Assembly: GCF_014196925.1 (NCBI RefSeq)
Contig: NZ_JACIEN010000003.1
Span: 496,001-560,000 of the forward strand
DNA: 64,000 bases
Direction of reading: 5' to 3'
Origin: Chelatococcus caeni
Lineage (GTDB): Bacteria; Pseudomonadota; Alphaproteobacteria; Rhizobiales; Beijerinckiaceae
The position numbers and the translations under genes were made by a program. Numbering within the stretch: position 1 is the stretch's first letter; each line of letters begins with the position of its first letter. Shown here piece after piece: positions 1 through 64,000 of this stretch. The notes beneath the pieces were generated by a model. The model had not been told where the DNA came from. It was given only the letters and a program-made list of their open reading frames with translations, and ran no database searches.

Positions 1-567
1 GGCCGCAAGGTCAAGATCGCCGCCGCCGTTCTGGGCCTCTCCGACCGTATCGAGATCGTGCCGGCCGACACGACCGACCCGGGCGATTCGCTGCGCCGGC
101 AGAACCCGCTCGGCAAGATCCCGGCCCTCGTCCTCGAGGATGGACGCGTCCTCTATGATTCGCGCGTCATCGCGGAATATCTCGACCACCTCGCCGGCGG
201 CGGCCTCTATCCCGCGGGTGAGAAGCGCTTCGATGCGCTTGTCCGCCAGGCGCTCGCCGATGGCATCATGGATGCCGCCATCCTGCAGGTCTACGAGAGC
301 CGCTTCCGCGGCCCGGACAAGCACGAGCCGAAGTGGGTGGAACACCAGGCCGGCAAGGTCGCGCGCGCCCTCGCCTCGGTTGCCGCCGCCCCGCCGAGCC
401 TCGCCGCCGGCCTCGACATCGGCCATGTCGCGCTGGCCTGTGCCCTCGGCTATCTCGACCTGCGCTTCGGCGGCGCCTGGCGCAACGAGCATCCGGCACT
501 CGTCGCCTGGCTCGACGACTTCGCGGAGCGCGTCCCCGCCTTCGAGAAGACGAAGGTTTCGGCGTAA
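1..567 (+). CDS. Glutathione S-transferase family protein (5' end missing)
   Basis: The reading frame is open from the first base of the window, so the start lies upstream and about 20 N-terminal residues or more are missing. The visible part reads like a GST: the end of the thioredoxin-like N-terminal domain with the glutathione-site motif NPLGKIPAL, then VLYDSRVIAEYL, where the Ser would bind the gamma-glutamyl group. An all-helical C-terminal domain follows, with the typical ending in which an H-P-A-L segment leads to the final helix. Expected role: cytosolic glutathione conjugation or reduction; the substrate cannot be told. The family is clear, the subclass is not. Confidence 0.85.
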   Translation, partial: GRKVKIAAAVLGLSDRIEIVPADTTDPGDSLRRQNPLGKIPALVLEDGRVLYDSRVIAEYLDHLAGGGLYPAGEKRFDALVRQALADGIMDAAILQVYESRFRGPDKHEPKWVEHQAGKVARALASVAAAPPSLAAGLDIGHVALACALGYLDLRFGGAWRNEHPALVAWLDDFAERVPAFEKTKVSA

Positions 568-640
568 CGCACGCCACGGCCCGGCCTAGACGCTCCGGGG
601 CCGGGCGTTTCACGCTGTGGGTGCGCTGCCGCCCCGGCCA

Positions 641-670
641 ATAAAAAACCCGGCGACCGAAGTCGCCGGG
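641..670 (-). terminator. Intrinsic terminator of the outer-membrane protein gene
   Basis: A perfect 9-bp stem (CCCGGCGAC, 649-657, pairing with 662-670) closes a CGAA tetraloop. Read on the minus strand it is followed by a T-rich tract (complement of 641-648). It lies 31 bases beyond the stop of the minus-strand porin gene, the expected place for Rho-independent termination. It may also help end the convergent GST transcript. Confidence 0.85.
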
Positions 671-701
671 TCGTGAGGAACCGGTGTGAACCGGAAGCCG
701 A

Positions 702-1382
702 CTAGAACTTGTAGTTCAGGCCGGCGCGGACGACCGAGAACTGGGTCTCCGCCTTGTTGGCACCGTAGTAACGGTTGTCGCCGAGGTCGACGTAGAGGTA
801 TTCGGCCTTGGCAGTGATGTTGTTGGTGAAGGCGTACTCGAGACCGGCGCCGAGCGTCCAGCCGACGCTCGTCTCCGACTTCGAGAACGACAGGCCAGCC
901 GTGGCGTCGATGCCCGAGAACTTCGTCTCGCCGTAGGCAAGACCACCCGTCACGTAGATGAGGGCGCGGTCGAAGGCAGCGCCGACGCGGGCACGGACGG
1001 TACCGAAGTACTCGACCTCGCCGCGGCCGGTGCCGATGTTGCCGTTGGCGAACGTCGTGGCGGAGGTGCTGCCCTTGAGGTCGGCGTACTGGATGTCCGT
1101 CTCGAGACCGACGACGAACTGGCCGATCTGGTAGTTGTAGCCGATCTGGCCACCACCGACGAAGCCGTCCGGATCATCGAAGCCCGGAGCCTTCGAGAAC
1201 TCACCCCAGCCGTAGCCGGCGTTCACACCGACGTAGAAGCCGGTCCAGGTGAAGATCGGAACGACCGGAGCCGGAGCGACGGGGGCGACGTTGCGGCTCG
1301 GAAGGTCGGCAGCGAACGCCGCGGCGCCGGAAGCGATGAGGCCGGCAGCAGCAACACCCGCGAGAAGAATCTTTTTCATCAT
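702..1382 (-). CDS. Outer membrane beta-barrel protein, Omp25/RopB-like
   Basis: The 226-residue protein starts MMKKILLAG and has a clear Sec signal peptide with a probable cut after AAAFA. The mature part shows the alternating aromatic/polar strands of an eight-stranded porin (FTWTGFYVGVNAGYGWGEF near the mature N-terminus) and ends RAGLNYKF. A C-terminal Phe is the usual BAM-complex recognition residue. These features match the small Omp25/Omp31-type surface proteins that are abundant in Brucella, Bartonella and rhizobia. A strong Shine-Dalgarno (AAGGAG on the minus strand, about 1386-1392) and a strong terminator suggest high expression. Two adjacent ATG codons are possible starts; the first is used here. 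Confidence 0.9.
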   Translation of the reverse strand: MMKKILLAGVAAAGLIASGAAAFAADLPSRNVAPVAPAPVVPIFTWTGFYVGVNAGYGWGEFSKAPGFDDPDGFVGGGQIGYNYQIGQFVVGLETDIQYADLKGSTSATTFANGNIGTGRGEVEYFGTVRARVGAAFDRALIYVTGGLAYGETKFSGIDATAGLSFSKSETSVGWTLGAGLEYAFTNNITAKAEYLYVDLGDNRYYGANKAETQFSVVRAGLNYKF

Positions 1383-1968
1383 TTAACTCCTTAATGCTTC
1401 CCACGGACCGCGGCCCGCCCGGAAGTTGCATCCTTCTAACCGAACCTCTCCCGGCTGTCTGTTGCTGCGCCGCCACAGGCCCCTTCGGCGACTATGGCTG
1501 AAAAGTGACGGAAGCCGGGAGAAATGTGGGACCACCTTAAGGCAGGCGGCGCAAGGGCGGCTGGCACCTTCCGCGCGAACGCATCAACCTATTGTGTTTA
1601 TTTCATTTTCGTAGCCGGACGGCGGTGTTAACCAACCGTTCATCATGCCCTTCTCGACCCCATTCCGGACGTTATGGCGCAGCCTTCGCGGCATGCCTGC
1701 CCGGTTGCTGCATTGCAGCTATGCCTAACGAACACTTAAGAGGCCGCCGCGCGACACTTGTCGCCGGAAATGCCGGCGCGCGAAGCGAGGTGGAAGCGCG
1801 ATCGCTCGCACCGGCATCGCCAGCCCCAACCCCGCTGCCGGCGGGCCGCCGCTTCGCAGGCTCGCGTTGCGCTGAAAAGCGACTCGCAGGGCGGCCTTGG
1901 ACGGCGCGGGAGTCTTGCCGCGCGCGCACCCGCGTGCCAAAGGCAGGCTGGAACTCAGGGTGTGACAC
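1383..1968. other. 586-base intergenic region, no gene recognised
   Basis: This lies between the porin gene (minus) and the glycosyltransferase gene (plus), so it should hold both promoters. A conspicuously A/T-rich patch at about 1583-1613 stands out from the GC-rich background and would suit a promoter or UP-element for the porin gene. Open frames here show no family resemblance and look like GC-bias artefacts. Confidence 0.5.
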
Positions 1969-2763
1969 GTGAGCCTGCCTCTCTCCATCTTCGTCATCGC
2001 GCATAATGAAGCGGACCGCATCGGCCGAACGCTCGAGGCGGTGCGGCACCTGACGGATGATCTCGTCGTCGTCGATTCGGGCTCGACGGACGCGACCGTC
2101 GCCGTTGCCGAGGCGCACGGGGCCCGCGTCGTCTTCAATCCGTGGCCCGGCTACGGCCCGCAGAAGCGCTTCGCGGAGGACCAGTGCCGCCATCCCTGGC
2201 TGTTCAACATCGATGCGGACGAGGTCGTGCCGCCGGATCTCGCTGCCGAGATCGCGGCTTTGTTCGCCGCCGGCGATCCCGCCGCCGATGCCTATGAGAC
2301 GCGGATCGCCGAGATCTTCCCGGGCGAGGCGGCGCCGCATCGCCTCGCCTACGCCCTGGCGCCGGTCCGGCTCTACCGGCGCAGCATGGGTCGCTATTCC
2401 GATTCGACGGTGCACGACCGGGTCGTGCTCGCCCCCGGCGCGCGCGTGCGCCGGCTCAAGGGCACCATTCACCACTTCTCGGTGCGCTCGCTCGGCGACC
2501 AGCTCGCCAAGCTCAACAGCTACACCGACGCCCAGGCGGACAATCTCGAAGAGCGTGGCGAGCGGGTCTCGATGCTGCGGCTCTACCTCGAATTTCCGGC
2601 AGCCTTCATCAAGGCCTATTTCGGCCGCCGGCACTTCGTGCGCGGGGTCTACGGCTTCATGACGGCGATGAACTTCGCCTTCTACCGCTACCTGCGCGTC
2701 GCCAAGCACATCGAGCGACGCCTGCTCGCCGAGGCCGCCGCGAAGGGTCGGCTCACGAAGTGA
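1969..2763 (+). CDS. Glycosyltransferase family 2, WaaE/KdtX-like
   Basis: A 264-residue single-domain GT-A enzyme with a GTG start. N-terminal SIFVIAHNEADRIGRTL and VVVDSGSTDAT form the nucleotide-sugar site, and IDADE (residues 81-85) supplies the DxD metal ligand. The length and the GYGPQKRFAED segment match the WaaE/KdtX group, which adds glucose to the inner core of lipopolysaccharide at the cytoplasmic face of the inner membrane. The sugar and acceptor are inferred from the family. Its 3' end overlaps the convergent pgeF gene by 11 nt. Confidence 0.85.
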   Translation: MSLPLSIFVIAHNEADRIGRTLEAVRHLTDDLVVVDSGSTDATVAVAEAHGARVVFNPWPGYGPQKRFAEDQCRHPWLFNIDADEVVPPDLAAEIAALFAAGDPAADAYETRIAEIFPGEAAPHRLAYALAPVRLYRRSMGRYSDSTVHDRVVLAPGARVRRLKGTIHHFSVRSLGDQLAKLNSYTDAQADNLEERGERVSMLRLYLEFPAAFIKAYFGRRHFVRGVYGFMTAMNFAFYRYLRVAKHIERRLLAEAAAKGRLTK

Positions 2764-3565
2764 GCGTGATCGCCGCGATCAGCCGGCCGTAGTCCGGCTC
2801 GCCCCGGTGGGTCCCGCGGCGGTAGCTGTAGAAACGGTCCTCATCGGCATAGGTGCACAGGCCGAGGTCGACGAAACGGCCGACGCCGGCCGACGCCATG
2901 CGCGCACCGATGAAGCCCGGCAGGTCGAACATGGCATGGTCCGCCCGCTGCGCAGGCGTGAAGAAGCGCTCATAGGCCGGGTCGGCCGCGTGGAACTGGG
3001 CGACGAATTCCGGCCCGACCTCATAGGCTGATGCGCTGATCGTCGGCCCGAGCACGGCGGTGATGCGCCCGCGCTCCGCGCCGAGCGCCTCCATCGCCAC
3101 GACCACCGCCTCGACGATGCCGGAAAAGGCACCGCGCCAGCCGGAATGGGCGGCGCCGATGACGCGCGCCTCGGGATCGGCGAAGAGCAGCGGCCCGCAA
3201 TCGGCCGTGGAGATGCCGAGGCCGATGCCCGCCACCCGGGTCACGCAGCCGTCGGCCTTCGGCCGCGCATCCGCCGGCCATGGCGCCTCGACGGTCACCA
3301 CGTCCGGCGAATGGACCTGGTGGAGGCCGAGGAGGCTCTCGGCCGGCAGCCCGAGCCGGGCCGCCATGCGGCGGCGGTTCTCGCGCACGGCTGCCGCGTC
3401 GTCGCGCGAGCCGGTGCCGCCGTTGAGCGAGCCGTAGATGCCGCCCGAGACGCCACCACGGCGCGTGAAGAAGGCGTGGCGGATGCCGCCGAGCGCGGCG
3501 AGCGCCTCCGCCTCGATCGCCTCCGCCGTCGCACTGTCCGCAAAGGCCCTGTCCGGTGCGTTCAT
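2753..3565 (-). CDS. pgeF: Peptidoglycan editing factor PgeF (YfiH/laccase-domain)
   Basis: The 270-residue protein carries the YfiH-type multicopper-oxidase-like fold with its His-Cys-His zinc/catalytic set: His85 (HQVHS), Cys123 (STADCGPLLF) and His140 (AAHSGWRGA). E. coli PgeF removes wrongly incorporated L-Ser from UDP-MurNAc peptides; relatives have also been described as polyphenol oxidases or nucleoside-processing enzymes, so the substrate here is inferred. It is the last gene of a tight minus-strand set (lgt, methyltransferase, pgeF). The ATG overlaps the stop of the upstream gene by 4 nt, which argues for translational coupling. Confidence 0.93.
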   Translation of the reverse strand: MNAPDRAFADSATAEAIEAEALAALGGIRHAFFTRRGGVSGGIYGSLNGGTGSRDDAAAVRENRRRMAARLGLPAESLLGLHQVHSPDVVTVEAPWPADARPKADGCVTRVAGIGLGISTADCGPLLFADPEARVIGAAHSGWRGAFSGIVEAVVVAMEALGAERGRITAVLGPTISASAYEVGPEFVAQFHAADPAYERFFTPAQRADHAMFDLPGFIGARMASAGVGRFVDLGLCTYADEDRFYSYRRGTHRGEPDYGRLIAAITLTS

Positions 3566-4674
3566 GGTTCTTCCCCGCTTGCCTCGGCCGGTGTCGTCAG
3601 GCGGTCGAAGCCCGGCAGCATCGGCAGGTCCGGATGCGTCACCGCCATCACCTTGAACAATTCGCCCATCCCGGTGCGCCCGCCCTCCACCAGCCGCTGA
3701 TGCTGGCCGGCAATGGCCCGGGCCTGATCGGGGCTCCCCGAGCGCTGCAGCCGCTCCGCCCGCGTGCCGAGGCCGAGCGCCTCGAGGAACACCCGCTGCG
3801 TGACGGGTCCCTGCAGCACGGCGCCGGCGGCGAGCGCCGCCCGCCCGAGGGCGGCGAAATCCACATGCGCCGTCAGGTCCGCCTCGCCCGGCTCGGCCAG
3901 CGGATCGACCGGCTTGTGATTCTTCATCGCCTGCAGCGTGTCGCCCGGCGCCGTCGCGAGATGGCCGTAGTCGATGGCGAGCAGCGCCCCGCCGTCGGCC
4001 GCGAGCCGCTGGGCGAGGGCGCGCATGATGCCGTGACCGACGAGCGGCACCTCCAGCACCGCCCCCTCCCCCGCCTGCTGCGTGAGGCGCGGCTCCGATT
4101 CCGCCGCAAGACCGAAGACGAGGCGCCCCTCCCCATCGAGGCCCACGAGCCGCTCGCGCCAGACGCCGCCCTGGCGCACGAACTGGCGCACCGGCAGGGC
4201 GTCGAAGAACTCATTGGCGACGATGACGGCAGGCCCCGGCGGCAGGTCCTCGACCCGGTCGTGCCAGTGGAGCGCCGCGACGCGCCCGGCGAGCGAGGCC
4301 TTCTGCGCGGCGCGCAGCACCGGGCTCGTCTCGACGAGATGGACGTCGACCGCTTCGGAGAAGCCGGGCAGCACGCGGCCGGCGCGCAGGAGATCCGCCA
4401 TCAGCGTGCCCCGGCCGGGGCCGAGCTCGACGAGGCGGAGCTTGTCGGGGGCGCCCATCGTCTGCCAGACGGACGCCGCCCACAGGCCGATGAGCTCGCC
4501 GAACATCTGCGAGACTTCCGGCGCCGTGATGAAATCCCCCGCTCGGCCGAAGGGGTCGCGCGTCATGTAATAGCCGTGGCGCGGGTGGCCGAGGGCGAGC
4601 GCCATGAAGCGCTCGACCGAGATCGGCCCCTCGGCGGCGATGATGGCAGCGATCTCGCTCTTGAGCTGGCTCAT
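3562..4674 (-). CDS. Class I SAM-dependent methyltransferase, MidA/NDUFAF7 family
   Basis: The 370-residue protein starts with a helical segment, then DPFGRAGDFITAPEVSQMFGEL, characteristic of the DUF185/MidA family, and a SAM-binding VELGPGRGTLMADLL motif. The mitochondrial homologue NDUFAF7 dimethylates an Arg of complex I subunit NDUFS2; in bacteria the target is less certain. It sits between lgt and pgeF with 4-nt overlaps on both sides, so all three are probably made from one mRNA. The bacterial function is inference only. Confidence 0.88.
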   Translation of the reverse strand: MSQLKSEIAAIIAAEGPISVERFMALALGHPRHGYYMTRDPFGRAGDFITAPEVSQMFGELIGLWAASVWQTMGAPDKLRLVELGPGRGTLMADLLRAGRVLPGFSEAVDVHLVETSPVLRAAQKASLAGRVAALHWHDRVEDLPPGPAVIVANEFFDALPVRQFVRQGGVWRERLVGLDGEGRLVFGLAAESEPRLTQQAGEGAVLEVPLVGHGIMRALAQRLAADGGALLAIDYGHLATAPGDTLQAMKNHKPVDPLAEPGEADLTAHVDFAALGRAALAAGAVLQGPVTQRVFLEALGLGTRAERLQRSGSPDQARAIAGQHQRLVEGGRTGMGELFKVMAVTHPDLPMLPGFDRLTTPAEASGEEP

Positions 4675-5543
4675 GCCGCTGCTCCCGTTCCGCCGGCCGG
4701 CAGCGGCTCGCGCCGCAGGGCCCGCCAGATGAGGAAGAGCCCGGCGGCGAGCAGCGGCAGACTGAGCAGCATGCCCATCGTCACCCCGCCCTCGAGCGCC
4801 GAGACCTCGCGGCCGAAGAGGAAGCCGAGCTGCGGATCCGGCTCGCGGAAGAACTCGCAGACGCTGCGCGCCACCGCATAGCCGGCGGCGAAGACGCCGG
4901 CGACGAGGCCGGGCCGACGAAAGCCGGCGAGGCGCACGACGAGGGCCAGCAGCGCGAACAGGAGGAGCCCCTCCGAAAAGGCCTCATAGAGCTGGCTCGG
5001 GTGGCGCGGCACGGGCCCGCCGCCCGGGAAGATGACGGCATAGGGAAAGTCTGGTGCCGGCCGCCCCCACAGCTCCGCATTGATGAAATTGGCGATGCGG
5101 CCGAAGAAGAGGCCGATGGGCGCCACCGTCGCGGCAAGGTCGAACATGGTCAGGACCGGAAGCCCGCGCCGGCGCGCCAGCACGACGACGCCGAGCGCCG
5201 CCCCGAGAAGGCCGCCGTGGAAGGACATGCCCCCCTTCCACACCGCGAGGATCTCCGCCGGCTGCGCGAGATAGTGCGGCAGGTTGTAGAAGAGGACGTA
5301 GCCGAGGCGCCCGCCGACGACGACGCCGATCGCCGCATAGACGAGCAGATCGTCGAGGTCGGTCTGCGTCGGCCGCCGGTCCATCCCGCCCCACAGGCCC
5401 GGCTTGCGCACGAGGGCGCGCGCATACCACCAGCCACCGAGGAGCCCGGCGATATAGGCGAGCGCATACCAGCGGATGGCGAGCGGACCGATGCTGATGG
5501 CCACCGGATCGATCATGGGGAAGGCGATTGCGAAGGTGGGCAT
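4671..5543 (-). CDS. lgt: Phosphatidylglycerol--prolipoprotein diacylglyceryl transferase
   Basis: This 290-residue multi-pass inner-membrane enzyme moves diacylglycerol from phosphatidylglycerol to the lipobox Cys of prolipoproteins, the first step of lipoprotein maturation. The family signatures are visible: WYALAYIAG in the first helices, MSFHGGLLGA, GRIANFINAELWGRP (the Lgt signature with its key Arg) and HPSQLYEAF. The start was chosen at MPTFAIAFPMID because homology begins there; the frame stays open far upstream but that part resembles nothing. It is the first gene of the lgt-methyltransferase-pgeF operon and diverges from the UbiK-like gene. Confidence 0.95.
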   Translation of the reverse strand: MPTFAIAFPMIDPVAISIGPLAIRWYALAYIAGLLGGWWYARALVRKPGLWGGMDRRPTQTDLDDLLVYAAIGVVVGGRLGYVLFYNLPHYLAQPAEILAVWKGGMSFHGGLLGAALGVVVLARRRGLPVLTMFDLAATVAPIGLFFGRIANFINAELWGRPAPDFPYAVIFPGGGPVPRHPSQLYEAFSEGLLLFALLALVVRLAGFRRPGLVAGVFAAGYAVARSVCEFFREPDPQLGFLFGREVSALEGGVTMGMLLSLPLLAAGLFLIWRALRREPLPAGGTGAAA

Positions 5544-5753
5544 CTCGATCTCGTCAGCGGATCGTCCGGGCGGTCTTCGCGCGACTTTCCCGACCAGGGA
5601 CGCGGCGTCAACCCCGCCGCGGCGGCCCGCGACGACATCACCGGCCATAGCACGGGAAACGGGGCCTGAGTGCGACAATCTTTTCGTGGGAAGGGGCCGC
5701 TCGCACCGCCGCACTTGTGCTATAGCCAAGCCAAACTGCGCGAGGAGGCAGCC

Positions 5754-6032
5754 ATGACCCAGACCACCGGCCGGATTTTCGACGACATCGCCCGCCTCGT
5801 CACCGATGCCGCCGGCATGGCCGAGGGCGCCCGCCGCGAGCTGGAAACCATCGTCCGCGCCCAGATGGAGCGCATGCTCCGCAGCATGGACGTGGTCAGC
5901 CGCGAGGAGTTCGACGCCGTGCGCGACATGGCCGCCGCCGCCCGCGACGAGAACGACCGCCTCGCCGCCCGGATCGCCGAGCTCGAGGCGCGCCTCGCCC
6001 GCGACGAGCAGGACGCGGCGGAGCGGGAATAG
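5754..6032 (+). CDS. BMFP/UbiK-family accessory protein
   Basis: A small 92-residue protein with an N-terminal amphipathic helix (DDIARLVTDAAGMAEG) and a C-terminal charged coiled coil rich in Ala, Arg and Glu. This is the layout of the BMFP (Brucella membrane fusogenic protein) family, which includes UbiK, a helper of aerobic ubiquinone synthesis that forms trimers. A GAGGAGG Shine-Dalgarno precedes the ATG. Divergent from lgt across about 210 bases. The family is clear; a role in ubiquinone synthesis is inferred from the E. coli relative. Confidence 0.88.
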   Translation: MTQTTGRIFDDIARLVTDAAGMAEGARRELETIVRAQMERMLRSMDVVSREEFDAVRDMAAAARDENDRLAARIAELEARLARDEQDAAERE

Positions 6033-6039
6033 GCAAGCG

Positions 6040-6217
6040 GCAGTCGGCAGTCGAGCCGATCGCACGCCGTCGCTTCCAAGAGCAACCTCGTGTCCCGGGC
6101 GCATGCAGCGCAAGCGGAATGCGACCCGGGACCCAGCACAAGAATCTGCCGAAGGCACCTTAGGATGGGCCCGGATGCACCGCAGCATTTCATGCCGCGG
6201 TGCATCCGGGGAACGAG
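6040..6217. repeat. Dispersed intergenic repeat, family A, copy 1 (two hairpins)
   Basis: It fills most of the 306-base gap between the UbiK-like gene and the MFS gene. A related copy lies at 27941-28130. The first hairpin (6093-6131) pairs TCCCGGGCGCAT with ATGCG/CCCGGGA. The second (6170-6210) pairs CCCGGATGCACCGC exactly with 6197-6210 and continues inward as GCAT/ATGC around a TTC loop after one mismatch. Both copies contain the segments GCAGTCGGCAGTCG, CGCATGCAGCG and GCCGAAGGCACCT. No open frame is conserved between copies, so this is a non-coding palindromic repeat. The remainder, 6218-6338, shows nothing recognisable. Confidence 0.8.
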
Positions 6218-6338
6218 CGCGTGCCTGGAGGTAAAGGCGGGCCACGCGCTCTGGCCAGTCCCGCTTGAGCCGGCGGGGCCCGCCCTGGCAAGGGGCGCGG
6301 CAAGCAGGCAAGGAACGGGCGAGACACAGCCGCTTCCG

Positions 6339-7583
6339 TCACCGCTGCAGCGTGAAGGCCCAGAAGAGGAGGGCCACCGCCGCGATGCCGGTTCCTAGCA
6401 GGCAGACGCCGGTCCAGCCCGCATAGGCATATATGGCCGTCGAGGACGAGGAGCCCAGTGCGCTGCCGATCGAATAGAAGACCATGTAGGCGGCGGTGAG
6501 CCGGCTCTGCGCCTCCGGCCGCACACGATAGATGAGGCCCTGGTTGGTCACGTGCACCGCCTGCAGGCCGAAGTCGAGGACGATGACGCCGAGGACCAGC
6601 CACAGGATGGAGTAAGGGAGAAGCGCGATCGGCAGCCACGAGACGAGCATGAGCGCGAGCGCGATCCCGGTGACGCGCTGTCCGAGCCCCCGGTCCGTCC
6701 AGTGCCCGGCCCGCGCGGCGCCGAGCGCGCCCGCGACCCCGGCGAGCCCGAAGAGGCCGATCATCGTGTGGGAGAGCGAATAGGGTGGCGCGCTCAGCGG
6801 CAGAACCAAGGGCGTCAGCAGCGTCGTGATATCCGCAAAGATCAACATGGCGAGAATAGCGCGGACGCGCAGTACCGGTTCCTCGCGGAAGAGCGTGGCG
6901 AGCGAGGCGATGAGCCGCGGATACGGGACGTGGGCGCCCTGCTTCGGCTGTGCCGGGAGGACGCGAACGAGGATTGCGGTGATGACGAGCGTAAGGGCCG
7001 CCGACAGGAGATAGACGGTGCGCCATCCGGAGACGTCGGCAAGAGCGCCTGCGACGGTGCGGGCAAGCAGGATGCCGATGACGATGCCGCTCGTCACCGT
7101 GCCGACAACCGCGCCGCGCTCGTCGGGCCGGGCGAGGCTCGCCGCATAGGCGACGAAAGCCTGCGTGATCACGGCGAAGAAGCCCATGGCCGCCATCGCG
7201 GCGAGCAGCGCGGCTCCGGTCGGGGCGAAGCCGACCGAAAGAAGCGCGAGGACCATCAGGAGGGACTGGATGATCACCAGCTTGCGGCGATCGACGAGAT
7301 CGCCGACCGGCACGAGGAGGATCAGTCCAAGCCCGTAACCGACCTGCGTCGCACCCACGATGAGGCCGACGGTCGCGCGCGGCAGGTCGAGGTCGTCAGC
7401 CATCACGTCGAGAAGCGGATGGGCAAAATAGGCATTGGCGACGGCGAGCCCACTCGCCGTCGCAAAGAGCAGGGCGAGGGCGCGGGAGAGCGGCGCGCCG
7501 GCAGCCGCACCTGTTGCGGTTCCATCGAGGCGCGCACAGGCGCCGGCGGCGCCGGCGGGCGCAGCCGTGTGATCCGGTTGCAT
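6339..7583 (-). CDS. MFS transporter, probable drug/metabolite exporter
   Basis: This 414-residue inner-membrane protein has about twelve hydrophobic segments after a roughly 30-residue polar N-terminus. The loop between helices 2 and 3 carries VGDLVDRRKLV, a form of the MFS motif A (GxLaDrxGrr). A charged loop near residue 210 (VRVLPAQPKQG) separates the two six-helix halves, and VTNQGLIYRVRPEAQSRLTAAYMV matches a common bacterial efflux subfamily. The substrate is unknown. A divergent HxlR-type regulator and inverted repeats in the shared promoter suggest it is repressed until a signal compound appears. Confidence 0.85.
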   Translation of the reverse strand: MQPDHTAAPAGAAGACARLDGTATGAAAGAPLSRALALLFATASGLAVANAYFAHPLLDVMADDLDLPRATVGLIVGATQVGYGLGLILLVPVGDLVDRRKLVIIQSLLMVLALLSVGFAPTGAALLAAMAAMGFFAVITQAFVAYAASLARPDERGAVVGTVTSGIVIGILLARTVAGALADVSGWRTVYLLSAALTLVITAILVRVLPAQPKQGAHVPYPRLIASLATLFREEPVLRVRAILAMLIFADITTLLTPLVLPLSAPPYSLSHTMIGLFGLAGVAGALGAARAGHWTDRGLGQRVTGIALALMLVSWLPIALLPYSILWLVLGVIVLDFGLQAVHVTNQGLIYRVRPEAQSRLTAAYMVFYSIGSALGSSSSTAIYAYAGWTGVCLLGTGIAAVALLFWAFTLQR

Positions 7584-7604
7584 GTCGAGCTCCGTGCGGG
7601 ATGA

Positions 7605-7645
7605 GTTTCAATATGAAACCGATTGATCGATAGCAATATCGGTTT
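7605..7645. promoter_or_regulatory. Operator-like inverted repeats between MFS and HxlR genes
   Basis: Two inverted repeats lie in the 112-base divergent intergenic region. GTTTCA-ATA-TGAAAC (7605-7619) is perfect. AAACCGAT (7616-7623) pairs with ATCGGTTT (7638-7645) across 14 bases. The two share bases, and the region is much more A/T-rich than its surroundings. HxlR regulators bind such dyads as dimers near their own promoters. Binding is inferred, not shown. Confidence 0.55.
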
Positions 7646-7695
7646 TATTATGCAACCGTCATGACGACGGCAGTCACGGGAGCCCGCAGAGCGCC

Positions 7696-8151
7696 ATGGT
7701 CAAGCGCAAGAGTCACAAGGGCGATTATTGTCCGAGCGCCCGCTCGCTCGACGTGATCGGCGACTGGTGGTCGCTGCTGATCGTCCGTGATGCCTTCGAC
7801 GGGCTGACACGCTTCAGCGAATTCCAGAGGAGCCTCGGCATCGCCAGGAATATCCTGGCGACCCGCCTGCGCGCCCTCACGGAGCGAGGCATTCTCGAGA
7901 CCGTGCCCGCCGCCGAGGGCGCCCGCCAGGAATATCGGCTGACCGAGAGGGGGCGCGATCTCTTCCCCGTCATGGTCGCCTTGCGGCAGTTCGGCGAGCG
8001 GCACCTCTTCGCGCCGGGCGAAAAGCATTCGCAGCTCGTCGAACGCGCCACCGGCCAGGCGGTGCGGCTCGACATCCGCACCGAGGATGGGCGCCCGATC
8101 GGCCCGGACGAAGCCGTCATCCTCAAGGTCCCGGAAGCAGGCCAGGCCTGA
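7696..8151 (+). CDS. HxlR-family winged-helix transcriptional regulator
   Basis: The 151-residue protein begins with the family hallmark YCPSARSLDVIGDWWSLLIVRD, including the conserved Cys at position 12 that in YodB/HypR-type members senses electrophiles or disulfide stress. The winged helix follows (FSEFQRSLGIARNILATRLRALTERGIL). HxlR proteins act as dimers on DNA. Its divergent position next to the MFS gene suggests it controls that exporter. Redox sensing by Cys12 is an inference from relatives. Confidence 0.92.
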   Translation: MVKRKSHKGDYCPSARSLDVIGDWWSLLIVRDAFDGLTRFSEFQRSLGIARNILATRLRALTERGILETVPAAEGARQEYRLTERGRDLFPVMVALRQFGERHLFAPGEKHSQLVERATGQAVRLDIRTEDGRPIGPDEAVILKVPEAGQA

Positions 8152-8649
8152 CGTCCGGGCTTGACGGTTTCGCCAGCTGTCGCAGGTCGCGGTTCCGCTT
8201 TCCGGCCTGCGCAAGGCGAGCGGAACGTGAACCGGCCCCCAGCGCAGAGTGAAGGCGGACTGCACACGCCGGCGCCCCGCCTTGCGCTGCAGCATTTACG
8301 CTGCACTGCCACCAATCGCCGAGCGCGTGCATACCGCCGCCCGGCCGCCCCCTTCATCCGTTGTGGACAGGCCGGCGGCACCGGTTGTGGCCCGGGCCCG
8401 AATCTCCGAGCGTTCAAACGTGTTCTGTGCGTCGGGACTCCGGCGCGCTATAGTCGAAGAGAAAGGTGATTCGTCGCAGGCGTTCGGTCTATTCGGATCA
8501 GTGCCTGTAACGAATACGTCGTTGGCGCGATATCTCTTCGAAATATAGCGGCAACGGCGTGGTCGCGTCGCCCGTGTACTGCGTTGCTTCACGGCAGCCG
8601 GGCTCATGGCCGGTTGCCCGAACCGTCCGAGCGAGCCGAGGTATCGGCA
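8152..8649. other. 498-base intergenic region, no gene recognised
   Basis: Between the HxlR gene and the YbjN gene there is no convincing coding frame. GC drops in the second half (about 8440-8560), which contains CTATAGT at about 8448-8454, a possible -10 element for the YbjN gene; no clear -35 was identified. No repeat of family A or B was found here. Confidence 0.45.
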
Positions 8650-9150
8650 ATGACCCACGTCGAGTTTGATTACGAACGCAGCGAACACCCGCTCGATGTC
8701 GTCGAGCGGCTCGCCTTCATCAACGACTGGGCCTTCGACCGGGCCGAGGACGACGAAATGTCGATCTCGGTGGCCGGCGTCTGGGCCGAGTATCATATCG
8801 CCTTCACCTGGATCGAGGACGTCGAGGCGGTGCATGTCGCCTGCGCCTTCGACCTCAAGGTGCCCGAGCGGCGCAAGGCGGAACTGCTGCAGCTCGTCTC
8901 GCTCATCAACGAGCAGCTCTGGGTCGGCCATTTCGACCTGTGGAGCGCGCAGAACGTCGTCATGTTCCGTCACGCCCTGCTCTTGAGCGGCGGTGCGGAG
9001 CCGACACGCAGCCAGTGCGAGAGCATGCTGCGCACCGCCCTCGAGGCCTGCGAGCGCCACTACCAGGCCTTCCAGTTCGTGCTCTGGGCCGGCAAGAGCG
9101 CCCGCGAGGCGCTGGAGAGCGTCCTGTTCGAAACCGAAGGCGAGGCCTGA
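8650..9150 (+). CDS. YbjN domain-containing protein
   Basis: The 166-residue protein has the mixed alpha/beta YbjN fold: DVVERLAFINDWAFDRAEDDEMSISV, then a beta-rich centre (WAEYHIAFTWIED) and RRKAELLQLVSLINEQLWVGHFDL. YbjN proteins resemble type III secretion chaperones structurally, and overexpressing E. coli YbjN alters motility and stress responses, but no activity is established. The ATG at 8650 was preferred to an upstream in-frame start because the preceding 22 residues look like non-coding translation. It is followed closely by proC. Confidence 0.85.
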   Translation: MTHVEFDYERSEHPLDVVERLAFINDWAFDRAEDDEMSISVAGVWAEYHIAFTWIEDVEAVHVACAFDLKVPERRKAELLQLVSLINEQLWVGHFDLWSAQNVVMFRHALLLSGGAEPTRSQCESMLRTALEACERHYQAFQFVLWAGKSAREALESVLFETEGEA

Positions 9151-9258
9151 CGCCGCAGCCGGACAGGTCGCGGTGGCAAGTTGCGCCGCCGCGGCCTACA
9201 ACAGCGGGCATCAGGCCGCGCCCTCGGCGCAGGTCGATCTTCTTCGGATAGGGGCCCG

Positions 9259-10080
9259 ATGTCTCTCGTATTTCCCGAAACCCTGGTTCTCGTCGGCGCC
9301 GGCAAGATGGGCGGCGCCATGCTCGACGGCTGGCTCGCCAACGGCCTTGCGCCGGAGGCCGTGACCATTCTCGACCCGCACCCCGCGCCGGAGATGACGG
9401 CGCTCGCGCGCGAGAAGGGCCTCAGGCTCAACCCGCCGCTCGCCGAGGTTGATCCACCGGCCGCCCTCGTCCTCGCCATCAAGCCGCAGTCGCTCGATGC
9501 GAGCGCCGACACCATCGCGCGGCTCGCCGGCGCCGGGACGCTCGTCGTCTCCATTCTCGCCGGCAAGACCATCGCCAACCTGCGCGCGCGCCTGCCCGCG
9601 GCCGGCGCCATCGTGCGCGCCATGCCGAACCTGCCGGCCGCCGTGCGCCGCGGCGTCACCGCCGCCGTCACCGGCCGCGAGACCAGCCGCGAGCGGCGCA
9701 TCATTGCCGACAGCCTGCTCAAGGGCGTCGGCACCGTGGAATGGCTCGACGACGAGAGCCTGATCGACGCGGTCACGGCCGTGTCCGGCTCCGGCCCGGC
9801 CTATGTCTTCCATCTCGCCGAATGCCTCGCCGAGGCGGGAGCGGCCGCCGGCCTGCCGCCGGACCTCGCCGCCCGGCTCGCCCGCGCCACGGTGGTCGGC
9901 GCCGGCGAGATGCTGCGCCAGACGGAGCTCGCCCCGGCCAAGCTGCGCCAGAACGTCACCTCCCCCGGCGGCACCACGGCCGCCGCCCTCGACGTGCTGA
10001 TGGCCAAGGACGGGCTGCAGCCGCTGCTGACGAAGGCCGTCGCGGCAGCCAGGAAACGCGCCGGCGAACTGTCCGGCTGA
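9259..10080 (+). CDS. proC: Pyrroline-5-carboxylate reductase
   Basis: The enzyme reduces delta-1-pyrroline-5-carboxylate to L-proline with NAD(P)H, the last step of proline synthesis. It has 273 residues, the usual length. The N-terminal Rossmann motif VLVGAGKMGGAMLDGWL binds the cofactor, and the C-terminal dimerisation region carries VSGSGPAYVFHLAECLAEAG and the ProC signature ending in TSPGGTTAAAL. The ATG at 9259 starts exactly where homology begins. Placed after the YbjN gene, probably with its own or a shared promoter. Confidence 0.96.
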   Translation: MSLVFPETLVLVGAGKMGGAMLDGWLANGLAPEAVTILDPHPAPEMTALAREKGLRLNPPLAEVDPPAALVLAIKPQSLDASADTIARLAGAGTLVVSILAGKTIANLRARLPAAGAIVRAMPNLPAAVRRGVTAAVTGRETSRERRIIADSLLKGVGTVEWLDDESLIDAVTAVSGSGPAYVFHLAECLAEAGAAAGLPPDLAARLARATVVGAGEMLRQTELAPAKLRQNVTSPGGTTAAALDVLMAKDGLQPLLTKAVAAARKRAGELSG

Positions 10081-10189
10081 CAGAGATATGAGAACGCTGC
10101 CGGCCGCCATCGCCGGCAGTCGACGGGCTGTCGGGGCGCGCAATCGCGCCCTGCAGGCACGATTCCCCTTCCGATGCCGGCAGCAATGC

Positions 10190-10204
10190 CTATCTTGAAG
10201 ATAG
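10190..10204. promoter_or_regulatory. Perfect palindrome upstream of the TetR-type gene
   Basis: CTATCTT-G-AAGATAG is a perfect 7-bp inverted repeat around a single base, ending 22 bases before the ATG of the TetR-like gene. Position and symmetry suit an autoregulatory operator or a promoter-overlapping site. It also lies downstream of a separate hairpin (CTGCCGGC/GCCGGCAG, about 10097-10119) that may end the proC transcript. Confidence 0.5.
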
Positions 10205-10226
10205 ACCGTGCATCGAGGAGGACGAC

Positions 10227-10973
10227 ATGGCAGCCAAGGCCACCGAAAAGGCGCGCGACATCCGCGGTGACATCGTCGAGGCCCTCATGCGCCTCGCCGC
10301 CGAGCGGGACTGGGACGCGATCCGCCTCTCCGACATCGCCGCCGAGGCGGGCGTGACGCTCGCCGAGTTCCGCGGCGCCTTCGGCTCCAAGGGCGCCGTC
10401 CTCGCCGAGTTCAGCCGCCGCATCGACAAGGCGGTGCTTGAGGCCATGCCGGCGCCCGATGCGCCCGACAGCATGGCGGACCAGCCGGCCCGCGAGCGCG
10501 TCTTCGACGTCATGATGCGCCGGCTCGATGCGCTGACCCCCTACCGGGCCGCCCTCAAGCGCCTGTCCCGCAGTCTCCGGCGCGAACTGACGGCCCTGCC
10601 GGAGCTGGCGCGGCTGACGCTCAATTCCCAGCGCTTCATGCTGGAGGCTGCGGGCATCGACACGGAAGGCTCTATGGGGCAGGTGCGCCTGCAGGGCGCC
10701 GTCCTCGTCTACGCGCGCGTGCTCGACACCTGGTACGACGACGACGATCCGGCGCTCGCCGCGACCATGGCGCGCCTCGACCGGGAGCTGACGCGCGGGG
10801 AGCGCATGCTGCGCTGCGCCGAGGATGCCTACCGTCTCGCCGCCCCGTTCCGGGCCGCCGCACGCGTTTTCTGCGAGGGCCGCGCCCGCAATCGCCGCTA
10901 TTGGCGCGAGCGGGCGCGCAGCCGCCGCGACATCGACGGCGACGACAACGAATCCTTCGCCCCGGCCATCTGA
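10227..10973 (+). CDS. TetR/COQ9-like helix-turn-helix protein
   Basis: The 248-residue protein has an N-terminal TetR-type HTH: RGDIVEALMRLAAERDWDAI, then LSDIAAEAGVTLAEFRGAFG as the HTH proper. The C-terminal region (MMRRLDALTPYRAALKRL, then LEAAGI, VYARVLDTWYDDDDP and MARLDRELTRGE) resembles COQ9-type proteins, which share the TetR fold but bind lipids in ubiquinone synthesis. It could therefore be a DNA-binding regulator, as the palindrome in front suggests, or a ubiquinone-related protein. The C-terminus is Arg-rich. No operon partner is evident. Confidence 0.78.
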   Translation: MAAKATEKARDIRGDIVEALMRLAAERDWDAIRLSDIAAEAGVTLAEFRGAFGSKGAVLAEFSRRIDKAVLEAMPAPDAPDSMADQPARERVFDVMMRRLDALTPYRAALKRLSRSLRRELTALPELARLTLNSQRFMLEAAGIDTEGSMGQVRLQGAVLVYARVLDTWYDDDDPALAATMARLDRELTRGERMLRCAEDAYRLAAPFRAAARVFCEGRARNRRYWRERARSRRDIDGDDNESFAPAI

Positions 10974-10984
10974 CCCGCATCATT

Positions 10985-11018
10985 CGGGCCCGCCGCAGGA
11001 TCTGCTGCGGCGGGCCCG
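10985..11018 (+). terminator. Strong GC hairpin after the TetR-type gene
   Basis: A perfect 14-bp stem (CGGGCCCGCCGCAG, 10985-10998, pairing with 11005-11018) closes a 6-base loop 11 bases beyond the stop codon. It lacks a real T-run (followed by GATGCGGCATCTTCTG), so it may be a weak terminator or an mRNA 3'-end stabiliser. Confidence 0.55.
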
Positions 11019-11150
11019 GATGCGGCATCTTCTGTCACCATCGGCCGTTTCTCCACGCCGACGTTGGGATGCGTTGCGCGATGCTCTTGCATTGGAGCGT
11101 CGCCGGCGGCACATGCGGCGACGCCCGCAACCGATGGAGAATTCCTGCCG

Positions 11151-11507
11151 ATGTCGACTGCCCTCGCAAGCGAACGCATCACCTTCGACGATTTCCTCAA
11201 GATCGACATCCGCGTCGGCACCATCGTCGAGGTCGCCCCCTTCCCGGAGGCCCGCAAGCCGGCATTCAAGCTCGTGATCGATTTCGGCGGTGACATCGGG
11301 CGCAGGAAGTCGTCGGCCCAGATCACCCAGAACCACGGGCCCGAGGATCTCGTCGGCCGGCAGGTGCTGGCGGTCGTCAACTTCCCGCCGCGCCAGATCG
11401 GCCCCTTCATGTCCGAGGTGCTGACGCTCGGCGTGCCGGACGCGGCCGGCAACGTCATGCTCATCGGCCCGGACCGCGCTGTGCCGAACGGCGGGCGGCT
11501 GTACTGA
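11151..11507 (+). CDS. csaA: tRNA-binding/export chaperone-like protein CsaA
   Basis: The 118-residue protein is a single OB-fold tRNA-binding domain: ITFDDFLKIDIRVGTIVEV, FPEARKPAFKLVIDFG, QITQNHGPEDLVGRQVLAVVN, and the ending AVPNGGRLY. Length and motifs match CsaA, a dimer that in Bacillus was described as a secretion-associated chaperone and that structurally binds tRNA. In alphaproteobacteria the role is not settled. The ATG at 11151 is where similarity begins. Converges with the histidine kinase gene 6 bases downstream. Confidence 0.92.
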   Translation: MSTALASERITFDDFLKIDIRVGTIVEVAPFPEARKPAFKLVIDFGGDIGRRKSSAQITQNHGPEDLVGRQVLAVVNFPPRQIGPFMSEVLTLGVPDAAGNVMLIGPDRAVPNGGRLY

Positions 11508-11513
11508 GGCCTG

Positions 11514-12875
11514 CTAGACGGGTATGCGCACCATCGCCCGGAGGCCGCCCAGCGGGCTGTCCATCAGCGTCACGTCGCCGCCGTGCGAGCGGGCGATGTC
11601 GCGGGCGATGGCAAGGCCGAGGCCGGTGCCGCCGTCGTCGACGTTGCGCGCCTCGTCGAGGCGCACGAAGGGCTTGAACACCTCCTCGCGCAGCTCCTTC
11701 GGCACGCCGGGGCCGTCGTCGTCCACCGTGATGATGAGCCAGCGCAGGTCGCGCAGGGCATTGATGGCGATGTTCTCGCCGTGTCGCGCCGCATTGGCGA
11801 CCAGGTTGACGAGGAGGCGCCGGAAGGCGTCCGGCCGTACGGTGACGACGAGGTCGTCGGCCACGGTCACGCTCGTCGCATGGCCCTGGCGCTCGAGATC
11901 GGCCTGCAGGTCCTCGAGCAGGTCCCGCATGTCGGTCGGCGCCGGCTGCTCGCCGGCATCGCCGCGCGCGAAGGCGAGATAGGCCTCGAGCATGCGCGTC
12001 ATCTCGTCGACGTCCTTGCGCAGGGCCTCGACGTCGGGCGTGTCCTCCAGCATGGCGAGCGACAGCTTGAACCGCGTCAGGATGGTGCGCAGGTCGTGGC
12101 TGACGCCGTTCAGCATGGTCGTGCGCTGGTCGATGGCCCGCTCGACGCGCTGCTTCATCTCGAGGAAGGCCTGGCCGGCCCGGCGCACCTCGCGCGCCCC
12201 GCGCGGGTGGAACTCGACCTCGCGGCCCTTGCCGAAGGCCTCGGAGGCGTCGGCGAGGCGCAGGATGGGCTTGATCTGGTTGCGCAGGAAGAGGATGGCG
12301 ACGGCGAGCAGCACGAGCGATGCCGTCACCATCCACACGAGGAAGATGTGGGAGTTCGACGCATAGGCGAGGCTGCGCCGTGCGATGATGCGCATCACCA
12401 CCTTGTCGAGCTTGATGCGGATCTCGATGAGGTTGGAGCGCCCGACGGTGTCGATCCAGAACGGGCGCGCCACCTGCTTGCGGATCTCGTCGGAGAGCAC
12501 GCTGTCGAGGATGGAGAAGAAGGGCTTCGGCCCCGGCGGCGGCAGCTCCTCGCCCGGCAGGATGTCGACGTCGAGCCCGAGGTCCTGGGCCGCGATGCGC
12601 GTGAGGATCGTCGCCTCCGCATCCTGCGGATAGCTCTCGTAGACGTGGATGAGCGCCGCGACGTCGCCCGACACGGCGGACGACAGCCGCCGCGTGACGA
12701 GCTGCCAGTGCCGCTCCATGAAGACATAGGCGACGACCGACTGCAGGATGACGACCGGCGCGATGATGATGATGAGCGAGCGGGCATAGAGGCCCTTCGG
12801 CATCATCGAGCCGACCCAGCGCAAGGCCCGGTGGAAGAAGGCCGACGGTCGACCCATCGCACTGATCAGGCTCAT
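11514..12875 (-). CDS. Sensor histidine kinase, EnvZ-like
   Basis: The 453-residue inner-membrane kinase has TM1 at about 31-53, a periplasmic domain of about 120 residues (with a Pro-rich stretch near 112-117), TM2 at about 177-197, a HAMP linker, the phosphoacceptor His260 in NGVSHDLRT, and an ATP-binding domain with LVNLVANAARHG (N box), DDDGPGVP and DGGTGLGLAIA (G boxes). It is the last gene of the MarR-response regulator-kinase set and starts 9 bases after the regulator stops, so it very likely phosphorylates that regulator. The signal is unknown. Confidence 0.93.
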   Translation of the reverse strand: MSLISAMGRPSAFFHRALRWVGSMMPKGLYARSLIIIIAPVVILQSVVAYVFMERHWQLVTRRLSSAVSGDVAALIHVYESYPQDAEATILTRIAAQDLGLDVDILPGEELPPPGPKPFFSILDSVLSDEIRKQVARPFWIDTVGRSNLIEIRIKLDKVVMRIIARRSLAYASNSHIFLVWMVTASLVLLAVAILFLRNQIKPILRLADASEAFGKGREVEFHPRGAREVRRAGQAFLEMKQRVERAIDQRTTMLNGVSHDLRTILTRFKLSLAMLEDTPDVEALRKDVDEMTRMLEAYLAFARGDAGEQPAPTDMRDLLEDLQADLERQGHATSVTVADDLVVTVRPDAFRRLLVNLVANAARHGENIAINALRDLRWLIITVDDDGPGVPKELREEVFKPFVRLDEARNVDDGGTGLGLAIARDIARSHGGDVTLMDSPLGGLRAMVRIPV

Positions 12876-12884
12876 GAGGTCACG

Positions 12885-13595
12885 TCATTCGTCCACGAGC
12901 AGCCGGTAGCCTATGCCGCGGACGGTCTGCAGATGCACCGGGTTGGCCGGGTCACGCTCGATCTTGCGGCGCAGCCGGTTGATCTGCACGTCCACGGTGC
13001 GCTCGCTGGCACCGGCCCCGAGCCCGGCGAGCGCCTCGCGCGGCACCTGCTGGCCGGGGCGCGAGCCGAGGATGCTCAGGATCTCCCGCTCCCGGTCCGT
13101 GATGCGGATGATCTCGTCGCCGCGGCGCAGCTCGCCGCGGTCGAGGCGGAAGGTGAACTCGCCGAAGCGGATGGCATCGGCCGGCGCCTGGGCGCCTTCG
13201 CCGTTGCCCGCCCGCCTGAGGATGTTGCCGACGCGCAGCAGGAGCTCGCGCGGCTCGAAGGGCTTCGACAGATAGTCGTCCGCCCCGATCTCGAGCCCCT
13301 TCACCCGGTCGCCCGCATCCGCCCGCGCCGTCAGCATCAGGATCGGCATGCCCGACAGCAGCCGCAGGCGCTTGGCGAAGTCGAAGCCGTTCTCGCCGGG
13401 CATCATGATGTCGAGCACCATCAGGTCGAACACCATGTGGCCGAGCCGCGTCTCGGCCTCGGCCGCATTGGCGGCCGGCGTCACGCGGTAGCCGTTCTCG
13501 CTGAGGAAGCGTGTGAGGAGATCGCGCAGGCGCCTGTCGTCATCGACCACGAGAATGTGCGGCGCATCGTCCGCCAGCGAAATCGCCCTTCGCAT
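12885..13595 (-). CDS. petR: OmpR-family response regulator, PetR-like
   Basis: The 236-residue protein has a receiver domain (acidic pocket Asp18-Asp20, phosphoacceptor Asp62 in MVLDIMMPGENG, Thr89, Lys111 in YLSKPFEP) and a C-terminal winged helix (ITDREREILSIL, then RTVDVQINRLRRKIE and VRGIGYRL). In Rhodobacter capsulatus, petR of similar length follows a MarR-like petP upstream of petABC. Here the same pair occurs but petABC lies about 20 kb away. It is 31 bases after the MarR gene and 9 before the kinase. The name rests on this order and family match and is moderately sure. Confidence 0.9.
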   Translation of the reverse strand: MRRAISLADDAPHILVVDDDRRLRDLLTRFLSENGYRVTPAANAAEAETRLGHMVFDLMVLDIMMPGENGFDFAKRLRLLSGMPILMLTARADAGDRVKGLEIGADDYLSKPFEPRELLLRVGNILRRAGNGEGAQAPADAIRFGEFTFRLDRGELRRGDEIIRITDREREILSILGSRPGQQVPREALAGLGAGASERTVDVQINRLRRKIERDPANPVHLQTVRGIGYRLLVDE

Positions 13596-13626
13596 CCGTC
13601 AATCCCCGACAGGCGGCACCCGCCCG

Positions 13627-14151
13627 TCACTGCCCCTTCCGTTCGCCCGCACCGTACACGAGGCGCGCCACGTGGTCGCGATCGTTTTCGTCGATCATGG
13701 CGAAAAGAAAGCGCAGCGCCGCCTGCCTGTCATCCTCGCCGCACCGGTCGATCGCCCGGCGGATGCGCTCGCCCTGCATCCGGGAGAGCGCGAGCGCCAG
13801 GTCGCGGCCCTTGACGGTGGGGAACAGGAGGCGCTGGCGCCGGTCCTGCACGCCGGTGCGCTGCTCGACGAAGCCCTTCTCGACCAGCTCCTTGAGCACG
13901 CGGTTGAGGCTCTGCTTGGTGATGCGCAGGATGTCGAGCAGCTCGGCGATGGTCAGGCCCGGCTGGCGGTTGACGAAATGCAGCACCCGGTGATGGGCCC
14001 GCCCGAAGCCGTAGTCCGTCAGAATGCGGTCGGGATCGCTGACGAAGTCGCGATAGGCGAAGAACAGAAGCTCGATGACGTCGAAACACGACTGCGTCTC
14101 GGCGGGGTCGGTCGCAGCCGCGGGCGGCGCCTCGGCAAGGGCTCCAGACAA
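13627..14151 (-). CDS. petP: MarR-family regulator, PetP-like
   Basis: The 174-residue winged-helix protein contains RILTDYGFGRAHHRVLHFV, the HTH PGLTIAELLDILRITKQSLNRVLKELVEKG and the wing VQDRRQRLLFPTVKGRDL. This is a MarR domain, and its place directly before a PetR-type response regulator matches the petPR pair of Rhodobacter. It is the first gene of a three-gene minus-strand operon with petR and a histidine kinase, divergent from ilvE. Its ligand and targets are unknown; autoregulation is likely for the family. Confidence 0.85.
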   Translation of the reverse strand: MSGALAEAPPAAATDPAETQSCFDVIELLFFAYRDFVSDPDRILTDYGFGRAHHRVLHFVNRQPGLTIAELLDILRITKQSLNRVLKELVEKGFVEQRTGVQDRRQRLLFPTVKGRDLALALSRMQGERIRRAIDRCGEDDRQAALRFLFAMIDENDRDHVARLVYGAGERKGQ

Positions 14152-14177
14152 TGCGTCACTCCGTTACGTCAGCCTTA

Positions 14178-14210
14178 TTGACATATCTCAAGCTGATTGT
14201 TACTCGTCAA
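14178..14210. promoter_or_regulatory. Overlapping divergent promoters for petP-like operon and ilvE
   Basis: Plus strand: TTGACA (14178-14183), 17-base spacer, weak -10 TACTCG (14201-14206), facing ilvE. Minus strand: TTGACG (14210-14205), 16-base spacer, -10-like AGATAT (14188-14183), facing the MarR gene. The boxes interleave, so polymerase at one could hinder the other. Assigned by eye only. Confidence 0.4.
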
Positions 14211-14309
14211 GCGCGATCCGCGAAACGAATGAACTTTGCCGGGCTTTTTTGGGTAGCATTCTGACCCTCCGGCACTGAAAGCGGACGAGGTCGTGAGGAG
14301 AATCTCCCA

Positions 14310-15197
14310 ATGTCAGTCATTCCGTTCGATCAGCGTGAAGGTGTCATCTGGTTCGATGGCAAGCTCGTCCCCTGGCAGGACGCGACGCTGCACGTACTCT
14401 CCCACGGCCTGCACTATGCCTCCTGCGTGTTCGAGGGCGAGCGCGCCTACGGCGGCGCCATCTTCAAATCCACCGAGCACTCGCAGCGCCTGAAGAAGTC
14501 GGCGGAATACCTCGATTTCGAGATCCCGTTCTCGGTCGAGGAGATCGACGCCGCCAAGCGCCTGGTGCTGGAGAAGAACGGCCAGGTCGACGCCTATGTG
14601 CGCCCGGTCGCCTGGCGCGGCTCGGAGATGATGGGCGTCTCGGCCCAGCACAACAAGATCCACCTCGCCATCGCCACCTGGGAATGGCCGAGCTATTTCG
14701 ACCCGGCCCAGCGCCTCAAGGGCATCCGGCTCGACATGGCCGAGTTCCGCCGCCCGGATCCGGCGACGATCCCGTGCAAGTCCAAGGCCGCCGGCCTGTA
14801 CATGATCTGCACGATCTCCAAGCACAAGGCCGAGCGCAAGGGCTATGCCGACGCCCTGATGCTCGACTGGCGCGGCCAGGTCGCCGAGTGCACGGGCGCC
14901 AACGTCTTCTTCGTGAAGGACGGCGCGCTGCACACGCCGACGCCGGACTGCTTCCTCGACGGCATCACCCGCCGCACGGTCATCGAGCTCGCCAAGCGCC
15001 GCGGCTTCGAGGTCGTCGAGCGCGCCATCCTGCCGGGCGAGCTCGAGGGCTTCTCGGAGTGCTTCATCACCGGCACCGCCGCCGAGGTGACGCCGGTCGC
15101 CGAGATCGGCCCTTACACCTTCGTGCCCGGCGCCATCACCAAGGCCCTGCTCGAGGACTACATGGCCGAGGTGCAGCCGAAGGCCAAGGCGGCGTAA
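14310..15197 (+). CDS. ilvE: Branched-chain amino acid aminotransferase
   Basis: The 295-residue fold-type IV PLP enzyme interconverts Leu, Ile or Val and their 2-oxo acids. Features in order: WFDGKLVPWQDATLHVLSHG at the N-terminus, YVRPVAWRG, the PLP-lysine region PCKSKAAGLYM (Lys about 159 by alignment with E. coli IlvE), DALMLDWRGQVAECTGANVF, and the phosphate-binding FITGTAAEVTPV. It fits the cytosolic BCAT class common in rhizobia. It stands alone and is followed by a repeat-type terminator. Confidence 0.94.
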   Translation: MSVIPFDQREGVIWFDGKLVPWQDATLHVLSHGLHYASCVFEGERAYGGAIFKSTEHSQRLKKSAEYLDFEIPFSVEEIDAAKRLVLEKNGQVDAYVRPVAWRGSEMMGVSAQHNKIHLAIATWEWPSYFDPAQRLKGIRLDMAEFRRPDPATIPCKSKAAGLYMICTISKHKAERKGYADALMLDWRGQVAECTGANVFFVKDGALHTPTPDCFLDGITRRTVIELAKRRGFEVVERAILPGELEGFSECFITGTAAEVTPVAEIGPYTFVPGAITKALLEDYMAEVQPKAKAA

Positions 15198-15260
15198 GAA
15201 ATTGCAGCGGGCGCCTCCGGACGCCCGCCCGCCTCTGCGATGAACGATATATCCAGCGTC

Positions 15261-15294
15261 ATGGCCGGGCTTGTCCCGGCCATCCACGTTTTTT
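15261..15294 (+). terminator. Repeat-type terminator after ilvE
   Basis: A perfect 9-bp stem (ATGGCCGGG, 15261-15269, with CCCGGCCAT, 15275-15283) is followed by CCACG and six T (15289-15294). The hairpin with its flanks resembles a common dispersed repeat of Rhizobiales genomes, here apparently serving as an intrinsic terminator. A weaker hairpin (GCGGGCG/CGCCCGC) lies just after the ilvE stop. Confidence 0.7.
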
Positions 15295-15369
15295 AACCCG
15301 GCACGGCCTGTTGAAGACGCGAATGCCCGCGACGAGCGCGGGGCATGACGAGCGGGTTACGCCGTTCCC

Positions 15370-15849
15370 TCAATCCCAGCGCGTCGTCGCCTCGTCGTCC
15401 TCCTGCCGTGGCGCCACCCAGCCGCCGCTGGTGCCGTCGGCGAGATGCTCCTTCTTCCAGAAGGGCGCGCGGGTCTTCAGGTAGTCCATCAGGAACGACG
15501 CCGCCTCGAAGGCCGCCTGCCGGTGAGCCGAGGCGGTGACGACGAGCACGATGTTCTCGCCGGGGCGGATGAGACCGTAGCGGTGGATGACGCAAAGGCC
15601 CTTCAGCGGCCAGCGCCGCTCCGCCTCCGCGGCCACGCGCGCGATCTCCTCCTCCGCCATGCCGGGATAATGCTCGAGCTCGAGCGCCACGAGGCGCCCG
15701 CCGTCGTTCCGGCACACGCCGGTGAAGGTGACGATGGCGCCAATGTCATGAGGGCCGGTCTCCCGGGCACCAGCATCCCCGCCGGCCTGCACCGCCGCCA
15801 CTTCCGCCGCGACATCGAAATCGGCCGACTGGACGCGGATATCGGCCAT
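15370..15849 (-). CDS. moaE: Molybdopterin synthase catalytic subunit MoaE
   Basis: MoaE moves sulfur from the MoaD thiocarboxylate onto cyclic pyranopterin monophosphate to make molybdopterin. The 159-residue protein shows GAIVTFTGVCR, LELEHYPGMAEEEI, IHRYGLIRPGE and the active-site tail YLKTRAPFWKKEHL with its conserved Lys residues. It starts 4 bases after the moaD stop and belongs to the uvrC-pgsA-moaD-moaE set. No other cofactor genes are in the window. Confidence 0.95.
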   Translation of the reverse strand: MADIRVQSADFDVAAEVAAVQAGGDAGARETGPHDIGAIVTFTGVCRNDGGRLVALELEHYPGMAEEEIARVAAEAERRWPLKGLCVIHRYGLIRPGENIVLVVTASAHRQAAFEAASFLMDYLKTRAPFWKKEHLADGTSGGWVAPRQEDDEATTRWD

Positions 15850-15853
15850 GGCG

Positions 15854-16105
15854 TCAGCCGCCCGTCATCGGCGGGAAGAAGGCGATCTCGCCCGCCCCCG
15901 CGATCGGCGCATCGGGCTTGACGTGGCGCCGGTCGATGGCCGCGCGCACGATATCCGGCTCGGCGAAGGCATGGGCATATTCCTCGCCCCTGCCCTTGAG
16001 CCAGCCGGCAAGCTCGGCCACCGTGCGCACGTCGTCGGGCGGCGTCACGATTTCCTCGGTCTTGCCGACCCGCTCGCGCACCCAGGCGAAATAGACGATT
16101 TTCAT
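15854..16105 (-). CDS. moaD: Molybdopterin synthase sulfur carrier MoaD
   Basis: An 83-residue ubiquitin-like protein that begins MKIVYFAWVRERVG and ends FFPPMTGG; the C-terminal Gly-Gly is the site that is adenylated and thiocarboxylated before sulfur transfer by MoaE. The ATG at 16105 overlaps the pgsA stop by 4 nt. The frame extends upstream, but only this start gives a standard MoaD. Confidence 0.95.
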   Translation of the reverse strand: MKIVYFAWVRERVGKTEEIVTPPDDVRTVAELAGWLKGRGEEYAHAFAEPDIVRAAIDRRHVKPDAPIAGAGEIAFFPPMTGG

Positions 16106-16710
16106 GACCGCCGCGCGTCCTCCTCGAGGAGATGCTTGATCCCGGCCTTCATATAGTCCCACCCGGTGTAGAGCGTCAGCATCGCGGCGAGCCACAGGAG
16201 CACGATGCCCACCGTGACCGTGCCGGGCAGCACCCGCTCGCCGGCCGGGCCGGCGACGAGAAAGCCGATGGCGAGGAGCTGGAAGGCCGTTTTCCACTTG
16301 GCGACGCGCGTCACCGGCACGCTGACGCGCAGCTCGGCCAGGAATTCGCGCAGGCCCGAGACGAGGATCTCGCGGCACAGGATGATGATGGCCGCCCACA
16401 TGCTCCAGCCGCGGATGGTCCCGTCGGAGGCGAGCATGAGGAGGCACGCCGCCACGAGGAGCTTGTCGGCGATGGGGTCGAGCATGCGCCCGAGCGCCGA
16501 TTGCTGCGACCAGGCACGCGCCAGCCAGCCGTCGAGATAATCCGTCACCGCCGCTGCGATATAGAGGCCGAGGGCGATCCACCGCGTCCACACGTCCTCC
16601 GGCCAGAAAAGGCAGACGACCACCGCCGGCACGGCCGCGATGCGGCCATAGGTCAGGAGATTCGGCAGGCTCAGCGCGCCATTCCGGCGCGTGGTGGTGG
16701 TCTCACTCAT
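16102..16710 (-). CDS. pgsA: CDP-diacylglycerol--glycerol-3-phosphate 3-phosphatidyltransferase
   Basis: PgsA makes phosphatidylglycerol phosphate from CDP-diacylglycerol and glycerol 3-phosphate in the inner membrane, the committed step to phosphatidylglycerol and cardiolipin. The 202-residue protein has several TM helices and the CDP-alcohol phosphotransferase motif in full: D-Y-L-D-G-W-L-A-R, then G-R-M-L-D-P-I-A-D (Dx2DGx2ARx8Gx3Dx3D). It lies between uvrC and moaD. An upstream hydrophilic stretch (SETTTTRRNG) precedes LPNLLTYGR, the usual start of the family. Confidence 0.95.
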   Translation of the reverse strand: MSETTTTRRNGALSLPNLLTYGRIAAVPAVVVCLFWPEDVWTRWIALGLYIAAAVTDYLDGWLARAWSQQSALGRMLDPIADKLLVAACLLMLASDGTIRGWSMWAAIIILCREILVSGLREFLAELRVSVPVTRVAKWKTAFQLLAIGFLVAGPAGERVLPGTVTVGIVLLWLAAMLTLYTGWDYMKAGIKHLLEEDARRS

Positions 16711-16758
16711 CGGGGGCGAGCAAACCTTTTCTGTTGCGGTGCGTCAACCTCGGGCAGC

Positions 16759-19023
16759 TTATCGCCCGTCCGTCTCGTGGAAGAAATCATAGACGAGTCG
16801 CGCGGTGGCGGCATTGATCCCGGGCACGCGCTGCAGGTCGTCGAGCGAGGCGCGCGAGACGGCCTTCGCCGTGCCGAAGTGGTGCAGCAGCGCCCGCTTG
16901 CGCGCAGGGCCGACGCCGGCGATCTCGTCGAGCGGATTGCGGCCGATGTCGCGCTTGCGCTTGGCCCGGTGGGTGCCGATGGCGAAGCGGTGCGCCTCGT
17001 CGCGCAGGCGCTGGATGAAATAGAGCGCCGGATCGCGCGGCGGCAGGCGGAAGGGCTCGCGCCCGGGGATGACGAAGGTCTCGCGCCCGGCATCACGATC
17101 CGCTCCCTTGGCGACGCCGACGAGCGGCACGTCCGTGATGCGGAGCTCGGCGAGCACCTGGCGCGCGGCCTCGAGCTGGCCCTTGCCGCCGTCGATGAGC
17201 ACGAGGTCCGGCCAGGCGGGAAAGGCTTCGTCCTCATCCCTGTCCGTTTCCGGCGGGAGGTCCGGAAGGCCGGGCGCGACCTGATCCTCCCCCACAGGGG
17301 GAGGTGGCGGCCGCAGGCCGACGGAGGGGGCCTGCGCGGGCGCCGCAGAGAGCACCCCACCCGTCTCGGTCCTTCGGACCGATCCACCCTCCGCCGGAAC
17401 TCGGGCTTGCCCGAGTTCCGCACTTGTATGCGCAAGTCGGGAATACCCGACTTGCGAAGGGGAGGGATCGGCACCTGTCTGCTCGAAAATGCCCGGCTCG
17501 TCCGCCTCCCCCCGCGGCGCTTCCTTCAGCAACCGCGCGAACCGCCGCTGCATCACCTCGCGCATCATGCCGTAGTCGTCGCCGGGCGTGAGGTCCTGCG
17601 AGCGGATGTTGAAGGTGCGGTAGTGGCTCTTCATGAACCCGTCCGCGCCCGCGACGATCATGGCGCCGACGGCGTTTGTGCCGGAGATGTGCGAGTTGTC
17701 GTAGACCTCGATGCGCCGCGGCGCCTCGGCAAGGCCGAGCGCCTCGCCCACCGCGGCGAGCAGCTTGCGCTGCGAGCTCGTGTCGGCCAGGCGCCGGCCG
17801 AGGGCCTCGCGTGCGTTCTGCGCCGCATGCGCCACAAGGTCGCGCTTCTCGCCGCGCTTCGGCGCCGCGATCTCGACGCGCTGGCCAGCGCGGGCCGACA
17901 GGGCGTCCACGAGCAGGTCGCGCTCGGCCGGCTCGTGCGAGACGAGCACGAGCCGCGGGCACGGCTTGTCGTCGTAGAACTGGGCGATGAAGGAGGTCAG
18001 CACCTCCTCCGGCGGCAGGCTCTTGTCGGCTTTCGGGAAATAGGCGCGGTTGCCCCAGTTCTGGTGATTGCGGAAGAAGAATACCTGCACGCAGAACTGC
18101 CCGGCCTGCTCGTCGAGCGCGAAGACGTCCGCCTCCTCGACGCCCTGGGGGTTGATGTCCTGGCTCGTCTGCACGGCCGACAGCGCCGCGAGACGGTCGC
18201 GGTAGCGGGCCGCGCGCTCGAATTCGAGCGCCTCGGAGGCCGCCTGCATCTCGCCCGCCAGCATCTCCTTCACCGCGCTGGAGCGGCCGGAGAGGAAGCC
18301 GCGCGCCTCCTCGACGAGATGGCCGTAATCCGCGAGCGATATCTCCCCGGTGCACGGCGCCGCACAGCGCTTGATCTGGAACAGCAGGCAGGGGCGCGTG
18401 CGGTTCTCGTAATAGCTGTCGGTGCAGGTGCGCAGGAGGAAGGCGCGCTGCAGGGCGTTGACGGTGCGCGTCACGGCCCCGGCATTGGCGAAGGGGCCGT
18501 AGTAGTTGCCCTTGCGCGTGCGTGCGCCCCGGTGCTTGACGAGCTGCGGCGCCGCGTGGTCGCCGGTGATGAGGATATAGGGGAAGGACTTGTCGTCGCG
18601 CAGCAGCACGTTGTAGCGCGGCCGCAACTGCTTGATGAGGTTGGCCTCGAGCAGCAGCGCCTCGGTCTCCGTCTGCGTGGTGACGAATTCCATGGCCGCC
18701 GTCTCGGCGATCATCCGCATGGTGCGGTGGCCGCCGTGGCCGATGCCGCGCATGTAGTTGGCGACGCGCTTCTTGAGGCTGCGCGCCTTGCCGACATAGA
18801 GCACGTCGCCGGCGGCGTCGATCATGCGATAGACGCCGGGGCTGTTGGGCAATGTCTTCCAGAAATCGCGGATGACCTCGGCGCCGGCGCGCACGGAGGC
18901 GGGCGCATCGGCGACGAGATGCTCGATCTCGCGCAGTTCGCCCCCGTTCTCGCCCACCTCCACCAGGACAGCCTCGTCCTGCGGCGCGGGCCCCCTTCCA
19001 CTCTTCGAGTCGTCCGCCGTCAT
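16759..19023 (-). CDS. uvrC: Excinuclease ABC subunit C, with in-frame repeat insertion
   Basis: UvrC makes both incisions in nucleotide excision repair. The protein is 754 residues, against about 610 for E. coli. Order: an acidic N-terminal extension of about 50 residues, GIY-YIG nuclease ([20 protein letters not shown]), a Cys-rich segment ([14 protein letters not shown]), a UVR helix pair ([16 protein letters not shown]), the RNase H-like nuclease ([17 protein letters not shown] and, later, [15 protein letters not shown]), and C-terminal HhH motifs. Residues about 519-581 are a non-family insert encoded by a family B repeat (17283-17469). It falls before [11 protein letters not shown], in a loop that is short and variable in relatives. 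All catalytic motifs survive, so the protein may work. First gene of the uvrC-pgsA-moaD-moaE direction. Confidence 0.94.
17283..17469. repeat. Family B palindromic repeat inside uvrC (copy 1)
   Basis: A 187-base element with GATC at both ends. Its last 105 bases (17365-17469) match 21718-21822 with only about three differences by eye. It holds consecutive hairpins: GGTCC/GGACC, ACTCGGGC/GCCCGAGT, and CGCAAGTCGGG (17431-17441) with CCCGACTTGCG (17446-17456). On the uvrC strand it is open in frame and encodes a Pro/Ser/Gly-rich, probably unstructured peptide containing [19 protein letters not shown]. The other two copies in the window are intergenic. Confidence 0.85.
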
Positions 19024-19080
19024 AGCGATGAGGTGACGCCGCGCGGACGGAAGGTCAAGAGGCCGCCGGGGAATGCGGCA

Positions 19081-19656
19081 TCACGCCGGCGCGAGGCCGA
19101 TGCGGGCGTCGCGCTGGCGCAGCCAGTGGATGAAGGGTACGGCGAGAAGCACCATCCACGCCTTGCCGATGACCTGGCCGGCGAAGAAGTCGAGGCTGCC
19201 GAAGGCGAGCTGCAGGAAGACGGCACTGTCGACGACGAGGCCGACGACGCTCGACAGCACCACCGCCGTGACGAAGCGCTTGCGCTGCAGCGGCGTGTAG
19301 ACGGCGAAATCGGCCAGTTCCGACAGGAGGAAGGCCGCGGCCGAGGCCATGACGATGGCCTGCGGCGCGAGCAGCGCCGAGAGCGCCGTGCCGACGACGA
19401 TCGCCCCGAGCGCCGCCTTGGCGCCGAGGCGCCGCTGCACGATGTCGCGCGCGACGAGCGCGAGGCCGATCATCAGCACGCCGCTCGGCGCCATGATGCC
19501 CGGCGCGACCGGGATGAGGCACGGCCCCTCCGGCACGCAGACCGTGCCGGCATTGCCGATGAGCCAGTTGGCGGCGGGGATGGTGAGGCCGAAGAGGAGG
19601 AGGGCGATGATGCCCTCGAAATGCTTCTGCCGGATCCTGTCGGTCGTCGGGTTCAT
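19081..19656 (-). CDS. VUT-family transporter, probable queuosine-precursor importer
   Basis: The 191-residue inner-membrane protein has about six TM helices and the VUT/YhhQ (DUF165) features: [19 protein letters not shown], a long helix with [16 protein letters not shown], and [19 protein letters not shown]. Some VUT proteins import preQ0/preQ1. Here the ATG overlaps the queC stop by 4 nt, which supports a queuosine-precursor substrate, although queC also implies de novo synthesis. The transported compound is inferred from context. Confidence 0.85.
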
Positions 19657-20387
19657 GGTCCGTCGTTGTCTTCCGCGTTGCGCCCGGCGCGCCATTTCGC
19701 CCAGCCGGCGGCGCGCAATTCGCAGGCCGGGCAGGTGCCGCAGCCATAGCCCCAGTCGTGGCGGCGCGAGCGCTCGCCAAGGTAGCACGTGTGCGTCTCC
19801 TCGACGACGAGGTCGAGGAAGTCCGCGCCGCCGAGCCTCTCGGCGAGCGCGAAGGTCTCCGCCTTGTCGCGCCACATCAGCGGCGTGTGCAGCACGAAAC
19901 GGCTGTCGGTGCCGAGATTGATGGCGACCTGCATGGCCTTGATCGTATCGTCGCGGCAGTCGGGATAGCCGGAATAATCCGTCTCGCACACGCCGAGCAC
20001 GATATGGCGCGTCCCGCGCCGATAGGCGAGCGCCGCGGCAAAAGTGAGGAAGATGAGGTTGCGGCCGGGGACGAAGGTCGTCGGCAGGCCGTTCTCGCCC
20101 GTCGCGATCGCGACCTCGCGCGTCATCGCCGTGTCGGAGATGGCGCCGAGCGCCGCAAGCGGCACGAGATGGTCGGGGCCGAGCCGCCCCTCCCCCATCG
20201 CGCCCGGCCGGGCGAGGCGCTCGCGGATCACCCCGCGACAGGTCAGCTCCACCGCATGGCGCTGGCCGTAGTCGAAGCCGATCGTTTCCACATGGGCGAA
20301 GCGCTGAAGCGCCCAGCCGAGGCAGACGGTGGAATCCTGCCCGCCGGAAAAGAGGACGAGGGCCTTGTCGTCGGCGAGCCCCGGCAT
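19653..20387 (-). CDS. queC: 7-cyano-7-deazaguanine synthase QueC
   Basis: QueC converts 7-carboxy-7-deazaguanine to preQ0 with ATP and ammonia in queuosine synthesis. The 244-residue protein has the N-type ATP-pyrophosphatase loop [11 protein letters not shown] near its start and a C-terminal zinc site of Cys residues ([22 protein letters not shown] spans the four ligands; residues about 211-232). [14 protein letters not shown] is also typical. It is translationally coupled to the downstream VUT transporter and starts 7 bases before the prs stop on the map. Confidence 0.95.
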
Positions 20388-20394
20388 CGAACGA

Positions 20395-21339
20395 TCAGTC
20401 GAACAGGCTGGAGACGCTCGATTCCGTCGCCGTGCGGCCGATGGCCTCGCCGATGAGCGGGGCGATGGTGATGACGCGGATGTTCGGCGCCACCTTCACG
20501 GCCTCGGTCGGCTGGATGGAATCGGTGATGACGAGCTGCTTGAGGCGCGAGGAGGAGATGCGCGACACGGCGCCGCCGGAGAGCACGCCGTGCGTGCAAT
20601 AGGCGTAGACCTCGCGCGCGCCCTTGGCGAGCAGCGCATCGGCGGCGTTGCACAGCGTGCCGCCGGAATCGATGATGTCGTCGACGAGGATGCAGGAGCG
20701 GCCCTCGACATTACCGATGATGTTCATCACCTCCGACTCGCCCGGCCGCTCGCGGCGCTTGTCGACGATGGCGAGCGGCGCGTCGATGCGCTTGGCGAGC
20801 GCACGGGCGCGCACCACGCCGCCAACGTCCGGCGAGACCACCATGACATTGGCGAGGTCCATGTGCTCGCGGATGTCGCGCACCATCACCGGCGCACCGT
20901 AGAGGTTGTCGGTCGGGATGTCGAAGAAGCCCTGGATCTGCCCGGCATGCAGGTCGAGCGTCAGCACGCGGTCGGCGCCGGCGCGGGTGATGAGGTTGGC
21001 GACGAGCTTGGCCGAGATCGGCGTGCGCGGGCCGGGCTTGCGGTCCTGCCGGGCGTAGCCGAAATAGGGCAGCACCGCCGTGATGCGGCGGGCGGAGGAG
21101 CGGCGCAGCGCATCGATGATGATGAGCAACTCCATCAGGTGGTCGTTGGCCGGGAACGAGGTCGACTGGATGACGAAGACATCCTCGCCGCGCACGTTCT
21201 CCTGGATCTCGACGAACACCTCCATGTCGGCGAAGCGCTTGACCTGGCAGGTCGCGAGCGGCACCTCGAGATAGTTCGAGATGGACTCGGCGAGCGGACG
21301 GTTCGAGTTGCCCGCGACGAGCTTGATCGAGGGTTTCAT
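20395..21339 (-). CDS. prs: Ribose-phosphate pyrophosphokinase
   Basis: Prs makes PRPP from ribose 5-phosphate and ATP for nucleotide, His and Trp synthesis. The 314-residue protein shows [15 protein letters not shown] at the N-terminus, the ATP-flexible loop region [10 protein letters not shown], the [14 protein letters not shown] segment, and the PRPP-binding loop [13 protein letters not shown]. It is the first gene of a direction that continues into queC and the VUT gene. Confidence 0.96.
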
Positions 21340-21618
21340 CCAGCGCGTTCCCGTAGTTTGAGCGGAGCTGTGGAACTAGAGCCTGGCCGTCTGCCACGGG
21401 TCGCGCTGTCACAACCCGGACATATTGGTCTGCGCGGCTCTTATCAGCGATGGCGCGGGTGAACAATAGCACTTGTGCTGCGGCGCGGCATCTGGATGGC
21501 GGCCATGCTCGGCACGCGCGGGGCTATCCGTGGATGGCAAGGCCGGCGGGACATGGACCACAGCACGTTACTCTCCCCGCGTGCGGGAGGCGCCCACGTT
21601 AGGCAGGAGAGCTGCGGT

Positions 21619-21822
21619 GATCCTCGCCCTCGAGGGGGAGGTGGCGCTGCGAAGCAGCGACGGAGGGAGACACGCAACCGCATTGTGCGCGTCGTTCCCG
21701 TCCTTGACCCCGCCCGTCTTGGTCCTTCGGACCGATCCACCCTCCGCCGGGACTCGGGCTTGCCCGAGTTCCGCACTTGTATGCGCAAGTCGGGAACACC
21801 CGACTTGCGAAGGGGAGGGATC
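21619..21822. repeat. Family B palindromic repeat (copy 2), intergenic
   Basis: It lies in the 536-base gap between prs and the M24 protein gene and is bounded by GATC. Bases 21718-21822 are nearly identical to the uvrC copy, including the three hairpins; the left part is diverged and slightly longer (about 204 against 187 bases overall). The rest of the gap (21340-21618 and 21823-21875) shows no gene; the prs promoter should lie in 21340-21470. Confidence 0.8.
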
Positions 21823-21875
21823 ACCGCCGCTCGCGTCATACGCGGTCGCTCCAGCAGATGGAGCGACACCCGCTC

Positions 21876-23027
21876 TCAGCGCAGGACGAGGTCGAGCGAG
21901 GCCAGGTTCAGCGCCTCGGGCGCGCCCTCCGTCACGAGATAGGTGCGGCCGAGGCACATGGCGGTGCCGCCTTGCGAATCCATCAGGATCATGTGCACGA
22001 ACATCACCATGCCCGGCACCAGCGGCCAGTCGTTGTCCTCGTAGAACATCGGCCAGTCCATCCACGACGGGGTGAACTTGGCGCCCAGCGAATAGCCGCA
22101 GGCGTTGAGGCGGTGGCGCGTGAGCCCCGCCGCGTCCAGCGCCTCGGCATGGGCTGTGAAGACGTCCCCGGCCGTCTTGCCCAGCCGCATGGCCGCCTCG
22201 CAGGCGAGCAGCGCCTCCTGCGCTGCCCGGTGATAGGTGAGATGCTCGGGCCGCGGGTCGCCGATGACGAGCGTGCGCATGGCGGCGACATGGTAGTGCC
22301 GGTAGACGCCGGCGAATTCGAGCGTCAGCTGGTCGCGCGCATCGAGCACGCGGCGGCCGCTCTTGTAGCGGCACAGCAGGGCCTCGCGCCCGGAGCCGAT
22401 GATGAATTCGTTGGCGGGATAGTCGCCGCCGCCGCGGAAGATCGCCGCGTGCTGCGCGGCGAGGATCTCGCCCTCGTCGGCCCCGGCCCGCGTCAGGGCG
22501 ATGGCCGCCCGGTCGGCCTCATCCGCGAGCACCGCCGCCCGGCGTACATAGGCGAGCTCCTCCTCCGACTTCACCGCCCTCAGGCGCGTGACGACGAGCG
22601 AGGCATCCGTGAGCTGCGCAAGGCCATCGAAGGCGGCGTCGAGCCTGCGGCCGTTGGCGGCGACGAGGCCGTAGGATTCGTACTCGACGCCGATGCGCTT
22701 GCCGGCGAGGCCCTTCTCGGCCGCGATGGCGCTGAGCTCGCCCGCCGGGTCGGCATCCCGGCCGTCCTTCCAGATGCGGATGTCCTCGATATTCGAGGTC
22801 AGCTCCGCCTGCCGCAGGTCGGCGGAACGCGTGAGGAGGACGATGTCGCCGCCGGCCGTGACGAGAAGGCTCTGGAAGAAGCAGAAGCCGAAGGTGTCGT
22901 AGCCGGTCAGCCAGTACATCGATTCCTGCTGGAACAGGAGGAGCGCGTCGAGCTTCTCCCGTTCCATCGCGGCAAGCAGGCTCTCCTTGCGGCGGGCGAA
23001 TTCGGCTGGCGAGAAATGCAGGGCCAT
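21876..23027 (-). CDS. M24-fold (creatinase/prolidase-like) hydrolase without metal ligands
   Basis: The 383-residue protein has the two-domain layout of the M24 family: a creatinase N-domain (RKESLLAAMEREKLDALLLF, then SMYWLTGYDTFGF) and a pita-bread C-domain. The five metal ligands of aminopeptidase P are not recognisable: the first Asp position reads Glu237 (LEFAG), the second falls in HVAAM (246-250), HGxGH is replaced by GYSLG (311-315), and the ExGxY region is GMVMFVHMILM (339-349). Metal-free relatives include creatinase and ectoine hydrolase, so a non-peptide C-N hydrolase is possible. Many relatives are labelled Xaa-Pro peptidases; that activity is doubtful here. Confidence 0.8.
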   Translation of the reverse strand: MALHFSPAEFARRKESLLAAMEREKLDALLLFQQESMYWLTGYDTFGFCFFQSLLVTAGGDIVLLTRSADLRQAELTSNIEDIRIWKDGRDADPAGELSAIAAEKGLAGKRIGVEYESYGLVAANGRRLDAAFDGLAQLTDASLVVTRLRAVKSEEELAYVRRAAVLADEADRAAIALTRAGADEGEILAAQHAAIFRGGGDYPANEFIIGSGREALLCRYKSGRRVLDARDQLTLEFAGVYRHYHVAAMRTLVIGDPRPEHLTYHRAAQEALLACEAAMRLGKTAGDVFTAHAEALDAAGLTRHRLNACGYSLGAKFTPSWMDWPMFYEDNDWPLVPGMVMFVHMILMDSQGGTAMCLGRTYLVTEGAPEALNLASLDLVLR

Positions 23028-23189
23028 ACGGGTTCCTCGCGGGGTGGACCGGGCGGATGCGATCCACTCATCAATGCCAGCTTCGGCCCCGCCCCGTCGA
23101 GGCCGCATGGCGCTTTCAGCAGTAAGAATTCCTTGTCTTCTGCACGCTACAGGCATCATCCTGTGGCAACTGATGTTTCGGGGACGGGA

Positions 23190-25283
23190 ATGCGTGCAGC
23201 GGCAGGGCTCGGATCGGGGTTGATCGCCGGCAACACCGCCGATGCGCATGCCGGCCCCCTTGCCGGTGGCGGCGAAGGCTTCATCGACGCACTTGCCATG
23301 CACATCGGCCAGGCGGGGCGCGCCCTGTGGGACGTGCTCGTTGCGACGCCGCAGATCCCTTCCGCCTTTGCCGACGTCTGGCGCGCCATGGCGGCCGGCG
23401 TCCCCGACGCCGGCACGCTCCTCGCTCTCGCCGTCCTCATCGGTGCCGCGGTGCTCTTCGTTCCCACCCTGGTGTGGCGCCTCGCCGGAGGGGTGGAGGT
23501 TCATGCGGATGACGACGGGCGGGCGCGGCTGAAGAAGGCCGTGCGCCGGCTCGTCGTCGACGCCGCCGGCCTCGTCGCCATGGTCGCGGCCGCCGCCTTG
23601 CTCGCCCGGCTGTTCCTGCGTGGCGACACACCGGTGCATGCACTTGCCGTCGCCATTGTCGGCACGGCCGCTCGCTGGCGGCTGGCGATGCTGCTGCCGC
23701 TCATCCTCCTGCGCCCTCGGGAGCCGCAGCTGCGCCTCGTGGCCGTCGGAGAGGAGCGGGTGCGCGCCGTGCTCGTCGGCGCCGGCGCGACGCTCGCCAT
23801 CCTGCTCGCCTTCTACACGCTCATGCCGGTCTTCGTCCGCGCCGGGATGGCCCCTCCGCCGGCACAGGCCCTCGGCGTGCTCGTCGGCACGCTTGCCGCC
23901 GCGGCCGCCGGCGCGACGCTCGCCCGTTTCTTCGCCCACGCCGCCGAGGTGCCGCGTCCCGTCGTCCTCGGCACCGATGCGATCGTCGTCCTCGTCTGGG
24001 TGGCGTGGATCTACGGCATCGTCGCGCTCGACTTCGACCTCTATCACGCCGCTGCCTTCTCGGCGCTGCTCGCCCTTGTCGTGGCGGCGCTCGACCGCTT
24101 CCTCGCCTATGCCATCGCCTGCTGCCGCCCACGGGAAGCTCCGCAGACGGCCGCGGCCGAGGAGCCCTCGGCCGAACTCGCCCTCGTGGCGGATGCGGAG
24201 GCGGCGGATGCAGCCGAGGCGGAGGCCGCCGTGCCCGATCCCGGTTCGCCGCATCTCATGCAGATCCTGGTCACGGCGCGGCGTATCGTGCTCGCCGTCA
24301 CCATCACCGTATTCGCGACCTTTTTCGTCCGGCTCTGGGTGGTCGAGATCCTCGCGCTCGTCAGCCAGGAGCTCTGGTACGCCTGGCGCGAGGCGCTCCT
24401 GACGGCGGTCGGCATCCTCGTCGTCGGCTACATCCTGTTCGAGCTGCTGCGCGGCTGGGCACGCCTCAAGTTCGCCCCGCGGACGCACGGATCGGCGGAC
24501 GATCATGATGCCGCCGGCCTGCCGCGGCCGGCGGGGCGGCTCGCCTCGGTCCTGCCGCTGCTCGAGGGCTTCGTCGGCGCGCTCATCGTCGCCACCGCCA
24601 TCCTCGTCGCCTTGTCGCATCTCGGCGTCAACATCGGCCCGATCCTCGCCGGCGCCGGCATCTTCGGCCTCGCCTTCAGCTTCGGCTCGCAGGCCCTGGT
24701 GCGCGACATCGTCTCCGGCATCTTCTATCTCGCGGACGACGCCTTCCGCGTCGGCGAATACATCCAGGCCGGCAGCCACAAGGGCATGGTCGAGCGCATC
24801 TCCGTACGCTCGCTGCGCATCCGCCACCAGAACGGGCAGTTCCACACCATTCCCTATGGCCAGCTCGGCGCCGTCACCAACTTCAGCCGCGACTGGGCGA
24901 CGGTGAAGTTCAACCTGCGCCTCGCCCGTGATGCCGACGTCGAGCAGGCGCGCAAGATCGCCAAGAAGATCGGCCAGGACCTCCTGGCCCACGAGGAATA
25001 CGGCAAGGACTTCATCGGACCCGTGAAGATGCAGGGCGTCGCCGACGTGCAGGAGAACGCCCTCGTCTGCCGCTTCAAGTTCACCGTCAAGCCCGGCCGG
25101 CAGGCCCTCATCCAGCGCGAGGCCGTCAAGCGCCTGTTCAAGGGCTTCACCGACGCCGGCATCCGCTTCGCCTCCAATGCGGTCGTCGTGCAGGGCGGTG
25201 ACGGCCGGGGCGACACCTCCGCCGCCGCGGCGGCCGACCTGTCGCGCCATCTCGCCGAGGAACGGGCACAGGCGCAGGGCTGA
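23190..25283 (+). CDS. MscS-family mechanosensitive ion channel (paralogue 1)
   Basis: A 697-residue inner-membrane protein. About 450 residues of N-terminal sequence with many TM helices precede the MscS core: the pore helix LGVNIGPILAGAGIFGLAFSFGSQALVRD (about residues 477-505; Gly/Ala packing as in TM3 of MscS), then a beta domain (VERISVRSLRIRHQNGQFHTIPYG) and an alpha/beta C-domain. An acidic Ala/Glu-rich loop lies near residues 315-350. The ATG at 23190 was chosen because it gives a sensible N-terminus; an earlier start is possible. Expected role: release of solutes on osmotic downshock. Confidence 0.88.
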   Translation: MRAAAGLGSGLIAGNTADAHAGPLAGGGEGFIDALAMHIGQAGRALWDVLVATPQIPSAFADVWRAMAAGVPDAGTLLALAVLIGAAVLFVPTLVWRLAGGVEVHADDDGRARLKKAVRRLVVDAAGLVAMVAAAALLARLFLRGDTPVHALAVAIVGTAARWRLAMLLPLILLRPREPQLRLVAVGEERVRAVLVGAGATLAILLAFYTLMPVFVRAGMAPPPAQALGVLVGTLAAAAAGATLARFFAHAAEVPRPVVLGTDAIVVLVWVAWIYGIVALDFDLYHAAAFSALLALVVAALDRFLAYAIACCRPREAPQTAAAEEPSAELALVADAEAADAAEAEAAVPDPGSPHLMQILVTARRIVLAVTITVFATFFVRLWVVEILALVSQELWYAWREALLTAVGILVVGYILFELLRGWARLKFAPRTHGSADDHDAAGLPRPAGRLASVLPLLEGFVGALIVATAILVALSHLGVNIGPILAGAGIFGLAFSFGSQALVRDIVSGIFYLADDAFRVGEYIQAGSHKGMVERISVRSLRIRHQNGQFHTIPYGQLGAVTNFSRDWATVKFNLRLARDADVEQARKIAKKIGQDLLAHEEYGKDFIGPVKMQGVADVQENALVCRFKFTVKPGRQALIQREAVKRLFKGFTDAGIRFASNAVVVQGGDGRGDTSAAAAADLSRHLAEERAQAQG

Positions 25284-25300
25284 GGCCCGGCCACGCAGCG

Positions 25301-25329
25301 TTGCAAAATCGAGGACTTGCTGCTAAAGG
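25301..25329 (+). promoter_or_regulatory. Probable rplY promoter
   Basis: TTGCAA (25301-25306), a 17-base spacer and TAAAGG (25324-25329) form a reasonable sigma-70-type promoter in the 165-base gap before rplY. This would give a leader of more than 100 bases. Assigned by eye. Confidence 0.45.
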
Positions 25330-25395
25330 CAACGCGCGCCCGCCAGACACCCCTGGAGGCACGGGTGCGCCACACATGTTCGGATGAACGTGAAT

Positions 25396-25415
25396 GGCCG
25401 TGCGCGAGCACGGCC
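25396..25415 (+). promoter_or_regulatory. Hairpin in the rplY leader
   Basis: GGCCGTGC (25396-25403) and GCACGGCC (25408-25415) form a perfect 8-bp stem with a GCGA tetraloop, followed by GTTTCTGTT, 33 bases before the rplY ATG. It could be an attenuator or a binding site for L25 acting on its own mRNA, or the terminator of the upstream channel gene. Confidence 0.45.
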
Positions 25416-25448
25416 GTTTCTGTTCCGTGACCACAAAGGATCGAAGCC

Positions 25449-26069
25449 ATGTCCGCTGTCAAGCAGCTCAAGGCCTCGGCTCGCGAGCGGGTCGGCAAGG
25501 GGGCCGCCCGTGCCGTTCGCCGTGAAGGCCGTGTTCCCGCAGTCATCTACGGTCTCGGCGAAGCGCCGCAGCCGATCGCGCTCGACTTCAACGAGACGAA
25601 GCGCCTGATCTTCTCCGGCGGTTTCCTCACGACCCTGTTCGAGATCGACGTCGACGGCAGCAAGACCCGCGCCATCCCGCGCGACTTCCAGCTCGACCCG
25701 GTGAAGGACACGCCCCTCCACGTCGACTTCCTGCGCGTGACGCGCGACGCCACCGTCAACGTCGAGGTGCCGGTGCACTTCCTCAACCAGGAAGCTTCGC
25801 CCGGCCTGAAGCGCGGCGGCACGCTGAACGTCGTGCGCCACACGGTCGAGCTCGTCGTGCCGGTCGATGCCATCCCGGATGCGATCGACATCGACCTCAC
25901 CGGCCGTGAGATCGGCGATTCCATCCACATCTCGGCCGTCAAGCTGCCGGCCGGCGCTTCGCCCGTCATCCAGGACCGCGACTTCACCATCGCGACCCTG
26001 GTCGCGCCGTCGAAGCTCGCCGCCGAGGCGGCCGAGGAAGCGGCCGCCGGCGAGGCCGAGGAGAAGTAA
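25449..26069 (+). CDS. rplY: 50S ribosomal protein L25/general stress protein Ctc
   Basis: The 206-residue long form of L25 (Ctc type) binds 5S rRNA. N-terminal L25 domain: [33 protein letters not shown]-terminal beta-barrel domain: [22 protein letters not shown] and [17 protein letters not shown], then an acidic Ala/Glu tail. It is followed by pth and ychF, an order common in alphaproteobacteria. Confidence 0.96.
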
Positions 26070-26223
26070 TTCTCCCACGCGGGGGCGGGCCTGTTCGTCC
26101 GCCCCGGCTGCCTTTCCCCGCGCCGCGGCCCGGGGTTCGAATCCGGCGCATGACGGCCGCGCCTTGCCGGCCGCGCCGGGTTCCGGGAGCATCATGTGCT
26201 CCCTTCGCTCACGGGGCTTCGCC

Positions 26224-26838
26224 ATGCTGCTGTTCGTCGGGCTCGGCAATCCGGGCGCGCGCTATGCGCGCAACCGCCACAACATCGGCTTCATGGCCGT
26301 CGACGAGATCGCCCGCCGGCACAATGCCGGCCCGTGGCGCCGTCGCTTTCAGAGCGAGGTGGCCGAGGCCGTCGTCGGCGGCGAGCGCCTCCTGCTCATG
26401 AAGCCCCAGACCTACATGAACGAATCGGGCCGCGCGGTCGGCGAGGCGCAGCGCTTCTTCAAGGTCGCCCTCGCGGACATCGTCGTGTTCCACGACGAGC
26501 TCGACCTCGCGCCGGCCAAGCTGCGCATCAAGACGGGCGGCGGCATCGCCGGCCACAACGGCCTGCGGTCGATCTCCGCCCACGTCGGCAACGACTACCG
26601 CCGGGTGCGCCTCGGCATCGGCCACCCCGGCGACAAGGCGCTCGTGCACAGCTATGTGCTCAACGACTTCGCCAAGGCGGAGGAGCCTTGGGTCGAGGAT
26701 CTCACGGGCGCGGTGGCTGAATTCGCGACGCTCCTTGCCAGGGGCGAGGACGCCAGTTTCCAGAACAAGGTGCATCTGGCCATGGATGCGCGGGGTTGGG
26801 GCGACGTGAAGCGCCCGGGCGAACGCGCCGGAGGATAG
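26224..26838 (+). CDS. pth: Peptidyl-tRNA hydrolase
   Basis: Pth frees tRNA from prematurely released peptidyl-tRNA. The 204-residue protein shows the family motifs [20 protein letters not shown] (with the catalytic His in RHN), [20 protein letters not shown], and [13 protein letters not shown]. The ATG at 26224 begins directly at the first conserved strand, so the longer upstream frame is not used. It stops just before ychF. Confidence 0.96.
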
Positions 26839-26841
26839 GTG

Positions 26842-27939
26842 ATGGGTTTCAAATGCGGCATCGTCGGCCTGCCGAACGTGGGCAAGTCGACGCTCTTCAA
26901 CGCGCTCACGCAGACGGCGGCGGCCCAGGCGGCCAACTATCCCTTCTGCACCATCGAGCCGAACGTCGGCGAGGTGGCGGTTCCCGACCCGCGCCTTACG
27001 GCCCTTGCCGGGATCGCCGGCTCGGCGCAGATCATCCCGACGCGGCTCACCTTCGTCGACATCGCCGGCCTGGTGCGCGGCGCCTCCAAGGGCGAAGGCC
27101 TCGGCAACCAGTTCCTCGCCAACATCCGTGAGGTCGACGCCATCGCCCATGTGGTGCGCTGCTTCGAGGACGGTGACGTCACCCATGTCGAGGGCAAGGT
27201 CGACCCCATCGCCGACATCGAGACGATCGAGACCGAGCTGATGCTCGCCGATCTCGACAGCCTCGAGAAGCGCGTCACCGCCCTCGAGAAGAAGGCCCGC
27301 GGCGGCGACAAGGAATCGAAGGAGGCGCTCGACCTCGTCGCGCGCGCCCTCACCCTGCTGCGCGACGGCAAGCCGGCCCGGCTCGTCGAGCGCAAGCCGG
27401 AGGAGGAGCGCGCCTTCGACATGCTCGGCCTCCTGACCTCGAAGCCCGTCCTCTACGTGTGCAACGTCGACGAGGGCTCGGCCCACGAAGGCAACGAGTT
27501 CTCCGCCCGCGTGTTCGCCCGCGCCGCGGAGGAAGGGGCCAAGGCCGTCGTCGTCTCGGCCAAGATCGAGAGCGAGATCGCGGTTCTGCCGGCCGAGGAA
27601 CAGGCGGAATATCTCGCCGCCATCGAGCTCGAGGAGCCCGGCCTCAACCGCGTGATCCGCGCCGGCTATGAATTGCTCGGCCTCATCACCTATTTCACGG
27701 TGGGCCCCAAGGAGGCGCGCGCCTGGACCATTACCCGCGGCACCAGGGCGCCGCAGGCCGCCGGCGTCATCCATACCGACTTCGAGAAGGGCTTCATCCG
27801 GGCCGAGACCATCGCCTATGGCGACTATGTGACGCTGAAGGGCGAGGCCGGCGCCCGCGACGCCGGCAAGCTGCGCCTCGAAGGCAAGGACTACCAGGTC
27901 GCCGATGGCGACGTCCTGCACTTCCGCTTCGCGAACTGA
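26842..27939 (+). CDS. ychF: Redox-regulated ATPase YchF (OLA1 type)
   Basis: The 365-residue Obg-family P-loop protein prefers ATP. It shows GLPNVGKSTLFNAL (Walker A), NYPFCTIEPNVG, FVDIAGLVRGASKGEGLGNQFL (G3 region), a coiled-coil insert (LEKRVTALEKKARGGDKESK), YVCNVDE at the G4 position and a C-terminal TGS domain ending VLHFRFAN. A GTG three bases upstream is in frame, but the ATG starts the conserved MGFKCGIVGLPN. Linked to ribosomes and stress responses in other bacteria. Confidence 0.96.
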   Translation: MGFKCGIVGLPNVGKSTLFNALTQTAAAQAANYPFCTIEPNVGEVAVPDPRLTALAGIAGSAQIIPTRLTFVDIAGLVRGASKGEGLGNQFLANIREVDAIAHVVRCFEDGDVTHVEGKVDPIADIETIETELMLADLDSLEKRVTALEKKARGGDKESKEALDLVARALTLLRDGKPARLVERKPEEERAFDMLGLLTSKPVLYVCNVDEGSAHEGNEFSARVFARAAEEGAKAVVVSAKIESEIAVLPAEEQAEYLAAIELEEPGLNRVIRAGYELLGLITYFTVGPKEARAWTITRGTRAPQAAGVIHTDFEKGFIRAETIAYGDYVTLKGEAGARDAGKLRLEGKDYQVADGDVLHFRFAN

Positions 27940-27940
27940 G

Positions 27941-28130
27941 GCAGTCGGCAGTCGGCGGAATTGCAGACCGCCGCCGCCAGGCACAACCTCGTTTCCCGGA
28001 CGCATGCAGCGAAGCGGAATACGCGCCGGGAACCAGCCCATGAATCGGCCGAAGGCACCTATCACCCAAGGTGAATAAGCCCCGGATCAGCACCGCAGCG
28101 TTTCATGCTGCAGTGCATCCGGGGCACGAG
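27941..28130. repeat. Dispersed intergenic repeat, family A, copy 2
   Basis: It fills most of the 265-base gap between ychF and the endonuclease V gene. First hairpin: TTCCCGG/CCGGGAA around 27992-28032. Second hairpin (28080-28124): CCCCGGAT/ATCCGGGG, then GCAC/GTGC and GCAGC/GCTGC, around a GTTTCAT loop. It is diverged from copy 1 in the spacer but matches in blocks, and paired positions tend to change together, as expected if the fold is kept. Confidence 0.8.
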
Positions 28131-28204
28131 GTCCATCGGGGAGGGCATGGCCGGCTCGTCCCGCCCCCGTTGCAGCGCACGTCCCCGCCTGCCATGAAGG
28201 GGCC

Positions 28205-28867
28205 ATGCAACTCCATCCCCGCCATGCCTGGGCCGTGACGCCGCGCGAGGCGATTGCCCTGCAGCAGGACCTCAAGGGTGAGATCGACACCGGCCGCCCG
28301 CTCGCCCTGCCCGATGTCCGGCTCGTCGCTGGTGTCGACGTCAGCGTCAAGAACGGCCTCTCGCGCGCCGCCGTCGTCGTCACCCGCCTGCCGGACTTCG
28401 CCGTCGTCGAGACGGTGCTCGCCACGCGGCCGACACCCTTCCCCTATGTGCCCGGCCTCCTCAGCTTCCGCGAGGGGCCGGTGCTGGAAGAAGCCTTCGG
28501 CAAGCTCGGCACCGAGCCGGACGTCTTCATCTTCGACGGCATGGGCATCGCCCATCCGCGGCGCATCGGCATCGCCAGCCACATGGGCCTGTGGCTCGAG
28601 AAGCCGACCATCGGCTGCGGCAAGACGCTGCTCGTCGGCCGCTTCGAGGCGCTCGGGCCGGAGAAGGGCGCCGCCGCACCGCTCGTCGACAAGGGGGAGA
28701 CGATCGGCGTCGCCCTGCGCACGCGCGGGCGCGTCAGCCCCGTCTTCATCTCCCCGGGCCACCGCATCGACCTTGCGAGCGCCGTCGCCGTGACGCTCGC
28801 CGCGACGACACGCTTCCGGCTGCCTGAGCCGATCCGCCTCGCCCATGCCGCCGCCGGCACGCTGTGA
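28205..28867 (+). CDS. nfi: Endonuclease V (deoxyinosine 3'-endonuclease)
   Basis: Endonuclease V nicks DNA one nucleotide 3' of deoxyinosine. The 220-residue protein has VAGVDVSVK (first metal Asp), PYVPGLLSFREGP (the wedge PYVPG and catalytic Glu) and DVFIFDGMGIAHPRRIGIASHMG (second Asp, base pocket). All catalytic positions appear intact. It stands alone between the repeat and the MaoC gene. Confidence 0.94.
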   Translation: MQLHPRHAWAVTPREAIALQQDLKGEIDTGRPLALPDVRLVAGVDVSVKNGLSRAAVVVTRLPDFAVVETVLATRPTPFPYVPGLLSFREGPVLEEAFGKLGTEPDVFIFDGMGIAHPRRIGIASHMGLWLEKPTIGCGKTLLVGRFEALGPEKGAAAPLVDKGETIGVALRTRGRVSPVFISPGHRIDLASAVAVTLAATTRFRLPEPIRLAHAAAGTL

Positions 28868-29011
28868 GCTAGCGCGGGCGCGTGCATTTGGCCAAGGGCA
28901 GAATTGCTCCGGCGCCCGTCGTCGAGGCGCGGCCTTTCCGCTATAGCCCAAGTCGGGGCCCGCTGCCCGGCGCGACCTCGTCCGCCGGGCTTTACGATCG
29001 GCGAGGTGTTC

Positions 29012-30031
29012 ATGGCGCTCACCCATTACGAGGATTTCGAACCCGGCATCCGCCTGTCCCTCGGCCCCCGCCGCATCACCATGGACGAGATCGTCGCCTT
29101 CGCGCGGCAATACGACCCGCAGCCGATGCACACGGACCCCGAGGCGGCGAAGGAGAGCCTCGCCGGCGGGCTGATCGCCTCGGGCTGGCACAGCTGCGGC
29201 ATCGTCATGCGCATGATCGCCGACGGCTTCATCCTCGCCTCCACGGGCCAGGGCGCGCCGGGCATCGAGGAAGTGCGCTGGCTGCGGCCGGTGCGGCCGG
29301 GCGACGATCTCACGCTCACCGTCGAGGTGCTGGAGCGCCGGCCCCTGCGCAGCAGGCCGGAGATCGGCATGGTCCGCTTCCGCATGGTGCTTGCCAACGG
29401 GGCGGGCGAGGACCTGCTGCAGCAGACCAACTGGGTCATGTTCCGGCGCCGCGATCCCGGCCGGGAGGCCGAGGTCCCTGCTTCGACCGCCGCGCGGGGC
29501 CACCAGGGCGCGACGCCGGATCTGCCCGAAGCCCGCCCCTCCCCGGACCATGCGCGTTTCCTGGACGATCTCGTGCCCGGCGAGACGGCTTCGCTCGGCA
29601 CCTATCGGTTCACCCCCGAGGAGATCGTCACCTTCGCGCGCGCTTACGACCCGCAGCCGTTCCATGTCGATGCGGAGGCGGCCCGGCGCTCCCTGTTCGG
29701 CGGGCTGTGCGCCTCGGGCTGGCACACGGCCGCCGTGTGGATGAAACTGATGGTGGCGCACTGGGAGCGGCAGCGGCAGGCCGCCCTCTCCCTGCGCTTG
29801 CCCGTCCCCAGCCTCGGCCCCTCCCCCGGCTTTCGCGACCTCAAATGGCTGAAGCCGGTCTTCGCCAGCGACGCGCTGACCTATGCGGTGCGCATCGTGG
29901 AGGCGCGGCCTTCCGCATCCCGCCCCGGCTGGGGCCTCGTGACCCAGCACAGCACGGCCGTGAACCAGCACGGCGAGCCGGTTTTCGCCTTCACCGGCAC
30001 CGTGATGTGGCAGCGAGCGCCTGCCGCCTGA
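29012..30031 (+). CDS. Tandem MaoC-like (double hotdog) dehydratase
   Basis: A 339-residue protein of two consecutive MaoC-like domains. Each carries the family's active-site block: FARQYDPQPMHTDPEAAKESL with GGLIASGWHS in the first, FARAYDPQPFHVDAEAARRSL with GGLCASGWHT in the second. The Asp and His are the (R)-hydratase dyad. A linker of about 30 residues (residues 150-180) separates them. In many alphaproteobacteria the two halves are adjacent separate genes, so this looks like a fusion. Likely acts on acyl-CoA thioesters; substrate unknown. ATG 29012 starts the first domain; CTATAGC at about 28941 may be its -10. Confidence 0.85.
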   Translation: MALTHYEDFEPGIRLSLGPRRITMDEIVAFARQYDPQPMHTDPEAAKESLAGGLIASGWHSCGIVMRMIADGFILASTGQGAPGIEEVRWLRPVRPGDDLTLTVEVLERRPLRSRPEIGMVRFRMVLANGAGEDLLQQTNWVMFRRRDPGREAEVPASTAARGHQGATPDLPEARPSPDHARFLDDLVPGETASLGTYRFTPEEIVTFARAYDPQPFHVDAEAARRSLFGGLCASGWHTAAVWMKLMVAHWERQRQAALSLRLPVPSLGPSPGFRDLKWLKPVFASDALTYAVRIVEARPSASRPGWGLVTQHSTAVNQHGEPVFAFTGTVMWQRAPAA

Positions 30032-30073
30032 CGCTGATCGCCATGGCCGGCGTTGAAAGCCAGCCCCCGATGT

Positions 30074-30126
30074 GGTCCCCTTAAGGCGGCGCAGCCGGCT
30101 GCGCATCAGCCTTTCAACAGGGGACC
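30074..30126 (+). promoter_or_regulatory. Long mRNA hairpin before the second MscS gene
   Basis: GGTCCCCT (30074-30081) pairs with AGGGGACC (30119-30126), AAGGC (30083-30087) with GCCTT (30109-30113), and the centre is the palindrome GCGCAGCCGGCTGCGC (30089-30104). The right arm holds the best Shine-Dalgarno-like run, AGGGGA, 15 bases before the ATG, so folding could mask ribosome binding. It might instead terminate the MaoC transcript, though no T-run follows. Confidence 0.5.
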
Positions 30127-30139
30127 TTCTCCGGGATTC

Positions 30140-32452
30140 ATGAAACATTTCATCGCGCTCGTCTGTCTCTGCCTCGCGTCCTTCCTCACTGCAGCCGGCC
30201 CGTCGTCCGCCCAGACGACCCCCGCGCCGGCGGCAAGCACGGGCGAGGCTCCGGCGAACACGAGCGTCGATGCGCTCATCAAGATCCTGGAGGACGATGC
30301 CGCCCGCCAAGCGCTGATCGACCGGCTGCGGAGCGCAGCCGCGGAACCCGCGCCGCCGGCCGAGGCGCCGACCTTCGCCCGCTGGCTGGCCGAGCACACG
30401 ACCCAGGCGACGACCGCCCTCAAGGAGGCGCTCGCCTCCGCCTGGGCCTTCACCGAGCGCCTCGGCGAGGTGCTGGCGGGGACGGCCTCGCTCGACCTGC
30501 CCCGGCTGTGGGACGTCATCGCGAGCCTCGGCTCCGTGATGCTCGTCGCCTTCCTGCTGCTCTTCGCCGCGCGGCTGATCACCAACCGCTTCCTCGACAG
30601 GACGGCGCTGCGGGCCGAGGGCGCCCCGCTCGTGACGCGCCTCGCCCTCGCGGTCGTCGCGGCGCTGATCGATGCGCTCGCCGTCGTCGTCGCCTGGGGC
30701 GCCGGCTATCTCATCGCGCTCCAGCTCGGCAGCGAGGCGGCGCTCAGCTTCGGCGAGACGCTGTTCCTCAATGCGCTCATCGTGCTCGAGCTCGGCAAGG
30801 TCGGCCTGCGCTTTCTCCTGGCGCCCCGCCATCCGGCCCTGCGCCCGCTGCCGCTCGACGACACCGACGCCAACTACTGGTACTTCTGGCTGAGCCGCCT
30901 CGTCAGCCTCATCGGCTACACCTTCCTGTTCATCGCGCCGCTCGTCGCGGCGACCACCACCTTCGCCGCCGCCCGGTCCGTGCGCGTCATCGTGCTTTTG
31001 GCGGCACTCTTCATCGGCATCGCCATCATCCTGCAGAACCGCGACGCCGTGCGTGCCCGCCTGTCGACGACCGGCCGTGAATGGGGCCACGCGACGCGGC
31101 AGGTCCTCATCGTCCTCAGCCGCATCTGGCACGTCCTCGCCATCGTCTATCTCACCGCCCTCTTCGCGGCCTGGCTGTCGAACCCCTTCACCGTCCTGCC
31201 CTTCATGCTCAAGGCGACGGTGGAGACGGGCATCGCGGTGCTCGTGGGCAGCCTCGTCACGGCCTTCATCACGCGTGCCCTGCGGGGCGGCATGTCCCTG
31301 CCGGACGACGTGAAGGCGCGCCTGCCCCTGCTCGAGGCAAGGCTCAACGCCTTCATTCCCTCGGTGCTGCGCGTTGCCCGGACGGTGGTGCTCGTCGTCG
31401 TGCTGCTGGCGATCGCCGATGCCTGGGCCGTCCTCGACCTCGGTGCATGGCTCGCGAGCGAGACGGGCCGCAACCTCGTGGGCGCCCTGATCTCCACCTC
31501 GCTGGTTCTCGTCATCGGCTGGCTCGTCTACGTCGCCGTGTCGAGCTGGGTGGAATACAGGCTGTCGAACGACTTCGGCCGCGTGCCGAGCGCGCGCGAG
31601 CGCACCCTGCTCTCCCTCTTCCGCAACGCCTTCACCATCGTGCTCCTCGTGCTCGTCGGCCTCCTCGCCCTGTCGGAGCTCGGGGTGAACATCGGGCCCC
31701 TGCTCGCCGGCGCCGGCGTCATCGGCCTCGCCGTCAGCTTCGGCTCGCAGAAGCTGGTGCAGGACATCATCACCGGCGCCTTCATCCAGATCGAAAACGC
31801 CATGAACGAGGGCGACGTGGTCAATCTGGGCTCGGTCTCGGGCGTGGTGGAGAAGCTCACCATTCGCTCCGTCGGCATCCGCGACCTCGACGGCATCTAC
31901 CACCTCGTGCCGTTCAGCGCCGTGACCACGGTATCGAACTTCATGCGCGGCTTCGCCTTCCACGTCGCCGAGATCGGCGTCGCCTACCGCGAGAACATCC
32001 CGCAGGTGAAGGAAGCGATGCAGGAGGCCTTCGACAGGCTGGCCAAGACCGAGCACGGCAACGCCATCATCGGGCCGCTCGACATGCAGGGCGTCACGGG
32101 CTTCGATGATTCGGCCGTGAAGGTGCGGGCCCGCATCCGTACCCTCGCCGGCCAGCAGTGGAACGTCGGCCGGGCCTACAACGAAATCCTCAAGGCCGTC
32201 TTCGACGAGCGGGACATCGAGATCCCCTACCCGCACATCACCGTCTACATGGGACGCGACAAGAAGGGCAACGCCCCGCCCCTGCACCTCGTGAACGACG
32301 GGCCGCGCGACGAGGCCGCCGGCACGGACACGGCCGCAGCCCGGGCGAAGAAGCCGCGGCGGCCGAGACCGGCCCGCCGCCGCCCCGAACGGCTCCCGTA
32401 CGGGCCGGACATGCCGGCATCCGGCAATGGAGACGATACCGGCAGGCTGTGA
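30140..32452 (+). CDS. MscS-family mechanosensitive ion channel (paralogue 2)
   Basis: A 770-residue protein with an N-terminal signal peptide (MKHFIALVCLCLASFLTAA, cut near SSAQ), a helical periplasmic region (to about residue 125), about nine TM helices, and the MscS core: LGVNIGPLLAGAGVIGLAVSFGSQ (about 515-538), then KLVQDIITGAFIQIENAMNEGD and a C-terminal cytoplasmic domain. This is the large MscK/YbiO-like layout. The C-terminus is basic ([15 protein letters not shown]). It converges with apt three bases downstream. It shares the pore motif with the channel at 23190-25283. Confidence 0.92.
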   Translation: MKHFIALVCLCLASFLTAAGPSSAQTTPAPAASTGEAPANTSVDALIKILEDDAARQALIDRLRSAAAEPAPPAEAPTFARWLAEHTTQATTALKEALASAWAFTERLGEVLAGTASLDLPRLWDVIASLGSVMLVAFLLLFAARLITNRFLDRTALRAEGAPLVTRLALAVVAALIDALAVVVAWGAGYLIALQLGSEAALSFGETLFLNALIVLELGKVGLRFLLAPRHPALRPLPLDDTDANYWYFWLSRLVSLIGYTFLFIAPLVAATTTFAAARSVRVIVLLAALFIGIAIILQNRDAVRARLSTTGREWGHATRQVLIVLSRIWHVLAIVYLTALFAAWLSNPFTVLPFMLKATVETGIAVLVGSLVTAFITRALRGGMSLPDDVKARLPLLEARLNAFIPSVLRVARTVVLVVVLLAIADAWAVLDLGAWLASETGRNLVGALISTSLVLVIGWLVYVAVSSWVEYRLSNDFGRVPSARERTLLSLFRNAFTIVLLVLVGLLALSELGVNIGPLLAGAGVIGLAVSFGSQKLVQDIITGAFIQIENAMNEGDVVNLGSVSGVVEKLTIRSVGIRDLDGIYHLVPFSAVTTVSNFMRGFAFHVAEIGVAYRENIPQVKEAMQEAFDRLAKTEHGNAIIGPLDMQGVTGFDDSAVKVRARIRTLAGQQWNVGRAYNEILKAVFDERDIEIPYPHITVYMGRDKKGNAPPLHLVNDGPRDEAAGTDTAAARAKKPRRPRPARRRPERLPYGPDMPASGNGDDTGRL

Positions 32453-32455
32453 GGC

Positions 32456-32995
32456 TCAGTGGCCCTCGAAGGACATGAGCGTGCGCACGGTGACGCCCAT
32501 GTCGCGCAGGCGCTTGGCGCCGCCGAGATCCGGCAGGTCGATGACGAAGACGGCCGCGACCACCTCCGCCCCCATCTTGCGCAGCAGCTCCACGGCCGCG
32601 GTCGCCGTGCCGCCGGTGGCGATGAGGTCGTCGACGAGGATGACACGCTCGCCGGGCGCGATCGCGTCGCGGTGCATCTCCATCTCGTCGATGCCGTATT
32701 CGAGCGAATAGGCGATCGTCACCGTCTCGTGCGGCAGCTTGCCCTTCTTGCGGATGGGCACGAAGCCGGACGCGAGCTGGTGCGCCACCGCCCCGCCGAG
32801 GATGAAGCCACGCGCCTCGATGCCCGCGACCTTGTCGATCTTGGAGCCGGGCCACGGCTGCACCAGCTCGTCCACGGCGCGCCGGAAGGCGCGCGCATCG
32901 CCGAGCAGGGTCGTGATGTCGCGAAAGAGGATGCCGGGCCTTGGATAGTCCGGGATCGTCCGCACCGCCGCCCTGAGATCGCTGCGCTCGTCCAT
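32456..32995 (-). CDS. apt: Adenine phosphoribosyltransferase
   Basis: Apt salvages adenine to AMP with PRPP. The 179-residue protein has [20 protein letters not shown] (adenine-site region), [26 protein letters not shown] in the flexible hood, and the PRPP-binding loop [14 protein letters not shown]. Standard length. Single gene, convergent with the MscS gene. Confidence 0.96.
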
Positions 32996-33079
32996 GTCGC
33001 TGTTCCACCGTCCGGTTCGGTCAAGTCATCAACCCGGCCGCCCCGCGCGTCAAGCAGCGCCAGGGCCCACCGGCCAATG

Positions 33080-33103
33080 AAAAAGGCGCCCGAAGGCGCC
33101 TTT
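33080..33103 (-). terminator. Terminator of the petABC operon
   Basis: AAAGGCGCC (33082-33090) and GGCGCCTTT (33095-33103) pair around a CGAA loop; read on the minus strand the stem runs into a T stretch (complement of 33080-33084). It lies about 20 bases after the cytochrome c1 stop. The symmetric A/T flanks could let it act in both directions. Confidence 0.8.
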
Positions 33104-33123
33104 CCGTGCGGGAAGCCGGCAGA

Positions 33124-33993
33124 TCAGCCGTGCGCTTCCTCGGCATGGGCGCGGGCCCAGATCTTCTTCTTGGTAAAATAGAGCAGCGCCGCGAAGACGA
33201 TGAGGAAGATGATGACCTTGAAGCCCATGGCCTTGCGGGCCTCGAGATGCGGCTCGGCCGCCCACATCATGAAGGCCGAGACGTCACGCGAGTACTGGTC
33301 GATCGTCTCCGGCACCACCGGGTTGCCGGCCTCGTCCTTCGGGTATTCCACCTGCCCGTCGCTGAGCGGCGGCGGCATGGCGATGGCATGGCCCGGCATG
33401 TACTCGTTCCAGTACTGCCCCGGCTGCAGGTTGGTGCCCGCCGGCGCCTCGCGATAGCCGGTCAGCAGCGCGTGGATGTAGTCCACGCCGTGCTCGGCAT
33501 ATTCGAAGAACGGGATGGCATCGACGATGAACAGCGGGAAGCCGCGCTCATAGGTGCGCGCCTTGGCGAGCAGCGAGAAATCCGGCGGATAGGCGCCGCC
33601 GTTGGCCGCGCGCGCCGCATTCTCGTTCGGGAACGGCGACGGGAAATGGTCGGCCGGACGGCCGGGACGCTCGAACATGTCGCCCGAGTCGTTCGGCCCG
33701 TCCTGGATCTGGTACTCGGCGGCGAGCGCCTTGACCTGGCCCTCGGTGAACTCGGGCCCGCCCGGCTCGGAAAGGTTGCGGAAGGCGACGCGGCTGAGGC
33801 CGTGGCAGCTGGCGCAGACCTCGCGATAGACCTTGAAGCCGCGCTGCAGCTGCGCCCGGTCGAAGGTGCCGAAGGGACCGGCGAAGCTCCAGCTCTCGCG
33901 CGGCGGCTTCACCTGCTCGGCCGCGGAGGCCGGCACCGCCGCAACGACGGCGGCTGCGAGGAAGCCGGCGATGAGAAGGGTCGTCTTTTTCAT
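33124..33993 (-). CDS. petC: Cytochrome c1 of the bc1 complex
   Basis: The 289-residue protein is secreted by its signal peptide (MKKTTLLIAGFLAAAVVAAV, cut near ASA) and anchored by a C-terminal helix (FKVIIFLIVFAALLYF) with a Lys-rich cytosolic end. Heme c is bound by CASCHG, and the axial Met is probably in YMPGHAIAMPPPL. It passes electrons from the Rieske protein to cytochrome c. It ends the petA-petB-petC operon. Confidence 0.96.
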   Translation of the reverse strand: MKKTTLLIAGFLAAAVVAAVPASAAEQVKPPRESWSFAGPFGTFDRAQLQRGFKVYREVCASCHGLSRVAFRNLSEPGGPEFTEGQVKALAAEYQIQDGPNDSGDMFERPGRPADHFPSPFPNENAARAANGGAYPPDFSLLAKARTYERGFPLFIVDAIPFFEYAEHGVDYIHALLTGYREAPAGTNLQPGQYWNEYMPGHAIAMPPPLSDGQVEYPKDEAGNPVVPETIDQYSRDVSAFMMWAAEPHLEARKAMGFKVIIFLIVFAALLYFTKKKIWARAHAEEAHG

Positions 33994-34036
33994 GTCGTCA
34001 TTTCCCCCGCGCCGCAAGGCGCGATCAGCCCCAATC

Positions 34037-35320
34037 TCAGCCCTTGGAATTCGGCTCGGCACTGGCGCCCGAGGCGAGGCCGACCGGCGCACCGCCGTGC
34101 TTGCGCAGCACGTCCTCGGCGATGCTGCCCGGCATGGCACGCGGCTTCTCGATGAGGCCGAGGATGGGCAGGATCACGATGAAGTGCAGGAAGTAGTAGG
34201 CGGTCAGCACGCGCGAGGCGATGACATAGCCCCCCTCCGGCGGCTTGGCGCCGAGATAGCCGAGGCCGATGCAGCACAGCACGAAGACCCAGAACAGCTG
34301 CTTGTAGAGCGGCCGGTAGGTCGCCGAGCGCACCCGCGAGGTGTCGAGCCACGGCAGGAAGGCGAGCACCGCGATCGCCGCGAACATGGCGATGACGCCG
34401 GCGAGCTTGTCCGGGATGGCGCGCAGGATCGCGTAGAACGGCAGGAAGTACCACTCCGGCACGATATGCGCGGGCGTCACCGCCGGGTTCGCCTCGATGT
34501 AGTTGTCCGCATGGCCGAGATAGTTCGGGATGTAGAACACGAACCAGGCGAAGAAGACGAAGAAGCAGATGACGGCGAAGAAGTCCTTGATCGTCGCATA
34601 CGGCGTGAAGGGCACCGTATCCTTCTTCAGGTTCTTGACGTCGAGGCCGGCCGGGTTGTTCTGCCCCACGACGTGCAGGGCCCAGATGTGCAGCGCCACG
34701 ACGCCGACGATCATGAAGGGCAGCAGGTAGTGCAGCGAGAAGAAGCGGTTCAGCGTCGGGTTGTCGACCGAGTAGCCGCCCCACAGCCAGGTCACGATCG
34801 GCTCGCCGACGATGGGCAGCGCCGAGAAGAGGTTCGTGATGACGGTGGCGCCCCAGAAGCTCATCTGCCCCCACGGCAGCACGTAGCCCATGAAGGCGGT
34901 GGCCATCATCAGGAGGAAGATGATGACGCCGAGGATCCACAGGATCTCGCGCGGGGCCTTGTAGGAGCCGTAGTAGAGGCCGCGGAAGATGTGGATGTAC
35001 ACCGCGATGAAGAACATCGAGGCGCCGTTGGCGTGCAGGTAGCGCAGCAGCCAGCCGTAGTTCACATCGCGCATGATGTGCTCGATGGACGAGAAGGCCA
35101 GCGTCGCATGCGGCGTGTAGTGCATGACGAGCACGATGCCCGTCACGATCTGCGCCACGAGCATGAAGGACAGGATCGCCCCGAACGTCCAGAAGTAGTT
35201 CAGGTTGCGCGGCGTCGGGTAGGCGACGAAGGACGAATGGACGAGGCCGACGAGGGGAAGCCGGCTCTCGAACCATTTCGCCACTGCGCTCTTCGGAACG
35301 TAGGTGGAATGTCCGCTCAT
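34037..35320 (-). CDS. petB: Cytochrome b of the bc1 complex
   Basis: The 427-residue, eight-helix protein holds both b hemes and the two quinone sites. Visible: [16 protein letters not shown] and [19 protein letters not shown] with heme His residues, [20 protein letters not shown], and the Qo-site [13 protein letters not shown]. The start was set at [16 protein letters not shown]; the frame is open further upstream but runs into petA territory. A C-terminal extension ([14 protein letters not shown]) is longer than in mitochondria. Confidence 0.97.
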
Positions 35321-35375
35321 GGTCTTGGGTCGCCTGATGTTGCTCGGTATCGCGGGCGTGATGCTGGTGGGCGCG

Positions 35376-35903
35376 TCAGCCGATCTGGATCTTCGTGTCG
35401 TCCACGAAGGCATAGGGCGGGATCGGCAGATTGGTCGGCGCCGGCCCCTGCCGGATACGCCCGGAGGTGTCGAACACCGAGCCGTGGCACGGGCACAGCC
35501 AGCCGTCATAGGCGCCCGCATTGCCGAGCGGGACGCAGCCGAGGTGGGTGCAGTTGCCGTAGACCACGAGCCACTGGGCGTGGCCTTCCTTGACGCGGGC
35601 CGAATCGGCTTCCGGATCCGGCAGCGAAGCGACGTTGACGTCCTCCGCCTCCTTGATCTCCTCGGCCGTCCGGTGGCGGACGAAGATGAGCTTGCCGCGC
35701 CAGAAGAGCTTGACGATCTGCCCCTCGGCGATCGGCGTGAGGTCGACCTCGACCGGCGCGCCGGCGGCGACGGTCGCCGCATCCGGGTTCATCTGCGCGA
35801 TGAAGGGCCATGCCACCGCGGCAACACCCACGGCGCCCACGGCGCCGGTCGCGATGAAGAGAAAGTCTCGCCGGGTCGGTTCGGCGGTAGCGGTCTCAGC
35901 CAC
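35376..35903 (-). CDS. petA: Ubiquinol-cytochrome c reductase Rieske iron-sulfur subunit
   Basis: The 175-residue protein starts with a Tat-type signal-anchor ([23 protein letters not shown]) and has the 2Fe-2S ligands in CTHLGC and CPCHGS. It takes the first electron from ubiquinol at the Qo site. It is the first gene of petABC; its promoter must be in the 277-base divergent gap shared with trmL (35904-36180), where no clear boxes were picked. Confidence 0.97.
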
Positions 35904-36180
35904 GTTGGCTCCCCAGTCTCACAATCCTGGCTCGACGTTTCGCCGCCGCGATGGTCCCCGCCGCCCCCCGCACGAGGCAGGATCCAGCGAAAACCGTCGA
36001 TCATGGCGGCGCGCCGACTTCAAAGCACGGACGCGACAGCCCCGCAATGCGACCGGGAGTCGCCGCGCGGCGGCTGTTTGGCATGGTTCCAGAACCATGT
36101 CCATACTTTCGGCAGACAAAGCCGTGCGCTACGTGCATTGCCCGGCCATCCGGCCTCATGCCCTCGAACCTGACGCCTCC

Positions 36181-36678
36181 ATGCCCCCGCTGCGCCTTGC
36201 CCTCTACCAGCCCGACATTCCGCAGAACACCGGCACCATGGTCCGGCTCTCGGCCTGCCTCGGCGTCGCCGTCGACATCATCGAGCCGGCGGGCTTTCCC
36301 GTGTCCGACAGGGCGTTCCGCCGGGCGGGCATGGATTATCTCGATGCGGTCGAGATCGTCCGGCACGCGAGCTGGCGCGCCTTCGCGGCCGATCGCGCCG
36401 CCTCGGGCCGCCGCCTCGTGCTCGCGACGACGCGCTCGGCTTTGCCCTATCACGCCTTCTCCTTCGCGCCCGGCGACGTCGTCCTGATGGGGCGGGAATC
36501 GGCCGGCGTGCCGGAGGAGGTGCACGAAGCCGCCGATGTGCGCATCCTCGTGCCCATGCGGCCCGGCCTGCGCTCGCTCAATGTCGCCGTCACGGCCGCG
36601 ATGATCCTCGGCGAGGCCCTGCGCCAGTTGGACGCCTTTCCCGGCGGCTGGGAGGCTTCTACACCGGCGGGCAGCTGA
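36181..36678 (+). CDS. trmL: tRNA (cytidine(34)-2'-O)-methyltransferase TrmL
   Basis: A 165-residue SPOUT methyltransferase that modifies the wobble base of leucine tRNAs in E. coli. Motifs: LALYQPDIPQNTGTMVRLSACLG, VLMGRESAGVP and the knot SLNVAVTAAMILGEALRQL. An in-frame ATG at 36097 would add 28 residues of no recognisable homology, so 36181 is preferred. Divergent from petABC, followed by hemF. Confidence 0.94.
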   Translation: MPPLRLALYQPDIPQNTGTMVRLSACLGVAVDIIEPAGFPVSDRAFRRAGMDYLDAVEIVRHASWRAFAADRAASGRRLVLATTRSALPYHAFSFAPGDVVLMGRESAGVPEEVHEAADVRILVPMRPGLRSLNVAVTAAMILGEALRQLDAFPGGWEASTPAGS

Positions 36679-36732
36679 ACGCTCCCCAGCCGCATGCCGC
36701 ACCACGCACCAGGAGCCGAGGAAGGACAAGCC

Positions 36733-37644
36733 ATGACCGACGCCCCGCCCATCGATCCCGCCCTGATCGCGCGCCTCAAGGACGAGGCCGGCACCTGGTT
36801 CGCGGCGCTGCGCGACGCCATCTGCGCTGATTTCGAGGCGATCGAGGACGAGGCGCCGGGCCCGTTCTTCCCCGAGGCCGGCGGGCCGGGCCGCTTCGAG
36901 CGCACGCCCTGGCAGCGCACCGACCACAGCGGCGCGCCGGGCGGCGGCGGCACCATGGCGATGATGCGCGGCCGCGTCTTCGAGAAGGTCGGCGTGCACG
37001 TCTCGACGGTCTTCGGCGAATTCGCGCCCGAGTTCCGCGGCCAGATCCCCGGCTCGGCCGAGGACCCGCGCTTCTTCGCCACCGGCATCTCGCTCATCGC
37101 CCATCCCTGGAACCCGAACGTGCCGACGGTGCACATGAACACGCGCTTCGTCGTCACCACGAAGCCGTGGTTCGGCGGCGGGGCGGACCTGACGCCGGTG
37201 CTGGAGCGCCGGCGCGGCCAGGAGGACACGGACGCCGTGGCCTTCCACGCCGCCATGCGCGGCGCCTGCGAGGCCCATGCCGCCGTCGCGCCCTACGACA
37301 GATACAAGGCCTGGTGCGACGAGTACTTCTTCCTCAAGCACCGCAACGAGCCGCGCGGCATCGGCGGCATCTTCTACGACTATCACTGGTCGGGAGACCC
37401 GGCAGCGGACCTCGCCTTCACCCGCGCCGTTGGCGAAGCGTTTCGCGAGGTCTACGGCCGCATCGTGCGCGACAACTGGACGACGCCCTGGACCGACGAG
37501 GACCGGCACGAGCAGCAGGTGCGCCGCGGCCGCTATGTCGAGTTCAACCTGCTCTACGACCGCGGCACCATCTTCGGCCTGAAGACCGGCGGCAACGTCG
37601 CCTCCATCCTCTCCTCCATGCCGCCGACGGTGCGCTGGCCCTGA
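36733..37644 (+). CDS. hemF: Oxygen-dependent coproporphyrinogen-III oxidase
   Basis: HemF oxidatively decarboxylates coproporphyrinogen III to protoporphyrinogen IX with O2. The 303-residue protein has [11 protein letters not shown]-type N-terminus, [43 protein letters not shown], and [18 protein letters not shown]. The ATG at 36733 follows a GAGGAAGGACA Shine-Dalgarno; an in-frame ATG at 36694 is less likely. Heme supply fits the neighbouring cytochrome bc1 genes. Confidence 0.96.
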
Positions 37645-37747
37645 GCCGGTAAAACGGCCTGCCTGCCCGACATCCGGAGCCGGCAATCATCACGCCTGTC
37701 ACGCACGGGGGCTAGCCTCGCAGGATCCCCTATCAAAGGAGCCTGCC

Positions 37748-37966
37748 ATGAAGTTCTCGCCCGGCGATGTCGTGATGCTCAAGTCCGGCAGCGTGCCGCT
37801 CACCGTCGTCGCCGCCACCGAGGAGGGCATCGCCCTCACCTGGTACGCCGACACCGAGGAAACCTTCCACTCCGCCATCCTGCCAGCCGACTGCCTCGTC
37901 ACGACCGCGCATGAGGTGGATGAGGAGGATGGGGGTGATGGGGAAGGTTTTGGCGGTGTGGAGTAG
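37748..37966 (+). CDS. YodC family small protein (DUF2158)
   Basis: A 72-residue protein beginning KFSPGDVVMLKSGSVPLTV, the SH3-like start of the DUF2158/YodC family, followed by IALTWYADTEETFHSAILPADCL and an acidic Gly-rich tail. Members are small cytoplasmic proteins of unknown role. A good AAAGGAG Shine-Dalgarno (37735-37741) supports the start. It marks the left edge of the lower-GC island. Confidence 0.8.
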   Translation: MKFSPGDVVMLKSGSVPLTVVAATEEGIALTWYADTEETFHSAILPADCLVTTAHEVDEEDGGDGEGFGGVE

Positions 37967-38138
37967 CGGTTTGGTTGGAATCTCGGCCTCGATGGAAGCG
38001 CGAAGCCAAACGCGGACGCATGGAATGAAGGCAATGCACCGGAAGCCCCCTTTGCCGAGGCGCGCCGGGGCAGTCCAGCTGCTTTTGGGAACACGTGGGC
38101 AAAAGCTGCCATTGAGCGCGACTGAAGCGTTGGCCCCA

Positions 38139-38167
38139 TTGGCGACATGCCAAGTTCGGTTTATGTC
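38139..38167 (+). promoter_or_regulatory. Possible promoter of the AAA-TOPRIM gene
   Basis: TTGGCG (38139-38144), 17-base spacer and TATGTC (38162-38167) lie just before the gene, giving a leader of about 17-20 bases. The surrounding stretch 37967-38190 holds no convincing gene. Confidence 0.35.
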
Positions 38168-38190
38168 ATAGTCATTGGGGGGACGTCTGC

Positions 38191-40155
38191 TTGAGCGATA
38201 CAGAATCCGAACGCGACGCCATCGCTAGTCCGGTCACGGAAATAGCGGTTGAAAGCCTTGAGGCTGGCACGCCACAGCCGGCATCGAGCGACGTACAAGT
38301 ACTTAAGGACGCGGGTGACCTTACTAGCGCTGTTGGGTTCGTCAGCGATATTCCTGAGGCAGACGATGAGGCGGCGATCCGTGATGGACAGCCTGCGCTA
38401 GGCCTCACCGATACCCGCTCTAACCGTGCCCGTCGTTGGACCCGACTCGACTCGATTACGGTCCGCAACTTCAAGGCCACACAGGAGGCCGTAATCCCGC
38501 TCGGCCAAGTGACGATCTTGGTCGGTCCCAATGGCTCGGGTAAATCCTCGGTTCTTCAGGCTGTGCACTGGGCCGCGCGTGCAGCGAGCTACGTTGCGCC
38601 CAAGAACACGAAGGAGATGATCTCCTTCGAGCGCCTCGACTACGTTCCTTCCAGCGAACCGCTGCGTACGGCGCACAAGAGCGAACTAAAGACGGATTCG
38701 ACTTCTACGCCAGTTGAGGTCGTGTTCGCGCACGTTCCGGTGGGGGAGGAACGAGCCCATGCCACAGTCAAAATCCGCGCGGCGCGAAATCGCGGGGGCA
38801 TCACGGCGTACATGGAGGGCGGGAATGCAGTCACGCCCTACAAACAGCGCTTCCAGTTCATCACCGCCTACATTCCGGGGCTTGCGGGCCTCTCCGAACG
38901 AGAGAGCATCCTCGCCCAGCCGTCTCTTCGCAGACAGGCAGCAAGCGGAGACGCCGGCGGCGTTATGCGGAACATCCTACTGAACCTTCGCAGCCGTCGC
39001 GTGAACGAGACCGACGAACTCGGTGGCATAGCCCGCCTCAAGCGGCTCAACGAGTATGTCGGCACGGTCCATCCTGGGATCAGCGTGAACGTGTCATTCG
39101 ATGAACGTGAAGATTATCACATCTCCGCAACTTACTCATCGCCCGGCCTTGGCAATCAGGATCGGCCTTTGGAAACCGCGGCCACTGGGTTGCTGCAGGT
39201 AATCCAGATCTTCGCATACCTGATCCTCTTCGAGCCGAAGATTATGCTGATCGACGAGCCTGATGCCCATCTGCATCCCGACAAGCAGGAGCGGTTGATC
39301 GAAACCTTGGAACTAGCGGCGGCGGAGACCGAGACTCAGATTATCCTGACTACCCATAGCCCCCATATTGCCCGTGGGGCGAGTCCGTCCGCCAAGCTGG
39401 TATGGATGAATGAAGGGAAGGTCGAAACCGACGACGGGGAGGCAATCCGCCGTCTACTAGGCTGGGGCGGTCTCGACAAGTCCGCGTTGTTTTTTGTTGA
39501 AGATCAGGACGATACGGCGCTTCGCGCGATCCTCCGTCAGTGGCCGGAGCTGTCGAGGCAACTGGCCGTTTGTCGTTGCTTCGGTATTGATAATCTTCCC
39601 AAGGACAAGCTCCTGAGCGGACTGCTCGTCGACGGGCAGCTCAAGATAAAGGCCGTCATCCACCGCGACGGTGACTTTATGAATGCCGATGAAGCGCAGA
39701 TGTGGTCTGAGCGCTTCAAGACCGAAGGTACGTTCCCTTGGGTGACATCCGGTTGCGACGTGGAGGCATATTTCTGTACCGCGTCACACCTTGCGGCACT
39801 CTACGGGGTGACGCTGGATGTCGCCGAAGGCTGGAGGACTGCCGCAGCGGCTAAGGTCGGGCAAGCGAAGGACACCTTCTTCTCGAAGCGTAAATTGGTG
39901 AACCGCGAATTGTATCCGGACGGCGGATCGCCAAACTCGGAGATCCTATGGAATGCTGCTGGCGGAGCAGGCCCGAACACCGTAAAAGGCAAGAAATTGC
40001 TCGCGGCGCTCAAGGGGATCATCAAGGCCGACGGGCACGATGACAAGCTCCTTGACGCCTACCGCATCTCAAACAACCATGAAGTCGCTGCAGATTTGCG
40101 TGTTTTGCTCGAGGCTTGTCTTTCGCCACAGCAGTCATCTATCGATATGCCTTAA
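38191..40155 (+). CDS. AAA ATPase-TOPRIM nuclease, OLD family (probable phage defence)
   Basis: A 654-residue protein. Residues 1-85 are an acidic tail without recognised domain. The ABC/SMC-type ATPase follows: ITVRNFKATQEAVIPLG, Walker A GPNGSGKSS (112-120), a signature-like TAATGLLQ (329-336), Walker B IMLIDEPDAHLHP (351-363) and switch TTHSPH (387-392). The C-terminal region has TOPRIM residues: Glu437 in FFVEDQDD and Asp493/Asp495 in HRDGDF. OLD proteins are ATP-linked nucleases, several protecting against phage. The TTG start follows GGGGGGA. Sampled lines count 55-57 % GC against about 73-75 % in neighbours, with less biased codons, so transfer is likely. No helicase partner (as in Gabija) or second gene is adjacent. 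Confidence 0.85.
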   Translation: MSDTESERDAIASPVTEIAVESLEAGTPQPASSDVQVLKDAGDLTSAVGFVSDIPEADDEAAIRDGQPALGLTDTRSNRARRWTRLDSITVRNFKATQEAVIPLGQVTILVGPNGSGKSSVLQAVHWAARAASYVAPKNTKEMISFERLDYVPSSEPLRTAHKSELKTDSTSTPVEVVFAHVPVGEERAHATVKIRAARNRGGITAYMEGGNAVTPYKQRFQFITAYIPGLAGLSERESILAQPSLRRQAASGDAGGVMRNILLNLRSRRVNETDELGGIARLKRLNEYVGTVHPGISVNVSFDEREDYHISATYSSPGLGNQDRPLETAATGLLQVIQIFAYLILFEPKIMLIDEPDAHLHPDKQERLIETLELAAAETETQIILTTHSPHIARGASPSAKLVWMNEGKVETDDGEAIRRLLGWGGLDKSALFFVEDQDDTALRAILRQWPELSRQLAVCRCFGIDNLPKDKLLSGLLVDGQLKIKAVIHRDGDFMNADEAQMWSERFKTEGTFPWVTSGCDVEAYFCTASHLAALYGVTLDVAEGWRTAAAAKVGQAKDTFFSKRKLVNRELYPDGGSPNSEILWNAAGGAGPNTVKGKKLLAALKGIIKADGHDDKLLDAYRISNNHEVAADLRVLLEACLSPQQSSIDMP

Positions 40156-40366
40156 TTTGGGGAATCGCAAGCCGGCGGCCGTCTAGTTTATAGTTCGAAC
40201 GAAGATCAGATGGCCGGTTTCGGAACGGTGCTGCGGTAAGTTGGACGGCGAAGATGCGGCACAAAGCGGTCATCCATACCTTGGCCCACATAGGCCACCT
40301 TCGGGCCATGCCGAATTCAAAAAAGACATCACCCCGCATCTCCGATCGACCGTCCCCCCGCCCCCC

Positions 40367-40636
40367 TCAATCCGCGCTCGGCAGCCTGCGCATCGTAAAT
40401 TCGATGCGGCCGTCGCCGAGGTCGCGCCAGCTCTCGACCTCGGTCATGTAGGCCGCCTTCGGGAAGCGGCGGAACCATTCGCGCGCCTTGGCCCGGGCGG
40501 CCTCGCGTTCCAGCACGAAGGTCTCGCGCCGCCAGGTGGCGCCGGTGTCGTCGCCCGCGCGGCCTGACTGCGCCTTGTCGCGCCGTTGCGCCAGGCGCTC
40601 GGCCACATCCGCCGGTCCCCGCCCTGCCCGTGCCAT
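40367..40636 (-). CDS. Conserved hypothetical protein
   Basis: An 89-residue, charged, probably cytoplasmic protein. It begins MARAGRGPADVAERLAQRRDKA and contains TWRRETFVLEREAARAKAREWFRRFPKAAY and a short beta segment DLGDGRIEFTMRRLP. No known domain was recognised. The base composition is again that of the host genome, so it marks the right edge of the island after a 211-base spacer (40156-40366) with no gene. Short Arg-rich proteins with this ending seem common in rhizobia, but this is from memory and unsure. Confidence 0.6.
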   Translation of the reverse strand: MARAGRGPADVAERLAQRRDKAQSGRAGDDTGATWRRETFVLEREAARAKAREWFRRFPKAAYMTEVESWRDLGDGRIEFTMRRLPSAD

Positions 40637-40726
40637 CGCGATCCCTCTCAGAGAGCGTCGGCAAGCGATGCCGGCAAGTGATGCCAGCGGGTCGATGCTA
40701 GAGCAGGAAGGCGGGCGAGGGAACGG

Positions 40727-41980
40727 TCAGCCGGCTCGCCCGGCGGCAACCGCCTGTTGCAGGATGCGCTCCAGCGCTGCGGCGTCTGCCGGGCAGTCCT
40801 CGTCGAGCCAGCGCTCCCGCGCGGCCGCAAGGACGGCGCCGACCCGCGGACCCTTCGGCACGCCGGCGGCGACGACTTCCTCGCCCGACAGGGGGAAGAC
40901 CGGCACGATTGCCTCGCCGCGCGCCACGGCAGCGAGGAAGTCGCGACCGCGAGTGTCGATATCCGCCTGCAGCGCGGCCGCCGCGAAGGCGGCGGCGACG
41001 ATCTCGGGCGCGAAGAACAGGGCGAGCGCCCTCAGATCGCGCAGGCTCCAGGGGCCGGCGGTGCCGTTGAGGCGTTCGACAAGCGCCGCGAAGGCGTGGA
41101 TGCGCCGCGTCTCGACATTGGACAGCCGCAGCCGGTCGCGCAGGCGGGCCGCATCCTCCGGGATGTCGGTGCCGAGCGCCGCGAGCCGCAGCACCGGGTC
41201 CGGCCTGCGGCCGAAGGCGGCCTCCCAGGCGACGAGCCGCGCGAGGCGAATATCGTGCGTCACGCCGGCGAAGATGCGCTGCAGGAGGCCGGCATCGATC
41301 ATGATGCGGCAGGTCTCGAGCGCCCGGGCGGCGCCGAGCAGCTTGGCGATCTCCGTCCGCAGCCGTTCGTGCGACAGAAGGTCGAGCCCGGACCGCGCCC
41401 TGACCGCGGCGGTGAAGCCGGCCGCGTCGATATCGCCCGACCCGTAGGCCGCATGGAAGCGGAAGAAGCGCAGGATGCGCAGGTAGTCCTCGGCGATGCG
41501 CTGGCCGGGATCGCCGATGAAGCGCACGTGCCGCGCCGCAAGGTCCGTGAGCCCGCCGACGAAGTCGTGCACCTGCCCCGTGCGGTCCGCATAGAGCGCG
41601 TTCATCGTGAAGTCGCGCCGGCGCGCATCGGCCGCGAAGTCGCGGCCGAAGGCGACCTTCGCCCGCCGCCCGTCCGTCTCCACGTCCTCGCGCAGGCTCG
41701 TCACCTCGAAGGGCGTGCCCTCGACGATGACGGTCACGGTGCCGTGGTCGATGCCCGTCGGCACCACGCGGAACCCCGCCTCCCCCGCCCGCCGCATGGT
41801 CTCCTCGGGGGTCGCGGTCGTCGCGCAGTCGACGTCGCTGACCTGCCGGCCGATGAGCACGTCGCGCACGGCCCCGCCGACGATCCAGGTCGTCTCGCCA
41901 TCGCCGTCGAGCACGGCGAGCAGCCGCTGCAGCGCGGGCCGCGCGACGAGCGCGGCAACGGCCGCCCGGTCGATGGTCAT
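40727..41980 (-). CDS. cca: CCA tRNA nucleotidyltransferase
   Basis: The 417-residue class II nucleotidyltransferase adds or repairs the 3' CCA of tRNAs. It has WIVGGAVRDVLIGRQ, the catalytic DxD in VSDVDCATTATPEE, RRRDFTMNALY, DYLRILRFFRFHAAYG and a helical body and tail. It lacks an HD domain. The ATG overlaps the DUF6111 stop by 4 nt; the gene is last in the DUF1285-NudL-DUF6111-cca series. Confidence 0.94.
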   Translation of the reverse strand: MTIDRAAVAALVARPALQRLLAVLDGDGETTWIVGGAVRDVLIGRQVSDVDCATTATPEETMRRAGEAGFRVVPTGIDHGTVTVIVEGTPFEVTSLREDVETDGRRAKVAFGRDFAADARRRDFTMNALYADRTGQVHDFVGGLTDLAARHVRFIGDPGQRIAEDYLRILRFFRFHAAYGSGDIDAAGFTAAVRARSGLDLLSHERLRTEIAKLLGAARALETCRIMIDAGLLQRIFAGVTHDIRLARLVAWEAAFGRRPDPVLRLAALGTDIPEDAARLRDRLRLSNVETRRIHAFAALVERLNGTAGPWSLRDLRALALFFAPEIVAAAFAAAALQADIDTRGRDFLAAVARGEAIVPVFPLSGEEVVAAGVPKGPRVGAVLAAARERWLDEDCPADAAALERILQQAVAAGRAG

Positions 41981-42234
41981 TGGAATTGTCCCGGCACCAG
42001 GCGCCCGTCTTCCAGGTGCGTCGGCACATAGGCGCCCGAGTGCCGCTCGGCCGTGATGCCGAGATAGACGAAGGCACCGATCGCCAGCAGCAGCCCGGCG
42101 ATGACGAGCCACGGCACATGCCCGTCCCACTCGTGCCGGGTGAAGGGATTGCGCCTGCGCAGCAGCAGATAGACCCCGAACAGGAGGAAGGGAACGAAGA
42201 AGAGGACCAGTTGCTGGAGGATCGCCCGCGTCAT
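41977..42234 (-). CDS. DUF6111 family membrane protein
   Basis: An 85-residue protein with two TM helices (LFFVPFLLFGVYLLL and WLVIAGLLLAIGAFVYLG) and a short C-terminal soluble tail (AERHSGAYVPTHLEDGRLVPGQF). Such proteins occur between the NudL and cca genes of many alphaproteobacteria; function unknown. Overlaps of 4 nt at both ends suggest translation coupled with its neighbours. Confidence 0.82.
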   Translation of the reverse strand: MTRAILQQLVLFFVPFLLFGVYLLLRRRNPFTRHEWDGHVPWLVIAGLLLAIGAFVYLGITAERHSGAYVPTHLEDGRLVPGQFQ

Positions 42235-42920
42235 GGACCGTAGAGCCTCTCGTAGAGGTTGCGGATGATGCCGGCCGTCACGCCCCAGATGTAGCGCTCG
42301 CCGAAGGGCATGGCGTAATAGTGGCGCAGCGTGCCGCGCCACTCCCGCGAATGACGCTGATGGTTGGCGGCATCCATGAGGAAGTCGAGCGGCACCTCGA
42401 AGGCCTCGTCCACCTCCTCCCGGTTCACGGTGAGGGTGAAGCCGGCCGTCACCTGCCCGACCACCGGCACGATGCGATAGCCGGTCGCGGACAGATATTC
42501 GTCGAGGTAGCCGAGCGGGCGCACGTGGCCCCGGTCGAGGCCGATCTCCTCCTGCGCCTCGCGCAGCGCCGTCGTCAGCGGCGTCGCGTCCTCCGGGTCC
42601 ATCTTGCCGCCGGGAAAGGCGATCTGCGCCGAATGCTGGCGCAGGTGCGCCGCCCGCTGGGTGAGGAGCAGGTTGACGCCCGTGGAGCGGGTGACGATGG
42701 GCACCAGCACCGCCGCCGGGCGCGCGACATCCGCGGCAACGTCAGGACGGACGCCGGCAAGGTCGTGGTCGCCACGCAGCCGCACCGCCCCGACGGCCCC
42801 GTGCGGCTGCGGATAGAGGCGCCGGCGCGCCCGGTCGAGAAACGTCTCTTCGTCCACGAATGTCTCTTGATCCACCAATGTCTCTCGGTCCACGCGAGCC
42901 TCGTCGATCGTCGCCGTCAC
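42231..42920 (-). CDS. CoA pyrophosphatase, Nudix (NudL-like)
   Basis: The 229-residue Nudix hydrolase carries the UPF0035 motif for CoA pyrophosphatases (LLLTQRAAHLRQHSAQIAFPGG) followed by the Nudix helix with LREAQEEIGLD. It should cleave CoA to 3',5'-ADP and phosphopantetheine. The start is GTG, fixed by its 4-nt overlap with the DUF1285 stop. Near the N-terminus is a short repeated unit, roughly RETLVD-QETFVD-EETFLD, encoded by three 18-base DNA repeats (see 42844-42897). Confidence 0.9.
   Translation of the reverse strand: MTATIDEARVDRETLVDQETFVDEETFLDRARRRLYPQPHGAVGAVRLRGDHDLAGVRPDVAADVARPAAVLVPIVTRSTGVNLLLTQRAAHLRQHSAQIAFPGGKMDPEDATPLTTALREAQEEIGLDRGHVRPLGYLDEYLSATGYRIVPVVGQVTAGFTLTVNREEVDEAFEVPLDFLMDAANHQRHSREWRGTLRHYYAMPFGERYIWGVTAGIIRNLYERLYGP
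42844..42897. repeat. Three 18-base tandem repeats in the NudL-like gene
   Basis: Units at 42844-42861, 42862-42879 and 42880-42897 share GTCTCT-N2-N2-TCCAC and differ at a few positions. The period is a multiple of three, so the array can gain or lose copies without frameshift. On the protein it gives three copies of a six-residue acidic motif of the form (R/Q/E)ET(L/F)(V/L)D. Confidence 0.75.
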
Positions 42921-43558
42921 GTCCCGCCGTCCTCTCCATCGTCTGCGGCCGCGATGGCGAAGAAGGCACCGGCCGAGGCGACGCCCATGATCTCTCCGCC
43001 CGCGGCATCCGGGCGCACCTCGACGAGATCGGCGAGGTCGAGCGCCAGGGCGCGCGTCAGCCGCGCCCACAGGCCGCCGCGTATATGGACATAAGGCTTC
43101 ATCCCGCCTTTCGCATCCGTCTCGAACCGCAGGGGATGGTCCGGCCCCGCCTGCACGACGTCGTCGACGTTGGTGCGGAAGGTGAGCACGCGCCCGCCCG
43201 CCGCCTCGCTCGCCGCCATCTCGACGGCGAGAAAGGGCACGTCCTCGACCGTGATGCCGACACGCTCCACCGGCGTCACCAGCACGTAGCCCTCCGGGTC
43301 GCGCCGCAGGATGGAGGCGAACAGCTTCACGAGGGCCGGCCGGCCGATGGGCGAGCTGCGGTAGTGCCAGGTGCCGTCGGCCGTGATTCGCATGTCGATC
43401 ATGCCGCAATGCGGCGGGTTCCACTTCTCCACCGGCCGCGCCTTCGCCGCCGGGCCGGCGGAGGCGAAGAGCCCGGCGAGGCCGGACGGCAGGCCCTCGG
43501 GCGCAGCCTGGGCCCCGACGCCGGCCCTTCTGCCCGTTTTGCCCCGCTCACCGCTCAC
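42917..43558 (-). CDS. DUF1285 domain-containing protein
   Basis: The 213-residue protein has the DUF1285 core: CGMIDMRITADGTWHYRSSPIGRPALVKLFASIL, GYVLVTPVERVGITVEDVPFLAVEM and KPYVHIRGGLWARLTRALALDLADL. The GTG at 43558 was chosen because relatives have about 50 residues before WNPPHCG and because a GAGGA lies upstream. Structures of the family show a PH-like fold; function is unknown. First gene of the four-gene cca direction, divergent from the MoxR operon. Confidence 0.87.
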   Translation of the reverse strand: MSGERGKTGRRAGVGAQAAPEGLPSGLAGLFASAGPAAKARPVEKWNPPHCGMIDMRITADGTWHYRSSPIGRPALVKLFASILRRDPEGYVLVTPVERVGITVEDVPFLAVEMAASEAAGGRVLTFRTNVDDVVQAGPDHPLRFETDAKGGMKPYVHIRGGLWARLTRALALDLADLVEVRPDAAGGEIMGVASAGAFFAIAAADDGEDGGT

Positions 43559-43745
43559 GTGTTTGTGTCCTCGCAACCTTGGCAGCCGATTTCGGCGCGC
43601 ACCGCTTGTAATCTGGTTCGCGGCACTACTATCGCAAGAATGGGCGCGCCAGGGAACCGAAGGCGTCCGCCCTTCAAAGCGGCTTGAATAAGACATGATC
43701 ACCGATGCAGACTGCTCCGACGGGGGCACAGAAGGAGAGTTGCCG

Positions 43746-44771
<1,026 letters not shown>

Positions 44772-44779
44772 GAGCGTCC

Positions 44780-45721
44780 ATGGCCCGCGTCCACACCCTC
44801 TCCGAGGCCGAGCGCTCCCCCGGTGTTCCGCATGCCCTGGCGGCCCACGAGCTGACGGCCCGGCTGCCGCATCTCGTGCTGGAGGCAAGGCGCGTCGCCG
44901 CCTCCGTCAGCCACGGCATCCACGGCCGCCGGCGTGCCGGCCCCGGCGAGAGCTTCTGGCAGTTCCGCCCTTTCATGTCGGGTGAATCGGCGTCGCGGGT
45001 CGACTGGCGGCGCTCGGCGCGCGACGGGCGGCTCTACGTGCGCGAGCGCGAATGGGAGGCGGCGCACAGCATCTATCTGTGGGCCGACCGCTCGGCCTCC
45101 ATGGGCTTTATCTCCTCGCTCGCCGCGCAGTCGAAGGTGGAGCGCGCGCTCGTCCTCACCCTCGCCTTGTCCGAGACCCTCGTCGATGCCGGCGAGCGCG
45201 TGGGCCTCATGGGCCTCGTGCCGCCGCGCGCCAGCCGCAACATCGTCGAGCGCTTTGCCGAGCTCATGGCCAAGGACACCACCGGGCACGGCGCCGACCT
45301 GCCGGCCGCCGAGGCGCTGCCGCCGCTGAGCGAAGCCGTGCTCGTCAGCGACTTTCTCGTGGAACCGCCCGCCTTCGATGCCGTTGTGGGTCAACTTGCC
45401 GCTCGCGGCGCCCGGGGCCATGCGATCATGATCATCGATCCCGTCGAGGAGACCTTCCCGTTCACGGGCCAGGCGGAGCTGGAGGATCCTGAGGCGGGCC
45501 TGCGCCTGCGCATCGGCGATGCCGCCCTGTGGGGGGAGGACTACCGCCGCCGCATCGCCATCCACCGCGACGCCATCGGCGCGGCGCTCAAGCGGCGCGG
45601 CTGGACGCTGACCCTCCACCACACCGATCGCCCGGCGAGCGAAGCGGCGCTGCGGGTGCTCACCCAGCTCTCGGCCGCGCGCGGCGGCCGCAGCGGCCTC
45701 ATCGCGGCACGGGGAGGCTGA
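44780..45721 (+). CDS. DUF58 domain-containing protein
   Basis: The 313-residue protein has the DUF58 motif FRPFMSGESASRVDWRRSAR (about 62-81) and a vWA-like domain with a complete MIDAS start, ADRSAS (Asp103-x-Ser105-x-Ser107). No signal peptide or TM helix is evident. Nearly always next to a MoxR gene, as here, where it starts 8 bases after it; the pair is thought to be chaperone and client. The substrate or effect of the complex is unknown. Confidence 0.9.
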   Translation: MARVHTLSEAERSPGVPHALAAHELTARLPHLVLEARRVAASVSHGIHGRRRAGPGESFWQFRPFMSGESASRVDWRRSARDGRLYVREREWEAAHSIYLWADRSASMGFISSLAAQSKVERALVLTLALSETLVDAGERVGLMGLVPPRASRNIVERFAELMAKDTTGHGADLPAAEALPPLSEAVLVSDFLVEPPAFDAVVGQLAARGARGHAIMIIDPVEETFPFTGQAELEDPEAGLRLRIGDAALWGEDYRRRIAIHRDAIGAALKRRGWTLTLHHTDRPASEAALRVLTQLSAARGGRSGLIAARGG

Positions 45722-45722
45722 C

Positions 45723-48575
45723 ATGTTCGCCGGCCTCGGCTTCGGAGCCCCCCTCGTCCTCATCGCCCTCGCCGCCCTGCCGGCGATCTGGCTCATCCTG
45801 CGCATCACGCCGCCGCAGCCGCGCCGCATTCCCTTCCCGCCGCTGCGCGTCATCGCCGACCTGATGCCCCGGCGCGAAACGCCGGCGCGCACGCCCTGGT
45901 GGCTGCTCGCCCTGCGCCTGGCGCTCGCCGCGGCCCTCATCCTCGCCGTCGCCGGGCCCGTGTGGAACCCGATCTCCGGCGGCGTGCCCGCCTCGGGCCC
46001 GCTCGTGCTCGCCATCGATAACGGCTTCGCCGCCGCGCGGGACTGGGACGAGCGCACGGCGCTCGCCGAAGAACGCATCATGTCGGCCGAGCGCCAGAAC
46101 CGGCCCGTGGCCGTCGTCGGCCTCGCCGAGCGGCCGGACACCGTCGAGGCGCTCGCCCCCGGCGCCGCCATGGACCGGCTGCGCGCGCTCGCGCCCCAGC
46201 CGCACGTGCCCGACCGCGCGAGCCATCTCGCCACGCTCGGCGCCTTCCTCTCGCAGCATGGTGACGCCGAGATCGCCTGGATCAGCGACGGCATCGCCTT
46301 CGGCGCGGACGGCTTTGCGGCCGGCCTCGGCGAGGCGCTCGCCGGACGTACGGGCGCCGTCACCATCTATCGCAACCGCGTGGCCGAGCCGCTGATGATC
46401 GCCGGCGCCCACAACGGCCCGAGCGGCATCGAGGTGCGGCTGGTGCGCGCGGGGCCGAACGGCCGCGACACCGGCACATTGCGCGCCCTCGACACCAAGG
46501 GCCTGCTCCTCGCCGAGATGCCCTTCAGCTTCCCTGCCGGCGCCAGCGAGACGACGGCGCGCTTCGACCTGCCGGTCGAGCTCAACAATGCCGCGGCGCG
46601 GCTCGAGATCGCGGGCGAGACTTCCGCCGGCGCCGTCGGCCTCATCGACGAGAGCGGCAAGCGCCGGCGGGTCGGCCTCGTCTCCGGCGGCACGGTCGAC
46701 ACGGCCCAGCCGCTCCTGGCGCCGACCTATTACGTCTCGCGCGCCCTCGCCCCCTATGCCGAGCTGCGCGAGGCGCGGCGCGGCATCCCCGATCCCGTCG
46801 GCGACCTCGTCGACCAGGGCGTCAACGTCCTCGTGCTCGCGGATGTCGGCTCGCTCGACAGCGAGACGGAGGCGAGGCTCGCCCGCTTCGTCGAGGAGGG
46901 CGGCCTGCTCATCCGCTTCGCCGGCACGCGCCTCGCCGCGGGCAACGATGAGCTGGTGCCCGTGCGCCTCAGGCGCGGCGGGCGCAGCCTCGGCGGCTCC
47001 CTCTCCTGGGATGCGCCGAAGACCTTCGCCCCCTTCCCGGAGGCGAGCCCCTTCGCCGGCCTGCCGGTGCCCGACGAGATCACCGTCTCGCGCCAGATCC
47101 TGGCCGAGCCGGACGGCGAGCTCTCGCGCCGCACCTGGGCGGCGCTGGCCGATGGCACGCCGGTCGTCACCGCCGCCGAGCGGGGCGAGGGATTGATCGT
47201 GCTCTTCCACGTCACCGCCGATCCGGGCTGGTCGAGCCTGCCGCTCTCCGGCGTCTTCGTCGACATGATGCGGCGCACGATCGCGCTCGCCGGCCGGAGC
47301 GTCGCGGCCAACGCCGGCGAAGGGAACAACGGCGCCGACATGGCAGCGCCCCAGCGCACGCTCGACGGCTTCGGCATCTGGCGCTCGCCGCCGGCGACGG
47401 CCAAGCCCATCCCCCGCAACCACACCGGCCGCGCCACGCTCGACCACCCGCCCGGCTTCTACGGGCCGAGCGAGGCGAGCATCGCGCTCAACACGCTCCT
47501 GCCCGACGACCGACCGACGGCGCTCGACTACGGGCCGCTCGCCAGCAGCCTCGTTCCCATCGAGCGGGCCGCGACCGTCGACCTGAGGCCGTCTCTTCTC
47601 CTTATCGCGGCGCTCCTCCTCATCGCCGACACCATCGCCTCGCTCCTCCTTGGGGGGCATCTCGGGGGACTCGGCGGCTTGCGCCGGCGCCCGAGGCCGC
47701 GCGGCGCCACCGCGGCGATCCTTGCCCTCGCCACCCTCGCCGCCATTGCCCTGCCGGCCGGACAGGTGCGCGCCCAGGGGGCGACGGGAGAAGCGCCGCA
47801 GGAGACCGCACGCGAGCTGCCGCCGATCTCGGCCGAAGAGGTGGAGCGCGCGGCGATCACCCGCCTCGCCTACGTCGTCACCGGCAATGCCGACATCGAC
47901 GGCACGAGCCGCGCCGGGCTCGACGGCCTGACGCGCGCCCTCGTCATGCGCACCGCGCTGGAGCCGGGCGAGCCCGTGGGCGTCGACGTGGAGCGCGACG
48001 AGCTCGCCTTCTATCCCCTGCTCTACTGGCCGGTGGTGGCGGGCAATGCGCTGCCTTCGCCGGCGGCGCTGCGCCGGCTCGACGCCTACATGAAGGGCGG
48101 CGGCACCGTCATCTTCGACACCCGCGACGCCATGGCGCTGCGCTTCGACGGCGCGGTGACGCCGGAGGGGCAGCAGCTGCGCCGCATGCTCGCGACGCTC
48201 GACATTCCCGAGCTCGAGCCGGTGCCGCGCGACCATGTGCTGAGCCGGGCTTTCTACATCCTCGACTATTTCCCGGGCCGCTACGCCACGGGCGAGACCT
48301 GGGTGGAGGCGCTGCCGCCGGAGGACGAGGCGAGCCGCCGCCCGGCACGCGCCGGCGACGGCGTGAGCCCGCTCATCATCACCAGCAACGACCTGGCCGC
48401 GGCCTGGGCCGTCGGCGGCCGGGGCGAGCCGCTGTTTCCCGTCGTCGGCCCCGATCCGCGCCAGCGCGAGATCGCCTATCGCGTCGGCATCAACATCACG
48501 ATGTATGCGCTGACCGGCAACTACAAGGCCGACCAGGTGCATGTCCCGGCGCTGCTCGAGCGGCTGGGGCAATAG
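45723..48575 (+). CDS. BatA-like membrane protein with C-terminal DUF4159
   Basis: A 950-residue protein. The N-terminus is BatA-like: TM at about 8-28, PPLRVIADLMPRRETPARTPWWLLALRLALAAALIL, second TM about 58-78. A vWA-like region follows in which the metal site is degenerate (Asp99-Asn-Gly-Phe-Ala). TM segments recur at about 622-645 and 664-681, and the last third is DUF4159 (LAYVVTGNADIDGTSRAGLDGL, YPLLYWPVVAGNA, GGGTVIFDTRDA), which has a class I glutamine-amidotransferase-like fold. It begins 1 base after the DUF58 stop. Function unknown; probably the membrane anchor of the MoxR module. Confidence 0.88.
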   Translation: MFAGLGFGAPLVLIALAALPAIWLILRITPPQPRRIPFPPLRVIADLMPRRETPARTPWWLLALRLALAAALILAVAGPVWNPISGGVPASGPLVLAIDNGFAAARDWDERTALAEERIMSAERQNRPVAVVGLAERPDTVEALAPGAAMDRLRALAPQPHVPDRASHLATLGAFLSQHGDAEIAWISDGIAFGADGFAAGLGEALAGRTGAVTIYRNRVAEPLMIAGAHNGPSGIEVRLVRAGPNGRDTGTLRALDTKGLLLAEMPFSFPAGASETTARFDLPVELNNAAARLEIAGETSAGAVGLIDESGKRRRVGLVSGGTVDTAQPLLAPTYYVSRALAPYAELREARRGIPDPVGDLVDQGVNVLVLADVGSLDSETEARLARFVEEGGLLIRFAGTRLAAGNDELVPVRLRRGGRSLGGSLSWDAPKTFAPFPEASPFAGLPVPDEITVSRQILAEPDGELSRRTWAALADGTPVVTAAERGEGLIVLFHVTADPGWSSLPLSGVFVDMMRRTIALAGRSVAANAGEGNNGADMAAPQRTLDGFGIWRSPPATAKPIPRNHTGRATLDHPPGFYGPSEASIALNTLLPDDRPTALDYGPLASSLVPIERAATVDLRPSLLLIAALLLIADTIASLLLGGHLGGLGGLRRRPRPRGATAAILALATLAAIALPAGQVRAQGATGEAPQETARELPPISAEEVERAAITRLAYVVTGNADIDGTSRAGLDGLTRALVMRTALEPGEPVGVDVERDELAFYPLLYWPVVAGNALPSPAALRRLDAYMKGGGTVIFDTRDAMALRFDGAVTPEGQQLRRMLATLDIPELEPVPRDHVLSRAFYILDYFPGRYATGETWVEALPPEDEASRRPARAGDGVSPLIITSNDLAAAWAVGGRGEPLFPVVGPDPRQREIAYRVGINITMYALTGNYKADQVHVPALLERLGQ

Positions 48576-48584
48576 GGTCACGGC

Positions 48585-50687
48585 ATGCTGAGCCTCTCCT
48601 TCACCCCGCTCGTTCCGACCCTCGTGCTCGCGGCCGTCGCCGTGCTCGCGGCGGTGGCGGCCCTCGTCTCCGTCCTGACCCGCGGCCTCACCGGCATCGT
48701 GCGCGCCCTGGCGCTCGCCTGCCTCGTCATCGCCCTCGCCAATCCCTCGCTCGTGCGCGAGGAGCGCGAGCCGGTGAAGGACATCGTCGCCGTCGTCGTC
48801 GACCGCTCCACCTCGCAGACGCTGGGGCCGCGCGCCGCCCAGACGAGCGCGGCGGTGGAGGAGCTGCAGAGCCGCCTCGGCGCGATGGACCGGGAGATCG
48901 AGGCGCGCTTCGCGACGGTGACCGACAATGCCGGCGGCGGCGACGGGACCCGTCTTTTCTCCGCCCTCTCCGACCTGCTGGCCGACGTGCCGAGCGAGCG
49001 CATCGCCGGCGCCCTGCTCGTCACCGACGGCGTGGTGCACGACATTCCGGGCTCGACCGCCCTCCTCGGCTTCAATGCGCCGCTGCACGCCCTCGTCACC
49101 GGCCACGAGGGCGAGCGCGACCGCCGCATCGCCCTATTGGAGGCGCCGCGCTTCGGCCTCGTCGGCAAGGACCAGACCATCCGCCTGATGGTGGAGGAGC
49201 GCGGCGGCACCGGCAATGCGACGCTCACCGTGCGCCGCGACGGCCAGCTGCTGCGCACGCTCACCGTCGCGACCGGCCGCCCCTTCGCCTTGCCGATCAC
49301 CATCGACCACGGCGGGCCGAACGTCGTCGAGCTCGAGGTCGACGGCCTCGACGGCGAGTTGACGAGCGCCAACAACCGCGCCGTCCTCACCATCGAGGGC
49401 ATCCGCGAGAAGCTGCGCGTGCTGCTGATCTCGGGCGAGCCGCACGCGGGCGAACGCACCTGGCGGAACCTCCTGAAGTCGGACGCCAATGTCGATCTCG
49501 TCCACTTCACCATCCTGCGCCCGCCGGAGAAGCAGGACGGCACGCCGATCAACGAACTGTCGCTCATCGCCTTCCCGACGCGCGAACTCTTCCAGCAGAA
49601 GATCAGCGAGTTCGACCTGATCATCTTCGACCGCTACGCCAATCAGAGCATCCTGCCGAACATCTATTACGACAATATCGCCCGCTATGTGCGCGAGGGC
49701 GGCGCGCTGCTCGTTGCCGCGGGCCCCGAGTTCGCCACGGCCGGCAGCATCGCCCGCACCGCGCTCGGCCCGGTCCTGCCCGCGGCGCCGGACGGGCGGG
49801 TGCTGGAGGCGCCCTACAAGGCCGAGGTGACGGACACGGGCAACCGCCACCCCGTCACGCGCGCCCTGCCGGGCAGCGAGACCACGCCGCCAACCTGGGG
49901 CGAATGGCTGCGCCTCGTCGGCGCCCATGTCGACACGGGCTCGGTGCTGATGTCCGGCTCGGAGGAGCGTCCCCTCCTCGTGCTGTTGCGCGAGGGCGAG
50001 GGCCGGGTCGGCATGCTGCTGTCGGACCACGCCTGGCTGTGGGCGCGCGGCTACCGCAACGGCGGCCCGCATCTCGACCTGCTGCGCCGCCTCGCCCACT
50101 GGCTGATGAAGGAGCCTGCTCTCGAGGAGGAGGCGCTCAGGGCCAACGCCCGCGGCGGCGAGATCCTCATCGAGCGCCAGACCATGTCGGACGCGCCCGG
50201 CCCGGTCGTCGTGACGAGCCCGGACGGCACAACGCGCGAGGTCACGCTCACCGGCGGCGAGCCGGGCCTGTTCAACGCCGTCGCCCCCGCCGAACAGCTC
50301 GGGCTCTACCGGCTCGCGAGCGGCGACCTCGCGGCCTTCGTCAATGTGGGGCCCGAGAACCCGCGCGAGCTCACCGACGTCTTCAGCGACACCGAGCGCC
50401 TGCGCCCGCTGGCGGAGGCGACGCGCGGCTCCGTGCGCCGCATCGCGTCCGGCACGACGGGCGCCGTCGACCTGCCGCGCCTGACGCTGGTCTCGAGCGG
50501 CTCGCGCTTTGCCGGCGGCGACTGGATCGGCCTTCGGGCCAGCGGCAGCGCCGTGGTGCGCGGCGTCTCGGTGATGCCGCTCGGCTACGGCTTCCTCGGC
50601 CTTGCGCTGCTGCTCGGCGCCGTGCTCGTCGTCTGGCTCGTCGAGGGCCGGCGCCGCGGCCTCAACGATCCCGACGCAGTGCGCTGA
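48585..50687 (+). CDS. Membrane protein with vWA-like and amidotransferase-like domains
   Basis: The 700-residue protein has two N-terminal TM helices (about 8-30 and 38-54), a vWA domain with intact MIDAS (Asp73-Arg-Ser75-Thr-Ser77), a beta-sandwich segment around 190-270, a GATase1-like region starting near LLISGEPHAGE (about residue 279), and a final TM helix (about 665-688). Fourth gene of the MoxR operon, 9 bases after DUF4159. Its last 26 bases overlap the convergent GNAT gene. Role unknown. Confidence 0.82.
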   Translation: MLSLSFTPLVPTLVLAAVAVLAAVAALVSVLTRGLTGIVRALALACLVIALANPSLVREEREPVKDIVAVVVDRSTSQTLGPRAAQTSAAVEELQSRLGAMDREIEARFATVTDNAGGGDGTRLFSALSDLLADVPSERIAGALLVTDGVVHDIPGSTALLGFNAPLHALVTGHEGERDRRIALLEAPRFGLVGKDQTIRLMVEERGGTGNATLTVRRDGQLLRTLTVATGRPFALPITIDHGGPNVVELEVDGLDGELTSANNRAVLTIEGIREKLRVLLISGEPHAGERTWRNLLKSDANVDLVHFTILRPPEKQDGTPINELSLIAFPTRELFQQKISEFDLIIFDRYANQSILPNIYYDNIARYVREGGALLVAAGPEFATAGSIARTALGPVLPAAPDGRVLEAPYKAEVTDTGNRHPVTRALPGSETTPPTWGEWLRLVGAHVDTGSVLMSGSEERPLLVLLREGEGRVGMLLSDHAWLWARGYRNGGPHLDLLRRLAHWLMKEPALEEEALRANARGGEILIERQTMSDAPGPVVVTSPDGTTREVTLTGGEPGLFNAVAPAEQLGLYRLASGDLAAFVNVGPENPRELTDVFSDTERLRPLAEATRGSVRRIASGTTGAVDLPRLTLVSSGSRFAGGDWIGLRASGSAVVRGVSVMPLGYGFLGLALLLGAVLVVWLVEGRRRGLNDPDAVR

Positions 50688-51171
50688 CAGGTCCCCGCGC
50701 CCGCTCCATCACTCCCTCCTGCAAGGGGCAGGCGAGGAAACGGCGCGGATCGACCGGCCCCGGCAGCGTGAACTGGCCCGGCGGCACGGGCGCGAAGCCG
50801 AAGCGCGCATAATAGGGCGCATCCCCGACGAGGAGGACGAGGCTGTGGCCGGCCTTGCGGGCCGCGTCGAGCGAGGCGTTCATCAGCGCCGCGCCGATGC
50901 CGCGGTTCTCGAAAGCGGGATCGACCGTGAGCGGGCCGAGCACGAGCGCCGGCTCCTCGCCCGCCATCACCGGCGAGACGCGCACGGAGCCGACGATGAG
51001 CGTGCCGACGAGGGCCGTGAAGGAGAGCTCCGCGAGCGGCGGCACGCCCTCGCGCAGGCGGAAGGCGGTGCGGGAGAAGCGCCCGGGCCCGAAGGCGCGT
51101 TCGTGCAGCTTTTCCACGGCCTCGGCATCGGCGGGCAACTCACGCCGGATGGTGAGCTTGAGATCGGTCAT
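50662..51171 (-). CDS. GNAT family N-acetyltransferase
   Basis: The 169-residue protein shows TIRRELPADAEAVEKLHERAFG, LGPLTVDPAFENRGIGAALMNASLDAA (acetyl-CoA site, R/Q-x-x-G-x-G/A as NRGIGA) and LLVGDAPYYARFGFAPVP. This is the YhbS-type GNAT group. The acceptor is unknown. Standard length; overlaps the membrane protein gene tail to tail. Confidence 0.9.
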   Translation of the reverse strand: MTDLKLTIRRELPADAEAVEKLHERAFGPGRFSRTAFRLREGVPPLAELSFTALVGTLIVGSVRVSPVMAGEEPALVLGPLTVDPAFENRGIGAALMNASLDAARKAGHSLVLLVGDAPYYARFGFAPVPPGQFTLPGPVDPRRFLACPLQEGVMERARGPVSALRRDR

Positions 51172-51477
51172 GAGGGGTCTTGCGGGAAGGACGTTTCCAT
51201 CGATGCCGCTCCCAAGGGAGCGGCGGCGCGCATGATGCTGCGGCCGCTCGCGCGGCCGTGTCGTTATCGTCGTCGCTGGGCAGCAAAGATGCGCACGTCG
51301 CCATCCGCTCTCGTGAGGATTGCCGCTCTACCACACACCTCGCCGCACCGTCCATGGCCTTGGTAGGGCCGCCCTGCTTCTTCCCATCCGTGCAAGACCG
51401 GTCTTGCACGCCTGCCCCTCCCGCCCGGTGCCGCCTATGTCATGGTGGAAGCGAAGGACACGCGAAAGGAAGACGTC
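51172..51477. other. 306-base intergenic region with inverted repeats, no gene
   Basis: It lies between the GNAT gene (minus) and yqjG (plus), a shared promoter region. Two hairpin sequences (GCCGCTCC/GGAGCGGC near 51210-51228; CGGCCGC/GCGGCCG near 51240-51260) and the 20-base palindrome at 51390-51409 are present. No coding frame is convincing. Confidence 0.5.
51390..51409. promoter_or_regulatory. Perfect 20-base palindrome upstream of yqjG
   Basis: GTGCAAGACCGGTCTTGCAC is fully self-complementary with no loop, 68 bases before the ATG. Perfect dyads of this length usually bind a dimeric regulator. It is a candidate operator for the glutathionyl-hydroquinone reductase gene; the regulator is not in the window. 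Confidence 0.6.
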
Positions 51478-52464
51478 ATGGGTCTGCTCGTCGATGGGGT
51501 GTGGCACGACGAATGGTACGACACGAAGAGCACCGGCGGGCGCTTCGTGCGCAAGGATTCGGCCTTCCGCAACTGGGTGACGCCGGACGGCGCGCCGGGG
51601 CCGAGCGGCGAAGGCGGCTTCAGGGCCGAGGCCGGGCGCTACCACCTCTATGTCTCGCTCGCCTGCCCGTGGGCGCACCGCACGCTCATCTTCCGCAAGC
51701 TGAAGAAGCTCGAGGACGTCATCTCCGTCTCGGTCGTCGATCCCTACATGGGTTCGGAAGGCTGGGTCTTCGGCGACAGCCCGGGCACGGTGCCGGACAC
51801 CGTCAATGGCGCAAGGCGCCTCTACGAGGTCTATCTGAAGGCCGACCCGCACTACAGCGGCCGCGTCACCGTGCCGGTGCTGTGGGACAAGCAGCGCGGA
51901 ACGATCGTCAACAACGAATCGAGCGAGATCATCCGCATGTTCAACGCGGCCTTCGCCGCCTTCACCGACGTTGCGGACGACTATTATCCCGAGCCGCTGC
52001 GGAAGGAGATCGACCGCGTCAACGAGCGCGTCTACCACGCCGTCAACAACGGCGTGTACAAGGCCGGCTTCGCCACCACGCAGGCCCCCTATGAAGAGGC
52101 CTTCGACGCCCTCTTCGGCGCGCTCGACGAGCTCGACACCCGGCTGGCGAGGAGCCGCTATCTCCTCGGCGACCGTCTCACGGAGGCGGACTGGCGGCTG
52201 TTCACGACGCTGGTGCGCTTCGATGCCGTCTATGTCGGCCATTTCAAGTGCAACCTGCGCCGCATCGCCGACTATCCCAACCTCGGCCCCTACCTGCGCG
52301 ACCTCTACCAGGTGCCGAGCGTCGCCGGGACGGTGAACATGGAGCACATCAAGCGGCACTATTACGAGAGCCACAAGACCATCAACCCGACCGGCATCGT
52401 GCCGCGCGGCCCGGCGCTCGACCTCGACGCGCCGCACGGGCGCGAGCGGCTCGCGGCCGGCTGA
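51478..52464 (+). CDS. yqjG: Glutathionyl-hydroquinone reductase (YqjG/Xi-class GST)
   Basis: The 328-residue Xi-class GST reduces glutathionyl-hydroquinones. The catalytic Cys is in SLACPWAHRTLIFRKLK; VPVLWDKQRGTIVNNESSEIIRM binds glutathione, and YNAV-type contacts of the class follow (YHAVNNGVYKAGFATTQ, LGDRLTEADWRLF, VGHFKCNLRRI). The ATG at 51478 after AAAGGAAG is preferred to one at 51442. A 20-base palindrome upstream may control it. Confidence 0.94.
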   Translation: MGLLVDGVWHDEWYDTKSTGGRFVRKDSAFRNWVTPDGAPGPSGEGGFRAEAGRYHLYVSLACPWAHRTLIFRKLKKLEDVISVSVVDPYMGSEGWVFGDSPGTVPDTVNGARRLYEVYLKADPHYSGRVTVPVLWDKQRGTIVNNESSEIIRMFNAAFAAFTDVADDYYPEPLRKEIDRVNERVYHAVNNGVYKAGFATTQAPYEEAFDALFGALDELDTRLARSRYLLGDRLTEADWRLFTTLVRFDAVYVGHFKCNLRRIADYPNLGPYLRDLYQVPSVAGTVNMEHIKRHYYESHKTINPTGIVPRGPALDLDAPHGRERLAAG

Positions 52465-52467
52465 GCC

Positions 52468-52956
52468 TCACCAGTCGGAGGACGGCGGCCGCTCCTCGAT
52501 GATCTCGACGATGCGGGCGCGCGTGCCGGGCGTGATGCCCTCGGGCAGCGCCGTCACGGGGAAGAAGCCCGTCTCGACGATCTCCTTGTCGGGCGGGCGC
52601 GGCCCCGCCGCGAAGTCGCGCACGACATAGATGGCGACGTGGTCACGCCGCGACACCTTGCGGTTGAAGAAGATGCCGTGCAGCGCGATTTCCCCGCTGG
52701 GCACGATGTTGCCCTCCTCCGCAAGCTCGCGATGGAGCGCCTCGAGCATGCTCTCGCCGGCTTCCACCCCGCCGCCGGGCAGATGCCAGCCGGGCGTGTA
52801 GCTGTGGCGCACGAGGAAGACGCGCTCGTCCTCGTCGATCACGGCAGCGCGCACGCCAAGCGTCATCGGCCGCGAGAAGCGCCACCAGGTATGCATCATG
52901 CGTCGGGTCACGGGTTCCAGCCCGTTCATCCGGTGCGGAAGCGCGATGCCGCCCAT
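52468..52956 (-). CDS. Nudix hydrolase
   Basis: The 162-residue protein has a Nudix box at about 62-84 (GGGVEAGESMLEALHRELAEEGNI); the final Gly of the consensus is replaced by Asn83, with Gly at the preceding place. VFLVRHSYTPGWHLPGG suggests a nucleotide-diphosphate or mRNA-cap-like substrate, but this cannot be told. Converges with yqjG 3 bases away. Confidence 0.88.
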   Translation of the reverse strand: MGGIALPHRMNGLEPVTRRMMHTWWRFSRPMTLGVRAAVIDEDERVFLVRHSYTPGWHLPGGGVEAGESMLEALHRELAEEGNIVPSGEIALHGIFFNRKVSRRDHVAIYVVRDFAAGPRPPDKEIVETGFFPVTALPEGITPGTRARIVEIIEERPPSSDW

Positions 52957-53109
52957 CGGGAAGATCTCCTGAACAAGTCGTTAACGCCGCCCGCTGTCCT
53001 CATGCGTCCAGCGCATATCTCCATTGCCTCTTTGCCCGACGATATGACGTGCAGACACGAAAGAGAATCGCCATATGAGACGGGAAGCCATACGGCAAGG
53101 ACAGGACCA

Positions 53110-53229
53110 ATGCTTCTCACCTTCATTCTCTCGCGGCTCTCGCGGCTCCGCAGCTATGCGTGGCAGCCTGCGGTCCAGCTCGACGATCCGCAGCTCATTT
53201 CGACCCTCATTCCCGACGCGCAGCACTGA
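53110..53229 (+). CDS. Possible small protein, 39 residues
   Basis: A short frame with ATG, preceded by AAGGACAGG. It begins MLLTFILSRLSRLRSYAW, an amphipathic basic start, and ends LISTLIPDAQH. It resembles no family I can name. It is the only coding candidate in the 356-base gap between the Nudix and phosphoesterase genes (52957-53312). Reality is uncertain. Confidence 0.3.
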   Translation: MLLTFILSRLSRLRSYAWQPAVQLDDPQLISTLIPDAQH

Positions 53230-53312
53230 CTGCGCGTCACAACCACGCTTTGTCAGCGCCTGCGGCTTGACGCGCGGGCTCTGAGCGGCGATGCCTTGGC
53301 AGTCCACCTGGA

Positions 53313-54212
53313 ATGCCAATGTATCTCATCGCCCACCTTTCCGATCCGCATATCGGCCCCATTCCACAGCCCAGGCTGCGCGAGCTCGTCGGCAAGCGCA
53401 TGACGGGGTACGTCAACTGGCGCCGTGGCCGCAAGGTCGCGCACGACATGACGGTGCTGGAGCGGCTGATCGAGGACATGCGGGAGCATCGGCCGGACCA
53501 TATCGCCTTCACCGGCGACATCGCCAACATCGGCCTCGCCTCGGAATTCCCCATCGCGCGCGCTTTCCTCGAACGTCTCGGCGCGCCGGATTTCGTCTCC
53601 TTCGTCCCCGGCAACCACGATGCCTATGTGCGCGGCTCGCTGAAGCCGCTGGCCAATGCCCTGTGGCCGTGGATGGCGAGCGACGGCGCCTCCTCCAGCG
53701 CCTTCCCCTATCTGCGCCGCCGCGACGGCATCGCCTTCGTCGGCCTGTCCTCCGCCGTGCCGACCATGCCCTTCGTCGCCAGCGGCACGCTGGGCAAGCC
53801 GCAGCTCGCCGCCTTCGAGGCGATGATGGACGACCTCGACCGCGAGGGCCTGTGCCGGATCGTCATGCTGCACCACCCGCCCCTGCGCGGTGGCACCGCC
53901 GTGGGGCGCAGCCTCACCGACGCCGCCGCCTTCGAGAAGGTCATCGCCCGCGTCGGCGCGGAGCTGGTGCTGCACGGCCACAATCACCGCACCTCCCTCA
54001 CCCATATCAAGGGCAAGCACGGGCCGGTGCCGATCCTCGGCGTACCGTCCTGCTCGGCCATCAAGGGCACGTGGACGCACCGGGCCGGCTATCATCTCCT
54101 CACCATCGAGCCGGACGGAGCACGCTCGCGCATCACCGGCCTCACCCGCGGCCTGACGCGCGAAGGCGCCATCGAGGAAATCGGCAGGCTCGACTTCACG
54201 CCGGCCCCCTGA
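53313..54212 (+). CDS. Calcineurin-like metallophosphoesterase
   Basis: The 299-residue protein shows all metal-binding blocks: HLSDPHIGP, FTGDIANIG, FVPGNHDAYV, LHHPPLRGG and LHGHNHRTSL. The layout fits the cyclic nucleotide phosphodiesterase/Icc-like or DNA-repair-exonuclease-like group; the substrate is unknown. Start at 53313 (MPMYLIAH); an ATG two codons later is equally possible. Confidence 0.9.
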   Translation: MPMYLIAHLSDPHIGPIPQPRLRELVGKRMTGYVNWRRGRKVAHDMTVLERLIEDMREHRPDHIAFTGDIANIGLASEFPIARAFLERLGAPDFVSFVPGNHDAYVRGSLKPLANALWPWMASDGASSSAFPYLRRRDGIAFVGLSSAVPTMPFVASGTLGKPQLAAFEAMMDDLDREGLCRIVMLHHPPLRGGTAVGRSLTDAAAFEKVIARVGAELVLHGHNHRTSLTHIKGKHGPVPILGVPSCSAIKGTWTHRAGYHLLTIEPDGARSRITGLTRGLTREGAIEEIGRLDFTPAP

Positions 54213-54341
54213 CGATCGCCACCCCGCGCCGACAGCCCTGCACAAGCGCGGCAACCTAGATTCCGTCCGTTTTACCGGCCGTCACGCCTCCGGCTGTCCA
54301 GCCGGTCATCCGGCGGGCCGGGCGCTCAACGGGAACACGTC

Positions 54342-55388
54342 ATGGCGGAAGTCAACGGCGACAGCTCCATCCGTCTCAGCGACATCGCGGCGCGCACGGC
54401 GACGGCGCGTGACCTCACCAATGCCAAGGTGGGGCAGATCCGCTCCGTGACGCAGCGCCTGCGCATCCTCGCCCTCAACGCGCTCGTCGAGAGCGCCCGG
54501 GCGGGTGATGCCGGGCGCGGCTTCTCCGTGGTGGCGCAGGAGGTGCGCGGCACCTCCTCGCAGGTCGAAGGCATCGCCAGCTCGCTCGAACGGGAACTCG
54601 CCGGCGAGATCGCGGCCCTGGAGCAGCTGACGCGGCTGATGGCGGGCGAGGCCCAGGGCCAGCGCCTCGTCGATCTCGCCCTCAACGCCATCGAGATCAT
54701 CGACCGCAATCTCTATGAGCGCACCTGCGACGTGCGCTGGTGGGCGACCGATTCCGCCATCGTCGATGCCGCCGGGCAGCCGACCGATGCGGGCTGCCGC
54801 CACGCCGGCAAGCGCATGGGCGTGATCCTCTCGGCCTACACCGTCTATCTCGACCTGTGGCTCTGCGACCTCGACGGGCGCATCCTCGCCTCCGGCCGGC
54901 CGGACCGCTTCGCCGTCGCCGGCCGTGAGGTGCGCGACCGCGACTGGTTCGTCCGCGGCAAGGCGCTCGCCAGCGGCGACGACTATTACGCCGGCGACAT
55001 CGCCTTAGAGCCTCTGCTCGGCGGCGCCCGCACCGCGACCTATGCCGCGAGCGTGCGCGAGGGCGGCACGGCAAACGGCCGGCCGCTCGGCCTCCTCGCC
55101 ATCCATTTCGACTGGGAACCCCAGGCGCGCACCATCGTCGAGGGCGTGCGCCTGCGCCCGGAGGAGCGCCAGCGCTCGCGCGTCCTGCTTCTCGACGCGC
55201 ACAACAGGGTGATCGCGGCAAGCGACGGCAAGGGCGTGCTGAGCGAGCGCTTCAACCTCGTCACCAGTGATCGCGAATCCGGCTTCTACACGGAAGCCGG
55301 CGGCGCCACTGTCGCCTTCCACAAGACACCCGGCTACGAGACCTATGCCGGCCTCGGCTGGCACGGCGTCATCCGCCAAGAACCCTGA
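54342..55388 (+). CDS. Soluble methyl-accepting-chemotaxis-like protein with C-terminal Cache
   Basis: The 348-residue protein begins with a shortened MCP signalling hairpin: QRLRILALNALVESARAGDAGRGFSVVAQEVR (about 38-69) is the receptor tip that contacts CheA/CheW. A coiled coil follows, then from about 120 a Cache-type sensor domain (YTVYLDLWLCDLDGRIL, REVRDRDWFVRGKA, DDYYAGDIALEP). No TM helix or signal peptide is visible, so it should be cytoplasmic, with the order reversed from classical receptors. No che genes are in the window. Confidence 0.82.
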   Translation: MAEVNGDSSIRLSDIAARTATARDLTNAKVGQIRSVTQRLRILALNALVESARAGDAGRGFSVVAQEVRGTSSQVEGIASSLERELAGEIAALEQLTRLMAGEAQGQRLVDLALNAIEIIDRNLYERTCDVRWWATDSAIVDAAGQPTDAGCRHAGKRMGVILSAYTVYLDLWLCDLDGRILASGRPDRFAVAGREVRDRDWFVRGKALASGDDYYAGDIALEPLLGGARTATYAASVREGGTANGRPLGLLAIHFDWEPQARTIVEGVRLRPEERQRSRVLLLDAHNRVIAASDGKGVLSERFNLVTSDRESGFYTEAGGATVAFHKTPGYETYAGLGWHGVIRQEP

Positions 55389-55419
55389 ACTCACCCTGAT
55401 CCGGCTTCATCCCGGGCGC

Positions 55420-55968
55420 CTATCCCAGAACCTTCCACCACAGCGCCAGATAGAACAGCGTCGCCCCGACGATCGCCCCCATGACGAAGGCGAAGAGGAG
55501 GTCGCCGCCATGGCCGTTGGCCGGCGGCGGCAGCGGTGTTGCCGCGAGGCCGCCGTCGGCGGCCAGCGCCTTCTCGCGCTCGACGAGCCGCCGCGCCACA
55601 TAATCCGTCACCGCCCGCCGGATGGTGTCGACATCCTCGCTGGCGGCCAGCACCCGGCGGCCATGGCGCGTATCGACGAGGAAGCGGTAGGTGCGCCGGT
55701 CGCGGTCGACCTCGACGAAGGCGAGCACGTCGACATAGAAGCGCGGCTGCTCGCCCGCGACGAGGCCGTGGTCGAAGAGGTCGATGCCCTCGGGCAGTTC
55801 AGCCAGGACGGGCGCCAGCGCCGCCGCGACGAGTTCGAGGCGTGCCAGCGCCCCGCTTCTCAACTCAGCCACCACGTCGGAGCGCTCGGCATCTTCGAGA
55901 CGTGCCCGGCGCACGGCCTCCCTGAGGTCGCCCTTCTCCCCTTGCGTTGACGGAGGATGCTCGTTCAT
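55420..55968 (-). CDS. Hypothetical protein with C-terminal TM helix
   Basis: A 182-residue protein. The first 120 residues are acidic and alpha/beta (LRSGALARLELVAAALAPVL, LPEGIDLFDHGLVAGEQPRFYVDVLAFVEVDRDRRTYRFL, then VLAASEDVDTIRRAVTDYVARRLVERE); the last 25 form a TM helix (LLFAFVMGAIVGATLFYLALWW). It is likely a tail-anchored inner-membrane protein. The family is not recognised. Divergent from the YbaK-type gene. Confidence 0.7.
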   Translation of the reverse strand: MNEHPPSTQGEKGDLREAVRRARLEDAERSDVVAELRSGALARLELVAAALAPVLAELPEGIDLFDHGLVAGEQPRFYVDVLAFVEVDRDRRTYRFLVDTRHGRRVLAASEDVDTIRRAVTDYVARRLVEREKALAADGGLAATPLPPPANGHGGDLLFAFVMGAIVGATLFYLALWWKVLG

Positions 55969-56073
55969 CTCTCTTCCATGCGCGGCGTCGGCCGCCCGGC
56001 GGCCATGGTAGACCATCGGCCGCTCGCTGCGAATGCGGCAGAAAGCCGGGACGAGGCAAAGGAGACGAAGGGA

Positions 56074-56562
56074 ATGAGCGAGACGACACAGGAACTGCCG
56101 GCAAGCTCGGCGCGCGTGGCCGAGGCGGCGCGCAGGCTCGGCCTCGCCATCACCATCGCCGTGCACGACCGGCCGACCCGCACGGCGGAAGAGGCGGCGG
56201 AGGCCTGCGGCACAGGCGTCGAGCGCATCATCAAGTCGCTGGTCTTCGAGGGCGCCGACAGCGGCCGGCCCTATCTCCTTCTCGTCGCCGGCAACAACCG
56301 TGTCGACGAGAAGAAGGCGGCCGCGACCCTCGGCGAGGCGCTGCGCCGGCCGGATGCCGGCAAGGTGCGGGCCCTGACGGGCTACGCCATCGGCGGCATC
56401 CCGCCGTTTGGCCATGTCGAGACGCTGCAGACCTTCATCGACGCGGATCTCCTCGCCCATGACATCGTCTGGGCGGCCGCCGGCACGCCGACGACCGTCT
56501 TCCCCGTCGATCCGCGGCGCCTCGCCGAAGCGACCGGCGCCACGGCCATCACGGTCGCCTGA
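56074..56562 (+). CDS. YbaK/EbsC-family aminoacyl-tRNA deacylase
   Basis: The 162-residue single-domain protein has the YbaK fold: TAEEAAEACGTGVERIIKSLVFEG, YLLLVAGNNRVDEKKAAATLG with the conserved Lys, and TGYAIGGIPPFGH. Such proteins hydrolyse mischarged tRNA such as Cys-tRNA(Pro) or Ala-tRNA(Pro); the exact specificity is not visible. GGAGACGAAGG precedes the ATG. Confidence 0.9.
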   Translation: MSETTQELPASSARVAEAARRLGLAITIAVHDRPTRTAEEAAEACGTGVERIIKSLVFEGADSGRPYLLLVAGNNRVDEKKAAATLGEALRRPDAGKVRALTGYAIGGIPPFGHVETLQTFIDADLLAHDIVWAAAGTPTTVFPVDPRRLAEATGATAITVA

Positions 56563-56565
56563 TCC

Positions 56566-57312
56566 TCAGACGCAGCGCCCGCCGTCAACCTCGAGCACCG
56601 AGCCGGTGATCATCGACGCCTCGTCCGAGCACAGGAACAGCGCCGCATTGGCGATGTCCTGCGGCGTCGACAGCCGCCCGAGCGGGATCGAGGCGCGGAA
56701 AGCGGCCCGCTTCTCGGGCGTGTCCTCGCCCATGAAGGTGGCGAGCAGCGGCGTCTCGCCGGCGACGGGCGCGAGCGCATTGACGCGGATGCCCTCGGGC
56801 GCGAGCTCGACGGCCATCGACTTCGACAGGAGGTTCACGGCGCCCTTGGAGGCGTTGTACCAGGCAAGGCCCGGCCGCGGCCGGATGCCCGCCGTCGAGC
56901 CGATGTTGAGGATAGCGCCGCCGCCCTGGGCGCGGAACTGCGGCACGAAGGCCTTCGCCATCAGATAGATGGACTTGACGTTGACGGCGAAGACCTTGTC
57001 GAACTCCGCCTCGCTCACATCGAGCATCGGCTGATTGCGGTGGCTGACGCCGGCGTTGTTGACGAGGATGTCGAGCCGGCCGAAGGCGGCGAGAACCGTC
57101 TTTGCCGCGGCCTCGACCTCGTCCCACCGCGCCACGTCGGCCGCGACGGCGATGGCCCCGCCGCCGATCTCGGCCGCCGTCGCCTCGGCCGCCGCCAGGT
57201 TGAGGTCGAGCACGGCGACGCGCGCGCCCTCACGCGCGAAGGTGGCCGCAATGCCCTTGCCGAAACCCGACGCGGCGCCCGTCACCAGCGCCGCCTTGCC
57301 GTTCAGTCTCAT
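56566..57312 (-). CDS. SDR-family oxidoreductase
   Basis: A 248-residue classical short-chain dehydrogenase. Cofactor motif ALVTGAASGFGKGIA, NNAGVS, catalytic Ser in ILNIGSTAG, and Tyr/Lys in WYNASKGAV. Asp37 in VLDLN after the second strand suggests NAD(H). C-terminal ITGSVLEVDGG is usual. Substrate unknown (glucose/3-oxoacyl-ACP-reductase-like group). Confidence 0.93.
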   Translation of the reverse strand: MRLNGKAALVTGAASGFGKGIAATFAREGARVAVLDLNLAAAEATAAEIGGGAIAVAADVARWDEVEAAAKTVLAAFGRLDILVNNAGVSHRNQPMLDVSEAEFDKVFAVNVKSIYLMAKAFVPQFRAQGGGAILNIGSTAGIRPRPGLAWYNASKGAVNLLSKSMAVELAPEGIRVNALAPVAGETPLLATFMGEDTPEKRAAFRASIPLGRLSTPQDIANAALFLCSDEASMITGSVLEVDGGRCV

Positions 57313-57444
57313 GACGCCTCCGTTTGAGTGCGAATGAATCGCTGCTGGCTAGCATTTTGCGACCGGCTTGTCTCGCCGCAGCGGTGGAGCAGCGCCGCTC
57401 AAGCGGCGTGCCGCTGGACAGTCACAACGAAGACAAGCGCCGTT

Positions 57445-57588
57445 GATCCCTCCCCTTCAGGGGAGGGTGGATCGCGCCGAAGGCGCGAGACGGGTGGGGT
57501 CAAGGCTGGGAACGACGCGCGAGTTTTCAGCCGATGGCCCCCTCCGTCGCTGCTTCGCAGCGCCACCTCCCCCATACGGGGGAGGATC
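57445..57588. repeat. Family B repeat (copy 3), intergenic, reverse orientation
   Basis: It lies in the 313-base gap between the SDR and ABC genes. GATC at both ends; the outer parts match the reverse complement of copies 1 and 2 (GATCCCTCCCCTT at the left, GGGGGAGGATC at the right, GAGACGGGTGGGGT inside). It lacks the segment with the two longest hairpins that copies 1 and 2 carry, which suggests that segment was inserted into an older element. No gene is seen in the remaining gap. Confidence 0.75.
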
Positions 57589-57625
57589 AAGCCCGCTCGC
57601 AGTCCCACGAGATGTCTTTTCCCGC

Positions 57626-58420
57626 TCAGCTCGTCAGCAGCCGGTCCTCGGCCAGCTCCTCGCCGCGCGCCTTGCGGAAGGCGTCGATGAGGTCCTCCAC
57701 GGTCAGCTTGCTGCGGTGCTCGCCGGAGACGTCGAGCAGGATCTGGCCCTCGTGCAGCATGATGGTGCGCGTGCCGAGGTCGAGCGCCTGGCGCATGGAA
57801 TGGGTCACCATGAGCACGGTGAGCCCGAAGCGCGCGGCGAGCGTGCGCGTGAGGTCGAGCACGAAATCGGCGTTGCGCGGGTCGAGCGCGGCCGTGTGCT
57901 CGTCGAGCAGCAGCACGCTCGAGGGAGCGAGCGTCGCCATGACGAGCGACAATGCCTGCCGCTGCCCGCCCGAGAGCGAGCCCATCGGCTGGTCGAGCCT
58001 GTCCTCGAGGCCGAGCGCCAGCTCCTTGATGCGCGCGTGCAGCATCTCGGCCCGTTCGCGGCGCAGGGCGTTGCCGAAACCCCGCCGGCTGCCGCGGCCC
58101 GCGGCGAGGGCGAGGTTCTCCGCGATCGAGAGATTGCCGCAGCTGCCGGCCAGCGGATCCTGGAACACGCGGGCGACGTGCTGCGCCCGCGCCTCCGCCG
58201 GCTGGCGCGTCACGTCCTGGCCGGCGACGAGGATGCGGCCGGACGCCGCCGACACGTCGCCGGCGATGGCGCCGAGGAGCGTCGACTTGCCGGCGCCGTT
58301 GGAGCCGATGACGCAGACGAACTCGCCATCGGCGAGGGCGAGCGACACGCCGCGCAAGGCCCGCCGCTCCAGCGGCGTGCCTGCGTTGAAGACGACGGAG
58401 AGATTCTCGACGGCGATCAT
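57626..58420 (-). CDS. ABC transporter ATP-binding protein (TrpZ-like)
   Basis: The 264-residue ABC ATPase has Walker A IGSNGAGKSTLLGA, Q-loop VFQDPLAGSCG, signature LSGGQRQALSL, Walker B VLLLDEHTAALDP and switch MVTHS. It follows the permease with a 4-nt overlap. This and the two upstream genes form an importer of the PF04392 (TrpXYZ) type. The substrate, perhaps an aromatic amino acid or related compound, is not shown by the sequence. Confidence 0.92.
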   Translation of the reverse strand: MIAVENLSVVFNAGTPLERRALRGVSLALADGEFVCVIGSNGAGKSTLLGAIAGDVSAASGRILVAGQDVTRQPAEARAQHVARVFQDPLAGSCGNLSIAENLALAAGRGSRRGFGNALRRERAEMLHARIKELALGLEDRLDQPMGSLSGGQRQALSLVMATLAPSSVLLLDEHTAALDPRNADFVLDLTRTLAARFGLTVLMVTHSMRQALDLGTRTIMLHEGQILLDVSGEHRSKLTVEDLIDAFRKARGEELAEDRLLTS

Positions 58421-59310
58421 GCCCGGGCCCTCCGGCCAAGCGCGCGGCCGCGCAGCTTCGGCAGCACCAGCGCGACGAGCACCAGGAGGGCGGTCGCGAG
58501 GTTGAGGTCGGAAGCCTGCAGGCCGAGGAAATCGGCGCTGAGCGCAAGCTGCACCGCAAGGCGATAGATGACCGCGCCGGCGATGCAGGAGACGAGCGCC
58601 ACCCACAGGCGCCGCGACGGCATCACCGTCTCGCCGACGATGACCGCGGCGAGGCCGACGACGATGGTGCCGACGCCGGACGTGACGTCGGCAAAGCCGT
58701 TGGTCTGCGCGAAGAGCGCCCCGGCGAGGCTGACGAGCGCGTTCGACAGCATGACGCCGGCGATGACCTGCGCGCCGACGCGCACGCCCTGCGCCCGCGC
58801 CATGCGCGGATTGGCGCCGGTGGCGCGCATGGCGAGACCCGTCTCGCTGCGCAGGAACCAGGCAAGGCCGATGAGCGCGACGAGAACGATGACGGCGAGG
58901 AACAACGGTCGCACCCACAGGTCGTCGAGCCCGAGGTCGAGGAAGGGCGTCAGCACCGTCTCCTGCGTCAGGAGCGCCACGTTCGGCCGGCCCATGATGC
59001 GCAGGTTCACCGAGAACAGCGCGATCATGGTGAGGATCGAGGCGAGGAGGTGCAGCACGCCGAAGCGCACGCTGACGAAGGCGGTGGCAAAGCCCGCGAG
59101 CCCCCCGGCGATGATGGCGACGAAGGTCGCGAGCCAGGGATCGAAGCCGGACACGATCATCGTCGCCGCCACGGCCGCGCCGAGCGGGAACGAACCGTCG
59201 ACCGTCAGATCGGGAAAATCGAGCACGCGGAAGGAGAGATAGACGCCGAGGGCGACAAGCGCATAGACGAGCCCCAGCTCGACGGCACCCACGAGGGCGA
59301 TTTGACTCAT
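58417..59310 (-). CDS. ABC transporter permease (BPD type 2, TrpY-like)
   Basis: The 297-residue inner-membrane protein has about eight to nine TM helices and the branched-chain-type permease features: GLVYALVALGVYLSFRVLDFPDLTVDGSF, GANPRMARAQGVRV (coupling helix) and GLAAVIVGETVM. Middle gene of the importer; a gap of 175 bases (59311-59485) precedes it, after the binding protein gene. Confidence 0.92.
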   Translation of the reverse strand: MSQIALVGAVELGLVYALVALGVYLSFRVLDFPDLTVDGSFPLGAAVAATMIVSGFDPWLATFVAIIAGGLAGFATAFVSVRFGVLHLLASILTMIALFSVNLRIMGRPNVALLTQETVLTPFLDLGLDDLWVRPLFLAVIVLVALIGLAWFLRSETGLAMRATGANPRMARAQGVRVGAQVIAGVMLSNALVSLAGALFAQTNGFADVTSGVGTIVVGLAAVIVGETVMPSRRLWVALVSCIAGAVIYRLAVQLALSADFLGLQASDLNLATALLVLVALVLPKLRGRALGRRARA

Positions 59311-59485
59311 GCGATGACCTGTTCAACCTGCACCGGCGCGCCGGGACCGCCCCCGGCCTCTCGCCCGCTGCAGGGCTCCTGACTGTGGCGTGCCGGGCGC
59401 CGCCCCGCAACGCTTTCTCGCAAATCGGGGCGCACGCCACAGCCGCGGCGTGCGCCCCCGTGAAATTGGCCGACGGTCCGCTTCG

Positions 59486-60445
59486 TCAGTCGACGACCTT
59501 GGTGGCCCGGGCGACGAGCGCCTCCGGCAGCGTGATGCCGAGCTTGGCCGCCATCCCCTTGTTCAGGTAGAGGTCGGTGCCCTGCGCGAAGACCACCGGC
59601 AGGTCGCCAGGGTTCTCACCCTTCAACACCTTCGCGACGAGTTCGGCCGTCTCGAGGCCGATCTGCTTGTAGTTGAAGCCGACGGAGGCGAGCGCCCCGC
59701 GGGCCACGCTGTCGGTATCGGCGGCATAGACCGGGATCTTGCCCTGCTGGGCAGCCCCCACCGCCGCCTCGAAGGCCGAAACGATGGTGTTGTCGGTCGG
59801 CACGAAGAGGGCATCGGCCTTGCCGATGAGCCCGCGCGCCGCGGCCTGCACCTCGGCCGATTTCGTCGCCGGCCCCTCGACGACGGCAAGGCCGAGCTTC
59901 TCGGCGGCGGCCTTGATCATGGCGAGGGAGGTGACGGAATTGGCTTCACCCGGATTGAAGAGCACGCCAATGGTCTTCACGTTCGGCGTGATCTCCTTGA
60001 CGAGGGCGAGCTGGTCGGCAAACGGCGCCATGTCCGACACGCCGGTGACGTTGCCGCCCGGCTTCTCGGCGGATTTCACGAGCTGCGCGCCCACTGGATC
60101 CGTGACGGCGCTGAAGATCACCGGGATCGACTTCGTCGCCGACGCCACGGCCTGGGCCGACGGGGTCGAGATGGCGACGATGACGGAGGCCTTGTCGCCC
60201 ACGAACTGGCGCGCGATCTGCACCGCCGTCGGGGCCTGGCCCTGGGCGCTCTCGTAGACGAAGGTGACGTCCTTGCCCTCGGCGTAGCCGGCCTTGGCGA
60301 GGCCTTCCTTCACCCCGTCGCGCACCGCCTCGAGGGCGGGATGGTCGACGATCGCCGTGATGGCGACCTTCGGCGTCTGGGCCTGGGCCAGACCGGCCCC
60401 CAGCAGCAAGCCGGCCAATGCGCCGACGATTGTTCCCTTATGCAT
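59486..60445 (-). CDS. ABC transporter substrate-binding protein (PF04392 type)
   Basis: The 319-residue periplasmic protein has a signal peptide (KGTIVGALAGLLLGAGLAQA) and the two-lobe fold of the family: TAIVDHPALEAVRDGVKEGL, SVIVAISTPSAQAVASATK, IPVIFSAVTDPVGAQLV, ALFVPTDNTIVSAFEA. The start at 60445 follows GGGAGGGGTGAGG; an earlier in-frame start would place 11 residues before the signal. Binds the importer's unknown ligand. Confidence 0.92.
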   Translation of the reverse strand: MHKGTIVGALAGLLLGAGLAQAQTPKVAITAIVDHPALEAVRDGVKEGLAKAGYAEGKDVTFVYESAQGQAPTAVQIARQFVGDKASVIVAISTPSAQAVASATKSIPVIFSAVTDPVGAQLVKSAEKPGGNVTGVSDMAPFADQLALVKEITPNVKTIGVLFNPGEANSVTSLAMIKAAAEKLGLAVVEGPATKSAEVQAAARGLIGKADALFVPTDNTIVSAFEAAVGAAQQGKIPVYAADTDSVARGALASVGFNYKQIGLETAELVAKVLKGENPGDLPVVFAQGTDLYLNKGMAAKLGITLPEALVARATKVVD

Positions 60446-60474
60446 CCTCACCCCTCCCGGTTCAGAAATGTTCC

Positions 60475-61533
60475 TCACCGCGTTTGCTGCCGCGCCGTGC
60501 GTGCCGCGTCAAGACGCTCCTGCGCCAGATCGACAGCGACGAAATGCGGCGAGCGCCCCTCCCGCGCCGCGCGCACGAAGATCTCGTCGAGCGTGTCGCC
60601 GATCTGGTCCACCCGCTGCATCACCTGAGCCCGGTCGTAATTGCCGGCGATCTCGGCGGAGACATTGACGATGCCGCCCGCATTGATGGCGAAATCCGGC
60701 GCATAGAGGATGCCGCGCGCGTGGAGCGCATCGGCGATGACCTCGTCGGCCAGCTGGTTGTTGGCCGCGCCGGCGACCACCGGCGCCTCGAGCCGCCCGA
60801 CGGTCTCGGCATTGAGGATGCCGCCGAGCGCACAGGGGGCGAAGACGTCGAGCCGCTCGCCGACGATCGCATCGACATCGACGATGCGCGCGCCGCACCG
60901 GTCCGCAACGGTCCGGCACCGCTCCTCGGCGATGTCCGCCACGACGAGCCGGGCGCCGGCGTCGCTGAGGAGGCCGGCCAGCGCCCCGCCCACATGGCCG
61001 AGGCCGAGCACGCCGACCGTGATCCCCTCGAGCCTGTTGCGGCCGAGGCGGTGGCGCACCGCCACCTCGATGCCGCGCCACACCCCGCGCGCCGTGACGG
61101 GCGAAGGATCGCCGCTCGCCGCCGGGCCCTGGTCGAGCCCCGCCACATGGCGCGTCTCGCCGCCGACGACGGCAATGTCGGACGGGCTCATGCCCACGTC
61201 CTCGGCGGCGATGTAGCGCCCGCCGAGGCGCTCGACCGCGCGGCCGAAGGCGGCGAGCAGCGCCGGCGTCTTGTCCTTGTCCGGATCGCCGACGACGACG
61301 GACTTGCCGCCGCCCAGCGGCAGGCCGGCAAGCGCGCTCTTGAGGCTCATGGCGGCGCTGAGGCGCAGGACATCGTCGATCGCCTCCTGCTCGTCCCCAT
61401 AGGCATGGAAGCGCACGCCGCCGCACGCCGGCCCGAGCGCCGTCGAATGCACCGCTATGATCGCCTTGAGCCCGCTGTGCGGGTCGCGAAAGAACGCGAC
61501 CTCCTCGTGATCCCGAAATGCGGTCGATGTCAT
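60475..61533 (-). CDS. Leucine/phenylalanine/valine dehydrogenase
   Basis: The 352-residue enzyme of the Glu/Leu/Phe/Val dehydrogenase family deaminates a branched or aromatic amino acid with NAD+. Catalytic Lys residues lie in GGVRFH-type N-domain and PLGGGKSVVVGDP; EDVGMSPSDI and the Rossmann motif VGVLGLGHVGGALA follow, with APCALGGILN near the end. Start at 61533 after GAGGAAAA. The neighbouring Liv genes fit a branched-chain substrate. The promoter lies in an A/T-rich stretch. Confidence 0.9.
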   Translation of the reverse strand: MTSTAFRDHEEVAFFRDPHSGLKAIIAVHSTALGPACGGVRFHAYGDEQEAIDDVLRLSAAMSLKSALAGLPLGGGKSVVVGDPDKDKTPALLAAFGRAVERLGGRYIAAEDVGMSPSDIAVVGGETRHVAGLDQGPAASGDPSPVTARGVWRGIEVAVRHRLGRNRLEGITVGVLGLGHVGGALAGLLSDAGARLVVADIAEERCRTVADRCGARIVDVDAIVGERLDVFAPCALGGILNAETVGRLEAPVVAGAANNQLADEVIADALHARGILYAPDFAINAGGIVNVSAEIAGNYDRAQVMQRVDQIGDTLDEIFVRAAREGRSPHFVAVDLAQERLDAARTARQQTR

Positions 61534-61605
61534 CAGCACGATATTTTCCTCCCGATTGGTCGGAATAATAGCGCGCGACGGCGCGGAAGCACACAAAAAG
61601 AAGAA

Positions 61606-61618
61606 ATAAAGCCTTTAT
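61606..61618. promoter_or_regulatory. Palindrome in A/T-rich promoter of the amino acid dehydrogenase
   Basis: ATAAAG-C-CTTTAT is a perfect 6-bp dyad inside an unusually A/T-rich patch (about 61597-61635), 73 bases before the start of the minus-strand gene. It may be an operator or overlap the -10 region. An Lrp/Bkd-type regulator would fit the gene but none is seen. The rest of the 254-base gap holds no gene. Confidence 0.4.
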
Positions 61619-61787
61619 ATCTCAATAATTTACAGGAAATCGCGACCGCGCAACGATCGTACTTGGAAACCACCTGGCCCGACTTCATCGCTGCCGGCGC
61701 GCTCTTGTCCGGGCAATTTTATGACATGCCGGGCCGCACGGCACTTCACAACATCACGACAATTGATGAGTGACCGGGGACGCCGGC

Positions 61788-63083
<1,296 letters not shown>

Positions 63084-63166
63084 CGCGGGCTCTCGATGCC
63101 GACGGAATTCAGGAAGGCGGCAGATGAAGGAAACGGAGCGGGCCGGCGGCCCGCTCCGGCAAAGGA

Positions 63167-64000
63167 TCAGAGCTTCGTCGGCGCATAGGCGCCGTCGCGC
63201 CACTCGAAGATGACGTATTCGGGGTCGATGAGGTCGCCCTTGGCGTCGAAGCGGAAGGTGCCGACCACCGTCTCGAAACCGTTGGCGCGCAGGTCCGCGG
63301 CCACCGCCTCGGGCTCCTTGCCAGCCCGCGCGACGGAATCGGCCAGCGCCTGCACGGCGGCATAGTAGTAGAAGGCGAAGTTGTCCGGCTCGCCGCTCTT
63401 CTTCAGCTCCTCGTAGACGCTCTGGGCCGAAGGCTTCGCCTTCACGTCGGCGCTGAAGGTGAAGAGCGTGCCCGCCCCGCCCTCGCCGGCGATGGACCAG
63501 AACTCGTTGGTGGCGAGGCCGTCCGCGCCGACGAAGCGCGTCTCGAGGCCGGCCTGGCGCGCCTGGCGCACGATGAGGCCGAGCTCGGTGTGATAGCCGC
63601 CGTAATAGACGACATCGATGCCCTCCTGCTTCAGGCGGGCGACGAGGGCCGAGAAGTCTCGCTCGCCCGCGTTGACGGAGCCTTCGTAGGCGGGCTTCAC
63701 GCCGGCCTCGGCGAGCGTCTTCTTGGCCGCCTCGGCAAGACCCTGGCCATAGACCTGCTTGTCGTGGACGATGGCGACCTTCTTGTCCTTGAACTTCTCG
63801 GCGATGTACTTGGCCGCGACGACGCCCTGCTGGTCGTCGCGGCCGCAGGCCCGGAAGACGAGCTTCATGCCGCGCTCGGTCAGCTCCGGCGAGGTCGCCG
63901 AGGCGGTCATCATCAGGATGCCTTCCTCGTCATAGACGCCGGAGGCGGCGATCGAAGCGCCGGAGCACAGGTGGCCGACGACGAAGCGGATGCCCTTCGA
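63167..64000 (-). CDS. Branched-chain amino acid-binding protein LivK/LivJ type (5' end missing)
   Basis: The frame is open to the window end; the N-terminal third with its signal peptide lies beyond. Visible: VVGHLCSGASIAASGVY, LTERGMKLVFRACGRDDQQG, ALVARLKQEGIDVVYYGGYHTELG and FDAKGDLIDPEYVIFEW, as in periplasmic LIV-binding proteins. The Cys pair (LCSG and ACGRDD) matches the disulfide of the LivJ group. It is followed by livM. Confidence 0.92.
   Translation of the reverse strand, partial: SKGIRFVVGHLCSGASIAASGVYDEEGILMMTASATSPELTERGMKLVFRACGRDDQQGVVAAKYIAEKFKDKKVAIVHDKQVYGQGLAEAAKKTLAEAGVKPAYEGSVNAGERDFSALVARLKQEGIDVVYYGGYHTELGLIVRQARQAGLETRFVGADGLATNEFWSIAGEGGAGTLFTFSADVKAKPSAQSVYEELKKSGEPDNFAFYYYAAVQALADSVARAGKEPEAVAADLRANGFETVVGTFRFDAKGDLIDPEYVIFEWRDGAYAPTKL

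Follow-up and report, generated by a model that had tools for sequence, protein, structure and literature searches.

We examined a 64,000-nucleotide stretch of the Chelatococcus caeni genome (hereafter, the window), in which uvrC occupies positions 16759–19023 of the minus strand. The gene is intact. Its reading frame runs from 19023 to 16759 with no stop, and the product of 754 residues carries GIY-YIG, UVR, RNase H-like and HhH domains (Pfam) and scores above the cut-offs of NCBIfam models TIGR00194 and NF001824. A palindromic element of 187 nt is embedded in the coding sequence at 17283–17469; on the plus strand it starts with GATCCTCCCCC and ends with GGGGAGGGATC, and on the minus strand it encodes UvrC residues 519–581. 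It sits in a hypervariable linker (17212–17529, minus strand, residues 499–604) placed between a helix and the strand PDLVLIDGG. The original prediction described an insert of about 63 residues at this position, free of stops and frameshifts; the coordinates map there by arithmetic, the frame is open across all 754 codons and the domains downstream are complete. The uvrC copy has no stop in any of the six frames, its codon-usage score is negative in all six, and on either side of it the uvrC frame gives a coding score. Folded in the uvrC direction, segment 17280–17475 has a z-score of -6.45, and none of 200 shuffled sequences was equally stable.

Comparison of copies resolves two elements. A is built of several hairpins and measures about 144 nt, with terminal 11-nt stretches whose complementarity averages 80%; B is about 60 nt long, has two hairpins and is seated inside A in some copies. 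The uvrC copy is an A with B close to one end, B taking up 17396–17455 of the plus strand (GGAACTCGGG..CCCGAGTTCC, a spacer, then GCAAGTCGGG..CCCGACTTGC). A second full A, in which B has the same position, lies at 21619–21822 (plus strand; intergenic by coding score), and a third, devoid of B, at 57445–57588 (minus strand), still within the window. The near-identity first noticed between the uvrC insert and 21718–21822 is real, but the length of 105 bases given for it was too short: the match covers 116 nt at 97% identity (17354–17469 against 21707–21822). The uvrC copy is mosaic, with its left part nearest to a copy at xdhB (89%) and its right part nearest to 21707–21822.

A strict pattern finds at least 29 full copies of A in the retrieved stretches of the C. 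caeni genome, the uvrC copy included; this is a lower bound, as copies with altered ends escape the pattern and, of the 102 candidates of the genome search, 40 were scored. With the same 40 scored, the search returned 52 matching pieces at E<=1e-3, self included and some copies falling into several pieces, and the best non-self place for the uvrC copy reached E 1.8e-49. Most copies (22/29) are 127–150 nt long, and the remaining ones carry B-like units.

B-like two-hairpin units occur at three places in A, apparently hairpin loops, in the copies at C2:282261-282586 (L005) and C1:1062161-1062487 (L006). They are also found outside A in the same genome (L015, L018, L030, L168), flanked by other stems of the CCCCTC/GAGGGG type. 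The window holds a separate dispersed repeat of 72 nt as well, at 6039–6110 and 27940–28011, the two copies being 78% identical. By eye, the seats of B look like hairpin-loop positions of A. Loop-guided insertion of B finds no support in flank pairing: over 14 places (including one misparse), the flanks pair with a mean of -19.2 kcal/mol, against -19.1 kcal/mol for mismatched flanks.

Among close relatives the element is unevenly distributed. With the uvrC copy as query, 16 matching pieces were found in C. sambhunathii (G001) and none in C. albus (G002) or genome G003 at E<=1e-3. An ordinary A copy gave strong matches (E <1e-29) only in C. caeni, and weak ones in three other genomes, among 40 family genomes that comprised G003 and left C. 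sambhunathii and C. albus aside. A is nearly confined to C. caeni and C. sambhunathii among the genomes searched.

If the insertion is recent, sister species should lack it at uvrC, and all three do. Their linkers count 54 residues in C. sambhunathii, whose UvrC is 94% and 91% identical to ours on the two sides, 25 in G003 (93% and 91%) and 43 in C. albus. The DNA directly outside the element also differs between the uvrC genes of C. caeni and C. sambhunathii, so that the comparison yields no clean empty site; C. sambhunathii may have lost the element or may never have carried it. C. sambhunathii uvrC shares a 10-nt match with the element end, and the local alignment scores no better than shuffled sequences (p 0.23).

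In-frame copies elsewhere in the genome, which the original prediction proposed to look for, do exist. A strict test, requiring that either side show coding signal and an open frame, is passed by two of the 29 full copies, in uvrC and in a formate dehydrogenase-like alpha subunit gene; just these two are also open in all six frames. The latter gene is named from a partial reading (best NCBIfam model TIGR01591, below cut-off) and encodes Pfam molybdopterin oxidoreductase domains. Its C. sambhunathii counterpart is free of the element, matching residues 1–165 and 237–730 with three bases between; the upstream DNA is 95% identical, and bases outside the element differ as well. A third in-frame A, overlooked by the strict test, lies between the two halves of a double-ATPase ABC protein. 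It is common to C. caeni and C. sambhunathii, where the open frame spans 614 aa, against 566 in G003 and 570 in C. albus. Two further candidates were not counted as internal copies: in phnJ (PF06007) A forms a C-terminal extension unmatched in C. sambhunathii, and at xdhB it stands upstream of the gene or at its N-terminus, also in C. sambhunathii.

Two other genomes were sampled. In G017, 3 of 20 repeat places, taken from the top of 74 matches, are in frame in genes (mfd, acyl-CoA ligase and biotin carboxylase by best NCBIfam model, all partial readings). In Ancylobacter (G043), none of 20 repeat places is in frame inside a gene. The three genomes together give 5 in-frame copies within genes out of 69 examined. 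The G017 mfd gene (L212, C109:75535-77657) belongs, like uvrC, to nucleotide excision repair, and the uvrC of that genome has a repeat too.

How A moves was approached through its class. It is short and dispersed, has terminal inverted repeats and, judging by the coding score of the uvrC copy, does not itself look like coding sequence, all of which is characteristic of MITEs. The target-site duplication that also defines MITEs was found in none of the 29 copies at any length from 2 to 9, assuming ends GATCC..GGATC. A search with PF01797 found no Y1 transposase (RAYT) in the four Chelatococcus genomes and was positive in 5 of 14 control genomes; mobilisation by a RAYT was rejected on this ground. 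Because neither the duplication nor a Y1 transposase was found, the mobility of A is deduced from its dispersal. No Rfam family reaches its gathering score within the window. BIMEs are pairs of hairpins with a short spacer, and B has this very layout, but the RAYT expected alongside REP/BIME elements is absent from the four genomes. RIMEs are mosaic palindromic elements of Hyphomicrobiales (rhizobia), as A is a mosaic palindromic element in Hyphomicrobiales; the likeness is one of description.

Palindromes that code for protein have been described above all in Rickettsia and Wolbachia and sporadically elsewhere; the C. caeni insert and the linkers described below extend them to other alphaproteobacteria. 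According to the review PMC2229807, Rickettsia elements measure 105–146 bp and 19 protein genes contain them in frame; a guanylate kinase carrying one is active, its affinity for the substrate being altered. The C. caeni element shares with them, and with Wolbachia counterparts named in a title that PMC10969869 cites, a palindromic build of about 105–150 nt with terminal inverted repeats, dispersal, and presence both between genes and in frame in unrelated conserved genes, where the peptide is apparently tolerated (PMC2229807, PMC10969869). Most other copies of A have no coding signal through them. As originally suggested, then, the insert works like a Rickettsia palindromic element, the resemblance being one of description. 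Our case differs in its Hyphomicrobiales host, in having fewer in-frame copies (2/29 under the strict test, which overlooks one more), in the nested second element and in the several repeat families gathered at one protein site. ERIC-like, Neisseria and Coxiella elements (ERIC/RU, NEMIS, QMITE) are likewise small mobile repeats with open frames that fuse in frame within genes, according to PMC2759123, PMC2229807, PMC10969869 and PMC5896051. They belong to other hosts, whereas here a core repair nuclease is affected; ERIC and NEMIS also have a target-site duplication, as tabulated in PMC2229807, which is not seen here.

We then turned to the UvrC linker across alphaproteobacteria. UvrC was read at all 130 fetched loci, C. 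caeni and duplicates included and several genomes with a match left aside; a UvrC match was absent in 3 of the 41 genomes searched. A single open frame crosses the linker at every one of the 130 loci. The 108 distinct sequences have hypervariable linkers of 16–168 residues (median 39), and in three solved UvrC structures 2–5 residues are unmatched at this site. Since many of the long linkers looked like translated repeats, linker DNA was searched against the genome it came from. Matches elsewhere in the same genome were found at E<=1e-6 for 15 of 22 linkers, that of C. caeni included; the 14 positive relatives, out of 21, are G041, G017, G042, G043, G044, G045, G046, G048, G049, G050, G052, G013, G014 and G055. 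For G044, G014 and G055 the matches are short stretches of about 26–57 nt. The other seven (G047, G018, G051, G053, G037, G026 and G054) had no match at this threshold, the best for G051 being 1.8e-6; with 27–38 candidates scored per genome out of up to 438, such misses are weak evidence. The 21 relatives were picked for linker length and repeat-like look and are thus a non-random sample, with nine other linkers of at least 60 residues outside it. The threshold was fixed after the control had been seen. In that control, conserved uvrC stretches of 180 nt from 11 of the positive genomes returned 17 matches other than self with no E value under 2.8e-5, 28 candidates having been scored in each genome. 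Folding was discarded as a test for repeats and kept only as a lead, because control stretches fall below a z-score of -3 as well (4 of 108, against 9 of 108 linkers).

Among the matches listed, several repeat families appear at the site; some are common to different genomes, G041 and G050 for instance sharing one, and linker segments also matched repeats of other genomes in the same search. Carriers belong to Hyphomonadaceae, Xanthobacteraceae, Bosea, Chelatococcus and other lineages. On a FastTree phylogeny computed with the linkers left out, the 22 tested rows call for 7 state changes, gains or losses, of which 6 are forced by starred branches, and the repeat label is not clustered relative to the tested negatives. 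Taking untested rows as repeat-free, all 108 rows call for 13 changes. These counts point to more than one event. A metagenome-assembled genome that groups with Hyphomonadaceae on the tree (Alphaproteobacteria bacterium 32-64-14, L124) carries in its UvrC linker about 88 residues of an AcrB-type transporter (PF00873, E 2.3e-12). Altogether, at least 15 of the 108 distinct sequences have a repeat in uvrC, some of them related by descent. By a rough reckoning from tens of copies and several thousand genes, any given gene would be expected to carry one in well under one percent of genomes.

The predicted structure agrees with a permissive site. AlphaFold2 run on 31 UvrCs gives a mostly confident fold (mean pLDDT 75.5), and a fold search with the UvrC model returned known UvrC structures and nothing new. 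Residues 506–598, between helix 485–501 and strand 607–611, have pLDDT <50. The linker is therefore predicted to be unstructured; where sequence varies this much, a low pLDDT is consistent with disorder but is no proof of it. This model and the few unmatched residues of the solved structures support the suggestion that UvrC tolerates a disordered loop at this position between its RNase H motifs.

Selection on the linker appears to be weak, at least in Bosea. In pairs L075, L076 and L078, linker omega is 0.85, 0.54 and 0.48 against 0.07, 0.06 and 0.06 in the rest of the protein; the pairs involve three species and are non-independent, and the repeat match was tested for L075 and L076. A frame that is kept while its peptide drifts suggests low constraint, as tolerance predicts. 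Element copies shared by C. caeni and C. sambhunathii behave otherwise: 1 of 40 synonymous sites changed in the ABC gene copy (L208/L209) and 2 of 38 in the xdhB copy (L182/L183), the dS of the genes being 0.143–0.148. Over the 40 codons that precede the xdhB copy, dS is low as well (0.032). So little change, albeit in small numbers, speaks against plain neutral drift and could reflect exchange between copies or constraint on the DNA.

These data support the view that the uvrC insert is a dispersed palindromic element lying in frame and adding an unstructured loop. Chance similarity of GC-rich coding sequence is ruled out by the extent and E value of the match to other copies together with the fold z-score; counting in an assembly artefact, from which a negative codon-usage score in all six frames could also come, the probability of such an explanation is close to nil given the open frame and the complete downstream domains. 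We find it improbable, too, that the insert was kept for a gained function such as binding of DNA or of a partner by the linker. Binding to partners is possible for disordered segments rich in proline and glycine, and the linker frame is open at every locus read; yet the Bosea omega values run against such a role, and no common motif is visible by eye in the 108 linkers.

Two other accounts of the recurrence are unlikely, though less so. Elements might target the uvrC linker for its GC-rich, hairpin-prone DNA rather than for what the protein tolerates, as repeats in one gene across several lineages would have it; the seating of B at apparent hairpin loops of A makes hairpin-guided insertion conceivable, but its flanks pair no better than mismatched ones. 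Moreover, several repeat families and the non-palindromic AcrB-like piece have reached the same site, and other genes are also hit. Slightly less probable than targeting is a small number of ancient UvrC insertions that recombination with each genome's own repeats has since overwritten. The mosaic uvrC copy, the likeness of shared copies beyond that of the synonymous sites of their genes, and the fact that the counted tree changes may be losses all lean that way, but linkers of 16–27 residues are interspersed on the tree, and the closely similar UvrC of G003 has a short linker with no element in it.

We thus favour, with a probability of roughly 80%, a model in which non-autonomous palindromic elements land widely and the UvrC loop, tolerating in-frame inserts, collects repeats again and again. 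A would be a non-autonomous palindromic mobile repeat spreading through Chelatococcus genomes, and B a second element that landed inside it. A copy landing in a gene would persist only if it left the frame open in a protein able to accommodate one more unstructured stretch. In UvrC, the loop joining the helix and the strand that bear the two RNase H motifs would qualify: because it is predicted to be unstructured and is little constrained, it would have repeatedly gathered the dispersed repeats of each genome, once even a piece of another gene. That this loop is a recurrent acceptor, entered in frame many times by several repeat families, we likewise consider probable, if with slightly more reserve. 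The data themselves show that the insert is a repeat lying in frame and missing from close relatives, that dispersed repeats occupy the same site in other lineages, and that constraint is weak in one clade. From these we infer arrival of the C. caeni insert by transposition, production of an active protein, and tolerance, not targeting, behind the recurrence.

Elements of this kind are already known; what is new is the group of hosts and the recurrence at a single site. We found no report of UvrC as a site of repeat insertion in the open-access literature, a scope that most subscription papers fall outside. If the model is true, part of a core repair nuclease stems from selfish DNA, and the linker keeps a record, lineage by lineage, of the repeats that have been active. 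Insertions of different ages at a fixed place would form a natural series in which the fate of new protein sequence can be followed, in a nearly universal repair enzyme whose tolerance of loops lends itself to laboratory study.
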